64,000 nucleotides of DNA from Isoetes taiwanensis (lineage: Eukaryota; Streptophyta; Lycopodiopsida; Isoetales; Isoetaceae), in assembly GCA_021234155.1 (NCBI GenBank), contig JAJEKV010000001.1, positions 15,661,203 to 15,725,202 of the forward strand. Reading direction: 5' to 3'. The notes under the pieces were generated by a model. It was given only the letters and a program-made list of their open reading frames with translations, made no database searches and had not been told where the DNA came from. Positions 1-64,000 of this stretch are shown here, piece by piece. How positions within the stretch are numbered: position 1 is the first letter of the stretch; every line of letters starts with the position of its first letter. The translations under genes and the position numbers were made by a program.

Positions 1-485
1 CTGGAGCAGTAGAAACTGCCCCAGCCATTAGTAGAAATTGTTCTACTGCATTACTTAAACGAAGTTCCCGGGCTTTGCCTTCAGCAGCCCACTTTTGCAA
101 GTTTTCTTGCATCAACTCCAGGGTATTCTTGAACTTGGCTTGTTCACATTTCGTTCAGTTCCCTAGACGATCGGTTGAAAAGAACTTCATTATGGTCAGG
201 TAAGTTCCCACTTACCGGACCCTGCTCAGTATTTGCTCCCGGAGCGTTCTTGACATCACCAATATCTGCATTAGCTGCACTTGCAGCAGTTGCATGGACA
301 ACATCTACAGGGTCAGCTACTACTGGAGCAGCATTAGAGGGTGCTATCTCGTCCAAATTGAACTCGGGCAATTCATCTTCCAGATGAATGTCCTCGAGAG
401 CAGGTATTATGCCGTCTTCTGGCGGATGCACTTCTGGCAATCCGTCAATAGATCCTACTGGCATATCCGGCACAGATTCAGTCAT
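1..485 (-). pseudogene. gag-like start of an LTR retrotransposon, cut by the window edge
   Basis: An open frame starts at ATG 485, five bases after a primer binding site, and runs to a stop at 144. It encodes about 113 residues rich in Asp, Glu, Pro and Ala. Below 144 a different frame is open to position 1 and encodes a charged, helix-like stretch (e.g. NTLELMQENLQKWAAEG), so a frameshift or a short intron near 145-170 separates the two parts. Position right after the LTR and primer site makes gag the natural reading, but I recognise no named capsid domain. The rest of the element lies left of the window. Confidence 0.5.
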
Positions 486-490
486 ACTGC

Positions 491-502
491 GCTCTGATAC
501 CA
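491..502 (-). other. Primer binding site (tRNA-Met type)
   Basis: The minus strand reads TGGTATCAGAGC, the usual plant retrotransposon primer site complementary to the 3' end of a methionine tRNA. It lies one base beyond the proposed LTR end, whose terminal bases are AACA. Confidence 0.75.
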
Positions 503-503
503 C

Positions 504-1395
504 TGTTGCAGCACAAAATTTTTTCCTGATGAACAATCCTTGCCACGTAGTAAACGCCGACTAGCTTCCACCCTCACCCTGCCCCAGATGAATATCAGCC
601 GGCTGCCCAACTCAATCCGGCTCTTGGCAGTAGCAATCTGCCTTAGGGCCACAATCACAGCCTCAGGCTGCACATCCGACCTCAAGGCCCAAGTCTTGAA
701 TCAAACAGACAAGTCTGATAGCAGAATCGACCTTCCAATCCTTCTGATCCAATTTCGTCCCCTCAGCCAATACTTCCTCCCAGCTTTATAATCCATCAAC
801 TTAAGTTCACTATCAGTCTTCTATGACCAAAACCAGCCAGCTTAGCCTTTTATCCGATCCCAATCCGTCCTCTATAGCTTAACTAATAGATCTGGCAGCC
901 GGATCTCTGATACGATTTCGCTCCCTTCTATTCATAACAGGTTTAATGAACCCACCCAATAACTTGGTGCCACGTGTCCATTTAATAAACATTAATATCC
1001 ATAGCTAACTTATTATTCTTCTATGTTAATACATTTGGCCCCTAGTGCCTATACAAGTTCCATTAACATTAACATAACAATGCTAACCATGCACCCATAT
1101 AGGTCTTTTGTCTCTGCAAACCCCGCTAGCTCCTTCCGCACTAATATTTAGCAATTAGTGCCCCCTAGCGAACCATTACCCGCTGCTTGCCATTATTACC
1201 ACTTATCCCGCATTCCGTCACCATAGACTGATTACAGTCAACATGGCCCATTAAATCACAACCGCCCGGCAATCGTGACCAACATTATCCCCGTGCTCAT
1301 GAACGTCCGTCAAGGGTCCGATTCCGGCTATGCCCTTGGGAGCACCTGTAACACTTTGAGTATTTTCTAGATTTGTTATGCCCTACCTTACAACA
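504..1395 (-). repeat. Left-edge element, 5' LTR (about 0.9 kb)
   Basis: The 3' boundary is fixed by the primer site at 491-502. On the minus strand the LTR would begin TGTTG at 1395 and end CAACA at 504, a short terminal inverted repeat as expected for LTRs. The partner LTR is outside the window, so the 5' boundary is an inference from the inverted repeat alone. Confidence 0.5.
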
Positions 1396-2290
1396 GCAAA
1401 AATTGAAGCAATACTTCTCACACTTTATAAATCTTAAATGATATCCCAAACACTTCAGTTCCTTCTTTTATCCAACGTGAATTACTATGTACTGGTCCAT
1501 GTCACTGCACATTGTATGCATCCTTTGCACAATTAGCTTCTGACCTGAACAAATGCACTCTCAAGGTAACTGTCATAGAAGCCAGGCTCCAAAAAGAATC
1601 AACTATTTTAAAAAGATCCATCCCCATATCTGAACGAAGTCGAGGAAGTAAAGTGATTTGGGAATCACATCTAGAAATGTAAGAACTTCTAGACACAAAA
1701 ATCAGATATAAAAATATGACAAGCAGAACCTGTCAAATATAGAGAACCCATCAATTAAAGAGCAGCACATATTGTGAATAGTAAAATAAGCAGTTGTGCT
1801 CACGTCTTGAAAATACATGCTTTCTGATGTGTGCAAATTTTAATGAATATATTTGTCTAAAAGATCACGACCGCGATTATTCTGACAAGATTTGTCTATT
1901 TTTTAGATTAATATTAGGTAATTCCAAGCTGTAAACTCTTTACATTTTGTCTTGCTTTCTTGTCCAAACTATCGCCATGGCGATCTTTGGGAGCATAAGT
2001 GATGCTTTTGGAACCCCATTGTTAATGTTATGAAACCTAGAGGCTATAGTTATACAAAAGATTTTCGGCGCTTGTAATTTTTTCAAGCTGATTTACTAAT
2101 TATTAACGCTTCATTCTGGTTGCATACAACCATTTTTTAGTTTGCCTGACATGACCCCGACCTATTTCATTCTCAAACGAGAAAATGAAATTTCTCTAAT
2201 TAATGAAATCTTGCTTCCTCCTGTGTGGTGCACCACCTCAGTGGGGCTAAATTGTGTACGGGCATGAGAGAACCATGACCCTCTAACTGT
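1396..2290. other. No gene recognised
   Basis: AT-rich DNA with no long open frame and no repeat that I can place. Confidence 0.4.
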
Positions 2291-2296
2291 TTGTAG

Positions 2297-2645
2297 TTGG
2301 CATGGATCTCTGGGAAAGAGTATTTTCCTCTGGTCTTACAAAATATAAAGATATATAAGATGTTTAATATTTATAATTTCTCAACTAATTTTGATTCCCC
2401 TTCTAAAGCTAGTGTTTATTGGAATATTCCCAAGGATATAGAGTTTAGATTATTCAAGAATGTATGGAATCCTGCTATGCTTTCAAAATTGCATATTTTA
2501 TTTGGCTGGTAGCTAGCAAGAGTGTTCCTAATATGGAAACATTTTTTAACCCTGGACAGTAAATATGCTTATTGCTCCTCCGGTTTGGGTCCTATAGGCC
2601 AATTAGTCTCCGTGGACGATAAAAACTTTATTCTATTCTTCATGC
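2297..2645 (+). mobile_element. 3' part of a non-LTR (LINE-like) element with pentanucleotide tail
   Basis: The frame at 2297-2512 encodes a stretch (FKNVWNPAMLSKLHILFGW) resembling the zinc-binding region after the reverse transcriptase in plant LINEs. About 75 bp further on is a block at 2586-2640 (GGGTCCTATAGGCC, then CTCCGTGGACGATAAAA) ending in TTTATTCTATTC. The same block recurs near 8.9, 10.2, 20.8, 43.4 and 46.0 kb, always ending in a short repeat of the TTCTA type. No poly(A) is present. The LINE assignment rests on one short degenerate segment. Confidence 0.4.
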
Positions 2646-3298
2646 CAATGTTTTGAATGTTAATGCTAGAGTTTCACCAAATTGCCCATTAGATTGCATC
2701 ACATCTTTATCTGCCCGGATTTATTTTCCATTTTGGACTGATTTGAGTTACACTTTGCTATGCATAGGCCTTCGAATATTTTAAATTTTATTATGAAGCT
2801 TGATTTGCAGTTTGATGAAGCAAAGGCTCGGAAATATAGAGGTCAGACATATTTAGTTCAAAGAGTGTGATTATAGTTTCTGGACAGGGATAGTCGAAGG
2901 AAAATTACTGCAAAATTATCATGTACCTATCATGCAGCCTTAGTTCCGAGATCACTTTCATTTCCTTAATTCATATGCTTTTCAAACTATCTTTTCGCAC
3001 ATGTATTTGGCTTCGTAGTATCTTCACAGAGCAGACCGGCTAAGTTTTTGTAAGTTTCCAAGGCTATAGGTTCAGCAAATTAGATTCTGCACAATCCTAT
3101 TTTTTTTACAACTGAACTCTAATGACAAACAGTTGTTTCAAAACGATATTGATTTTGTTTTTCCAATGGTCTCAAAATGTTTGGCCACTAAACTTTCGAA
3201 GGTTTATATTTACGTCTAAACTCTTTAAGGTTGATGAAGTTCTCGACCATGATCATTAACTATATTATACTTGTTTCCATAACTAATAGTGAAAAAAA

Positions 3299-3337
3299 GG
3301 GGCCGGGGGGGACCACCGGGAGGGGGGGGGGGGGGGG
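3299..3337 (+). repeat. G-homopolymer tract
   Basis: Two long G runs separated by a short ACCACC-containing spacer. Several runs of four or more G could form a quadruplex, or the tract could be an assembly artefact. It interrupts otherwise AT-rich DNA. Confidence 0.6.
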
Positions 3338-3656
3338 TCTCCTCCTGCCTCATCGGGCCACAACATATCAATCAATTTTCTCAATTCAAGTACTGGGGTA
3401 CACTGCATTAGCTATTAGCCATTTACGTGCACAATATTGTTAATATCTGAGTAAAGAAACCGTTGCATAACGGACAAATATCGTAACTTTGTGTACAAAG
3501 AAGCTTGTTCAGAACAATCAGAATCCAAAATATCAAACTTGTGTAGTCCTTTCTTGCAATACAGAAAATGAAGACCAAGGGTAGGAGTGCGTCTTCCCTA
3601 GCATTTGTTTTGTTTTGTTCTACCAGATACTCGTCATTCTAGATCTTGTGCACATT

Positions 3657-5195
3657 TGTGACGTTCCAGCATAATATACGGTCCGAATACGTATATTATA
3701 GTGCCACGTCATATGTATATGTCACCATGACAAGTACTTGAGAGCCGTAAAGAGTTGCGCCTAGGGGGCAACCTCGTATGTTGCACATGTATATTAAACA
3801 TATGCAATTAAACCCCCTTGCCAAGTGGAAAAGCCCCATTTGATCCTTTCTAGCCTAACCCTAAAAGTTCATGTATAAGGAACAAAAGGGGAAACCCTAA
3901 ACCTTTCCCATTTTCGCATTTTGGCTTCCCTGAGACATTCTGGCCAAGCCAAGCTGCTATTCCGCATTGCCAAGCACCGCCAAGCCGCCTTTGCACAACA
4001 GTTCTCTCAGGAGCAGCTGCCTTCAGCAAGAATGAAGGCATGGACGCGATTTGGGGAGCTGGAGCAAGCCAAGGATCAGGTAACCTGCGATTCCGTTGTG
4101 CAAAGCCGACACTTAGCCCAGCAATGAGCTAGGGTAGTATGTTGGATCAGTCTTAGCAGCCTTGTAGATCCTAAGATCACCAGCCGTAATGAAGGAACCT
4201 AACCATGTATGTTTAGGGAAGATAGATTAGATCTATTCAGTATTTCAGTTCTTTGATGATGATGTTGTTCCATTCTATGCTCTCCTGTGTATGTGGGAAG
4301 GGGGGTAGAGACCCTGAAACCTTCAGTACCAGATGATCCTCGATAACCTCATTAATTCCCAATTAATGTGGCCCGTGTACAAGAGCCCTCCTGGTTGTGA
4401 GTGGCGAGGCTAGACCGATGGAATAAGGGGGGACTTGTCCCATCACTGATCGATCCCTCTGGTGTGTAAAGCCTACCAGGGATCTTAGCGGGCTAGGCTT
4501 AATGGTTTGCCACTGCGTGTGGGCAAGGCATGAGCTCGACACCTCTTGGGTGATGCGTCACCTTCAATGGGGTTCAAGTCAAATACGGGCAGTGGCTCTT
4601 TAGTCGCCTGTGATGGGCATGCATGCCTCTGGAGGGGAGGTGACTCTCCTCCTTTCTCATCGGGACTGGGAAGATGCAACCCAGCAGTAGCCCCTCTGGC
4701 TACGTACCCGGCAAGCTACGGTCCAGTCCCTAGACTCTTCAACCTATTCTGCAAAGTGTGCATGGGAGGGGCAGATGGAGTGGACTGCCCAACAGCCATG
4801 TTCCTATGCCAACCCAGTCCATTCTTATGAACTCCGTCTGCAATGACTTCTGGAGGCCCAAGCCGTCAATCCATACCCCGGAGTCTGAGCCATTGGGTAG
4901 GATTCTCCATGTGATGATGATATTGTTGATGTGTTATTACATGTATATTATGGTGTAGTCATCCTTCAGGGTGACTCTGTTTATATATTGATGTCATGTG
5001 CTTATGTTTACTCACGCTTCCGCAGCTAGGATGGTCCCGAAGGAAGACGGGACAAATGACCCATCCATTCTTCCTCATCGATCCCTTGTCAAGGGATTGG
5101 TGTCAGGTGGATAGCCCCTGTCAGTTTGGCTGCCAGGGGGATGAACTCCGCCTTCCAATACGATGGGGGCATCGTAAACGAAGTAGGGGACGTCA
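3657..5195 (+). repeat. LTR of a plus-strand retrotransposon (about 1.54 kb)
   Basis: It begins TGTGACGTTCCAGC and ends GGGGACGTCA, three bases before a primer site at 5199. It shares a layout with the 28.7, 40.1 and 47.9 kb LTRs: a start like TGACGCTTCCAGC, a leader rich in CCCTAA, and near 4766 a GAGGGGCGGATGGAGTGGAC-like block. No matching right-hand LTR of this copy was found in the window. Confidence 0.65.
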
Positions 5196-5198
5196 TAG

Positions 5199-5210
5199 TG
5201 GTATCAGAGC
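5199..5210 (+). other. Primer binding site (tRNA-Met type)
   Basis: TGGTATCAGAGC, exact, just after the LTR end at 5195. It orients the element as plus strand. Confidence 0.8.
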
Positions 5211-6810
5211 ATGATCTTGGTAGTCCAAGATCGGGCATTGACCATTCCCTTTTAGGACTAACAGTAGACTTTCAGCCTTGGGAATATCAACCTAAGCATG
5301 AACCTCGAAAATTTTGGAAATTTTTTTTCCAATCTTGAGAGCAATAAAGTAGAGTAATGTTAAGTTAGGATGAATGGTAGAAAAAAAAAAAACCGAAAAA
5401 TTCTGGCCATTAGGAAGTAACCCCTCACAGAGTGCGTCTTGGGCATTTCCAAAAGTTTTGAGAATGCTTCTCGTGCACTGTGTGAGTGGTTGACCCATTT
5501 TGACCTAGTTAGATATATAATTAGAGTAATTTGCTAGCTCAGAGTAGCTTAAAGCTTGAATTTGAGCTAGGAATGTATGTAAAACTTAAAGTTGAAAAAG
5601 GAGTGACCCTCACGTAGTGCTTCCGGCATTTCCAAAAGTTTTTGAGAATACTTCGCATATTGTGAGTGGTAGGTACTTTTTGGCGTGAAGGAACCCAAAC
5701 GTATTAATCTAGCAAACACTAATGCTTTACGTAATGGTATAACATGAAATTGCAGGTCAAGACCCTAAAATTCAGACCTATAGATAGACCCTTAGGTTCT
5801 TTCATTTTCACCTTTCTTCTCCACCAAGCCAGAAGGCAATTTTAGGCGCCAGAGGCGAATAAGAGAGCCAAACATGGCCCCACCAAAGAGAGATCAAGCC
5901 TGAAATTTGTTATGCCAGAGAATTATACCAGCAATCTAAGTTCTGGCAGCTCAACAGAAGGCTAGAGAGGCTAAGGAAATCCAGCCAGTAAAAGTGTAAA
6001 ATCCCAACCCTAACCTGAGGCTTGTGTGGAGGAAGACCAGTAGTAGGAGGACTACTCAAGATCACGTAACCCCGATGATCAAAAAAACCTCGAGGATTAG
6101 GGAAATGGCCAGGAGGAGGACAACGAGGGAGGGCGAGCCGACTCTAAGAGCTACGGCCAAAGAAAATTGCTAAGAGGAAGAGGCTTAAGAGGAAGAGAAT
6201 TGCAGAGAGGGAGAGTGCGCATATCAAAGGAGGAGCAGCCGAAGGAAGCCAAAGCGGGAAGGACCTCGAATGCCAAAGAAACCCCAGGCACGGTCAACAC
6301 CAATAAAAGGGTTAGTATAAGGAGCGAGCCCTCGACACCCACCATTGCCTGCATCGGATATGCACTGATGAGGATGCATCAAGAGTTCTACCAATAGAAG
6401 GTTCCGACCTTCAAACCCGTATGATGAGGAGGAAGAATTTAGCCACTTCATACCCGGCGGCCGGGTTAACAATCAACCCAAGAAGCGGGGCAAAACCGCC
6501 AGAAATCCTTTGTATTTCAAGCACTAACGAGTGCCAGAAGAAGTTGAGTACAACGAAAATACGAAGATGTACGAGAGTACCTCAAATTTACTACAAACAA
6601 GTGTAAACACACATGGAGGGAGGAAGGCCGACAAAGAAGAACACCTTGAAGCCGCCTCCGGAGAGACCCGTACCACTTAAGAAACCCATGAAGAGAAAGG
6701 CGGACTCCTATTTTGCAAGAGATGATGCCCTAAATTGTTTGTTTTATTACATAGAAGATTGTTTTCTGGCTAAAACATATGATTGGAGGGCAGGTCTGCT
6801 GACATGATAG
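5211..6810 (+). pseudogene. Decayed interior of the second LTR element
   Basis: The leader contains a direct repeat of about 85 bp (5415-5503 and 5599-5682; shared core GGCATTTCCAAAAGTTTT). An ATG near 5873 opens as MAPPKRDQ and then hits a stop, consistent with a broken gag start. Basic Arg/Lys/Glu-rich fragments follow to about 6.7 kb. No protease, reverse transcriptase or integrase motif is visible, so this copy is truncated or heavily decayed. Confidence 0.4.
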
Positions 6811-6814
6811 CCCG

Positions 6815-8640
6815 TCTTTTAATGCACCTATACATACTGGAGAGAAGGCTATAGAAGTTGGCACATTTGGTTCATCTAAAGCCATTATGCTGGTAGACGG
6901 AGAATCTTTCCATAGTTCTATTATCATAGCTGGAGCCAATGTGCATGTATGTATCAATGTTTCCTTTTATAATACGTAGCTCAATGCTTAGAGGTTTGCT
7001 TTCTCTCTTTGATGTACAACAATGTTGTGGAGGTGGGATATCTCAACTGCCAAATGATTTCATGTAAGCCTATATATTGCACACACGCATTGCAAAAGGT
7101 AAGCGTGCATTTGTAGTCATGGCTTAGATTTTGTTTGTGGTTATTAATGTGTCGTGGCCTTCCTTGCAGCTATGGTCGTTTTCGCTTTGTGTAGTTAGAA
7201 AGTATCAAACTGCTACCACATCGACTTAAAAATACTCGAAACATTCAAGTCATCCATGCTTAAATTTATACATTTCTAGCAAGCAAATGGAGCTTCAACT
7301 CTTAAGGGCTTAAAACAATCTTGAAGAGGGCATTGTCAATCTTAGATAAAGATTTAGAGCTCAAGCAGATATATTAGCGCAAACCCTGTCCTTGCGCACA
7401 TGTATTGCAAGAGGTTAGCTTGCATTTGGAGTTTTGGCTTAGGTTTTGTTTGTAGTTACTAATGTACCCCGGCCTTCCTTGCATCTTTGGCTATTTTCGC
7501 TTTGTGGTAGTTAGAGGGTATCCAACTACTACCACATCGGCTTTAAAATATTCAAGTAATCTATGCTTAAATTTATAGATTTCTAGCACGTGAACGAAGC
7601 TTCAGCTCTAAGGTATACGTATTATTGATCTCTAGTTTCAAAGGGGATGTCAGGGATGAATTGGCTTCAGGCTTGCTACCTAGTGAAACCATGTGGCATG
7701 ACCATGTGTAGTCATTAAGTTTTGTGATTGTCTATTTCTCCTTTGATATGGGCCTCTCAATAAAGTGTTTGAATCAACAAGTGATATTAAATAATTCAAG
7801 ATGTCAAATAATGTGTTGGTAGAGAAGACCTATTTTGATCTGATTTTCTAACATGGTCCTTGTTTGCATAGCAAATTATTGGTTGGAGAAAGACTAGCTC
7901 AAAGTAAGTCCTTGCCCATTATATATGAAGTGGCCATAACCAAATGTATTATTATGGCATAGAAGCATGCCATATACATGCTATCTTCTATGCCCCAAAT
8001 ACAACCCCCATGCTCTTCATTTTTTATTGGGCGAGGCATCTAGATTTTATTCTCACATTGGTCATCACAGTTCACATTTTGTATAGATCTAATAGGTTGC
8101 TTTGTTTGGATTATATGCTGTAATTTTCATTCTCATACTAGGTGACGACATGAAATACTGATTTAAAAAGAAACAACGTTGACGGCTCTTGCATTTTGTT
8201 AACATGTTATGTGCTCAAGTCTTGTTTGGGCTTAGTTGTAGGCCAGATTACACAGATTATCCCTGTGAATAGTGGCTTGTGTGTGGCTAGGCTAGTGGAA
8301 TATATTTGTGTATTGCAATAGGTAAAGTAGGCATCACATGGTAAGCTAAAGCAGCAAGGCTTAGGTTTAATTAATTTTTTCTTGCTAAAATCGTCCATTG
8401 GAGGGTGGATATGCATAGCAAAGCATTGGGTTTAGGACCTAATGGCTTTGTCTAGAGTACAGTTGGTAATACACCCATAAGAAGGCACGTGATTGTACTT
8501 AAGGTGTATAAGCCTCAGAGGGTAGTGTCAAGTATTTAGTTCCCTGCACTGGTTTGTAGTTGCTTTTGCTAGAGGTTTATATGTTGCATGTTCAGACGTG
8601 ATTTGAAAAAGAGGTACAACTGTCTATAAGTCTTATTTGT
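6815..8640. repeat. Non-coding DNA with a tandem duplication of about 313 bp
   Basis: The segment near 7071-7300 recurs at about 7384-7612 with similar order and spacing (shared pieces GGCCTTCCTTGCA, TTTTCGCTTTGTG, CTACCACATCG, TGCTTAAATTTATA). The copies are clearly diverged. I see no gene in this interval. Confidence 0.6.
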
Positions 8641-8660
8641 AAATGTTTCTTGCTTAGTAA

Positions 8661-8866
8661 ATAGAATAGAATAGGAATAGTAGATAGGATAGGATAGATA
8701 GATAGGATAGATAGATAGATAGGATAGGATAGGATAGATAGACAGATAGATAGATAGGATAGAGATAGATAGATAGACAGATAGATAGGATAGATAGATA
8801 GATAGGATAGATAGTTAGATAGGATAGGATAAATAGAATGTAGGTCAGAATAGAATAGAATAGATT
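8661..8866 (+). repeat. GATA/GGATA/GAATA microsatellite
   Basis: About 200 bp of mixed GATA, GGATA and AGAATA units. Its right edge merges with a retroposon 3' block (minus strand, GCGGGGACTAAAAT near 8866-8882), so the array probably grew from the tail of that insertion. Confidence 0.85.
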
Positions 8867-8930
8867 TTAGTCCCCGCTCTGAGAATCGACAAATTCGGAA
8901 CCTAAACAAAAGAGAGCATCAAACGACATC
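8845..8930 (-). mobile_element. Retroposon 3' end (pentanucleotide-tail family)
   Basis: On the minus strand the block GCGGGGACTAAAATC is followed by repeated TATTC units, matching the end of the family described at 2586-2640. Only the terminal part is recognisable. Confidence 0.45.
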
Positions 8931-9730
8931 ACAGATTAAACCCCTCCCCTACCAGCCTAAGTACAGGAAAACCTAACAGATAAGTATGCCGCACTGCATA
9001 ATCAGAGTAGGATAGCCAATATCGCCCTGAGTGAATACAAGGATGAAAAGCGGATGAAGACTGGTTTATTGCTGTGTTTGGTACCGCTTTGAAATGCAAC
9101 ACCACTTTGGCAGAGGTTATGTTGGTTATGCTAGTTTTCTTGCTCACCATTTTTTTGATGTGCTACTAGAGGAGCATGCAAGGTTGGTGTTTTGATAATG
9201 GGTAAAATAGGCATGCAAAACCGATAAGTTCGCTTCTAGAAGGGTATTAGATCAAGGCTTGCAGAGGTCGCTTGGAGGCTGTCGCCAGGTGGTCATCGTG
9301 AAGGTGATGTTAGCGTCGAAGAAGCCGCAACCTGGTATGCAATATCTATTGCAAATAATGGGGTTGTATGTATATATTCTTAAGCTTTTGTCGTTGTCGC
9401 TATTGCAAGCGGGGTGTGATGATGTATTTCTAGAAAATGGGACTTCATGATATGCCGTAAGTACAGGTTGTCAGTGTTGGTTAAGCAAAAGTACCGCATC
9501 CTGCGGTAGGCTGATGCGTGTTGGTGTGGTAATAGTTTGAGGAGTGTATGAAATGGTCAATGCTATTATCCGCCTAGGCCTGTAAAAGCTAGCCAACTAT
9601 GTTGCATGTAAATTGCTTCAATTTGGTCTAGAAGGATGTTATCTTTACACTGAGTTATCTGTTTGAGTTTGGATAGGTGGAACAAATGGCTTTATGCTGA
9701 AAATTTGGTTGCCCGATGTAATACACCCGG

Positions 9731-9778
9731 ATCCTTGAGAGTTGTTTGTATGGCATCCTTGAGAGTTGTTTGTATGGT
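9731..9778 (+). repeat. 24-bp tandem duplication
   Basis: Two copies of a 24-bp unit (ATCCTTGAGAGTTG then TTTGTATGGC/T) differing at the last base only. The surrounding 8.95-10.1 kb shows no convincing gene. Confidence 0.85.
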
Positions 9779-10142
9779 AGTTTTAACTGCATGCATGCTG
9801 TGATTGTTCAGCTGACGCTCTATATTTTTCCTTTTTGTTTAGGGTAAATTTGTCATTGCTTTTTAGGTGCAATTTAATTCTAAGGGGTGGTACGTTGTAT
9901 CTACTAGGAGAATTGCTGGTTCACAAGCCCTACAAAATATTGCTTCTACACCCCATCTACAAATATAATGGCAAGAGCAACCCATAGTGCGTTAGCATCT
10001 TATATTTGTAAATATCTTAACTTTTCCTCCACAATTCTTATCCACCAGAATTCTTATCTCCTTCCTCTGGAAATATCTTCCTTTTTCTTTGCCTACTTTT
10101 CACATAAAGGGGAAATTCTTGCCTACTACAATTGCTTCTTCA

Positions 10143-10190
10143 ATAGAGAATAGAATAGAATGGAATGGTTTTTTATCCCCTTGTGTGAGA
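10143..10190 (-). mobile_element. Retroposon 3' end near the CFAP251 3' end
   Basis: Minus strand: CACAAGGGGATAAAAAACC followed by ATTCCATTCTATTCTATTC, a diverged copy of the pentanucleotide-tail family. It sits about 160-200 bp downstream of the CFAP251 stop codon, inside or beside the likely 3' UTR. Confidence 0.5.
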
Positions 10191-10196
10191 TTTATT
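10191..10196 (-). terminator. Possible polyadenylation signal of CFAP251
   Basis: The minus strand reads AATAAA about 153 bp past the TAG stop at 10349-10351. Position and sense fit, but plant poly(A) signals are loose, so this is only a candidate. Confidence 0.35.
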
Positions 10197-10348
10197 TTCC
10201 TATACAATAAATGCATCATTGTATTTTTTATTTTGCAATTGCCACTAAATCAAACCTTTGGCAGCAATACTTGGGACCACACATCAGACATCTAATGAGC
10301 TGTCAACAAATCAAAAGTGCGAGTATATACAAAAACATAAAAATATCA

Positions 10349-11444
10349 CTATGAGAAACCTAATATGCTACTTGCAAAATATGAAGCATAAACCTTGTCG
10401 GGAAGGGTTTGTATATCCACATTCCTTCCTGCACATATGTTCAGACAATGTTGTAGCTCTTCCCTGTAGGAGAAAAAATGACTTCAATACGAGACCTTTT
10501 CTTTTCTGCTCATTGGTTTAGTGATATTTGATGTAAAGTTTGAAGCCCACCCTCTACCAAGAATATCATAAAAGTTTTGAACTTACATTTTCATTGCTTC
10601 GCCTTCTGATTGGAGGATAGTCAACAGTGCCTCACGAGGAACTTTACCTGATGTTTCCCCACTGATTGCCTATACCAAAAACCATTGAACTTAAAAAAGC
10701 GAACAGCAGGCACAAAAAAAAATCTGATTTGAGTACAGAATAAGGATTTATATACACTCTATATTGCATACTGTAAATGCACTTTGAAGTAGATCATTGA
10801 ACTAGGATTTATATATAGTCTATATTGCATACTGTAAATGCACTTTGAAGTAGATCATTGAACTCCATGGTAGGCCTGTGGTTGACATATAGAGTAACAA
10901 AATCTTGAAACGAAATTCTTTTTGGTGGATCTAGCCCTTTCCGGGTGCTGTAAAAACACAACTTCTTCCATCAGTTGAGTTCTCATATGCCTCGTCTAAT
11001 TTGTAAGTTGTTCTCACAATGGAAGAGAAATTTCATTTAAGATGTCAGCGACATAAGCATTTGATGGATACACTCCCAAAGAATGCAATAAGTTTGGTAA
11101 CTGTCCTAGTGATATCGTTTGGTCTATATTACGTTCCTCCAGTGAATCTTCCCCCTAAAAAAATACGAAAACTCTTTAGATCATTAAATTCACTTAACCC
11201 AAACGAAGTTACATATTGGAAAAGAAAGAATTCCATTCAAATTCTCCAAAACATATAGCATGCTTAAATAATTATATATACCTTCTCACAAATTTGTGCA
11301 CAGAAGAAATACTCTCGTAAGTTCTCCAAGATCATTTTACCCTCTCTACCTGGTGGTAACATGGGATAAGTTCCAGCATGCGCCCACTGATCCTCTAAGA
11401 CAGGCTCTAGAAAAAGCATGCTCAACCTCCAAACATTGACGACA
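10349..11444 (-). CDS. CFAP251: CFAP251 exons 20-24, C-terminal EF-hand-like region
   Basis: Residues about 721-924. Helical segments match the calmodulin-like C-terminus of the animal protein: LPNLLHSLGVYPSNAY, ISFQDFVTLYVNHRP, GKVPREALLTILQSEGEAM and the final ASSILGFS before TAG. Classical acidic calcium ligands are not evident in the loops, so calcium binding is doubtful. Each join restores frame: 11154-11018 ends in phase 2 before a GTGAGA donor and 10947-10833 begins with the completing base. Confidence 0.9.
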
Positions 11445-14400
11445 CTGAAAATTCAATGGTAGTTGCATTCAAAAATGTGGAAGAGTGATATTTCTACATA
11501 AACAAAAGTTACCTGATCTTGAAGCATGAAAGATCACCTGTCAGAACCAGCAGTGATCACGTACTTCTTGTCATAGGAAACTGCAATAGATGATATTGGA
11601 CCTGCATGCGCTATAACTCCTAGTGTATGGAGATTTGACACATTTGCCGTTGGAAACGTCATGATTCCTATGACTTGCTCTTTGGCAGAATACAAAAGGT
11701 AGTCCTGAGTGCATCATGCAGATGTGTCAAGAGGCTTCCGATTTGTTATTCTTCCTCACAATATCATTTCAGACAACCATTTACCTGCCCTGATTCCTCA
11801 TCAGAGATCTTCAGCAGTTTGTTAGTTGGGCTTCCAAAGATCGGGCCCAAAAGCGTCTTTTCTAAATAATGCTTATCAATATCATAGATGCGCATTTTAT
11901 AGCTTCCATCAGCAATTATCACATGCATCTGTGTTATGTTACATCAACAAACACAGATGATGAAATCAATAATGTGAGGATGCATTTTCGACAAATGGGA
12001 CGCTTTCTTTAGACAAATGGGTACTATTCTTTGCTAAAATGAGGATTTGTACCTCCCCAGTCTCTTTTTCTGAGTAGGAAAACATAGATGATGGCATTGC
12101 CAAGGAAGATAATGTTAATGTGGCTTCCAATTTAAGTCCATGTTCATCACAGGATTTTGCCAAATTGTACTCCACCACCATCTTATCCTGCATGGAGAAA
12201 TGCAATCCTCAGCCACAATAGCAAAGTCCAATTCCATAAACAAACAATTTTTAGTATTTCATGCTAAACCTTTGATGAACAACAATGTTTGATGCAAACA
12301 AGAGAGTACGGACTTGACACATACCTGACCAAGTGAAAATAATCGGTTACGTCCTCCCCTATCAACAGTGAAGTGCAAATCAACGATGGGTCTTGCATGC
12401 GACCTGTACTTTCCAACGTAACTCCACTTGCTTTCCTGCCTCCATGAATGGCGCAACAATATAAGGCTTGTAAAAATCAGGATAGTCCAAACTACAAGTT
12501 TAAGATTTTGAGTGATATACATACACCGTGTCTCAAGCATAAAAGGCAAACAGCATGGCTACCATCTGCAGTTGCCAAAAGCTGCCCATCTTTTGAAAAT
12601 ACCATCTGTAAATAACTATCGTCAATGTGTGCCAGAAATTTGAGATATTTTTACTTACTAGTCATGGTCCATGCCTCTTATAACTTTTACCAAACATGAG
12701 TAGTAGTTCGAAAATCCAAAGCGACTTCATAGTTTACAGTTGAAGTGCTTTTTTATGTTCTTTAGATCTTCTCCTCTTACATCAAAAATAGTCCTAACCA
12801 TATGGACATTTTGTTCCTAGGAAAGTTGGGACAATGCGGGTCAGCTGGCTTGTGAACCTGTGCAAAGAATAAAAACTTATGCATAACGTCCTCGCTCTAA
12901 ACTCTCTTCCCGATCTCTGAAACAGCTATAACATGGTCATCCAACTGAACTAAGTCATTTAGAAAATATGTCGTACTGATATGAGGTAAGATGGTTCACA
13001 CAATCGTTAACCTATTCCTAGGAAAAGTGCAGCTTAGAGATGAGGGAGGAGACTAAAGATGTGACCAACAGAAACATCTTCTAACCTTTCAAAGGTTATT
13101 GAGAACGTTTGTAAAACTGCAATAACAACTGCTTCCCTAGAAAGCTTCAAGGGAAGAAGTTTTAGCATCCGAGTAATCAACAGGCTTTGGTGAATAGCCA
13201 AAAAGCTTATCCAGATTCACTTTATGTTTCCATGTTAAAAGAAATACTTCCATGTGCATTTATGAAACTTTTGTTTAAAACAAGACTTTTTATGAATAAT
13301 ATGACCGGGTCGTTAACGATCTCAAAGAGTAGCAGAGTTGGGAAGCATACCTTAGAGATGCCTGATGAAGCAAATGAGAAACTTTGCAAGTCTTGAAAGG
13401 TATCTGTTGATACCAACTGCAAGAGACAAAGCATCAAAACACAAAGAAGACCTCACATGCATTACATAACATCATCGATAAACTGCAAGATACGTCAATA
13501 AGCACAAATCCTAAAGTCTGGTTATTGTACGGTCTTAATAACATAGTTTGTTGGGGATGATACTAACGATATGGTACTTTTACCAAGGTTGGAAAGTATC
13601 AAAGTTAAACAAAATGCCGGCCAAAGCACAGTTTGTATCCCAATACAGCTACAAGAGACAAGATTGCTTTGGCCGCAGATTGGAAGCTAATTGCATTAGA
13701 GTTGCAACCTAGAACCACTGCAATTGAATACAATAGACAATAGCTTGATAAGGATGCTTGTTCTGGTATAACTGGAGTAGATGCATTTGGACACAACCAC
13801 TAGCAATCTTGATAAAGTCATATAAGTAGTTTTGCACACACCTGATATGAATTTACATTCTTAGCTTCTTTTTGCATTCACATGCCTTAAAAATTGTGAG
13901 TTGCCAAAACTACTTGATCAGTTGAACACACCTTGACAATGCCGGAAGTGAACCCACAAGCAATTAATGAGCCTAAAGGAGAGTATGTAACTGTGGTTGC
14001 CTGAAGAAATAAGACCTGGAGTTAGTAACTTAACTGGATAAAATAAGGCCACAACTGACTGCACAAATCCTTTTCAAATTAGAACATAGGAACAAAGGGT
14101 TACTCTTAAGTGAGAAAATTTTCTGTGCCGCATAAGAGTCCGTGAACTGTAATCATGCACCTTCTCAAGCAAATATCTCATGTTAGGATCAGCTTAAGAA
14201 AAATAACATAGATAGTAAAGCACATATATTGAAAACCTGAAGAAGACCATCCAGGCTAATAGTTGCAAAACATGGAAGTTTGGGATGTGCAGACATTGAT
14301 TGCACAGTCTCTGGCATATATTCAATGATTTCCTCACCCTGGCCAAGATACACCATTGTCTCTTAATTCTGTTCCCGCAAAAACCAAACATACCCAACAT

Positions 14401-17400
14401 AGCACCAAAAGCTAAAAGTTCAGACCATCCAATCAATAGCAGGACCCATTTAGTAATTATGTATCAAGTACACTGTACTAGACAAATTTACTCCAAAGAT
14501 AAATTGCATCCAATAGTTAGTCGCACGCTGGACTTGCAGTTAATAAAATATAATAAGATACCTTGCTTTAACAAAAAGTTCAATGCACTACCCCACCTAT
14601 AAAGAGCATGATGCATTCTCAAGCTTGTGAATAGTTTGGGAATTTTCTTATAAAACACACTTCATAACCTCATTAGATGCAATGGGGGCAAACCTTGGAA
14701 TCTGGCGATCCTGGTTGCTCTTCAAATAAACCAGCATGGAGTAAACGAATATGTGCTTTTTCTGTACCCACTACAAAGTGAGGTATCCTCAGCAAGTGTG
14801 ATGATTCCTCACTTTCGTCATCCCCAATCAATGAAAATGAGATGGAAGATATTTCTCCTGCAAATAATTATAGATATAACAATGAATGTCTTTAGCATGC
14901 AAGACGAAGATAAAAGGAGGAGTTGTTTTGACATGTTTCAAACTTGCAAAGCAAAATGGAACAAGTCAATTAAGGACAATCTCGTAGCAGAAGATAGATT
15001 CGTGCCATGTATAACTACTGTAAGCCCCATGTGACATGTGATCTTGAGTGTGCAGGACTCCAATTAACAGAAGTGAGAATACAAATGGACTGAAAATAAA
15101 TTTGAAGGACTAGCTGATATAACCATAAAAGGCAACATAGGGATAAGGATAGTAAAACATGTAATCCTAATCCTATTTTACTCAGGAAACATGCATTGTC
15201 CACTATCAAGGAAATGTGTTCCTGTAGGATGCTATTGGCAGCATAGTACACTAAGATCTTCTGTTATACACCAACTTTAACAAAATGCTTGTGGAGTCGC
15301 AGGCACAATCAAACACAAAGCTGTGCATAAACTCCGAACTGCCAGGGGTTTGTTCAAATATCTCACAGCTGAACATCCAACTGACCATTGTTGATCATTT
15401 TGAATGTACTATGAGGTTATATGAAGCAAGTGTATAGAGCTTTCACTGTTGAATTTGAAAATAACACTAGCTGAATGAAAGAAACGCTTAACTGACTAAG
15501 CTGATTGGGCAAAAGTTAGGCCGAGTGGGGTCATAGATCCTACTTTATTTCATTATCCAGCATAGAAAACCCTTCATGGAATTGGTTGTAGACGTTCAAC
15601 CTCCTTCAATGCTTTTTCTATACCGATGACACTTGTCATCAACTTCATGATGTTTCGCATCCATGGGAAGAAAGCATATTTCTTGCCCTCCAAAGAATTG
15701 AAACTACATGAAGTCCAAAATTGAGCATTTTAGTCGAACATCTATTGATGAAAGAAAAAAATAAGGAAAGAAAGGAACTTCTATGAAAGACCCTTTGGTT
15801 ATCTAGGTAAAAGATCAAAATAAAATCCAAATACTGAAGACCAAAGCAACCCAACATTGTCTCTAACAGCGGGAGCAGAGTCTGATGTAATACTAACTCT
15901 TTTGAGTCGTCAAACTCTGTGAAGACCCCGAAAGAAACCCATCTAGATTCGCTTTCCCCCTGTGGATCAAATTTGCAGTGCTTGAAATTCCTGTTGCTTG
16001 AGTAGAGGTCTCCTACATTCAGCCATCTCTTGAAGATAAAGGACCACACACTTCTAATCCACAATCAAATTAGCTTTGGTAAGGATGTGGCATCTTTGAA
16101 AGAGAATAGAACCAGCCTCATATGTCATAAACACATGAATATTCAGCTTCAACTTCAGCTTCAGCCAAGTGGCTATTCTTTTTGAGCGACCGTCCTTGGG
16201 TACGGCTTCTTATCCTGTCGCATTTCAAGCTAAAGAGAAGAAAAAGTATGGTCATCCATTGCCATCATCATTAAACTATATTTGATTTTTCCTTGGTTCA
16301 AAGACTGCCATTAGTAACTGCCAGAGATATGCCTGTACACAAGTAGTTCAGATCATATAATGTGAAGAATCCAATTTAGCCAATCTAAATGCCACAATGT
16401 TTCTCATTGCAGGAAGCCTTATTTAATGACTGGGCAGACTCACATGCCACTTCCCAATACTTCAGTTGTTGATGCTTTATAATCAGTTAGTACAAATGAG
16501 ATTGGCTTGATAGACCTTGGTTTAAGGCGTGATATTTTGTGACGTAGTGCTGCAAAGTTATGTTTCAGGTGTTGCAGAGACGCACTTACAACATCTACCA
16601 CTCTGCCATATTAGGAACTAGTGACGTCGAATTATATGTGTCTCAAGCCGTTGGACCAGATATGTGATTTTCCATTGCACGAAAGACATGATGTAAAGAT
16701 GAATGTGGATTGCTCCATGAACCCCCTTAAATTAAGTCTTCACCCCTAAGTTTGTATATATCCTTAGAAGATATTTTCCATGATGCTTTATATTTCTTAG
16801 TTGGATACTCCATTCATATTGAAGAGCAAGAGATGTTAAAATTCTTCTGATCCACAGCATGGTATTCAGGAAATAGATGTATGATATTAGGTGCATGACA
16901 TATAAGTAGTTTATTGCAGGAACCTAGTTGGAAGTACAAAGTATCGGGTGTGCGTAACTAACATACCAGCGTCCATCTCTTCTAACCAACCAGCAATTCC
17001 CAGCCGTGAATCATATATATGCAAGTAACCGTCAGCACCACCAGTTGCAACATAAGACTTGATTGTAGTCAATACTGTAATCTTTGTACTGTGCATTTTC
17101 ACTACTTTAGTTGCATGCAGTAACCTTGCTTTTTCCATCTTGCTTGTCTTATCAAGCTTAGCAGCCTTCTCGGACTCTTTCCTACTAATAGTCATATGAA
17201 GGATTGTCTTCATAACGTCCACAGAAAGCAACTTAGAATGCTCACAACTTAAAAGTTTACCTGCCTTCTTCCCACACCACCACATCACCATCACTAGTTG
17301 CAGTAATAGCAAACTGGGTGTTGGGCACAAACACAGAAACCGTAAAATCGCCCACATTCTGCTTCAGCTCACCTTTATTCAGTATGGCTTTTACACCTTG

Positions 17401-20351
17401 TAGTGAAATTTCTGGGGCATTGCTTTGAACCTGGAAAAGTAATACTCGTCAGCAGCTAGACTAAGACATCAATCTGTGGAGATGTCATTCTGCAGACCTC
17501 TCGATATAACCATATAATTGCATTCTGTTTGCTGTTGGTAATCAGTTCATGCTGGTTGTTTACATTAAAGCGTACACAGTTCTGCAGAAAAGCTCCAAAG
17601 CATGGATCAGATTAATTAACATGTTCAAAGAACATTATGATAATCAAAATCGTCATCTCTCAGATGTACTGTCAGAAACTAGATCAGCGAACTCAGTCTT
17701 TGGGTCAGTTTCAATATACATCTTTGCCTGTTGTTGTGTCAACTAGGCAGTTTCCTATTGACCTTGCTGGTAGATGAAGAATTCATTACAGTCCTCCGAG
17801 ACATTATGCAGTCTCTTTGATGTGTTTGAGACATGTAGGTGCTCCAAGTACAGCTCGGTGAGGTCTTGCTTTTTTGGTCTGGGGTTTGTGTGGTGGTAAG
17901 GTAACTTGCCTGAGTTCTCCTAGAGGGAACAACTGCAGCTGCAATAGGTTTATTCTTGGATAAACCAATATCCCAAATGGATAATTCTTGTGGTTCTCCA
18001 TATACTGTACAAGTCATTACGTTCATAATTAAACTTTTATTACATATAGGAGACAGTATTATATACAAAACACCCTGTCCAAGCAACCAAAAGACACAGC
18101 ACATGTAAGATGCAATTGCATTATTGAAGTGAAGCATGCTGCAATGCATCTAAAAAATATAATGACTGAACTTACAAGAACTAAATAATGTAGCAATAAG
18201 TAGCCCATCTGATGATACATCAATGGCCACATTACAAACCACAAGCCGAAACTATATATGCATCACAGTACAACATCAACAGAACAGGTCGTGAAAGACC
18301 TTGTCTGAACACATATGCAGGATGCATTTTTTGTTATTTGAAATTGTGCGTGTATACTAAATGATAAATTCACCACACACTTACAAGAATCACTTAATGT
18401 GGCAATAAGCAACCCATCTGATGATACATCAATAGCTACTATACCGCCTGTCCTATCCTGTGAAACCGCTCTCAAAACCTGCATTCTTTAAAATATATTA
18501 CAATATTGAACGAATGCATTATTCTCCATAATTTGACCTGATAAAGAATCACCTGTCCAGTTATGGTGTCCCAGACAACAAATGTGGCATCTGGTCCGCA
18601 ATCGGAGGAAATAAGCCGACTCCTGTCTGGAGTGGTGGCTAGGCATCTAATTTGATGCACATGTCCTTGTAAGATGGTCTACATATAACAGCCATTAAAT
18701 AACAGGTAATCTCAATATTTCAACCTGAAAATGTACAAAAATAGCCTAATGATTTTTGGGAAACCTGATTCTGAGAAGCACAGTGATAGATAACAATACA
18801 ATTCCCTGCCACATAGCTTATTATATCACGTGATGGACTCCGGAGGTCAACCACTCCACTGTTTACTTTTGTGGAAAACCCATATATACGATGAAGCTCC
18901 TGCATTCTACAAAAGGTAAGCAACCCAAATAGTTTTAATTTTCTTTTTTAGTGTCATCCTCATTCCTCTATTTCTAAACATTTTCAATTTTGGCATGTTG
19001 CTTATACTGCACCCTTCATTGTGCTAACAAAATGCCAGCATAATTACCAAAGGATTAGACCGCTGCATTATAAATGTTGTGTTTCACCCTGAGTTCTGGC
19101 TGCCATTGAAATTGGCCAACTTGATCATCTTTGATCCTGATATGATAAACAGGCAACTATGAAGAGCAATGCAGATAAATCAAGGTCAAAGAACCCTCGA
19201 ATTATTTAAAATATATACAAGAAAGTAGTGTAGCCAGTGGCACCGCATCCAATGTGGTGTTCAGTAAATTGGGCAAATTCAAGGAAAAGGGAAAATAGAG
19301 TCTGTTTGAACATGATGTGGGGATTGAACCCACAGTTGTACCATCAGAAAATCAACCTTTAAAACATTGGAAAACTTAGAAAGGAATTAGATAACATTTA
19401 GATGCATCCAATTTTGGAGATTGTAAGTGAAAGAAAAGAGCTTTACACACAAGCATAGACCTATGCTTTAGACCACGAGGAGATGCCACTACATGAAAAC
19501 ATTTTCTTTAATAGAGCAATAATAAACCAATTAACTGAACCAGTTAACTGGAGTGGCATGACGCAGCAATAGTCAGAATCATCGAGTAAACAAACTTACC
19601 ATTGGAAAGTACATAGTTGCCAATGGTTATATGCAAAGGGGATCTGCTGAACCTTTTTAAAGTTTCCTTAAAGGATGACTAACAGTTTCTGTTCATGACC
19701 ATGTCAAATGATAAAACTGATGATATCCGAGTGACATTCCAGAAGGATATATAGGCGGCCATGGAGAGCCTATTGGTCTTGCTTAAATGCTACAGTTCTC
19801 ATACAAGATGCTCTCGAGCATCTAGTCCTTTATTTTTGCGTACACCTTTTTTATGAGATCCATAGTGCCAACTGTTGCATAGATATCCCATAATAACTGT
19901 TGCATAGATAATTGACAACAAAATTCCACTGTGATAAAGAACTCTTCTATATAAAAACTGTTGCTGGTAGAAAATATGAAACCCTTCTGCCTTCCAGATG
20001 ATAGCACCAAGATGTCTTCTAGTATAATCGCAGAGAAAAAACCTTTAATGGCTTCCGAAGGGACAAATAGCAAAAGCCGAAGAAATTCAAACATATAAAG
20101 TAAAACTAATTCAAGTAGATGAAGATATATCAACAGCTGAGAAGCCATTACATGAAGCCATAAGAAGCAAGCAGAGATTCCAAACCCTAATGGCCAGAAC
20201 AAAAAAGTGCATGTGGAATATAAAGCAAACTTCATTCTAGGCAATCGAACTACCTGATGAATGAAACTGCCACTGAGTACTCCTCCAAATATCTACATGA
20301 TAGGTGGACATCGGAAACGAACAATGGGTATGATGCAGCCCTGTTATTCAT
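10349..20351 (-). CDS. CFAP251: CFAP251 (WDR66) homologue, axonemal WD-repeat protein, 24-exon model
   Basis: Exons in transcript order: 20351-20254, 19136-19088, 18899-18765, 18678-18553, 18478-18385, 18004-17910, 17581-17498, 17430-17261, 17181-16967, 14857-14694, 14338-14237, 14160-14104, 14000-13932, 13416-13351, 12605-12525, 12435-12325, 12187-12053, 11928-11785, 11704-11538, 11444-11282, 11154-11018, 10947-10833, 10669-10587, 10463-10349. All phases agree, giving 924 codons plus TAG. I placed the exons by reading the translation against human CFAP251 as I remember it. Landmarks in the same order are GPDATFVVWDTITG, ITVLTTIKSYVATGGADG, KTLLGPIFGSP, PPGREGK and SILGFS. The family is part of the calmodulin- and spoke-associated complex at the base of radial spoke 3. 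One intron is GC-AG; all others are GT-AG. Human CFAP251 is about 225 residues longer, mainly an acidic N-terminal region absent here. The first two exons are the least certain. Confidence 0.9.
10743..10864 (-). repeat. 61-bp tandem duplication covering an exon end and its splice donor
   Basis: Copies 10743-10803 and 10804-10864 differ at two positions (about 97% identity). Each contains the last 30-odd bases of exon 22 and the donor ACA/GTATGC. My model uses the donor in the copy next to the exon body (10833/10832); the second is at about 10772/10771. Confidence 0.9.
11538..18899 (-). CDS. CFAP251: CFAP251 exons 3-19, WD40 propeller region
   Basis: Residues about 50-721 carry degenerate WD repeats, e.g. 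CGPDATFVVWDTITG, ATSDGDVVVWEEG, SYVATGGADGYLHIYD, SLIACGFTSGIVK, FSKDGQLLATADGSH and SYDKKYVITAGSD. Order and spacing parallel animal CFAP251, whose WD repeats are expected to form two propellers. A Lys/Glu-rich insert (residues about 284-315, KESEKAAKLDKTSKMEKAR) lies between a WD blade and the VLTTIKSYV motif. The 57-bp exon 14104-14160 supplies the VHDYSSRTL strand linking its neighbours in phase. Intron 9 is by far the longest (2.1 kb). Confidence 0.9.
14858..16966 (-). other. CFAP251 intron 9
   Basis: Longest intron, 2.1 kb, between a GCTG/GTATGT donor and a TTGCAG acceptor. It holds an unassigned minus-strand frame of 139 codons at 15645-16064 without WD-repeat or transposase motifs that I recognise. 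It may be chance or a decayed insertion. Confidence 0.7.
17908..17909 (-). other. GC splice donor (GC-AG intron)
   Basis: Exon 6 ends ...ACTCAG at 17910 and is followed by GCAAGT, the consensus of GC-AG introns. Phase 0 joins it to exon 7 (17581), giving TQ-NCVRF, which parallels VQ-NYVTF in the animal protein. The nearest GT alternative breaks the frame. Confidence 0.75.
18176..18251 (-). other. Duplicate of CFAP251 exon 5 (alternative or relic exon)
   Basis: Copy of the 3' part of exon 5, about 83% identical over 60 bp, encoding VAIDVSSDGLLIATL as in exon 5. A TATAG acceptor before 18251 and a TTCTT/GTAAGT donor after 18176 give a 76-bp exon entering in phase 0 and leaving in phase 1, exactly as exon 5 (18478-18385) does. 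The upstream part differs and the acceptor lacks a good pyrimidine tract. Confidence 0.6.
19088..20351 (-). CDS. CFAP251: CFAP251 exons 1-2 (tentative N-terminus)
   Basis: Exon 1 (20351-20254) starts at an ATG and ends in phase 2 at a CAG/GTAGTT donor. Exon 2 (19136-19088) follows a TATCAG acceptor, supplies the one missing base and ends in phase 0 before exon 3. Encoded pieces are MNNRAASYPLFVSDV and QVGQFQWQPELR. Support is only splice signals and phase; this part of the family is poorly conserved. Another upstream first exon is possible. Confidence 0.45.
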
Positions 20352-20656
20352 GCGAAACCAAGATTTCCAGCTAGCCGGCTGCGAACAGGATGAAAACGTC
20401 TTCCAAGAGTTACGAAACAAAATCACCAAGAAGAACAATAACCATACCTTACAATCGCAAAGCTTCGCCGCAGACACAGAATATTAGAGACAGATCGTGG
20501 CACGTTCATTTTCTTCACAGGACGCCACCTGAACTTTTGCCGTATTTTCATTGGATGTTGGCTTTGACTTGCTTTTACAGCAAGCCAAAACTTATGTTAT
20601 GTCCCATGAATGAAAGGGACCCAAAAAAATTTTGTAGAGCGAGTTTCCGTGTTCAA

Positions 20657-20734
20657 TTTGAGGTTAGAATTGAAGGGTCAAACTTTCAAGTATGGTTTGA
20701 GGTTAGAAGTGAATGGTCAAACTTCCAAGTTTGG
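20657..20734 (+). repeat. 39-bp tandem duplication upstream of CFAP251
   Basis: Two 39-bp units starting TTTGAGGTTAGAA, at 20657-20695 and 20696-20734, with a few mismatches. They lie about 300 bp upstream of the proposed start codon, where a promoter would be. No clear TATA box was identified. Confidence 0.8.
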
Positions 20735-20744
20735 CTTGAATCTT

Positions 20745-20960
20745 TCAGAAATAGAATAGAATGGAATAGAAGGGTTTTATCATCCACGGAGATCGATCGG
20801 CCTATGGGACCCAACATGCGCAGCGGACTTATTACTGTTCGGGTTAAAAACCCCCTCAAGGAGTTTTGGGTCGTGACAAAAATAAGAGGGTTGTCAAACT
20901 ATACAAACATACACCATGAGAAAAATATATACATGTCATGCGAGCGCCCGAGGACATAGT
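20745..20960 (-). mobile_element. Retroposon 3' end (pentanucleotide-tail family)
   Basis: Minus strand: GGGTCCCATAGGCC, CTCCGTGGATGATAAAACCC, then TTCTATTCCATTCTATTC. The block extends at least 100 bp upstream with similarity to the copy near 43.4 kb, including a GGGGTTTTTAA stretch. It lies just upstream of CFAP251. Confidence 0.65.
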
Positions 20961-22620
20961 TGATCCCGCTGACCCTTACGACCCATTGAAGCGAAGTAAT
21001 TCAAAGATCCATACCGGTGACCGCAGGCTTCGACATTCATGTATCGACCGTCGGTCCCCGACTAACCGCGTAGCATGCTCGGATTTGACCCTATGCTGAA
21101 CAGTTCTGAAGGGTGTGGCATTCATCTTCCATTATTCCCACTTGCCAGTGTTGATAAAGTCTCTCATGGGCAGCTCCCCAATCCATCTCCCTGTCTCAAT
21201 TTGGAGGCTTATGTGCACCTCGCGGCGTAATTGAGGCAATGGATTCGCTTGCTGGGCAGATGGGTGTGCATGTATCGCCAGGGCCCCGCCCAACGGGCTT
21301 TATGTGGCACCGTAATATGCCGCCTTGATCTCGCTCAAGGGCGCCGGCCCCGCAAAGCTTGCCGAGGAAGCATGTGTCAAGGTATCAAGCTCAAGCTATG
21401 GCGTATCGCTTTGCACTTGATGCACCGCGTCTCCCGCAGACGCTTCATTTAGACAACCATCGGTAGCCTTTTTTTCCGCCGCCAGGTGCCCCATTGCCAT
21501 GGTGTAAGCCGTGTTAGGAGGCGAAGGCCACCTATATTGACCAACTGGAAGTAGATGATGTAGTTTATCAAGGGCCTCCTCCTAAGAGTAAGAAGCATAT
21601 CTCTTGTAACAATATTTGATATGGCAATGTGGAGCTCACCCTTAGTGTCGCTCGTAGCTTTCTCGCACCGCCCAAGTCATTTCAAGTGGTATGACACCAT
21701 CTGCCCTAGATCAACCCTATATAAGTGAGGACATGCCCATTAATGCTCAATAGGCAAACGTAGTCCAATCACACTCTCCCTCTCCACCTTGTGCTATTGT
21801 TCTGCATGGCATACAAAGGCTTCAAATTTTGATGCTGGTAATCTACGGAAGTACCCATATAGCGCATCGAACTCACTCCCAAATATTTATAAAGCAAAAT
21901 TACCCACACATTCGCCCTCGATAAGTCGCAGTAGGGCTTTGTCAGTCACGGTTGGATGATATGAGGACCACCTTTCTCTTGGTCAATTTGACGCATATCG
22001 ACCGCCCCAGAATGGCCTAGGCATCAGATGGCCGCATGCCCCCTCAATGTAGGCTAGAGGTCTATGTCATCAAAGATAATGCTTTTGCCCGGGTGATCCT
22101 GATAAACTTGAGCCTGCCCATTACCGCCAGCCGCCCAACCGATCATCAATGTACGTACCACAAGGTAGGAGAGAGAGGGCATCCCCGCACTCGACATACT
22201 ACTCTCTAATGGTTGGTTTGCTCTGCTGTACCCGAGAATATCTCATATACCCTGCATAATCGATATACAGCCCACATATAATTTATCACTGCCGCAACCT
22301 TGCCCAAAAACGCTTCGATGCAACAAGCATCAAGAGTCTTGGAAGTCGATGAAAGAATAATAAAAGTCTTGCCGATGGTTCCGTCCTCAACCGTAGAGCT
22401 GCCGCAGTACTCAATCCCACAAGATGGGTCAGCACTTCTGCTCGCCTTCAATCATTCATTGCTATCAATCCCTGGCCAGTAGCTTGCTTAATACCGAAAT
22501 GACCATGATTGTGTAGTAATCGCGGGCAAAGGTAGACACCGCCTTGTGTAGATTCGGGACAACCCTACTAGTGGTCCACCTGCGGTAGGAAAAACCCTCC
22601 CTAATCCTCGCTTGAACATG
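20960..22620. other. GC-richer degenerate DNA, unassigned
   Basis: Locally richer in GC than its neighbours, with many short broken frames on both strands, e.g. an 81-codon minus frame at 22206-22451. This looks like decayed transposon coding sequence, but no motif identifies the family. Confidence 0.35.
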
Positions 22621-23950
22621 CAGTTAGTCTGGTGCTATGGACTCCACCCTGCCCAATTTGAGCAACTATGCTTGCATACCATCCAGGTCTGGTGTTTTTC
22701 CATTGGCTAGATATTGTAACATTCTATATTCCTACACTAAACTTCGCGATCTTATAATCTTGCTATATTTCCTCGAGAGGGAATACAATGTGGCATCTCT
22801 GGATACATTGAGTTTCTTATGTGTGTGTACACGAGCTCGGATTGCTTATTGCATTTCTTATTGCTTGAACTAATATCTGAGCATTGTTCCTTCATGGCCT
22901 AGTATGGTGAGAAGCTCCCTATCTCAAATTGCAATGAGTGAGAAGCTCTCCAGCTCTATTTGGCATGGTTTGCATATGTCATGGTATAGTGCTTATGTAA
23001 TGCTTTATGGTGCATGATATTCATGAAAATGTCACGTTGATTTACGGCCTAAGGCCACAAAAAATATTTTTTGGCTAAGATAAGTAATGTGATAGAAATG
23101 ATAAATGCTTCCTATTGTACAAGTTTGTGTATACTGTATATTAAGGTTTGCAAAATACTATAAGGTTTGAGATAATGTACTTAATGGTGTTAATTTTGTA
23201 CATGTATTGTAAATTTTTTAGGACTCACGCCTCGCATAACTCAGAATATAACGCAAATCAAAGGAGGCTTAAGGGGATTTAATTTAATGTAAGTTAAATG
23301 CAATGGTTTGTGTTAATAATGTTACGGTAGTTGGTGTGTTAATGGTTTATGTTAACTAAAATTTCTACTCTTCGCAAATTTTAAGGATGGTGTGTAGTGT
23401 AGACATAGACATTACATAATACTCTTAATGATGGATAATGTATCATAGCCTCAGATACAATATATCATAATATAACCATAGAAAGATAAATTAATATGTG
23501 AAGCAACAAGAATTGAGATTTTTGGAACCATCGTGATCGGTGCTATAATGCTTATTCCTAAAGGACATGTATCACCTCGGTAGTGAGGCTTCAAGATGCC
23601 ACTAATCGACACACTTCTATGGAATTTATACACCAATGCGAAAAAATGAGAAGAGCATCTACCTAAACTAAGTATTACGCAATTATAGAAGCTTTTAACT
23701 ACATTCGAAATGCACAAGTACATGCAATTGAAATGCACAAGAAAGATACGCATAAGAAAAGTAGAAGGAAAAACCCAATTATTTTGAATAAAGATTATTC
23801 GTGACATAGCTTCAAATATGTAGGAAGCATGTCGTATCTTTACTTGTTGAAATAGTGCAAGAGTTCAGATTCCCTGTTTCCAAAGGTGCACCAGCGAATG
23901 CGAATAGACATAGGTCCAGGCCCGCTCCCCAAGGCTGAATTATTCGTGCA
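22620..23950. other. AT-rich DNA, no gene recognised
   Basis: No open frame with recognisable motifs. A 118-codon minus frame at 23451-23807 has no features that I can interpret. Confidence 0.4.
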
Positions 23951-23961
23951 TAATTGTTTTA

Positions 23962-24900
23962 GACCACAAAACAAGATTTCTAGATTATATGCAACCCGTG
24001 CTTAGACCACAAAACAAGATTTCTAGGATTATATGCAACTCCCCTTGCTCGAAAGCATTATTCTATCAATGACAAAGGTAGAATTCAAACAACTTAAGAA
24101 GGAGACATTATTCTTTCAAACTTAAAGAAGGAGCATTATTCGCTAAACAAATAAAAAAGATTGTAGGATAATGAAGATGTACTGTGAGGTGTCTGTGCGT
24201 ATCAAGTCTTGTCCCATTTAAAATAGCATCTCGAAATGCTTCCGCCGTGAATGAGATGGCCATGACGCCATAACAAGATGTGTACTCAGAGCAGAAAATG
24301 CGTAAATGCTTCCAGCCAGAATGAATGCCATGCACCCAAATTGCATACCATATCTCCAGATCTATGAGTAGATATTTTGTCGACTCAAATGGTAGCGGTG
24401 GGTTGCCTTCGCTTGGCCATATATTTTGTCCATTAATAGTTTCTTGTTTCTCATTTCAAGAAGATTGCCCCGCACAATTCAAAACAACTTAAAGAAGGAG
24501 CATTATTCTAAAGAAGGAGCATTATTATGTCAAAACAAATAAAAAAGATTGTGGTAATGAAGATGTAGTTCAGATAAAATTCAGTGCATCAAGTCTTATC
24601 CCATTTAAAATAGCATCTAGAAATGCTTCCAAGCCAGAATGAGATGGCCACATGTCATAATGAAGATGCATCAGATAAAAAATTCAGTACCGTTTATATC
24701 CTATATTTAAAACAAAGATCTCAGAAATGTTTCCAGACTGTGAAATGAGATGTACCTATGACAAAAATGTACAACATATCTCAAGATTTATAAGCATTTG
24801 CGCATCTCCAAGTGGTAGCAGAAAGCGGCCTTCGCCATATTTTGCCCGTAAATAGTTTCCCCGCTTCTCATTTCAAGATTGCCCGCTATATCTTCAAAGA
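23962..24900 (+). repeat. Cluster of tandem duplications
   Basis: A 43-bp unit (GACCACAAAACAAGATTTCT) occurs twice at about 23962-24047. A longer unit of several hundred bp follows in two diverged copies: the block around 24121-24475 recurs around 24487-24893. Shared pieces are AAAGAAGGAGCATTATT, CCCATTTAAAATAGCATCT and a TTCTCATTTCAAGA end. Smaller repeats of the AAGGAGCATTATT core lie inside. Confidence 0.65.
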
Positions 24901-25549
24901 TATCATTCTTCCAGATACATTTTCCCACGCTTAATCGGGTTTTAAAGCATTTCAAGTAATAAATCAATGTGAAATGTACCCATGCAATTATTTTCTACGA
25001 TAGGGGCCAAAGAAGGCACTTATTATTGTGTTAACTCACAAATACAATACAAATGTGCTTAAAGGTAATAGATCGTTAAACATAGAAAATTTGAGAGTGA
25101 AATTGATATGTTTTACTACCTAACATGACGCCATTGAACGCATTTTAAAATATCCATCCGCCTTTTTCTAACTGCTTCGCAATTTCAAATTTTCAGATGG
25201 GGACTTCATTCCATTCCCCATCAAGCATAAACCATATTATTAAGCCAAAGAAAACTTTTAAATGTAAGAAAGCCGGGCTCGTGGTATAGTTGCCTATGGG
25301 ACAAACAAATTTGACAAAGCCGTAAGAAGATTACAAAAATGATGCCCTTAAACTATCATACTTAGAAGGACGAATGAAGCAGCCATTGACATCCCACCAT
25401 GCAAATCTTTTCAAGGTAAAATCCTACGACAGATGTGCAAAAATGAGACGTAAACAAAAAAAATTCGACCGATGTGGCTTAAATGGGTCATGACAAAAGA
25501 AAGATAGAAGGAAGAAACTAAACACAAAGTCAAGAAATGCGAAAAGACA

Positions 25550-26002
25550 GTGACTAATTTAAATCACAAGACCTACCTGATAAGGAGATGCCTTGTCGTA
25601 ATAGAACTAGAATGGCAAAACCCCGCAAAGGCAACCGCATCAAGAAAACCGCATCAAGCGACGCAAGTGATGACGAAATCCAAGGCTTCCTCACAACGCT
25701 TCCAATGTGTGTTTATGCGCGGCGAGAACAAAATCCGCCCCATTTTCTTAATTCCTTTAAAACCAAACCCATTCTTCTTCCATGCCTTTTCGCCCCCGCT
25801 GCTTATTCTCGCCGATATACAATTCCCCGGCCCAACTAGTTCGCGCATAAGATTTGCTGGTGCATACCTGATTTCTTACTCCATCGCTCTACCGCCCAGG
25901 CCCAAGAATCCTCCGTTTATGACAGTAAACCCTATTTGGGGTTTGCTCGATCACGATGTCGAGAGGAAAACAAAATCATGGAATAAAAGTTTAAGCTATT
26001 AA
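25550..26002 (+). other. 150-codon open frame, unidentified
   Basis: One open frame spans this interval. A second plus frame starts at 25612 (MAKPRKGNRIKKTASSDAS), with a basic, Ser/Asp-rich N-terminus like that of nuclear proteins. A minus frame is also open. No known domain is visible, so any coding role is uncertain; the second frame could be a first exon. Confidence 0.2.
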
Positions 26003-26239
26003 ATAAAATCATAAATTACTGCTAAAACCATTAGAATGTGAAATTTAACCACCAAAACAAGGTACGACTCTAGAAATACTATTTAGTATACCATCAAATA
26101 CAGCACCAAATCATAGAAAATCTTAGTAAAATCGCAGACAAAAATATAAAAAAAAACCATGTTGTTGTGCTATATTGACAGTGGCTTAACTGAAAGTTGT
26201 TCCCATCGCGGACCCAAAATGGGAGGAAGTTTTTCATGC

Positions 26240-27300
26240 AATTTATTCTAATATTCTGGCCATGAGCTGTGCTGAGAGGTCGTCAAGTGTTTCCATTGCC
26301 AAGGAGATAGAGTTGCGTTCCGAAGGTATCCTTGTATGAAATCTAGATGTTGGGGCGTTAATGATTTTGACGTGACTGGCATTGTCTCTCTACCTGACAT
26401 TATGTTGGACAAGCACTTTGCTGGTTTGAAGGTATTTCTGAAGTGTTTGGAGTGGAAACTTTGCCTGGTCTCTAGACATTCTTTCCTTGTACATGTTGAT
26501 CTATTTGAATTAGGAATGGTGAATCTTGATCTTGAGGTATGATTCTACTTCTTTGCCTCATCCTATCCTTTAGTAGCCAAAGTGAGGGAGCTGTGAGGAT
26601 ACTCACAAATGACACGAAAACACAGTCGAACATTGTTCAATTACGTTTCTGTGCTATGTGTGAGCACCCAATATTTATAATACACATATACAATTACATT
26701 GGGATTTCAATTCATCTACTTTTCTAGATTAAATAAGGGGATATTTTACTCCATTAGGTTTTCCCCATCTTCTATCTCATTTGATTCTTCTTACTTGTTG
26801 TGTATTCCTCGTTCTAGTTGACTCCAAGGTTCTTTGAGATGTTGCTACTATAGTTGGAATGACTTCATGTCTTATTCTAGCTCGTCATCCCAAGTTGCAA
26901 AGAATGTTTGTTGATATGTCCCCTTCAATGGAAAATGTTCCTACTTCAATGCCTTTTCCATCGTATGGGATGCAGTGACTGCTTGGAGTCCCTGTATAAG
27001 GCGTGCACGTAAGATGTGCAGTGTCGTTGATTGTTTTAGTCTGGTCGATGAAGTCGAAAATCTTGTATGCATTTAAAGCTCCGAGAGGGCGATCAACAGG
27101 TACTTGTTCTCTTTTCCTCACAAGCTGAATTCCTTATGAAAGATAAAACTCTGTCTTTTTCCAAGAAAGGTAGGTAATACTTGAACATCTTGTTTCTTGG
27201 AATTTATTCCCTTGCGAGATGCTCCCCATGTGTCTGAACATGTGGTCATTTCCATTGCATGTACCATAGCTCATCGTGGTTGCATATAAGTGATTTGTAG
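26240..27300. other. Unassigned, possible decayed coding DNA
   Basis: A plus-strand segment at 26270-26540 reads CFHCQGDRVAFRRYPC followed by about 65 open codons. It loosely resembles a zinc-knuckle region but lacks the spacing of a true CCHC motif. Confidence 0.2.
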
Positions 27301-27774
27301 CCGCTAGCTAGGTCGACTCATCCGTCCTTTGGGTCCGGTCCACTTGAACTACTTGCTGAAGCACTGAAGTCGTACTTCCTTTGGTTCCCACGCATTTTTG
27401 GATCTGAAACTCTTTGTTCGAACGGAATATCCCTCTCTTTGATCTTGCCCCTGATGCTGATATAGGCCTCCAAGCCGAAGATGTTCTTCCCTTGATATAT
27501 GTTCCTCTCAGTCCTCCATCGTGAACTCCTATTTTCAAAGTTGATGATAGATATGGAACGATAGATATAGAATGAATAATATAGTTGATAGTATATATGA
27601 AATGGTAATAATATGTAACGTAGGAAAAATAACATTGGGAGTAGATAGTGAATTATAATATCTGTAATGTAAGTATGTCAAATACGTGGTGGTGAGCGTT
27701 TCGACCAATATCTTTCCTAGCGAGTCACATATAGAAATCCATAAGAGAAATCCCATCGATCCTGTTTCTCCCCT

Positions 27775-28295
27775 GACAAATTTAGAGGGGCTTAGCATGC
27801 ATGTTCCGCATGCAATGCATTGCATGCTTTCTCCGCCAGCCCCCATATTAGGCAAGTTCTTCATCGGTGCTTTCCTCTTCTCTCTCAAGAATATCTTATT
27901 CTCTATTCTTTGAAAGTATATTTCTCCCGCTTGATTGACCAGTTGGTATTTCTTTCATGCCGTGGCATGCCTTTCTCGCCTTATCCTTCTTTGACCATAA
28001 TCCTTTTTGACCTCAGCCTCGAACCTGCCTCGAGCATGTAGGAAGTTCTCTTCATTCGAGGTTTTGGCGCTTACGTAGTCTCCATCTCTAGAATCCCATC
28101 GCATCCCAGCCCTCGATTGAGATTCTAGAGGGGGCGAAAGCATGCATGTCTCAGATGCATGCATTGCATGCTTTCTCTCAAGGTTGGAGATCTCTATATT
28201 AGGCGCAGGTTCTTCATCAATGTCTCATCGGCGCTCTCTCGCAGCATCTTTATTCTCTATTCTTTGAAACCCCCTTAATTGTTTAATGTATTTAA
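27775..28295 (+). repeat. Direct repeat of about 335-bp period with CATGCATG clusters
   Basis: The block 27775-27960 recurs at 28110-28290. Both contain an AGCATGCATG...GCATTGCATGCTTTCTC segment, a TATTAGGC piece and a TTATTCTCTATTCTTTGAAA end. The CATGCA palindromes match the plant RY element, though function is unproven. The copies may be pieces of an LTR. Confidence 0.55.
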
Positions 28296-28550
28296 AGTCT
28301 TCCGGCACGCCGCGGACCAGCCCCTCTATTTGAAGAGGTTTTCTTTTGTTATCGCTACAGTAACGCTGCGATCAGCCCTCCACTTTGGGGAGGTCTGTTT
28401 TTCACATTTGTTCTAGTGTTGGTGATGTGCGTGCACAGTTGGCAAGTGGCAACAACTTCACTTCTCCATTCTCGTGGGTTTTTGAGTGAATTTTCGCCTT
28501 TACATTTGTCCAAGCCTCTTTGCCGGGTTTATCACTAGAAGTTTTTCCCA

Positions 28551-28697
28551 AAACCAACGTGTTTTTTAATCCCGTGATAAGCTTTAGTGTACACAAAACC
28601 AAACATCTAGCATTGTATTTTCCGGGGTCCAGTTTTTCCAAGTTTTATAATTAGACATTCCCTTTATTTTTCTTATGGTAATTGTGATAAGCTACCC
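28551..28697 (+). repeat. Left half of the host repeat split by the central retrotransposon
   Basis: Contains AAACCAAACATCTA, GCATTGTATTTTC and ATTCCCTTTATTTTTCTT, matching 41905-42066 in the same orientation. It ends GCTACCC at the left LTR; the unbroken copy continues as GGCTACCCACTATCACCGCC. Confidence 0.75.
28693..28697 (+). other. Target-site duplication, left copy (TACCC)
   Basis: TACCC precedes the left LTR (one extra C lies between) and recurs directly after the right LTR at 41768-41772. Confidence 0.65.
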
Positions 28698-28698
28698 C

Positions 28699-30317
28699 TG
28701 CGGACGCTTCAGCACGATACCAGATCGCGACGCTGCCACGCCGCACACGCTTCACCCGTACCGACGCACGCCAGCGCAGCTGCAGCCCCAGTAATTTGGG
28801 TATGCACACACACACACACACATATTAATGCACACACACACATTTTCCACACACACACACATTAATGGGGGCACACATTTCCAAGTGACACTTCATGCCA
28901 AGTGGGCCACACACCATAGGTGCAATTATTAATGTGCACATTTTCCACGTAATACAGTTAATGTGGGCACACATTTATGTGTGCAATATTTGGCCACCTA
29001 GGCCCCCAAAGGCAAGGGCCCATTTCCACTATCCCATGCCAAAAGGGGATACTGTCCCTAACCAACCTCTTGTCTATATATAGGTAGGAACCCTAACTAG
29101 CCCAATTTTCATTTTAGGGCTTTAGAACTCGCTTTGGCCGCCTCAACGCCTAAACCTGACCTGCACCGCCGGGAGAATTACATCCCAAGCCCTCTAGATC
29201 TCAGCCGCCTCGCCAGATGGCCAGCCTCAAATGAGGAGCCTCAAGGATCAGTATTTGTCACCAGATAGTCTAAACCTTATTTTAGTCCTAGAACCAAGAG
29301 GTTTAGCCTATTAGATTGGCCACAGCAGCCTCCCCAGATTCCTGACAGCGATTCTAACCCCAAAGAACCTAATCCCCTATGTTGTAGATTAGATCTAGTT
29401 CTTTAGTTCTCTGTGGAAGTATATGGATGATGCATCTCTATGGAACTCCTTGTATTGGGAAGGGGTAGAGACCTGTGCTTATATATGATGCTTCCTCTAG
29501 AGTAGCTCTCTAAAGCACATCAGAGAGATTCGCCTGCACAAGAGAGCCACACCGGATGTGGGTGAAGGCCGACCGGGCCGAGAAGGAGGTTCATGTCCTC
29601 GACTCTGAACGTTCCTCCGGGTGTGGGCGCCCACGGAACCATTGTGACTAGGTTCACGGCTTACATCGCGGTGGGCAAGGTATGGGCCCGACACTGGAGG
29701 TGGTGAATATGACCTTCCATTGAGTTCAAATAATACGCAGCGGCTCCTCTAGTCACCTCGAACGCGATATGTAGATCTCTCTCGAGTGGAGTTATCCCTA
29801 CCGCCCATCTGAACCGAAGATGAGTTCTCGTGAGTAGCCCTGGCTATGCATCCGCGGCTACAAGCCGTCCCGACACTTTTCGTAATTAATTCCCGCAGTG
29901 TGCACGTGAGGGGCGGATGGAGTGGACAACCCTAGTTACAGCCCATATGCCACCAAATCATTGCCATGAATTTCGTCAAGTAATGAACTCGAGACCTGAA
30001 GCCGCCGGTCATCCCTTTGAGTCCGGTGCCTTGGGTAGGATTCCCCTTTGCGTGATGTGGCCGACTTTGTTCGCAAGAGTAGACCATCCTTCGATGGTCA
30101 TATGATGTTGATGGATGCTACCGACATGTATGTTTACGCCCGCGAGCGCCAGAAAAGGTCCTCGAGGAGACAGTAATGACTTTCCACTTTTCCCAATCGG
30201 CACCCGCCACGCTATGTTGTCATGTGGAGTGGGCCCCGTATTAGCATGGAGCCGGGTATGGGATGAACCTCCTCGTTGTATACCTGCGAGTGCACCGAGT
30301 ACCAGTAGGACGCCACA
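28699..30317 (+). repeat. Left LTR of the central gypsy element
   Basis: About 1.62 kb. It matches the right LTR block by block: ACACATTTCCAAGTGACAC, CTTCATGCCAAGTGGGCC, TTGTCTATATA (TATA-like) and CCCAATTTTCATTTTAGGG. Near 29904 it carries GAGGGGCGGATGGAGTGGAC. CA-dinucleotide runs at 28804-28862 are longer than in the right LTR. Many small indels separate the two LTRs, implying an old insertion. Confidence 0.85.
29064..29082 (+). promoter_or_regulatory. TATA-like motif in left LTR
   Basis: CTTGTCTATATATAGG is conserved at the same place in the right LTR (about 40507). Transcription of the element would start some 30 bp further on, near the conserved CCCAATTTTCATTTTAGGG leader. Activity is unknown. 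Confidence 0.5.
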
Positions 30318-30369
30318 GCAGTAATGAGTTGCGTTCTTGGAGACCAAGCATAAAGCACCGCCATGTTCC

Positions 30370-31010
30370 CAGAGCACTAACTTGATAGATCCTCAAACTC
30401 CTAAAATGAAAATTTTTCTCATTTTGTAGTTTATGCTGCCAGTAACAGTTAAAAAAGCGGTAATAGAAACCAAAAAAGACTAAAATTGATGAGCCAATAA
30501 AAAGGGGCACACGCCGCCACAGACGCATTTACATTCTAGAAATCGGCCATGCAACGCAGGAGACATTCACAAATTTTGACATCAAAAGTTGTAAATTACA
30601 AAGAAAATACCTTGATACCCTAAATTTAAGCTAAGAATTAGTAGGTTTAGCATGTTTGTCGTTATCTCTTCTATTAGTGGCCCCAATTCATGTCTCACAC
30701 GCCGCCAGACAGTTTCTAGATCTAGAACGGGCCGGGCTTAACGTGGTGAGACCTTGCTTAATTAGGTGTTTTTAGAAGCTCTAGACAACCCAAAAAGGTA
30801 GTTTAAGGGTTGACCTAAAATTGGCCCTATAAATAGAACTGCACTCCTCCATTTTTCTCCTCTTCGCCGTTTCCTTCCCTAGAACTTCGGCCAGAAGTTG
30901 CCAAGGCGCATCTTCCTCGGCGCTTAGCTCCCATCTAATAAAACCGTAAGATATGATGGCCCGCGACGGGCGCATCAGTAAGGAAGCCTAGCCGTTTATC
31001 CTCCCTGAAT
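30370..31010 (+). repeat. LTR-like segment nested in the gypsy interior (a)
   Basis: Twice contains CACGCCGCC followed by a TTCTAGA-type piece and GGCC (30510-30552 and 30692-30750), then a TATAAATAGAACTGCAC promoter-like motif at about 30828. Segment (b) at 32350-32980 has the same architecture with different detail, so the two look like diverged LTRs or solo LTRs of one family. Confidence 0.45.
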
Positions 31011-31145
31011 GCCACGTCTCTACTCTTCACAGATTCTTCAAGCAACGCTTTCTCCACGCTTACCTAATCTTCGCCAAGTGAGGAAAGGTGGTCGGACCTG
31101 CTTACCAATATCATCGCAAATCTTGAGGATCTACTCGCCGACGCC

Positions 31146-32081
31146 ATGAGCGCAGATCTCGACGGTAAATTGCAATCTATGAGGCGTAGAAGCAGCAGCA
31201 GTAGGAGTGTAAAGGGGACGCCAACCCACGAGGGCGTAGGGCAGCGGACCATCAACAAACTCTGGCAACTACCCTGTGCCGAGATCCACCGGCAGGAGGA
31301 GCAGGAAGAGAGGAGAGCAGCCGGAACTCACCCCGGAAGAAGTCGGACATTCTCGACGCTTCGGCCCACAAGCACGGCCAAGGAGCCGCCGAGCAGAGGA
31401 CAAAGAGTTTCGAAGATTAATTCACCACAGCATTCCAAGAAGAGAGGCCAAAGTCAGAAGGCAGGCAAGAGGAAGCTCGTAGAAGGTCGAAGCGAGTCAA
31501 GGGCTCCGCTTTCATCAACGGTAGCCATCGGGAGGGGAGACTCCCGCCTCACCACCACCGACGCACTCCTGATGGAGACTACGCGGCCGCCAGACGGCAA
31601 AGCTCTTCAAAGCCCCTATCAGGAGGAAGAGGTCCCAGAAAGCGACGGCCCAAGAACAGGAGAGGCCGGCAAGCTGGCGCAAGCCCCACCATTTCCGACG
31701 TGGATAGGGTCAAGGCCCCACGTCAAAGAACGGAGTTTCCATGTGATAGACCCCCAAAGGCTCCATCGAAGAGGATCAGGGAGCACGACAGATATGGCAA
31801 AGTGGGAGGCTCGCGAATGCCCTTATTACCAGGAGCACCGGGTGAGAACGATATGGAACCGACCTAAGAGCCCTATTAATCGAAGCCCCTCCACCAAAGC
31901 TCAAGCCTCCCGGAGCACTGCGGAAGAAGCGAGCAAGAAGAAGAAGTCGGAAGATTGGGGAGACTCAAGGAGATCCGCCACTTCCAAGAGTGCTACGACT
32001 TCGATTCTCCCCTCGGGCGCCGCTCCGCTTTGGTCCGGCCGAGGTCAAGAATACAACGCATTACGCGCTGACGCATCGTGA
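31146..32081 (+). CDS. 311-codon Ser/Arg/Lys-rich open frame inside the retrotransposon
   Basis: Longest open frame in the window, starting at ATG 31146 just downstream of an LTR-like promoter region. The product is very basic and low in complexity (RRRSSSSRSVKGTP, EEASKKKKSEDWG), without recognisable gag zinc knuckle, protease or polymerase motifs. It could be a gag-like protein of a small non-autonomous element bounded by the segments at 30370 and 32350, or a frame kept open by GC-rich composition. Everything around it is broken, which makes an intact 936-bp frame notable. Confidence 0.35.
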   Translation: MSADLDGKLQSMRRRSSSSRSVKGTPTHEGVGQRTINKLWQLPCAEIHRQEEQEERRAAGTHPGRSRTFSTLRPTSTAKEPPSRGQRVSKINSPQHSKKRGQSQKAGKRKLVEGRSESRAPLSSTVAIGRGDSRLTTTDALLMETTRPPDGKALQSPYQEEEVPESDGPRTGEAGKLAQAPPFPTWIGSRPHVKERSFHVIDPQRLHRRGSGSTTDMAKWEARECPYYQEHRVRTIWNRPKSPINRSPSTKAQASRSTAEEASKKKKSEDWGDSRRSATSKSATTSILPSGAAPLWSGRGQEYNALRADAS

Positions 32082-32349
32082 TGTTGCCGTGAGCTTACAA
32101 GAGGCGTCAAGCGCACATAAAAGCATTTTGAAGATTCAACGGCTCGCACAAGGCACGCCGTAATAGGGTTACCCTCATGAGGCAAGTGATATGTATCTTG
32201 CTGTGCACATCAAGGGTGAACGCACCTTGAGTTTTGTAAATAACCTGAAAATTTTGTTAATATAAAGAAAATTTTGTGTAAATAAAGTGTCAAACCTTGT
32301 TTAAATAGGTCAAGATATCTATCCCAGCTTTTGTTTCACTAAATTGTAG

Positions 32350-32985
32350 TTTTGAGCAAAATTGACGATAAATCTTCACATCGCCGCTACCAAAGACGCA
32401 TTTCTACATTTTAGAAATCTGGCCGGGCGAACGCAGAGACCATGCCCAAAAATGCCCAAACAGCCCAAATCTAATTTCAAGCAGGGGTCAATTTCAGCTT
32501 TAACTCGATGAGTTTAGTGGAATTTGTTTCCTTAGATCACCTAAATTGAAAGTAATCCTTGTTCAATTAGACCTCATAAATTCACACGCCACTGTACGTA
32601 TTTCTACATTTTAGAAATCTGGCCGGCTTAACGATGAGACCCCCGTAATTATTTCATCATCAAATGATCTCCAAATCACACACAGGTTCAGTAGCTGTCC
32701 TTAGCATGCTCAAAACCCTAGAAATATACTTCAAACTTGCAATTGCATCACTTAATAGGTATTGCCTAATCCCAAAGAAATTTAAGTCATCCAAAAAATT
32801 AGGTTTTCCCTTTTCTATAAATAAGTTCCCCATTTCTCAATTGGTACCTCGCGAAATTTGTTCCCCATCAAAGCTAGGGCGACTAGCTCCCCGAGGCGCC
32901 TTCTCAAGATCCGCTTGATACCCTTCCTTGCTAGATTAATGGCTACCGCTGATTTCTAAGCATGGTACAGCCAGCGTCTATGCTA
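32350..32985 (+). repeat. LTR-like segment nested in the gypsy interior (b)
   Basis: ACGCATTTCTACATTTTAG with AAATCTGGCCGG occurs at 32392-32432 and again near 32600-32632, followed by a TTCTATAAATAAGTTCCCC promoter-like motif at about 32813. See segment (a). Downstream, 33.0-34.9 kb holds short broken frames with no family that I can name. Confidence 0.45.
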
Positions 32986-35149
32986 CAGGTGATGTCAACC
33001 ATATCTTCCAAGTCTTGTGAAAGAAATCGACATCCAAAGCTACTTAAATGCAACCCCAAATTATAGGTAAAGTTAGTGTATCTCAGCTAGGTAGGACCCT
33101 CCTTGTTCAAGTTCCCCTTGCATAGATACTTGTTCCCCGCCAATCCTTCAAGTAGTACTTAGTTTATGTCCCCAACATCGTACAAGTACTTGACTAACAA
33201 GGCCAGAGACTACCGACTATTACGGTCCCCGACAAATTAACAAAAAGATTCAAGTACTTCTTTACAATCAGCCTAGCTTGCTATTCTTATCCCACCGCCG
33301 AGAACCGTGATGGGGCAACCTCTACCTCCAATGGAGGTGTAGACCCTCTATAGCCGAAAGCAAGAGGAAGAGTAAATAAGCAGTACTTCAACAGAAATGA
33401 AGCAAGAGAGGATGAAGAAGAGCTCCACACGGCGATACACCGAGTCAATTCTACCTAAGAACGGCCAAGGAGAGCAGGAGCTGATCACTTCGAAAGCGAC
33501 AGCCAGGTAATGAAAGTTGTTCCCCCACTGGCTAGGGCATCACGCCTAGCCGCCCCTATCATCATCGACGGAGAGGAGTATCTACCTCACGACATCCGTA
33601 ACCTTCCCCGACGCAGGAGAGGGAGCTCAGTTGGACTAATCGCCCACCCGCGGGCGGACTGACGATTTCATCAACCGAGCCTCACTTCCGCCAAGTGAGG
33701 AGTCCGGCCACTCACGTGGGAGACGACCTCGATATCCGTGCCTACAGCAAAGATCGTGCAATTGATGGACGAGCGAGCTGCCGCCAACAGAGAGGAGTTC
33801 CTCGCCTCCAAGAACGATGGGATCTCGCGGGAAGACCACGGTAGCATCCTAATGCCGGTCCTTCGATATCACCCTCGCCAAAAAGGAGAATCACCCCGTG
33901 AGTGCCCGACCGCACAATTGAAGACTCATGCGGGAGCCCACCGGTTGAGGTCGCATTTAGTACGCCGGGCGGCAATGTAGCCGGAGGCCGCCGAAGCGAA
34001 GCTTTCGCGACACACAAACGCACATGTGTCGCCGATACTACTTACCAGCCGCTGATGGATGGGAGAATATGTAATTCAATCGCGAAGTTCAGTCCTGTGG
34101 GCTTAAGAAGGAGTGTTTATGCCGATTGCACTATCGTGCTCTGCAGCATGCCTCTAATAGCAACAAATGCTCACTATGTTGTCTTAGTCAAGAGGGCAAT
34201 GGCACTTGACCTTCTTCTCGACTTCTCACATACCCCAATCGACGCCAGCGAGATTATAGCACCGCGCCCTTACATCCGACAAGCAGAGTAGAAGACCTGG
34301 TGAGAGCTATCCGTGGGAGTGTCACAGCAAGATCATCAGGAACTTGGGTCACTCCTAAGAGGGCCGCCCAAGTTAAGAAGTTTTGAAGAACTGCCTTATC
34401 ATGCATTTCAAGACTAGTTAGACTTTTGATCCCGAGACTTTTTGGTATTTAAAATATTATATGATATATAAATATACCTGGGCCGCGACTTTTAAATGTT
34501 TCTCATATGATGTATTTTGCCCCACAATTATGTCTCAACAAACATAAACAATGCAAGAAGAACAAATGGAACTAATCATATAGCCATGAATTGCGGTATG
34601 TACTAGAGGACTAAGCTGCCAGGGAACGCATAAATCATGTAGACTCATAGAAGAGCAACCCCGCCTGCACTACCCCCAAGAAGAAACCTATTTGAAGATA
34701 GAGAACCCATGACCCCAGAGGAGGAGAGATAGCGCCAGATGAGGACAGACCTCGGGAGATAAAGGCACATCAACCGCTAAGCAGAGTGGGGTTCGTGTAA
34801 TGCTCAAATACGTAAAGAATAGCTCGTGAGGGAAGGAAGGGACAAGAAGAGGAGCAAGAAGGAGATCCCCAGTCCGAATCTTTCCCACTCAAGTTCCAGA
34901 CTCGCATCTCTAATTCGAGGGAAGAGGAAGAACAAAGCTCAGAACGCACGATGGAAGGCAGAGAGGAACTTTAGGGGACTACAAAGAGATTCAGGGCCTC
35001 CACTACTGTAAGAAGGTAGATTCAGACTGGCAATGTATGGAAGACCCGAAACTGGAAATGCCGGGGAGAACAAAGTCGATCATGAGGTATGGCTGGACTA
35101 AATGATGAAAATGAAATGCTTATGGCATGAAGGATAAGGACAAAGGCAG

Positions 35150-35520
35150 AGTTGCAAATAGCCAACTTGAAAGGAGCTGCTCGATTTGTAAGGTTATGCA
35201 AAGCACACCGCTTAAGCAGGATGCTTGTGTTCAGAAAAAGTTTGCTAAAGCCTTCGTTACCATTACGCCCAAGGGAACATAGTCCCAAAGATGATGCAGC
35301 ATGGTTAAAGTTGTTAGCGCAAACAAATCAGCCTGTAAATATACAAGAATTCATTAGGCTAAGGCCAGAGGCAGCTCTGGGTTGGGAGAGCAGCTACAGA
35401 GAAAGCTATATTGAGGGGTTGAATATGAGATCCAAGAAGCTTGTGAGGGCACAAAACCCTAGGACAAGATCGGGTTTAACCAAGGCTATAAGCTTGTGTG
35501 GGTCAGACCTCTCGCATTAG
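35150..35520 (+). pseudogene. gag remnant (gypsy)
   Basis: A 122-codon frame whose end, YIEGLNMRSKKLVRAQNPR, resembles the C-terminal part of the plant gypsy capsid domain. The N-terminal part and zinc knuckle are not recognisable. It lies upstream of the protease remnant, as expected. Confidence 0.5.
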
Positions 35521-36109
35521 CGGCACAAGTATACTCGTGAGAAAGGCTATTAAAGAAGCTATACCCTGTGGGCAGCCAGTCTGTGTCCAGCTAGAGCCCC
35601 ATATGGTGGGAACCGGGAAGGTTACAGAGAAGAAGGTGTATCCTTCAAGCGCGACAAGGTGAGAGGTCAAACTACCCAAAGCAAAGGTAATCCTTTTTGT
35701 GTTTATGCCTGCGAAAAGAGGCGGAGTGCATAAAAGCAGCTGCTCAGGTGCTTCCAGCTGTACTACAGGACGTTGAAATTGTCCCTACGCCATGAGTGCA
35801 GCTCTAGCGAGTTGGGAGATTGCACCGCCGACGCATCTACTTTAAGAGGCCCGCTGCATCACATCCGTGGTGAGTGTCACATCTTTGCTTCGCAATAGAT
35901 ACGTGAGCAAGCAGAGAGCCAAAGATAAGGTATTTCCACGTGAAGGGCTAAAGCAAGTCCTCTATAGTCTTGATAGACTCGTGAAGTAGCCATAACTTTG
36001 CATCCCCGTAATGAATTCAAATGTTGAAGTTGAAGCCAAAGTCAAAACCTGCCAAGACCAAGCATTTTGTAGCAAGTGCAGTAAGGCGTACGGGCGGCAA
36101 GAGAATTAA

Positions 36110-36275
36110 CTTCACATCTACTCTGCCAGTGGATTACCATCCGCATGGGGGCAGAAGCAATGGCAGCAAGGACTTGGATCATAGGAATGGAGTGTTCCAC
36201 AGCAAGGGCCATTATCGATCGTGGAGTTTTAAGGTGACCTTCCCAACGCCGACGGCAAGATCATTGAGATAATGT
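36110..36275 (+). pseudogene. Aspartic protease remnant (gypsy)
   Basis: Read with frame changes, the segment gives a WIIGMEC...RAIIDRGVL pattern, like the ILGMDWL...ATIDC end of gypsy protease. The catalytic DTGA motif is not seen. Confidence 0.45.
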
Positions 36276-36499
36276 AAAGGAAGTTGTTCCCATCATGCAA
36301 GTGTATGTCTTCAAACGGCCGCTCAAGTGCATCAAGAGGAGCAAGTGGTAGCTACATCCTTCAAGCTTGAGATTAGTGAGCCGAATCGAAGGAAGCAAAG
36401 AAGACAATGTACTCAAAGAAGTTGCCGGGCGCAAGTAGCTGTCGGACACGGAGTTCCATGATCTCTTCCCGTATGAGATCAGCAGCCCTCCTTATAGGA

Positions 36500-37070
36500 G
36501 TCGAAAAGCAGATAGCACTCAACCAGGAACAACAAAGCCAACAAGCAAGGCTCCATAGAATGACAACGCCAGGAGTTGCTCCGAGTCAAGAAGTACAAGA
36601 GAGCCGCCGATCAGGTTTCATTAGACCAGTGTCTCGGCCGCTTGGAGTTTCCATTCTTTTGTCAAGAAGAAGGATGGATCTTTGAGGATGCATGACTATA
36701 GAGACAGCTGAATAAGCACACCATTAAGAACAAGTATGCGCCTGGATCGACGCATCGGATGGATCAGCTCCAAGGTGCAAAAGATCTTCTCCAAAATTGA
36801 CTTAAGGTCGCTATCATCGACAAAGATAAAGGAAGAAGATATCCATAAGACCGCCTTTCAGACCCGTATGGGCAATTCGGCGAGTTCACGCGAATGCCTT
36901 TTGGCTTATCAATGCCGCGCAGAACGCTCATGAGGCTCATGAACGAGCATTCGTGAGTTCCTGACACCTTTGGTGATTGTGCTCTTGACCATACTTGGTG
37001 TATAGCAGATCCCTGAAGAGCACGCATAACACTTGAGAAGAGTGCTGTGAAAAGTTGAAGAGGCAATTCG
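36500..37070 (+). pseudogene. Reverse transcriptase remnant (gypsy)
   Basis: Successive pieces in mixed frames match the family in order: GFIRPVSRPLGVSILL, an FSKIDLRS-like piece at about 36790, KTAFQTR, then EFTRMPFGLSNAP near 36880. The catalytic DD region near 36980 is degraded. Frameshifts and stops disable it. Confidence 0.75.
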
Positions 37071-38039
37071 CCAGGTCAGCCAAGTTGTCGGCGCCACTTC
37101 GCACGTAAAAGGTGGAGTATCTAGGTCATGTGATCTTCACAGAAGGCATCTCAAATGCATCTCAAGATTGAAGGCCGCCATTCGGCCGGGCGCCAAGAAT
37201 GCGTATGAAGTCGTGGTTTCGCCTAGCGGTGTACTACAGAAGTTCGCTGGGAAGAACTTTTACAAGATAGCAGCCCCGCTAATGCACTGACGAAAAGGTA
37301 GAAGGTGAAAGATTGCAGAGCATTGGCACAAGAAAGCCTGCTAAAAGGGGTTTGGAATCGCTGAAGGAAGCTAACAAATGTTCCCCGCCTTAACCCCCCG
37401 CCGACCCGAGAAAGATAAGCTTGTAGCAACAGATGCAGTAAGATAGCCGCATTGTGTGCAAAGGCGGCGCAAGAAGAGTGCAGGTAGCCGCGATGATTCG
37501 TGAAGATGAACTTATCGTAGACGCCGCTTACCCAACGACGCATCGAGTTGCTTAAGGCTGTCGCAGCATGAATAAGGAGGCATTCTGGGAAGGAAGTTCC
37601 ACTGGATACCGTAATTAATGTAGAAAGCCTCCTAATATACTGAACCACACCTCAATCCGAGGCAAAATGAGATGGATGGAGTTCCTCAAGAATATGACTT
37701 TGATATAGCTCCATGCTTCCGGGAAGCTCAACAATGTGGCAGCGGTATGCTTCAAGGCATCCCCTGACAACTAGAGTGCATTGTAATGCAATTTCCACGC
37801 CTCTCCAGCCAATTTGGTAAGAGAGGATTAAAGAGTCCTGCCAACGGATGTGGATTTCGTGGAAGTATGGGCAAAGCCTTCAAGGAGTGCCAGAAATCGA
37901 TAAAGAGCCGAGGCCTCTTTGCCATTATAAGAAGGAAGGCAACCTGTTATACCGAGCAAGAACAAGTTAAAGGCATCCTAATCATCAGGTAAGGAAGTTG
38001 ATCCTCCATGACATTAATGTTCTCAATAGCTGGCCACAT

Positions 38040-38620
38040 GCGATTCATGAAAACATATTTCAAAGTAAGCGCAAAGAAATTTATTATTGGCCAAAGAATA
38101 AGAAGCAAATAGCCGCTACATCAAGGAATGTCACTATGCCAGCGCATCTAAAGCCGAGCAGCTCAATTCCAGGCATTAGAGCCATTAGCGCTAAACGCTA
38201 AGTGTGGGAGGTAATCAAAGATGGATTTCATCACAGATCTCAAGAACAAATGTGAGAGGCAAGGATGCCTTGATGGTAGTGGTTTAATGTTGTCGAAGAT
38301 GGTACATTTTGTGCCTTGCGTAACCGCCAGATACAGCCATGGATACAGCAAAGCTCTTCACCAAAAGAAAGATCTTCGTGCCTACGGTACGCCGCAGATC
38401 ATCTCCGGCGTGGATCCGGTTCATGAGCGCTTTTGGCAAGACCTCCTTTGCTAATGCATCCGCACGGTGCTATCCATGAGACGCATACCACCTCGCAGGA
38501 TGGGCCGACGGAGCGACCAACAGGATTTTAGAGGACATGCACTTAAACTGGCGTCTGAATAAGCAAAGTATGTGGGAAGAATTTATTCACTTCAGGAGTT
38601 TGCATACACAGCACCAAGGA
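38040..38620 (+). pseudogene. Integrase remnant (gypsy)
   Basis: The segment starts with a zinc-finger-region piece (IYYWPKNKKQIA, about 38080). At 38221 MDFITDL begins the core, and near 38280 a KMVHFVPC piece follows. GTPQIISG and DP...FWQDLL lie near 38385-38450, and a YHLAGWADGAT-like remnant follows. All lie downstream of reverse transcriptase, in several frames with stops. Confidence 0.75.
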
Positions 38621-39119
38621 ATCATTTTAAATGTCGCCAAGCAGTGATCACTCTTCCATTTCGCTTATCGCTACTAATCCCGCATAATTTGGCACAACCT
38701 CGCGGTCAAAAAGTGGAAGTTTCGGCAGCCAGATGTTGGCCGATATGCGCAGCCTGTGGAAGAAGTTCGGGTTATCTCATAGCAAAAGAAGAAGTCGACA
38801 AAGAGCATCACGACAGCATCAACAAAGAAGAGAGTTCAAAGTTGGAGATGATGTTTGCCCAAGATCAAGGTGAAGCAGGCGGATCGAATTGCAAAGAAGT
38901 TGCCCAAGGGCTGGACCTTCGTATCAGTCAAGAGAGTAGGTAATCAATCCTACAAGCCAGATTTGCTCTTATACCTAAAGATTCATAAGGTCTTCCACGG
39001 AGTTTGTTGAAGAAGATACCCAAACCCACGTCTTGATTCGCCAACGCTTGTTGGAAAATGACTCGAGAGCAAATGGAGATAGTTCGCACTGATTCTGACA
39101 AAGCTTTCAAGAAAACGAG

Positions 39120-39200
39120 GAGATCGTAATTCTCCAAGATTTGTCAAGTGGAAACACTTACCAAGGAAGATGCGACGGTACCAAGAAAGATTTAGTAAAA
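39120..39200 (+). pseudogene. Chromodomain-like tail of integrase
   Basis: RFVKWKHLPRK at about 39140 resembles the VKWK-x-LP core of the chromodomain at the end of plant chromovirus polyproteins. It is a short match in a decayed context. Confidence 0.4.
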
Positions 39201-40120
39201 GTAGTAACCCACGCCGCTTTATGGAGCAATGCAAGGTCGGCCTCAAGAAATCGGCTCGCATGTCGATTTGTGTAGGTTAATTCTGGTGTAGTTAAGATTA
39301 ATCTACGCGATGCCACCTATGCTGGGGTATGGGTCGAGCAAGCAGTTACCGCCATGATGGGACCACTACGTGATCTCTAGGGTAAAAATGCCAATGTAGG
39401 CATGACCTGCTTTCCGCTTGGGCAGTGGTAGATTAGAAAGTCTACTTCTCGTCTCCACGGAAGTAGACGCACTTCGAGAAAAGGAGGGGTCAAGGAATGC
39501 ATTTTATAGTGGAAAGCACCTTTAGCCCCATATATGCTTGTATTAGGAGAATCTGTCCTTCCACGCGAAGGGATCCTCCACGCCAAGTAAACTAGAGGTG
39601 TAGGCATGAGTTTATATAGGCATGTAGGCGCCGCCTTCATGCCATACGAAGATTCACCCTCTCACGCCGGAGATTAGCCATGCATCCATGCTGTAGATAG
39701 GTGGGTGGTCACTCATATAACCAAAATTTTATTTAATAATTAAAATGGTACTTTCCACCAAGAGGTGTCGACTGGCAGCGTGAGCTTCCTGGAAAGGGCA
39801 AGGAGGTCGGTTATTTAAGACTTGCAAACACAAATTTTGTTGGAATGTAAGTTGTAAAGGAATGAAGAGTGCCTCTTGACGCATCCTTAAATTTTGATAA
39901 ACTACCTGTAATTAAGTGAATTTTGGAGCAATCTGTTAGTAATGTTGTGAATTGATAAGTTATGTTATAATATAATAATGTGATATTGCCATAAAAAATA
40001 TTAATTTTAAGGTAATTTAATAAATGCGTGAGGAATTATAGTACATCGATGCACTCAAGTTGTTGCAAGTTAGGTTGATCCCAAGGTGGAGACCCACCTA
40101 CGCCGCTGACAAGATCATTT

Positions 40121-40134
40121 CAAGGTGGGGAGAA
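40121..40134 (+). other. Polypurine tract of the central gypsy element
   Basis: CAAGGTGGGGAGAA immediately precedes the right LTR start TGACGCTTCCAGCG, the standard plus-strand priming position. Confidence 0.7.
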
Positions 40135-41767
40135 TGACGCTTCCAGCGATGCGATAATGCCTCCAAAAGACGATACCGTGATCGTTGACACGCCAAGTAT
40201 TAACGCCTACCCAAATGACGCGGCACGCTTAGCTGCAGCCGTGAGTAGCCCTAGGGGTAATCCTACGTAAATAGTGGCTCATTAATGTGCACATTTTCCA
40301 ATGTACACACACGGGGGCACACATTTCCAAGTGACACTTCATGCCAAGTGGGCCACACCAGGTGTAATTAATGCGCACATTTTCCAATGTATACATAATG
40401 TGGGCACACATTTCCATGTGTGCACATTTAATACCGAATTTTAAAGGCAAGTGGGCCCATTTCCAATTATCCCACATGCCAAAGGATAATTGGAAACCCC
40501 AACTAACCCTTGTCTATATAGGGTAGGAAACCCACCAGCCCAATTTTCATTTTAGGGTTTTTTAGAACCTGGCTTTGGCTACCCCCAACAAAATTAAACC
40601 GCATCCCGCATCACTGAGAATTATCCTTAGTTTCCTTGATTCGAAGCCGCCTAGGATGGTCGAAGCCAGTCGTGAGGTATGTTCTCATGATCGTGTATTT
40701 GGCCCAATTAGATAGTCTAAACCTATTTTAGTCCTAGAACCAAAGAGGTTTAGCCGCTAGATTGGCTTGCAGCCCTTCAGATCTTTAGATAGCAGATTCT
40801 AACCAAAGAACCTAACTCTATGTTGTAGATTAGATCTAGTTCTTTAGTTCTCTCAGGAAGTATATGATGATGCATCTCTATGAACCTCTTTGTATTGGGA
40901 AGGGGTAGAGACCTAAAGTTTTGTATGGCGATGCCTCCTGTGAGGCAGCCTCTCTAGCACACCTAGATCTGCCCGGGTGGCACAAGAGCCACACCCCGAT
41001 GTGGGGTGAAGGCATGCATCGCCGGTAGCTGAGGTTCATGTCTCCGACTCTTGAACGTTCTCCGGGTGTAAGGCCTACCGGGAAACCATTGGGTGACTAG
41101 GTCTAATGCACATACCGCTGCGGTGGGCAAGCATGGGTTCGACACTGGGTGAGGTGGGTGAACATGACCTTCCATTGAGTTCGCACACGCAAGGCCCCCT
41201 AGTCACCTCGGTAGTCAAAGATGTAGATCTCTCTCGAGGGAGTGATCCCCACCACCGGTCGAATCAAGATGAGCCCAGGAGTAGCCCTCTGGCTGGCATC
41301 CGCCGGCTTAAGGCCAGTCCCACACTTTCGCACCACTCGCAGTGTGCAATGTGAGGGGCTGATGAGTGGACAACCCAAGTCGTTCATATGCCACCAAATC
41401 CATTGCCAGCAGAATTCCGCTCCTCAAGTAATGAACTCTGAGACCTGCCGCCGGGTCACCCCGAGTCCGAGCTCGGGTAGGATTCCCTATGTGATGTCAG
41501 GGATCTTTGTCTATGCAGATAGGAGGACCATCCTGTGATGGCTGTCATATGATGTTGATGGATGTGCTACCCATACGTATGTTTACGCCCGGGCAGCCCA
41601 GTAGCCCTGAGGGAGACGGGTGTAATGACCCTTCCACTTTTCCCACCCGCAAATCCGCCACCGCTGCGTGTCATGTGTGGAGGGCCCCGTGATAAAGGAT
41701 GGAGCCGGTATGGGGATGAACCTCGCCTGTATATGCAGTGCACCGTATAATGCAGTAGGGGACTACA
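40135..41767 (+). repeat. Right LTR of the central gypsy element
   Basis: About 1.63 kb, starting TGACGCTTCCAGCG and ending GGGGACTACA. It pairs with 28699-30317 over its whole length despite many indels. TATA-like TTGTCTATATAGGG is at about 40507. Its start closely matches the LTR at 3657. Confidence 0.85.
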
Positions 41768-41895
41768 TACCCACTCATCTACCATTGCAGAAAAATCGCC
41801 GAGATGAATGAGAAGTATGGCCTATCGGAGGTTTTTTGTCGCTTTCATGCAGCCCATTCTAGAAATTGCATATTAATGATCCATTTGGAGATATA
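41768..41895 (+). repeat. Target duplication (TACCC) and right half of the split host repeat
   Basis: TACCC at 41768-41772 repeats 28693-28697. The sequence that follows (GAGATGAATGAGAAGT, CGGAGGTTTTTTGTCGCTT, ATTAATGATCCATTTGGAG) matches 42088-42185, i.e. the second half of the unbroken unit next door. Confidence 0.75.
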
Positions 41896-42190
41896 GTTGT
41901 CCCTAAAAACCCAACGGGGTTTTAACTCTGATAAGCTTATAGGCAAGTACACAAACCAAACATCTATATTAGCATTGTATTTTCTGGGTCCAAAGTTTTT
42001 CCAAGTTTTGGTAATTAGATATTCCCTTTATTTTTCTTCAGTGGTAGTTCGTATACGTGTGGCTACCCACTATCACCGCCAGGAAAACTACGAGATGAAT
42101 GAGAAGTTACCCATCGGAGGTTTTTGTCGCTTACGCGAAATCTCCATCCTAGAATTCGTATATTAATGATTCATTTGAGATATAGTAGTT
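41896..42190 (+). repeat. Intact unit of a host repeat of about 295 bp
   Basis: This unit joins, without interruption, the sequence found left of the retrotransposon (28551-28697) to the sequence found right of it (41773-41895). The host repeat was therefore at least a tandem pair before the insertion. Confidence 0.75.
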
Positions 42191-43385
42191 GTTCATGTAT
42201 ATCTGAACGAAGCATTATAAGTGCATGTGCTGATATATGTCTACTTATGGTCGACGTGTTGAATTGTGTTGTCTATATGAGAAATACTATAGTGTATTAT
42301 ATATTGAGTTGTGTGTATGTCGAAATATGAAGGTACAAACGTACGACAGCACGTTTTGTTGTTATACATACATGTTTACACATATCTAAGTTTTTATGCT
42401 TTGATGTTTGTTTAATTACAGATTATTTTAAAGTCTCAGATTTTAAGTTTATTATTCTACTACTAACTACATAATTTTTCTTTAAAGTAAATAACTTTGA
42501 AATGCTGAATATGATCACTGACATCTTAGACTAATCAAGAATTGCTAAAATATATGGAAAGCAGATATTGAAGTTCTTTTTAAACTAAAATCACTTATGA
42601 ATAATGTTTTAGGATGATCATGATTTAGTGTATGCATAGTTAAAATGACATGTTTCTTTGTTGTATGTTGTTGTGTATATGTGTAACAAGTAAAGTTTGG
42701 TAGAGTATATTATTGGTAGAGTATATCTACTAATCAAAACTACGAAATAGAAGAAAGCAATAAAAACATGAATTTGATGTGGGTACTAGTGTGCATAATA
42801 TTGATAATGATGGAATAGAAAACTACGTGATGGGTAGTTTTGCATTTTTGTTATAAACTGTCAATGAATGAGTTTGTGTGTTGAATCAATTGATGTATTA
42901 ATATGAAGTACATTAGTAAATCCACTATTTGTAAATAGCATAAGTAATTTAGTCAGTTGTGTGGTGATGATTTGGTATTATGTGATGAAGTAAAAATTAT
43001 CTAGATGTTATGATATTTTTGAGCGTATGAGCATATATAAGGTATTAAGAGCACCATTATACCTTATAAGGTTATTATAATCAAGTTTGTGGTGTATGTT
43101 TTGATATATATAAAAGGTTATTGAGCATAGTTATTATATGGTTTGAGTTTATGATAATGTCGTGGCTATGGTCAGATTCAGGTTTTCGTATGGTTGGAGT
43201 CTTATTCGAAACCTTGGTAAGATTTATTAGTGATGATGGACATTTGTTGTGGTAGTTGTATTAACATCTCAATAGTTGGCCGTATTGCGTTAAATAAAGG
43301 CGAACATGAAGTTATGAGATAGTACTGAAGGTAAGCAGTTATAATGCCGTATGGCATTATGATGAAGTGTGAAAAGAAGGAATAA
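42190..43385. other. AT-rich DNA, no gene recognised
   Basis: Low-complexity TG/TA-rich sequence without a coding frame of note. Confidence 0.5.
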
Positions 43386-43387
43386 AT

Positions 43388-43580
43388 GAAATAATAGAAT
43401 AGAATAGAAGGGTTTTAGCATCCACAGAGACCCAACAACCTATGGGACCCAATACAAAGAGTGCATCAAAGTTATTACTATCCGAATTAAAAAACCCCTG
43501 TTCCGAAGGGTTTTCAGAGGGAAAACCATGGCAGCAATAAGAATGCCATGAAAATGTACACATGTACAAAATATACAAAA
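43388..43580 (-). mobile_element. Retroposon 3' end (pentanucleotide-tail family)
   Basis: Minus strand: GGGTCCCATAGGTTG, TGGGTCTCTGTGGATGCTAA, then AACCCTTCTATTCTATTC. It is the best-preserved end; similarity to the 20.8 kb copy reaches into an upstream GGGGTTTTTTAA stretch. A 116-codon minus frame at 43829-44179 upstream may belong to it but shows no motif. Confidence 0.65.
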
Positions 43581-43581
43581 C

Positions 43582-43671
43582 ACATAACCATGCATCATGA
43601 GATGCATGTCAGGTGAGTGCTGTTGGACATAACCATGCATCATGAGATGCATGTCAGGTGAATGCATATCC
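43582..43671 (+). repeat. 45-bp tandem duplication with internal palindrome
   Basis: Two units (ACATAACCATGCATCATGAG...) with period 45. Each contains ATGCATCATGAGATGCAT, able to form a short hairpin. They sit at the upstream edge of the recognisable retroposon end. Confidence 0.8.
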
Positions 43672-44289
43672 ATGTCCTTTCCGGAGGCCATGCCGTGTCT
43701 CGACACCACAGCCCCAATATCATATGTAGGGGGTTGATTGGGTTCTAACGCCCAAGTACGTCCTGACCTATAATATGTGCAAAATTAAGGTGTATATCTA
43801 TCCTCAACGGCTCCTTACTTGAAAATGCTTAATAAAGTATTCTAGCATGGCTCCTCAGCCCCAAAGTATTGATCCATCTCAACTCTAAGACGAGTTCTCG
43901 TAGGATTGAAGCAAATATATGTTTACAGCGCGTATAAGGCGTGCTATTGCGGTGCCCGCCAGCAAGCTTGATGTGGTGCCAAGAATATGATATTAGCTTG
44001 ACCTCTTCATGTAAGTCACATCCCAGTATTAGCTCGGTGCTGACGTCAAGGTTGCTCGCTTTACATCCGCATTTGTTTGCACTCCTCAGATGCACCCTGC
44101 GTTCAACAATCGCTAAGGCTGAAGCCACTAAGCCCTCTTTGTCTTTCCAACGCATTCTCACATTGCGCCCCATTGCCAATGAAATATGAGAGAGACGAAT
44201 CTGCTACCGGGACACTCTTTTCTAAAGTAGACTATGTGGCTTATCAAGGTTGTCACATAAGAGCCTCCCCTGGAAGGATAGATAAGTGA

Positions 44290-46000
44290 TGTTGAGTGAA
44301 CATAGTTGAAGTGTAAGTAGGAAGATACAAAATGTTATAAGAAAATATATGGTAAGAGTAAAGAGTATGAAGGTAGAGAAATCTAGAGAGAGAGTAATTA
44401 AAGAAGATGTGTAGTTGAAGAGATATGTGGAAAGAGTTGAGGCGAGAAATGATTAGATGTGTGTAATGGAGATATGTAAAGTAAAAGGATGAAGGAGTGG
44501 TAGAAGGATAAAGGATGCAAAGTGAGTTGTGTGTTGCTACTTGTGGTGATGATAAAATTGTGGTGTACTGTTATGGTGATAGTTATCGTGGCAGTGATGT
44601 GTGTGAATATGGTTATTATTATTTCTACAATATTATGATGCCACACATATGATAAAAGCATAAAGGTGTTGGAAATGTTATGCTAATGGGTTATTGCTCT
44701 ATGATAGTATTAAAAACAATAGTGGTGTTAATAGCGTATGCACAAGCAGCCGGTTTTTGTGTTTACTGTTGGATAAAAGGTAGTGTTTGTGACAATGTTT
44801 GATATGAAGATGGTTTTATAATGGTGTTGCAATGATATTATAATAATATTGGAGAAGGTGCCTATAATGGTGAGTGCTTATGGTAATGATAAACAACAGG
44901 TGAGCCAAATCTTGAAAGAATGATTGTGTTTATATTGTTGTTTGTGCTAGAAATGGTGGAGAAATTGTTGTTCAAGATTGTGTTTATACTGATGTCAATG
45001 GTATTATAATAGGAACATTTGGCCTATATGACCCAAATAAAAGGAGCAACAAACATATCACTGCCAAGATAAACACCCCCCCCCAACAAAAAAAAAAAAA
45101 AAAAAAACAACACCTTTCCTCCAACACTACAAGAGAATGATGGCTAAATATCAGAATAATCGTCAAATAGCCTTCATAAAACATAATCATACAGACCTTA
45201 TTCCCCGACGAATGCACCGACGAAGTTTTATATGACGCATTTAAACGCATTAATCGCCGATCATTAATAAGACATAGTCAGATGAATAGTCAATTGAATG
45301 TTCAAAAAATTAGTCGTTTAAATAGTCAAAAAATTCGTCGTTGTGTTAGTTAAATAGTTCGTCAGTTAATCAAATCAATAGTCAGAAAATTGATCATCGT
45401 ATTAGTCGGTTTATTAGTCAATGCAATAGTTAGAATATTGATCATTTTATTTAATAGGAATTGGTATTTTTCATATTGCAAATAAACGAAAGGAGCTCCA
45501 AGGAATCAAACCTTGGTTAAACCATTATCTCCAGTTATTCAAATAGATAAATAAATAGCAGCCTATGATGTGTGCAAAAGAACCAATATTTCAATTGCTC
45601 AGAAAGGAATTAACAAGATCAAACTTTAACTAATTATGATTACCTTGGTTGATTCGTGATGTTTCTTATCCAACGGGCATATATTCATTTTCTCACAAGG
45701 ATCTTGTTGTAATTTTTGTATATGGCAGAAAGATTATCGAGCGTGAATGTACAAGTACACATTTTCATCAAATCGAATTACACAAATCATAAGAATAAAG
45801 ACTCGGGTGAGAAAGGAATTAGATATATATTGATAAAAAAACAAACTTAGAAATTACAAGGCCTAGATGCGGCGATTTGATAAGGCTCATGCAACTAAGA
45901 TTCTAAAACAAGGAGTGATTGTCAGTGCTTGATGATCTTTAGAACATCATGGCCATTAGTATTTTGCTAAGCATTTGGAGTTGGTATGTTATTAAGCATT
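44290..46000. other. Non-coding, low-complexity DNA
   Basis: Purine-rich GA/TG stretches at 44.3-44.7 kb and a C-run plus A-run at about 45067-45107. At 45260-45440 lies a degenerate array of short units built on AATAGTCA and ATTAGTCG. No gene is seen. Confidence 0.5.
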
Positions 46001-46007
46001 AGAAGCA

Positions 46008-46065
46008 AGATAAGATAAGATAAGATAAGATGAATTTTTACGTCCACGGGAACCCAACGGATTAG
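46008..46065 (-). mobile_element. Retroposon 3' end (pentanucleotide-tail family, ATCTT tail)
   Basis: Minus strand: CGTTGGGTTCCCGTGGACG, TAAAAATTC, then five or so ATCTT units. Same terminal block as the other copies but with a different pentanucleotide in the tail. Confidence 0.55.
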
Positions 46066-46659
46066 AAGCAAGAAGTACATCATAAATTATAGATCTGAAA
46101 TTTTTCTAATAGAAGTTTCTCGCCGCGTTTATGGGCTAAGATACTTGCTGATGTTGAAAGGAGGGAACTCTGAGAAACAAGTAGCGTCTCAAAACTGAGC
46201 TTCAAGCAATAGCTATACAATGTGGGCTCAACATTCTCCGCATCTTCACACCATTGTCAAACCTACACTTCTTAAGGATTCTCCCTTTCATGAGCCGGGT
46301 ACTTAATCCAGCTTCCACCTTAGTATTAATACTCTAACGTATCTATGGCGTATAATCATATACCACTTCTCCTCGTGATATAGTGCTATGTCCAGCCTTC
46401 TATGTCATACCAATTCTTCTAATTACCTATCCAAAACACTATATCTACCACCTCAGACCCTAACGCGCTACACTTCTACTATGCAAGAGTCTGTGACCTG
46501 CTCAACCATCACTATATATAAACAGGCTCAAGAAGGAGACTTCAGGCATGTTTTCTACAGCCGCTTATGGACGCCAGAGGTCACAATCGGGCCTTCGCAG
46601 GATACAAGAGGATTGCATGGCTACAAAGATCACGGATAGCTTACCCCTCGTGGTATCAA

Positions 46660-47900
46660 CTTACAAAGGCTAATACAAATGTATCTGTGAGATATACCAA
46701 TGTCATGTAAATATAAAAGTGATCAGATATGGATAAATATACTAAAATAAGAATAATATAAAGAATGAATCTAAATGTAAAATCGACGTTGAATGTATCA
46801 AGTTAAGATAGAATTATAATAGAGTGTGAGTGTAAAATTAATAAAGATAATCAAACGAAAGAAAAGCATTTAAACACACAGAAATATAATACAATGAGAT
46901 AATTATGTATGTGTTACACAAACTATAGAAGGAATAACGGTAGCTACATACATTCTAGAAAGGTTATAAAATAATAAATGATAACGTGTGTGTGTAATTA
47001 CGAAAACTATATATCTAAAATGTAGATATAATGCAATAATACATAATTGTATTAAAGATATACAAATGTGAAAGTATGTAACACATCGATAGCAATATAT
47101 GACCATAAACTCCAACAAAATAGGAAACAAAATTTCTAAATACAAAAATTAAATAAAGTACTGCAATGTTCAAACGAAAGTAAAGGAGAGTATACCACAT
47201 ATAGACAAGTTAAGATTAGAACCAATTGTAGTAAACAATCAGAGAATTATAAATATGTATTATATTAAAAGAAGAAATAGAGGTTGCTTATGTCTATGTC
47301 TCTCAGATAATATATAATCACCTACATGTGTGTGAATAAACAACATTTTAAATCAAGGCCAACAACAAATAGCTTCAGCTGACATCGACAGCAAAGATGT
47401 GCTACAATCACCAATTGATATCCCTAAGTCTTAGATCCGGGCAGGGACTATGCAAAAGCCACTTTCATGTGGGGATCAAGTTAGATGCATTCTAGGAAAT
47501 AGGATGTGCATATACTCATATTAGACACCATCGCCTACGGCTATAATGGGAACATTATGGGCCCAGCGTCCTTGTTGGTTATGTTTTCTATTTCCACCGC
47601 TAGCCCTATAGGCTACGTCCACCACGGACCAATAGTGTGCTTGCTTATCTATTATATCTGATCAATGTACTTTTACGTGACTACGGCCCTGTTATAATGA
47701 TAGTATATGCCTATATATGCTTTTTTAATCACCTACCTAAATTCTTCCACCTTCCCAGAATTTATTTTTCCCGGTAAAGTTAACCACCCAACGAAATGCC
47801 GAGGGTAACATAAATCGCCATCTTCCTTCCACATAACGCGCTGCTTCGCATTTAATTACCGCTCAACTTTCGCTTTGAGTTATACCACACACGCTGCCAT
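46660..47900. other. AT-rich DNA, no gene recognised
   Basis: Long AT-rich stretch to 47.4 kb, then mixed sequence. The small frames carry no interpretable motif. Confidence 0.45.
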
Positions 47901-47923
47901 TTCAAACTTGATCACCCGGAACA

Positions 47924-49240
47924 TGACGCCTTTGTGTGACTTATACTTCGTAAGTTACTCCTTCATATGCGGGAAGACTTGCTTCCAACATGTCATGGGT
48001 TGGCCCTAAGCAAGAAATTTTGATGCCGAGGACAAACATCACTTTCTGCTGTGGAGAATCGACGCTCCACGCATTTATATGCCCTTTCAAATACATGACA
48101 CGTCACTATGAATAAATGCAATGCCATCATTAATTATTAAGGTGGGACCTGCACCCTAAACCCTAATTCAATTCTTAGGGCCAAACCAATATTAGAAAGG
48201 CATGAATATAAAGTTAGGGGATAATCCACCTAGAGCTGCCACCTGGCCCAAATTGATTGGCAAGGTAGACTGCTGTGCGGCTTGGGACACCCAAATTAAG
48301 TTTCCACCTCAATTTGCCCCAAATCGAGCTTGTGAAATGTACAACGGTGGAGAGGAGTTGCCACCCTTGTCTTGTTTTAAGGATGGAGAACCAGAGAGAT
48401 AGCTATAATACCTATTAGTTTTAGAAGGTGAGTTTGTATTATTCAACCCCTGTTTTGAGTAGATGTGCTGATTAGATTCTCTATCTTAAGATCTATTTAC
48501 GATGATGATGGATGCTTCAGACCATCTGCTTTCTTTTCTCGTTCCTCCGTGTTGTATTGGATTAAGGGGGTAGAGGCCTACAGCCATCTAGAATTAGTGA
48601 TGCTCCTAGTTAAACCTCTTAAATCCTATTGCACGCGGCCCAGGCACAAGAGCCCACCCGGCCGGGATGCTATGCGATGATTCAACACTGCATAACCAGT
48701 ATGATGGGTGGAAGCTGGGTGGGTCTTGCTCAGCGTGGCTACAGACCCGCCAAAGCAGCTAGGCTTATATCGTAAATCCAGAGTGGCCAGGTATGGGCTT
48801 CTGACACTTCGGCCTGCGTCGAGCCAATACTTTGGGCTTCAATGGAATGGGCAAAAGAGCTGGCCTTTAGATTAGGGAGTAAGTCAGTACGCAACATAGG
48901 GGTCACTAAGGGGGCATGCCAGTTTCTCTAACACAATCTAGGATCCGCCATGCTCGGGAGGACGCTTCTTCGACTCCCAGCTTCATCTAATTTAGAATAT
49001 AACCGAGGAAGTTCCATAGGGCTTATTCCATGGGATTGGCGCCTCCTAAAGGCTAACCGGGCCACTTATCTCGCAGTGTGTGTACAGTAGGGGCGGATGG
49101 AGCGGACTACCTGAAGCCATTGTTCTATGCCGCCTACATTATTATGACTGCCTGTTGTTATCTCGAGGCCTGACCGCTACCTGATTCCATGAGTTCGAAA
49201 GCCGTAGAGCCCTTTATTTATGATGCATTTCCTTTGTTAG
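47924..49240 (+). repeat. Diverged LTR of the 1.6-kb family, right end lost
   Basis: It begins TGACGCCTTTG and has a CACCCTAAACCCTAATTC leader at about 48150. Near 49085 it carries TAGGGGCGGATGGAGCGGAC, the counterpart of blocks at 4766, 29904 and 41350. The terminal part and primer site are not recognisable. Confidence 0.5.
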
Positions 49241-49685
49241 TATAGTATTCTGCCAGCTCCACTTAAGCCAAGGTCAAGAGCTATCATAACGTAATTTGAC
49301 AAAGTGAAAAGATTGCCACTGCAATGTTTTGAACAAACAAAACTAAATAACAAATACTTAACTAATTAGAGTTGCATAAGCGGTACCAAATTATATGGGC
49401 CACAAGAACAAGGTATGACAAAACCATTGTAACATTAACATCCAAGGCTTAGAAGAATTATGGCGGCTTAATTTTCAAGAAAAGAAAATCATTTTCTTAC
49501 ATCATGCCTTTGAAGATTATATAGGTTCGCCAAGATGTTTTGGCTTCCTATATTGGAGAAAGGAGCTCCAGAGTTGCAGGATTTTGCTACTTCATCAGAG
49601 CTCAAAATGCTTATGATCCCAGAGCTAATAAACGCTACAAAACTCTGAATCCTCGCATAAAGGCTCTTGTCTAGTTTTAGTTTAT

Positions 49686-49952
49686 GTGTCTAAATCCCAT
49701 CAAATTGCATTTGATACCGCCTCGATGATGCCGCTCGCAGGACTTTGGGAGGATTTCAAAGATATGTTGCTATCTATGGAGGATCATAAGATTCTAAAAG
49801 AACTACCAGATTTGGCAACGCCAGATAATTGGCCTTCGAATCCAGGCAAAGAGAGAGACGTAGTCGTGTCTTTTCCCCGTGAGCACCTACTATTACACCG
49901 CCTCGTCCCATCTCGTAGAATTTACGGTCCAGCTTTGCACCCCATGCATTGA
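49686..49952 (+). other. 88-codon open frame, unidentified
   Basis: Encodes MSKSHQIAFDTASMMPLAG and a charged remainder. It lies between an LTR remnant and an inverted gypsy fragment, so transposon origin is likely. No domain is recognised. Confidence 0.2.
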
Positions 49953-50189
49953 TCGTAGCTTCTAGGGCCCTTGTCCACGTCGGTGAAGCAAAGATCGAGA
50001 GAGGCTAATCTTTACTTCTACTATGGAGGAGCTTAGTCATATTGCTCATGATGCCCTCGCAGAAGCACACAATCGGGCCCAGAACTCCGTGAGCCGGATT
50101 GAAATGCTCGGAGTTGCCGACTTGGGCACTAGGATTACTATACAGAGTCACCACTGATACCAAGAGACTAACGAGGATGTCGGGCCGAG

Positions 50190-50671
50190 TTCAGAAACGG
50201 TCTGGCCACCGGAAGCATGTACGTAATTATTATAGGCAAACTCAGCCTAGTGGAAGATAATTGACCTAATCATCCCTGCTGATAACCGAGCAAAGCATCT
50301 CAAATATTGTTCCGTGAGTCTTGATTATCACGGCCATTACCTATTATATTTAATTCGATGACCGTGATGTCAATGAGCCGTTAGTACTAATAACTCCAAA
50401 AGTCGCCCAAAAACCTCAAGGGCGAACTGAGTCCACGATCGACAATAGTAGAGAAGGCCGCGCTCATGAAGTCCGATACTACCATAAAATATCGTTGTTT
50501 CTTCATTGGTGATGGTGACATTGCGAAATAAAATGAGTCATCTAGAGAAGCGACAACAATGACCATGGTGGCATCAAGGTTCCTCAAAGAGAGTGGCAAA
50601 GAAAGTTGAAAGTCCACGTAAATACTCTTCCAAGGTACATCTCGAAATGCATAAAGAGTCGAAGAGTCCAT
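50190..50671 (-). pseudogene. Integrase remnant of an inverted gypsy element
   Basis: The minus frame from 50671 reads VPWKSIYVDF and later RFLGDFWS, matching the start and the D-x-RF-x-FW region of the gypsy integrase core. Near 50217-50250 another frame gives AEFAYNNYVHAS, the conserved motif downstream of the core. Frameshifts separate them. Confidence 0.65.
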
Positions 50672-51079
50672 GCGAGGAAGATGTCTCGAAACCTTCGAAT
50701 CTTCTACAAAGCGAGATGATGATGGGCCACTTCGCGGTGGTACATTATTTATTTGTATTATTGCCGTGTGCTAACATGTATGTATATGCTTCCGCTTATA
50801 TAGATTCCATAGAAGGCGTGGGACTAATGACACGCCCTGTTCTTTCACTCCTGACACTGCCCATCACAAGTGGTCCGGAAATGCAGGGCCTTTCTAAAGT
50901 GGTGGAGTAGTTGCCATGGGAAGAGGGATTTCCGTGATTTATACAATGGGAGCATCGTGAGCAGGCTCAGAGGAGCATCACAGATATCATTTTCAAGCAT
51001 TTCGCCCTGCAAACTTTGCTCGTACAAATCTCTACCGTTGGTCTTAGTTCCGCCATATCCGCCGCGATAACACATATTT

Positions 51080-52030
51080 TATGAATGATTCCCGCTGCAC
51101 GCACAAAGAGTTCCCAGGTGGGCAGGTGAGATATTTCTATAGCGATCGCATTATCCGGTAAGCTTTTGGTAGGTTATTCATTGATCAAATGTGTGGGATT
51201 TTTCGTGATTTTATGACACTAGGTTTAGGTTGCAGCAAAAATGCAAAGCTTGTGAGTAAGAATGTATCACATGAAGGCCATTTTTCAATTTAAGAGAAAG
51301 GATTCTAATCTGAGGCAATGTGCCTTTATATGGAATCTCTTCAATAAATTACCTCTAGTTGGATGAGATCTAATCTCAAGGTGACCATACTTGCCTGCTA
51401 ATATCCGTGAAGGTATAGATTCGTGCCAACCTTTCGAAATAAAGTTGCAATGTGAAAACATCCACCACTCCAATAAAATAGGAGAAGGGGGTATAAAGGA
51501 TGGCGAAACTAAAAGGCGGTTCTCGTTAGGATGCTAAGACTGCTGCGCTTTAAGCAATTGAATGGGAAAAGGATGCGGTGTACAAATATATCACTTACTA
51601 TGCATGTTTTATAAATCTTCCCATAGACGATAAAAAGATGCGGTGTCCAAAGACACAAATCATTCGATGTGGTGTTCAATAAATTGTGGAGTTCAAAATA
51701 TAGGAAAGTGCAGTGACTTCAAACGAGTGTAAATTTGTCTATGCTAAACTGGCTACTTGCAATAGAGCATTCCTCACTGTAATGAAGGCCGAGTGCATTG
51801 AAGTGTTTGATACTTAAATGCATCAATGCAGATAGAGAAGCCATCATGAGGTGTAGCACCTAAACATAAACTGAGGTGAGATTCATAATACAAAAAGGAA
51901 TTCTCCAGCTTGAGTTAGAATCTCACTAATGAATTCTCCAGGTAGTATGGCTTGAAGCTTCTAATGCCACTAGATATAAAACATCTTGATGTAAATTTCA
52001 GTCCTCTAACCAAAAATCAAAGTGCTAAAT
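51080..52030. other. No gene recognised
   Basis: AT-rich sequence without convincing frames or repeats. Confidence 0.4.
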
Positions 52031-52033
52031 CCT

Positions 52034-52071
52034 AAAGTGGCCAATTCGCTCAATCGCGATTTGGCCACTTT
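52034..52071. other. Inverted repeat (hairpin), 11-bp perfect arms
   Basis: AAAGTGGCCAA at 52034-52044 pairs with TTGGCCACTTT at 52061-52071 across a 16-base loop. No gene or promoter context explains it; it may be a remnant of a small inverted-repeat transposon. Confidence 0.7.
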
Positions 52072-52929
52072 GCTAATTTTCGAACTCCGCCAAGGCTTGA
52101 TATAAAATGTAGATGGTAGGGCTATGCTTGTAAAAGGGATGGGAAGAATCAAAGCTATGATGACACATGAACTAGAGGTAGTATCATTAAAAATGTGCAT
52201 GGATCATTTTGATGAGCATGAGAGGAAAAAATTGGAGGGGGAGGGGGGCTAGCAAGAAAGAGAGTTTATATTCGATAGAGTTTTCTACACCGCTCAATAT
52301 TTTGGCAAATATGGAAGTTCAAATTGCAAGATTGAAACATTTTTAGTTATTTATCATGTCCAATCGATTCTCTTTGTGGTAGCAAGTTGACAAAATGTTT
52401 TACATGCCTTATAAATTTTTGTATATGATATACACCTTCCAAATGGTACCTTCTATCAAAGAGTAGGCTGCAACATTTGCAAAATATGCTTGAGATAATT
52501 ATCTGAAGTATATGTATTCCTATGGCTTACTCTAGGGATGGTGTAGGGCAAGTCCTAAAACTGGCAACTAGTGTGTGACTGGACCCAAGACTAAGACATT
52601 TCTTAAAAGTGCCTAGAAAAAGTGGTGTAAGTTCGTATAGTGCAAAGTTAGGCGTTGGAGAATGAGATTGTGCAAATTAAGGCGAAAAGTGCAAAACCTT
52701 GGTATCAAAGACGCTTAATGTAAATGTTGATGTTGAGGCCTATTTTCAACGTAAAAACTACTTGCATTACATTTGGCCTCCTAATCTAATCATGTGTACA
52801 TGACAATGATTCTTTTGAGGAATGTTTAGTAGATTTTGCATTCAATACTTCTAGACATTTACCCAACATTCTAAACATTCACCCAACATTCTGCCCATAT
52901 AATGTAATATCAATGGTTTTCACATAACA

Positions 52930-52951
52930 AAAATGTCACTTTAGGTGACAT
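52930..52951. other. Short inverted repeat
   Basis: AATGTCAC and GTGACATT separated by about five bases, just left of the minisatellite. Confidence 0.7.
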
Positions 52952-52959
52952 TCTCACGT

Positions 52960-53265
52960 CTTAACACTGCCTCCACACACATAGCACTGCCTCCACACAC
53001 CTAGCACTACCTTGGCACACTGATAGTGTTTCCACATGAATGCCATTCTTGGGTAAACACTGCCTCCACACACCTTGGTGTGAATGCCATTCTTGGGTAA
53101 ACACTGCCTCCACACACCTTGGCACACCGATAGTGTTTCCACATGAGTGCCATTCTTGTATACCCAAATTCACACTGCTTCCACATGAGGTTTCCACATG
53201 AGTGCCATTCTTGTATACCCAAATTCACACTGCTTCCACATGAGAAGTGACATTCTTGTATACGG
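52960..53265 (+). repeat. Complex minisatellite of nested units
   Basis: Built from recurring modules: CACTGCCTCCACACACC, TGGCACAC(T/C)GATAGTG, TTTCCACATGA(A/G)TGCC, ATTCTTGGGTAAA and ATTCTTGTATACCCAAATTC. They combine into repeats of about 50-60 bp with partial higher-order duplication. All three minus frames stay open over much of it, giving Cys/Trp-rich peptides (VWRQC, MWKHYQC), an artefact of the repeat rather than evidence of a gene. Confidence 0.85.
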
Positions 53266-53522
53266 AACTGGCCTAGATTCACACTTAATTTGGATTTCTT
53301 AGACGTTGCCAAAATTCTTTACGTTCTCATCAGATTTCCCTTCAGAGGGCTCATTTAAATTCCTTTGGCTTCCATGAAATGTGCCCAAATTTTCTTAAAA
53401 AGTAATTTCGTTTAAATTTCATGAGATAGGCCTAGATTCATTTAGGTGGAGTCCTTTAGGTTAATGGGTGTGCATGCAGGATGATAACACATCTTGACAC
53501 TGGACATTCATTACTCCACTTT

Positions 53523-53892
53523 CTACCCTTTCCCAAAACTCTCTGCGCTCAACTCCTGAAGAGAATTTAATCTGCGAAAATTAATCTTTGTATCGAAGAG
53601 AAGAAGAGCTGGAAGGGGCAGATGGGCGGCCGCTTCATAGCCAATAGCTCGCATAGCCATAAAAATCCTCTGCCATAACCACTGTGCTGCCATAACCAAC
53701 GCAAATGAAAGCAAACTGATGGAGAAGGAGTATAATGGCTGTTTCTTCCATGCAACCAGACCCAAGCTGAAATAAATACTCCTACATAGAATAGAAGCTA
53801 TAAAGGCAAGAACGAGAGGGCAGGACGCATTAGACAGTTCGCCTATGGAGCTCGAAGGAAGAAGAAATGGCACAGGGTCTTTTTTCTGGAAA
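53523..53892 (-). CDS. Possible terminal exon of an unidentified membrane protein
   Basis: On the minus strand a strong acceptor (CAATTTCTTTTTCCAG) at 53893 opens 122 codons ending at TAG 53523. Two hydrophobic stretches (PLVLAFIASILCRSIYF and FSISLLSFALVMAAQWLW) look like membrane helices, followed by a polar tail ending FGKG. I do not recognise the family. No ATG with clear context begins the frame, so upstream exons would be needed, yet the bL31 ORF lies upstream on the same strand. It could instead be a separate gene's exon or a chance frame. Confidence 0.35.
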
Positions 53893-54342
53893 AAGAAATT
53901 GTTGACAGAAAAAGCATTCCAAAACTAATAGATAATCCCAAAAGTCTTTGTTTTGCTAGTAATCTTATATAGTTAGATAATGATACAAGTACCAGTATAG
54001 AAGAAGCAATCTAACAAATCGAGGAATCACAACAAAAAGGCCCTCTCAATTTTTTTTTGATATATAACAGAATTAACATACAACATTTTTCTCCAAAGTG
54101 AAACCCATGTGTTATATAAGGAAAGTTAGAAGACATTACTGCAATTCACAAATCAATTTGCCAACGAAGTCTTATAACATGGATATCACTCTGCAAATCT
54201 CCTAATCAATCGATATGTCACTCAAAGATCATTTTCCCAATGAAGCTTTACCACAACCACAGAAAACTAAAGCAATAGATATGCCATTGAAGAAATCTAA
54301 GGCAAATCGCCATATTTAGCAAGCTGAAGACTGACCTAATGT

Positions 54343-54573
54343 TCAGGAAGACGGTTTTTCATCCTTTTCAGAGCTGGAATTCTCCTTTTCAAAGCTGGGT
54401 TTTTCCTGACGCTTGTAACGGCGATTAAAACGGCCAAGGCGCCCCACATGTTCGGCCTGCTTGCCCGGATCAGTGATATAATGCGTCTTGTCTACGTTGT
54501 AGATCGCGGGTGAGTGCGTCGTCAGCGATACCATGTTCAGCCATTGCAGCGCCGGATGGATTCCTTTCTTCAT
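54343..54573 (-). CDS. bL31 family ribosomal protein, mitochondrial type
   Basis: From ATG 54573 the frame encodes 76 residues, starting MKKGIHPALQWLNMV and continuing GKQAEHVGRLGRFNRRYKRQ, then a Glu/Ser/Lys-rich tail to TGA. Plant mitochondrial bL31 proteins, as I recall them, start with a very similar KKGIHPQMQW and have a GQ-x-AKFKRRY motif at the matching place. The protein would be part of the large ribosomal subunit at its central protuberance. The frame is open 12 codons further up to ATG 54609 (RVRSTLR), and a CTTTTTTAG acceptor-like site lies between the two ATGs, so a 5' UTR intron is possible. I prefer the inner start because the family begins there. Confidence 0.7.
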   Translation of the reverse strand: MKKGIHPALQWLNMVSLTTHSPAIYNVDKTHYITDPGKQAEHVGRLGRFNRRYKRQEKPSFEKENSSSEKDEKPSS

Positions 54574-54941
54574 CCTCAACGTGCTTCTAACCCTAAAAAA
54601 GATACACAAAACCTAAGCACGGTGATAAGGTCCGCAAAAGATCATGGTGCCTACAGGGGTGCCCCCGTCCATTTATGGCATATTCTAAGCAGGCATGTCA
54701 ATATATGCCAAGAATATGCCAATGACTGCTCCAAACTCCTGCCATATAGGTGTAAACCGCAGAGCCGCTTTTGTTGGGCAGCCACTTTGAAACCGGCCAA
54801 CCGGGTCATCACATCCATTCCGCAAAGGCAGCGCAGCGCCCATTTCCTTCTCCCATTTGTACATTATCATCTTCTCCGACCGCCCATTACTTTGGGTTCC
54901 CCAAACTGCGCAGGCCTTTCAAACAGTAAAAGGTCCAAAAA

Positions 54942-55214
54942 ATGGGTTTGTGTCTTTTATTTGCCCGCCACAGATTCAAAGGAAGCCTGCTTTCAACAAT
55001 ATACCATAGATGCCGAGGTTGCTCTACATTGGGAACGCCCGGTACCGTGCGTAATTTGAGGATTCGAATTGTTAGCGATGAGTTTACATCCTGTTCGCTT
55101 GTTGCCATCTTTACATTGAATTCTAACAAACCACTATCCGTGCTGACCGAGAAATCTAGCTACTTCGTGAGCCCCTTCAAAGAATTTTCGTCATGGGCTT
55201 TGTTGATGCTGTAA
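54942..55214 (+). CDS. 90-codon ORF, presequence-like N-terminus, unidentified
   Basis: Starts 369 bp from the bL31 start on the opposite strand, so the two could share a divergent promoter. The N-terminal 40 residues (FARHRFKGSLLSTIYHRC) are rich in Arg, Ser and Leu and poor in acidic residues, as in organelle-targeting sequences. The rest (TVRNLRIRIVSDEFTS...) matches nothing that I know. An 80-codon frame on the minus strand overlaps it. A GTAAAT donor-like site lies at the stop codon, so the frame may continue by splicing. Confidence 0.3.
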   Translation: MGLCLLFARHRFKGSLLSTIYHRCRGCSTLGTPGTVRNLRIRIVSDEFTSCSLVAIFTLNSNKPLSVLTEKSSYFVSPFKEFSSWALLML

Positions 55215-55867
55215 ATATCATTTCTGCTAATATTAATTAGACGCTCATCTTGAAATTTTGCTATATGTCATTTCTTAGAAGGCAAGATAGGTTACACATA
55301 ATGCATATCTGAATGTCATGTTGAAGAACGAGGGCCATGGGATAACAATAATTAAAAGCAAGCTTGTACTTTTCAAATATATCTTAAGAATGGTAACTCG
55401 CTCTTTAACATGGTTACATATTCTGCTGTGGTTGACAAGGTCAGATGTACGAGTGGACATCCTCTCGTGTTTCCTCGCGTAAAATGACTTGATAATTATG
55501 TGTAGTAGACCATGTTGCTAGTATTTGATTGCCGCATTACGATGGTATTTTAAATGGTTAAAATATCTATCCTTTTCTCAGATTGTTGTTTTAGGCATTA
55601 TTAGTTTGAAATTGCAACCAAACATTTCTTCCTTTTCTATTGAGATTCACATCTCTATATGCAATCCCTCGGCCAGTATAAACAAGTAAGTAGATAATCG
55701 CCATTATTCAAGGTTTTTGCAATATTGTAACACCTATCTTATCGCATTCCTCGCATCTTGGTGTGATGCGGAGGAAAAATAAAATGAAAGAGAGGTGGCT
55801 TGACTGATCTTATTGAGGATTTAGATTGCAGAGCCTGCAATAAATGTGCGGCGATGTGCTTAATTTT

Positions 55868-56035
55868 ATCTGAAAGTTCTATGTGCATGATTTATAGCAA
55901 TTACTAGATATTTTTGGGGCGTAAATGTAAATTTAGTATAGGAAGGAAGTCCATGAATTTTGTATGATGTAAGCTTAACCTAATTGGAAAGTTCTATGTG
56001 CATGATTTGTAGGAATTAAGTGTAGATATTTTTGA
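55868..56035 (+). repeat. Tandem duplication of about 114-bp period
   Basis: GAAAGTTCTATGTGCATGAT, AGGAATTA-like and AGATATTTTTG pieces recur at the same spacing in two copies, near 55870 and 55985. No gene is seen around them. Confidence 0.65.
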
Positions 56036-56674
56036 TGGAAATAATGCAATCCAGTGCGGTGGACCATAAATGCCGCCGCAGTATTGATTCTTCTATTGCA
56101 AGGCATTAAGACTCATCTTCATGCAATTAAGGATGTATGCAATGGTCTTACAATTATATCAAGCATTATGTCATGGATCGTTTGGTTTCTCTAAACATCA
56201 ATAAGGTTGTCTCCTGAGTACCGTCCACTTTAGCTTTTGGGAATATTGCACAGACCTAATGGAAGTTCTTTTGTACTTTGTACTGTACTTTCCTTGTGAA
56301 GGTTCATAACCACATCTACTGCAATTCATTATTTGGTTTGGCATGTTATAGATTTATCCTCATATAACATTATTTTCGTGATCAGGTAGAACTAGTTTCG
56401 TGGAAAACATTCTTATATTTTCCAGTAATGCCTTTGGCTGCTTGTGTAAAAAGACCTAGTACAAGACCTTATGTAACAAGTCTTGTTGCTTTTCCACCTT
56501 TAGTTATGATGCTTATGTTATTCTTCTAGGGTTGTCATGTTCTTTTACCAGTCAAGAATGAGTGCAGTTGAATTTTGGGATCCGTTTTTATGATATCCTT
56601 GCATGTGCTCCTTTATTTCATTTTTGCTCATCACACATGCTTACGAGACTCAGTTTGTAATAACTTATGTGCAG

Positions 56675-56757
56675 GTTCTATATATGGCAAAGTTCCCTTC
56701 GACTGTCTCGGGGTTGAGGGAGAGCTTGCACTGACATGTAATGATGTTGACATATAG
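56675..56757 (+). other. Candidate terminal exon, unidentified
   Basis: A TTATGTGCAG acceptor is followed by 27 codons (GSIYGKVPFDCLGVEGELA...) ending in TAG. The composition looks coding, but I cannot join it in phase to the ORF at 54942 and do not recognise it. Confidence 0.25.
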
Positions 56758-56759
56758 AA

Positions 56760-58900
56760 AATCATCAATAACAACCACCGTTTTTCCTTCCGATTGACAG
56801 AACATTCTGATGTAAGATTTTCTACATAATTATGTTCACTTTATATGTTAGTTGATTTCAGTATCTTTTCCCCGCTTGTAAAGAACGTGATCCTTTGCCT
56901 CGACTTGGATAAAATTTTGTCATACGTGAATTTCGTGATGTACTCTCCAATTCACAACTAAACCAAAATTCTTGAATCAACCATTCAAAGATACAAACCG
57001 TAAACAATAGTGAGGTTTCTATTCAAATCGCTTGGGGGAAGCTGGATCCGCTTCAAATTTCCAATGGTATGGGCTTAGAGATGAATAGGGCAGGCTATCT
57101 CAAATGCTTTTTATCAAGACAAGAGAAACCAAGTGAGACAAAAAACTATTGGGCGATATGATCCATTAGGAAATATATCAAAACGTTCTTTGTTGTCGCT
57201 ATCTAATGGGAAAGTTAAATCAATGTGGAAAGAAATATGCTATACGTAGCTTCCAGGAGGCCATAATAGGAACTTGAGATTACCTAAATTACAACATTCA
57301 GAAATTAAAACTACAAAAGCCACCAGCAAACCAAAGTTGTACAAGAGTCCGCAGACCTTCTGCATGTGCTCATAGAATCATCGTAATAAAATGGTGGATA
57401 ACCACAAGCATTTCGAACACATGCTCCAAGAGACCACCTATATGAAAGAAACCAGTAATTAACTCAAAAGTGATTAATTCTAAAAACTGCTGGTTGAGAT
57501 CTCTCAACTCAACAAAGGTAACCACAAAATGAGCGCATTATTGCTATTTCCTTATGAACTTAGAAGGAAAAAAACTTAATCCTCAAACATTCTAAAATGT
57601 AAACCATTTCTACCGCAAACCGCCTTCTTGGTAACAACTTGAAGAAGAAAGAAACGTAATGTAATAATGCAAAAATATTTAATATCGCCAGCGAGAGGCT
57701 GGTTCGAATACTTGCTTCATAATACCCGCCTTCCTCAAAGATGTGCTCTATGCCGCCTACTTTGCTCAAGCGGGATCATAAAAATTGGAACATTCTGAAA
57801 TTAGATATCCTGGAGCAAATATCTAATGGTAGATATCTCAGAATAACTCCAAGTTACGCCTAAGCTTTTGCATTTGTGTTAGTATATAATGGTAATGCAT
57901 TTGAAATAACCCGTAACACGTTAAAATTGAAAAGATTTAACAACCCAACAATTTGATATACAAAAGCTTGAAGGTTCTCATTAAGGTAAAGATATGCAGA
58001 AAAAATATTGCCAAAGAGAAGCTTGCAAACAAATCTAAGCTTAAGACTGGTTAACAAACTAGATTGATATGTCATAAGTGGATCCCGAGGTGTCTTGAAT
58101 AGACGACTACGATTCCGTTTTCCAATCAGCGCTACCACCGCTGCATCAAAGAACAAGAAGCCGTGGTAGGACTGAGCCATTAGAAGCTGCACTTCCAGCA
58201 TTACTGCTATCCCATTCGATGCCTTCAAATGACCCGATAATGAACTTTTAGAATCCCATCCATTTCTCGGTGAATATAGGTGCTACAGGTCTTTGCAAAC
58301 ACTACACCTCGCGAAGAAATAGCCTTTACGTGAAATTCGAGGAACGATGACCAACAATTTCCAACCGACACCTACAATTTGTTCGTGAGTATATATAGAT
58401 GACAATGCCAGTGAACAGAGCCTGCGCTTATAGAAAGCACAGCCACGTAAAGAGCGGATCCAAACTCCGCGTGGCACCAAAAACAACGCCCTTTCCTTAG
58501 AATGGTGTTCTTCTCAGAGGCAGAAGAGAACCATGACATTATATTCGCATCAAGATTAAGTTAATTCTCAAGTAAGACTTTAACATAACGGAAAACTAGT
58601 TAAATCCGTTGCGACCAAAACAGTTAGGTTACTTTTTTTTATTTAATGGCAAAAAAAGTGGCTCAAGACATGTCTTGGGTTGCTAGTGGTAACTTAATGC
58701 TAACGGGTAATTTCTTCGCATATATGCCTATTAAGTTAGCCTAACCTAGTGCTAAAGGCAACTCAGCTTCTCACATGCCTTCTAAGTTTTTTTTTTCTTT
58801 CCAATATTATAATTTTAGCCTCAAAGCCACTAATGCTCCCCGGTAACCGATATCTAAGTTGAGGCAAGATCAATGTGCATATAACTCCACTAGCTGCCAT
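56760..58900. other. Unassigned DNA with short broken frames
   Basis: The longest frame is 122 codons on the minus strand (57860-58228), with hydrophobic patches but no recognised domain. No clear splice-linked gene is visible. Confidence 0.3.
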
Positions 58901-58995
58901 TAACCGCCATGGTTTAGATCTCAAGGGTCAAGATGTAAGAGTTCGCTAGGCCTAGAGGATGCAGTACCAGGCACCATCGCATCCATGAGAATGGC

Positions 58996-59214
58996 GTGCT
59001 ATTTGAAGTCTATGTTGCCTACAAGGGATATGATGGTAGACTCCACTATCCAAGACCTCCCCTTTTCTATAACAAAGAAAATGTGGACTCATATAGATAT
59101 AATCAGAGCGCTTCTTCCTTTTGCTTAGAACGGCTTAATTCGACGATGGTCGTAGCCACAGTTCTGGGAGGAGGTGCACTTATTCCGGATACCAACAGGA
59201 ATGCATTTGTATAA
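58996..59214 (+). other. 72-codon open frame, unidentified
   Basis: The frame reads MLFEVYVAYKGYDGRLHYP and then TVLGGGALIPDTNRN before the stop. Composition is protein-like, but no family is recognised and no flanking exons are obvious. It could be decayed transposon sequence. Confidence 0.2.
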
Positions 59215-59219
59215 GGAGG

Positions 59220-61690
59220 AGCCTGCATTTGAGGCCCCTAACAGGATAGGTACAGGTGGTGGTAGAAACTATGACACAAGACGGCCCAAAGCAGGGAAAC
59301 ACCGGGTATGCTAACAAAAGAGGAGGATGAAAGGTAAGACCAACATCCTACCATAGAGGAAATGCTAATGAATATGTTCCTCAACACACCCCAGAAGATA
59401 ACCTGTTTCTAAGATGAAGAATTTCAGGTATGCATGCTATCAATCATGCTCGGGGAGGGAAATAATGTGGATTTTGAGCATAAAATGACCGCCCACATCC
59501 GTAAGCGTATATAAATCCTGTGATGGGTACAGTTATCTAGCTATGAAACAGGTTTGTTGTTGGTATAAGATAATGAAGCGACTAAGTCCGTCCATACGCC
59601 AATAACAATAGTTTCTAATTTCTGCTTATGGTTATAAGGCAAGATAATACAAATAGAAAACCAAAGCATGTCTGCACATATGGTTAATACCAGCTCGCCC
59701 TTGGATCTGCCAAAATACACACAGCTTTAAAATTATTGTATGCACGCATTGTAGGTACATGTAAGTAGCAAGTTACCTAGCCTACTAAATTGGAATGCCT
59801 GGTCTCGTATAGAATCTGAAGACTCACTTTTAATTATATTTCCTAGTTATGGATGTAATATAGACAGAGAATGGGTTATAATCCCAATGTTTTATGCCGC
59901 GTAATATTGAATATGCTGCTCCGCAATACCATGTTGCGTTTAGCTTACATGGGTGTTATTAGGGTTATACCTATATGGTCCAAAAATTTATCGCCAAAAT
60001 GGTAATACATGAGGTGTTCGTGGTTGGACAAAGTCTTTTGAGTGATTTATGTTTCTCTAATATGCTTTTGATTGAACAAGTGAGCAAAAAGGCACATTGG
60101 GTAAGGGCTAAAAGCCAAGAAGCACCAATGTACCTTTGGCCCTCGCTGCTTTACCCATTTTATGCTAATCCAAGATTGGTTGGTCAGTAGTGTACGGTGG
60201 TATTCTTCTCCTGACCGTGGCTTTTTTACAAGTTATGGGAGGTGTTAGCTGCTAAAAGGAGAACATGAATCAAGTGAAAAGGACGGACTGAGCAATTTGA
60301 CATTTACCACCGACCCTAGCTAAAAAAATACCCCTGCTTTGGCAAGTTAATTTGGCAGTAGTTCTATAAGTTTTTCGCTTCCTCGTGATTTTGTAAACAA
60401 GCTAAACCTTTTTCAATTCATACACGTAGAACAGAATAGTAATACAAGCATGATATGAAATATGGAAATATGTTTTTGAATATTCTAGCTATAAAATATT
60501 GCATGCCGCTAAAGCCTGGCATAATGGATAGGTGAAAAGAAGGAGCTACTATGCTCATTTTGTAGCACTGCATGGATAATATACAAGTTTCTATGATTTG
60601 AAAATACAAAAGGAAATGGACAAAGAAGGTATCTATGTTATGGTAAAGAGGATCATTTACAGCATCCATTAAGAAGTTTAAAGCGCCCATGGCACCGTTT
60701 TAACCTTGCTCTCTAAAGAAAAATAGTAGACACTAAAACCCCTATAAGGAAGGATGTAACCGCTGCGAACCTACTAAAACAAGGCAATACGGAAAATAAT
60801 GCTAAAGAAATACTAAGAAATATGCCAAGATCGCAAAGAATCCGATATATGAACAGAATCACAATACAATAGCCCGGATCATATCTAAGGCCGCATCTGG
60901 CCAAGATCGGGCACACCCAATGGATAAGATCACGCCATGTCGCGATGGCTTCAAGTTCTAGAATATCGTGAAACTCTGAGATAGAACCATATGAGGAAGA
61001 CGCGTGAAGGAACGCCTTCAACAAGTATTGATAGAAGATCGGCAAGGGTGTGGATCAGCACTGGAAGGTTACAGTTCAAACCCTGGCTTCAGTAACTACC
61101 CTTTGCATCTGCGACACCACCCATCTTTGTACATAATGGTAGCATAACGATCGACGATCCGTGATGGTCATTACACCATCCCCCTCCTAATTTACCTGAC
61201 AGTCCTCGGGTGCCGGGGCCAGAGTACTCAAACGGGTTTGTTCCTGCAATGCTGGTGAAACTCCGCAATTTCGTCGTGCCATTAGCCGATTCTAGCCGTG
61301 CTCCCGTGCCTTCATCACTTACAGTAACCTTCCCAATCAACAACAAAGTAATACAATCGTCGCATCGAGAAAACTTGGAGTCCTAATCTCGAACCTCTAA
61401 CCCTAATCTTGACCTGCGGTGGAGTGTGGAGGTACCGATCCGAAATGGATTCTGGTTATGTGGTCGGCACCGCACATGGAACAATCGGTGAAGTTTCTAA
61501 CCCATATGAAGTTCCGTGATGAAAAGCAAAGATCACCAACCTGGCCAATGATCCGATAGGTCCTAAGTTTAGTCGAGCTTGTTACAAGTACGGAACGGTT
61601 GGGCCCGAGAAAATGGTGTCAAGTGACGCCCCGGAGCATGAGCTTTCTGTGCCTGCCTTCTAAGACCGGATTGGATCAATCACATCCAGA
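59220..61690. other. Unassigned; may hold the 3' LTR side of the gypsy fragment to the right
   Basis: Short frames only. On the minus strand 60.9-61.6 kb lies directly downstream of an integrase remnant, where a polyprotein end and LTR would be expected, but I found no LTR boundary or partner. Confidence 0.25.
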
Positions 61691-61699
61691 GCAAATCAA

Positions 61700-62885
61700 A
61701 GACCATCGATGCATGCCGTAAAATTAATAAAGAACGAGTCTCGCCTGGAGGCATGGATGTAATTATTATAAGCAAATTCTCGCCAATGGCAGCCAATCAA
61801 CCCGGGCCATCCTCGGCCATAATTACGAAGCATCACAAATACCAAGGGTTTACTAGTGCGCCCAATTCGGCCCACGGCCCCTGGGGTGATGTCCGGAAGA
61901 GAGCTAACGCTCCATATGCAAGAGCGTAACACGCCCAAAATCGGCAACAAATTGAGTGGGCCGCGCGGTCACTAACAATGTTATCCTCAAAAGCCAAGAG
62001 CTTCAACCACTTCGAAGCGAACGCCGTGCTCTACCAGAGATAAGTCGCTAAATTGAAACATCTGGAAAACGTCGCAACAACAAGGATGGCGCCATGGCTC
62101 CGGGAGGATGGAAGCTTGACAATAAAATCCATCGAATACTCTTCCTGCCGACCGTCGAACCGTAAAGGCCGGCAGCTTGCATAGAAGATGCTCTAACCTT
62201 GGCTTGACAACATGTCACAAAAGATCAATAAAAGCTTCTTTAACGACACGAAAGTCCTCGCCACCAATACTCATCAATAAGTTCAAGAGTCTTGGTTATT
62301 CCAAAGTGTCCGCCATAGAATCATGTGCTTCCTAAGAACTCCGGGTTTGTAGCACCATCTCGCACATATAGAAGCCCATCATGGAGCAGGAGTCCATTTG
62401 CGAACCTCGTGATCATAGTCTGATCCCATCCGGCCGAGAAGATGATGCAAATACCAATGTGTGAGAATACATCTTGAGCCAATGGATCTGAAAAGCGTAG
62501 GATGTCGTAAATTTAATCCAACAAGGTCAGATTATAAGGCCTCTCGAATAAAAGTGAGAGCCATAACCGAACCACAGTCTCTAAAATAACCTGATTGCGA
62601 TCGCGCGATCACCGGTTTGGGCTCAAGGCAGGAGCGCCGAGACAAGCACGCTTTGGAGGGACCCGTGACGGTACTTGATCAAATCAATCCGGATAATATT
62701 TGAGTAGCACCGGCCCGGGCGACGTTGAGCACTGAGCAAATGTAAATATTCTGGAGATTTCGCATCTGTGGTGACCGCATCTTATGCGAGATCCAGAAAC
62801 GCGCTCCACTCCTCAAAAGAATCACTATCGCCACCAAACTCCTTGTCATAAATGGGATAGTTGATTTCAAAGAACAAACTTTCGT
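61700..62885 (-). pseudogene. RNase H and integrase remnants of a gypsy element
   Basis: From about 62880 the minus strand reads INYPIYDKEF, then a spaced DSFEEWSAFLD piece and a TDAKSPEYLHL piece, the order of the gypsy RNase H (NYP-x-DKE, ...-W-x-YL, TD-x-x-LEY). Near 61754-61880 it reads WREFAYNNYIHAS, the integrase motif downstream of the core. The region between is too degraded to read. In-frame stops make it inactive. Confidence 0.7.
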
Positions 62886-62889
62886 GAGT

Positions 62890-64000
62890 GATAGGGCGCA
62901 TTGGAAGCACCATGGTCATCCTCCCGTGATGATCCTACCTTAAGCGCGAAATCAGGTGCTACCCGCTGGCTAAATATATGCGGCGAAAGGATCCGCAGAT
63001 GAGCAAGAATTGGCGCTTATGGTGAAAGCATGCTTCGTGCGTAAAGCGCATTCCGCCTACAAATTATTCAAATGGAACGCCCCTGACCGTGAGGTATGTC
63101 AAAGGAAGATATGATTTGCAAAATCCTTAAATTGCCGCAGAAATCCGGGCGCCAAACAAAGAATTTGACCGGAATTATGCAGTACCAGATCTATTTTGGA
63201 AGGCCTTAAAGACATGTCTTTAAATGGCCTGGGTCAAGCTCAACGTATATCGCCATTGGTAAGTTTTTTTTTAGTTTTTATTTTTAGATATATTTTTACC
63301 TAAATGCATTATACAAAATATAAACGTATGTTTAGATGAGGAAGGCATCTTGCCTATAAGAGTTACATTGTTTAGATAAAATGTAGCTTACCAGAGTTGT
63401 CCCTTGATGCACTATATAAATGCACTATTTGTGCCAGCCATGAAATCACATATAAAACAATGACATAAAATTTAGTTAAACCCTTTCTGTTAATATATGG
63501 CAGCTTATGTTGCACGAAAAATAGCAAAACGCATATACCCCAAAATTGAAAGTTATGTGAAAGTGAATCAAGGGGTCAAGTCCATTGTTTCCTACGTTTC
63601 TACATAATGTAAAACTGCCTCAATAAAAGGATTTGATTTTTTCAGCATTATAATGGTATTTTTCTATACGGAGATAAGTTGATTACCACACAAAACCGTT
63701 CCAAACTTAAGTCTAAAAAGGGAAGATATAGCCGCTAAAACATGACAGGTCAAAACAGTCATTTCAGGACCACATGGTTCTGTATATCGCTTTCCACTAA
63801 AATTTATAATCCAAGAAAATGATTTTTACTTCCACCCTATATAAGCAGTTGACTAATTGGTCCATGCATAAAAAAAAATATTTGTTAATGTAATTTGAAG
63901 CTTCAGCTTTAACTCTATAATAACACTTTTAAGTAACTTTCGTGATGGTCTATTTTGTTATATTTGAAAGAGCAATACGTAACTGAACGTAAGTACCGAT
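62890..64000. other. Possible reverse transcriptase remnant, then AT-rich DNA
   Basis: 62.9-63.2 kb would hold reverse transcriptase of the minus-strand gypsy copy, but no motif is clear. From 63.25 kb the sequence turns AT-rich with no gene. Confidence 0.3.

What the first reader, a model, noticed from the sequence alone, without database searches (positions are those of the whole stretch)
10349..20351. Complete axonemal CFAP251 gene in a retrotransposon-rich plant genome
Twenty-four exons join in phase into a 924-residue protein collinear with animal CFAP251, from the first WD blade to the last ILG motif. The gene serves only motile cilia or flagella, so the host almost certainly makes swimming sperm. 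Intact reading across 10 kb of decayed surroundings implies selection.
Basis: partly seen in the sequence, partly recalled or inferred. Interest (0 to 1): 0.8.

Follow-up and report, generated by a model that had tools for sequence, protein, structure and literature searches.

The report
Quillwort sperm-flagellum gene CFAP251
The stretch holds a complete gene for a known protein of swimming tails (CFAP251), in a genome that matches a quillwort, a plant whose kin make swimming sperm, so it is real but expected.

Summary
The gene is real. On the minus strand, 22 exons (18905 down to 10349) join in phase into 877 residues without an internal stop; 20 of 21 introns are GT-AG, one GC-AG. Its best match among solved structures is FAP251 over nearly its whole length (E 1.1e-143); the next family, FAP52, is at 2.4e-14. 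The claimed 24 exons and 924 residues are not supported: relatives leave no call for two more 5' coding exons. The window's assembly (1,658,258,908 bases, 1110 contigs) matches the published Isoetes taiwanensis assembly (1658.30 Mb; 204 scaffolds, 909 contigs). Isoetes sperm are multiflagellate, so the inference of swimming sperm fits, and the gene is expected. Dynein heavy-chain and RSP3 exons occur in the same genome. CFAP61 and CFAP91 domain searches found nothing, with no working control. Side finds: a part-copy of exon 3 in intron 3, and CFAP251 fragments on three other contigs. No expression data or dN/dS. New member of a known kind; low interest.

The parts
18765..18905 (-). exon 1 (ATG at 18905; 47 aa)
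   Evidence: aligns with FAP251 from its residue 11
18553..18678 (-). exon 2
   Evidence: 20 of 42 aligned residues identical to Chlamydomonas
18385..18478 (-). exon 3
   Evidence: 12/31
18176..18251 (-). part-copy of exon 3 inside intron 3 (candidate alternative exon 3b, or decaying duplicate; not in the 877-aa model)
   Evidence: 49/60 exonic bases plus 6/6 donor bases shared; flanks 6/30 and 11/40; repeat D2
17910..18004 (-). exon 4 (followed by a GC donor)
   Evidence: 11/31
17498..17581 (-). exon 5
   Evidence: 9/28
17261..17430 (-). exon 6
   Evidence: 25/52
16967..17181 (-). exon 7
   Evidence: 19/62
14694..14857 (-). exon 8 (after the 2109-base intron)
   Evidence: 14/51
14237..14338 (-). 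exon 9
   Evidence: 11/34
14104..14160 (-). exon 10 (weak homology; acceptor tract GCTTGAGAAG)
   Evidence: 4/19
13932..14000 (-). exon 11
   Evidence: 10/23
13351..13416 (-). exon 12 (weak homology)
   Evidence: 4/22 Chlamydomonas, 1/22 animal
12525..12605 (-). exon 13
   Evidence: 7/27 Chlamydomonas, 13/27 animal
12325..12435 (-). exon 14
   Evidence: 15/37
12053..12187 (-). exon 15
   Evidence: 12/45
11785..11928 (-). exon 16
   Evidence: 16/48
11538..11704 (-). exon 17; its first 18 codons (11704-11651) match the calmodulin-binding segment predicted in Tetrahymena Cfap251
   Evidence: 23/55; 10 of 18 residues by eye against the peptide printed in PMC9776847
11282..11444 (-). exon 18
   Evidence: 15/45
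11018..11154 (-). exon 19 (C-terminal region after the WD repeats)
   Evidence: 15/46
10833..10947 (-). exon 20; its end lies in a 61-base tandem duplication
   Evidence: 9/38
10587..10669 (-). exon 21
   Evidence: 12/28
10349..10463 (-). exon 22, with the ILG motif and the TAG stop
   Evidence: 12/36

Best explanation
This is the CFAP251 (FAP251/WDR66) gene of a quillwort, almost surely Isoetes taiwanensis, and the only full copy seen in its genome. It encodes a WD-repeat protein with a C-terminal region shared by the family. In other organisms that protein sits at the base of radial spoke 3, near CFAP61 and CFAP91, and its loss weakens beating. Here it most likely does the same in the flagella of the multiflagellate sperm. 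Shown: the complete frame, the family, the match of the assembly, no second full copy among the matches scored, and dynein and RSP3 exons in the same genome. Inferred: that it is transcribed as modelled, that it acts in sperm, and its place in the spoke.
For: 22 exons in phase, 877 aa; 20 GT-AG introns and one GC-AG. PDB sequences: FAP251 (8glv_LY) E 1.1e-143, query 5-876 to target 11-895; five more CFAP251 chains down to 3.1e-78; then FAP52 at 2.4e-14 (best 60 of 139 matches shown). Of the residues identical in the Chlamydomonas and animal proteins, 154 of 254 are kept here. Collinear raw tblastn pieces. Own-genome search with the protein: 25 matches scored, 22 in this gene, 3 are exon 12-13 fragments. 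Dynein heavy chain: 16 matches. RSP3: 3 matches side by side on one contig. Host match; multiflagellate Isoetes sperm. Role at the RS3 base: PMC9776847, passages.
Against: No transcript data, so the splice model rests on homology and consensus sites; exons 10 and 12 match weakly (4/19 and 4/22 to Chlamydomonas). The Pfam domains of the partners CFAP61 and CFAP91 were not found; no control genome rang either, and repeats at a looser cut-off did not complete. No dN/dS could be computed. The reverse search of the whole genome with Chlamydomonas FAP251 did not complete.
Confidence: 0.95

Rival explanations
1. It is a recently silenced pseudogene whose frame has not yet decayed.
For: No expression evidence; part-copies and a small duplication lie inside the gene.
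Against: No frame break in 2634 coding bases, whereas the C974 fragment has gaps of 10 and 1 bases within exon 13. No other full copy was seen that could carry the function, and the plant group makes flagellate sperm.
Confidence: 0.03
2. It belongs to another WD-repeat family (FAP52, EML, CFAP57, CFAP44).
For: All share WD repeats; PF23414 (EML second propeller) passes its cut-off narrowly, 93 against 90 bits.
Against: 266.6 bits for the weakest CFAP251 chain against 55.3 for FAP52, and full-length collinearity with FAP251.
Confidence: 0.005
3. The intact gene has been co-opted to a non-flagellar role, as proposed for some ciliary proteins kept in plants without cilia.
For: 21 such proteins are reported (PMC3268115, passages; list not seen).
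Against: The host lineage still makes flagella, and dynein and RSP3 exons are present.
Confidence: 0.015

Closest known systems
FAP251 (PDB 8glv chain LY; species recalled as Chlamydomonas reinhardtii)
   Same: Aligned nearly from end to end (query 5-876, target 11-895), including a short N-terminus; 291/843 aligned residues identical
   Different: Has an insert the model lacks (before GQGPLRP) and lacks stretches the model has; its gene structure was not examined
CFAP251/WDR66 of animals (PDB 8j07 chain d2; species recalled as human)
   Same: Collinear WD region and C-terminal region; 253/801 aligned residues identical
   Different: Long N-terminal extension before the match (which begins at its residue 262) that is absent here
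Cfap251 of Tetrahymena thermophila
   Same: Its predicted calmodulin-binding segment matches the start of exon 17 at 10 of 18 residues, counted by eye from the peptide printed in PMC9776847
   Different: Full sequence not compared here; that paper could not pull down calmodulin with the protein
FAP52/CFAP52
   Same: Axonemal WD-repeat protein; the best match outside the family
   Different: E 2.4e-14, query 4-230 only

Membership tests
CFAP251 (FAP251/WDR66) | Best match to CFAP251 proteins, ahead of other WD-repeat families | tested here: met
   Six best of 139 matched PDB sequences (60 shown) are CFAP251, five by label and one by its alignment; the next is FAP52 with E 2.4e-14
CFAP251 (FAP251/WDR66) | Collinearity from the first WD blade to the C-terminal ILG motif | tested here: met
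   Query 5-876 to 8glv_LY 11-895
CFAP251 (FAP251/WDR66) | Reciprocal best hit within the host genome | tested here: inconclusive
   Chlamydomonas FAP251 finds this gene within the window and the model finds no second full copy, but the whole-genome reverse search did not complete
CFAP251 (FAP251/WDR66) | Partners CFAP61 and CFAP91 in the same genome | tested here: inconclusive
   PF16092: 0 matches of 5 candidates; PF14738: 0 of 0 candidates; no control genome rang
CFAP251 (FAP251/WDR66) | Radial spokes and dynein heavy chains in the same genome | tested here: met
   RSP3 PF06098: 3 matches on C1078; dynein heavy chain PF03028: 16 matches. Whether each is axonemal was not tested
CFAP251 (FAP251/WDR66) | Location at the RS3 base; loss impairs motility | not testable with these tools
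   Needs sperm proteomics, cryo-ET or a knock-out

The most novel reading that the evidence does not exclude
The copy of exon 3 in intron 3 (18251-18176) is a working mutually exclusive exon, so that the quillwort makes two forms of CFAP251 differing in one WD blade. It would enter and leave in the same phases as exon 3 and has its own AG and GTAAGT. In the run of 15 residues that both encode (VAIDVSSDGLLIATL) all four differing codons are synonymous, and the flanking intron shows no similarity in register (6/30 and 11/40). Against: 3 of the 19 codons compared change the residue (D/S, S/F, I/N), the copy is six residues shorter where a loop between strands is expected, its acceptor tract looks poor, and no expression was tested.
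Probability: 0.06. Interest if true: 0.4.

Novelty: new member of a known kind. Interest (0 to 1): 0.2.

Why it matters
It gives a gene model for a radial-spoke-base protein in a lycophyte whose group makes multiflagellate sperm, which helps in tracing which flagellar parts each plant lineage kept. Ginkgo is reported to lack several radial spoke proteins while keeping flagella (PMC9023351, passages), so base proteins such as CFAP251 in other sperm-bearing plants are useful markers. In itself it is what one expects in such a plant.

Tried and rejected
Exon 10: a 32-base exon at 14192-14161 broke the frame and was replaced by 14160-14104; the end of exon 13 moved two bases, from 12527 to 12525, to the donor GTATGT.

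Exon-only conservation of the dispersed fragments: exons 12 and 13 in L019 are 66/66 and 81/81 identical to the gene, and exon 12 in L020 is 66/66, while intron 12 differs (702/738 and 427/467). This looked like selection on the fragments, but the identical runs (160 and 170 bases in L019, 106 in L020) reach into the introns and intron mismatches cluster, so I do not claim it.

Transposon domains: 20 stop-free open frames against Pfam, of the 161 frames of 70 aa or more listed, gave only one weak match below its cut-off (DUF1182, E 0.053). By eye, 37971-38451 (+) resembles a broken Ty3-type integrase; that is recalled and not supported by Pfam.

Rfam at gathering scores and the tRNA scan of the window: nothing. 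A viral-contig scan with the protein: 5 pattern matches, no relative. Structure prediction was not run; without relatives to align it would have been a single-sequence fold.
Full report
OBSERVATION. The minus strand between 18905 and 10349 splices into a 2634-base coding sequence of 22 exons (877 aa plus stop). Of the 21 introns 20 are GT-AG and one (after exon 4) is GC-AG; introns run from 67 to 2109 bases. The frame has no internal stop, against 47 and 59 in the other two frames. I placed the exons by homology and consensus sites and then checked the phase, so the open frame is partly by construction. A test that does not depend on my splicing agrees: tblastn of Chlamydomonas FAP251 against the raw window gives 17 pieces, of which 13 (all with E 0.54 or better) lie on the minus strand in order from 18887 to 10355 and 4 (E 0.98 or worse) lie elsewhere. 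An animal CFAP251 gives 13 pieces; the 9 with E 0.18 or better lie in the gene, and of the 4 with E 2 or worse one is outside and one is out of order. The reversed window gives 1 and 2 pieces, none better than E 4.2.

FAMILY. Against 177,635 distinct PDB sequences, 139 match at E 0.001 or better (60 shown). The first six are CFAP251: 8glv_LY (FAP251, E 1.1e-143, query 5-876 against 11-895), 8j07_d2, 9d2f_K, 9fqr_Xj (labelled adenylate kinase 7 by its depositors, but its alignment follows CFAP251), 9e5c_5c and 9y6s_8w (3.1e-78). I saw the alignments of the first four. The seventh is FAP52 at 2.4e-14. Species of these chains are recalled; the call does not print them. In a three-way alignment, identity is 34.5% to Chlamydomonas and 31.6% to the animal protein; those two share 31.6%. 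Of 254 positions identical between them, 154 are kept here. Pfam finds the WD40 repeat over its cut-off and one EML propeller model just over its cut-off (93 against 90 bits). Exons 10 and 12 are the weakest parts (4/19 and 4/22 to Chlamydomonas).

EXON COUNT. The finding speaks of 24 exons and 924 residues, with an upper coordinate of 20351. The alignment with FAP251 starts at its residue 11 and at residue 5 of my model, so the relative calls for only a few more residues. A first coding exon at 20351 is possible but has nothing behind it. A 5' UTR exon upstream is plausible, because an acceptor-like TTTTGTAG lies just before the ATG.

HOST. The window is G000:C907:15661203-15725202 in an assembly of 1,658,258,908 bases in 1110 contigs. 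The Isoetes taiwanensis paper reports 1658.30 Mb in 204 scaffolds plus 909 unplaced contigs, 1113 in all (PMC8566536, passages): three pieces and about 0.04 Mb more. C907 is 53.1 Mb long; if the unplaced contigs come first, C907-C1110 would be 204 scaffolds. No name was given, so this is inference, but a close one. The same paper gives 38% repeats. Isoetes male gametes are multiflagellate (PMC8328431, passage). Non-seed plants make cilia for male gametes; [quoted passage not shown] PMC9023351, passages). In Marchantia a radial spoke protein homologue is cited as contributing to sperm flagella (PMC13190419, passages).

GENOME CONTEXT. Searching the genome with the protein gives 25 scored matches: 22 in this gene, two on C1073 and one on C34. 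A DNA search with 12509-13508 gives four: the gene, C1073 (93%, whole query), C34 (83%, query 1-613) and C974 (78%, query 899-977). C1073 has exons 12 and 13 with intron 12, C34 has exon 12 with part of intron 12, and C974 has pieces of exons 13 and 14 with gaps of 10 and 1 bases inside exon 13. So the window holds the only full copy seen; the tool scores only its best candidates. L019 and L020 also resemble each other outside the gene piece, which suggests a dispersed repeat that picked up part of CFAP251. In the same genome, dynein heavy chain PF03028 has 16 matches and RSP3 PF06098 has 3, side by side. CFAP61_N and CFAP91 gave none; these searches run exon by exon and no control genome rang, so absence is not shown. 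Looser repeats and the reverse search with FAP251 did not complete (call numbers in the Against line).

MECHANISM. CFAP251 was found with CFAP61 and CFAP91 in a calmodulin- and spoke-associated complex; in Tetrahymena, axonemes without it lack RS3 or, more often, part or all of the arch at the RS3 base, and beat frequency falls to about half (PMC9776847, passages). That paper also questions whether the three form a separate complex. The calmodulin-binding segment predicted there, which its pull-downs did not confirm, matches the start of exon 17 at 10 of 18 residues by eye. I infer the same spoke-base role in quillwort sperm.

NOVELTY. I found no paper describing CFAP251 in land plants in these searches: 'CFAP251' (77 papers, 20 listed), 'WDR66' with 'land plants' (0), 'FAP251' (26, 15 listed), and FAP61/FAP91/FAP251/plants (4); broader flagella-and-plant searches are. 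I saw listings and, for seven papers, passages; I read no paper in full, and the published annotation of the genome was not at hand. The gene is expected in such a plant.

OTHER FEATURES. Intron 3 holds a part-copy of exon 3 (18251-18176). It shares 49/60 exonic bases and the 6-base donor, but 6/30 and 11/40 in the flanks; of 19 codons compared, 12 are the same, 4 differ synonymously and 3 change the residue. It could be an alternative exon, but it lacks six residues and I hold this unlikely. A 61-base tandem duplication (96% matches) repeats the end of exon 20 with its donor; the first donor keeps the frame of the model, and reading past it meets a stop within the first copy.

Noticed in passing
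window 18251-18176 (minus strand): Part-copy of exon 3 within intron 3, with matching phases and its own donor; similarity stops near the exon edges.
   Followed up: partly
window 10743-10864: 61-base tandem duplication, 96% matches, covering the end of exon 20 and its splice donor.
   Followed up: partly
L019 4148-5213, L020 4164-4905, L028 8804-9224: Fragments of the CFAP251 exon 12-14 region on three other contigs; L019 and L020 also share sequence outside the gene piece, as if a dispersed repeat had picked up part of the gene.
   Followed up: partly
window 37971-38451 (+): Open frames that by eye resemble a broken Ty3-type integrase; no Pfam match at E 0.1.
   Followed up: partly
window 20749-22711 and L031 4552-5886: Dispersed repeat in three pieces at 67-75% identity next to the 5' side of the gene.
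   Followed up: no
window 52849-53244: Four short tandem arrays (periods 20, 20, 44 and 55 bases), two of them 100% identical.
   Followed up: no
PDB 9fqr chain Xj: Labelled adenylate kinase 7 but its sequence aligns as CFAP251; perhaps a naming slip in the entry.
   Followed up: no
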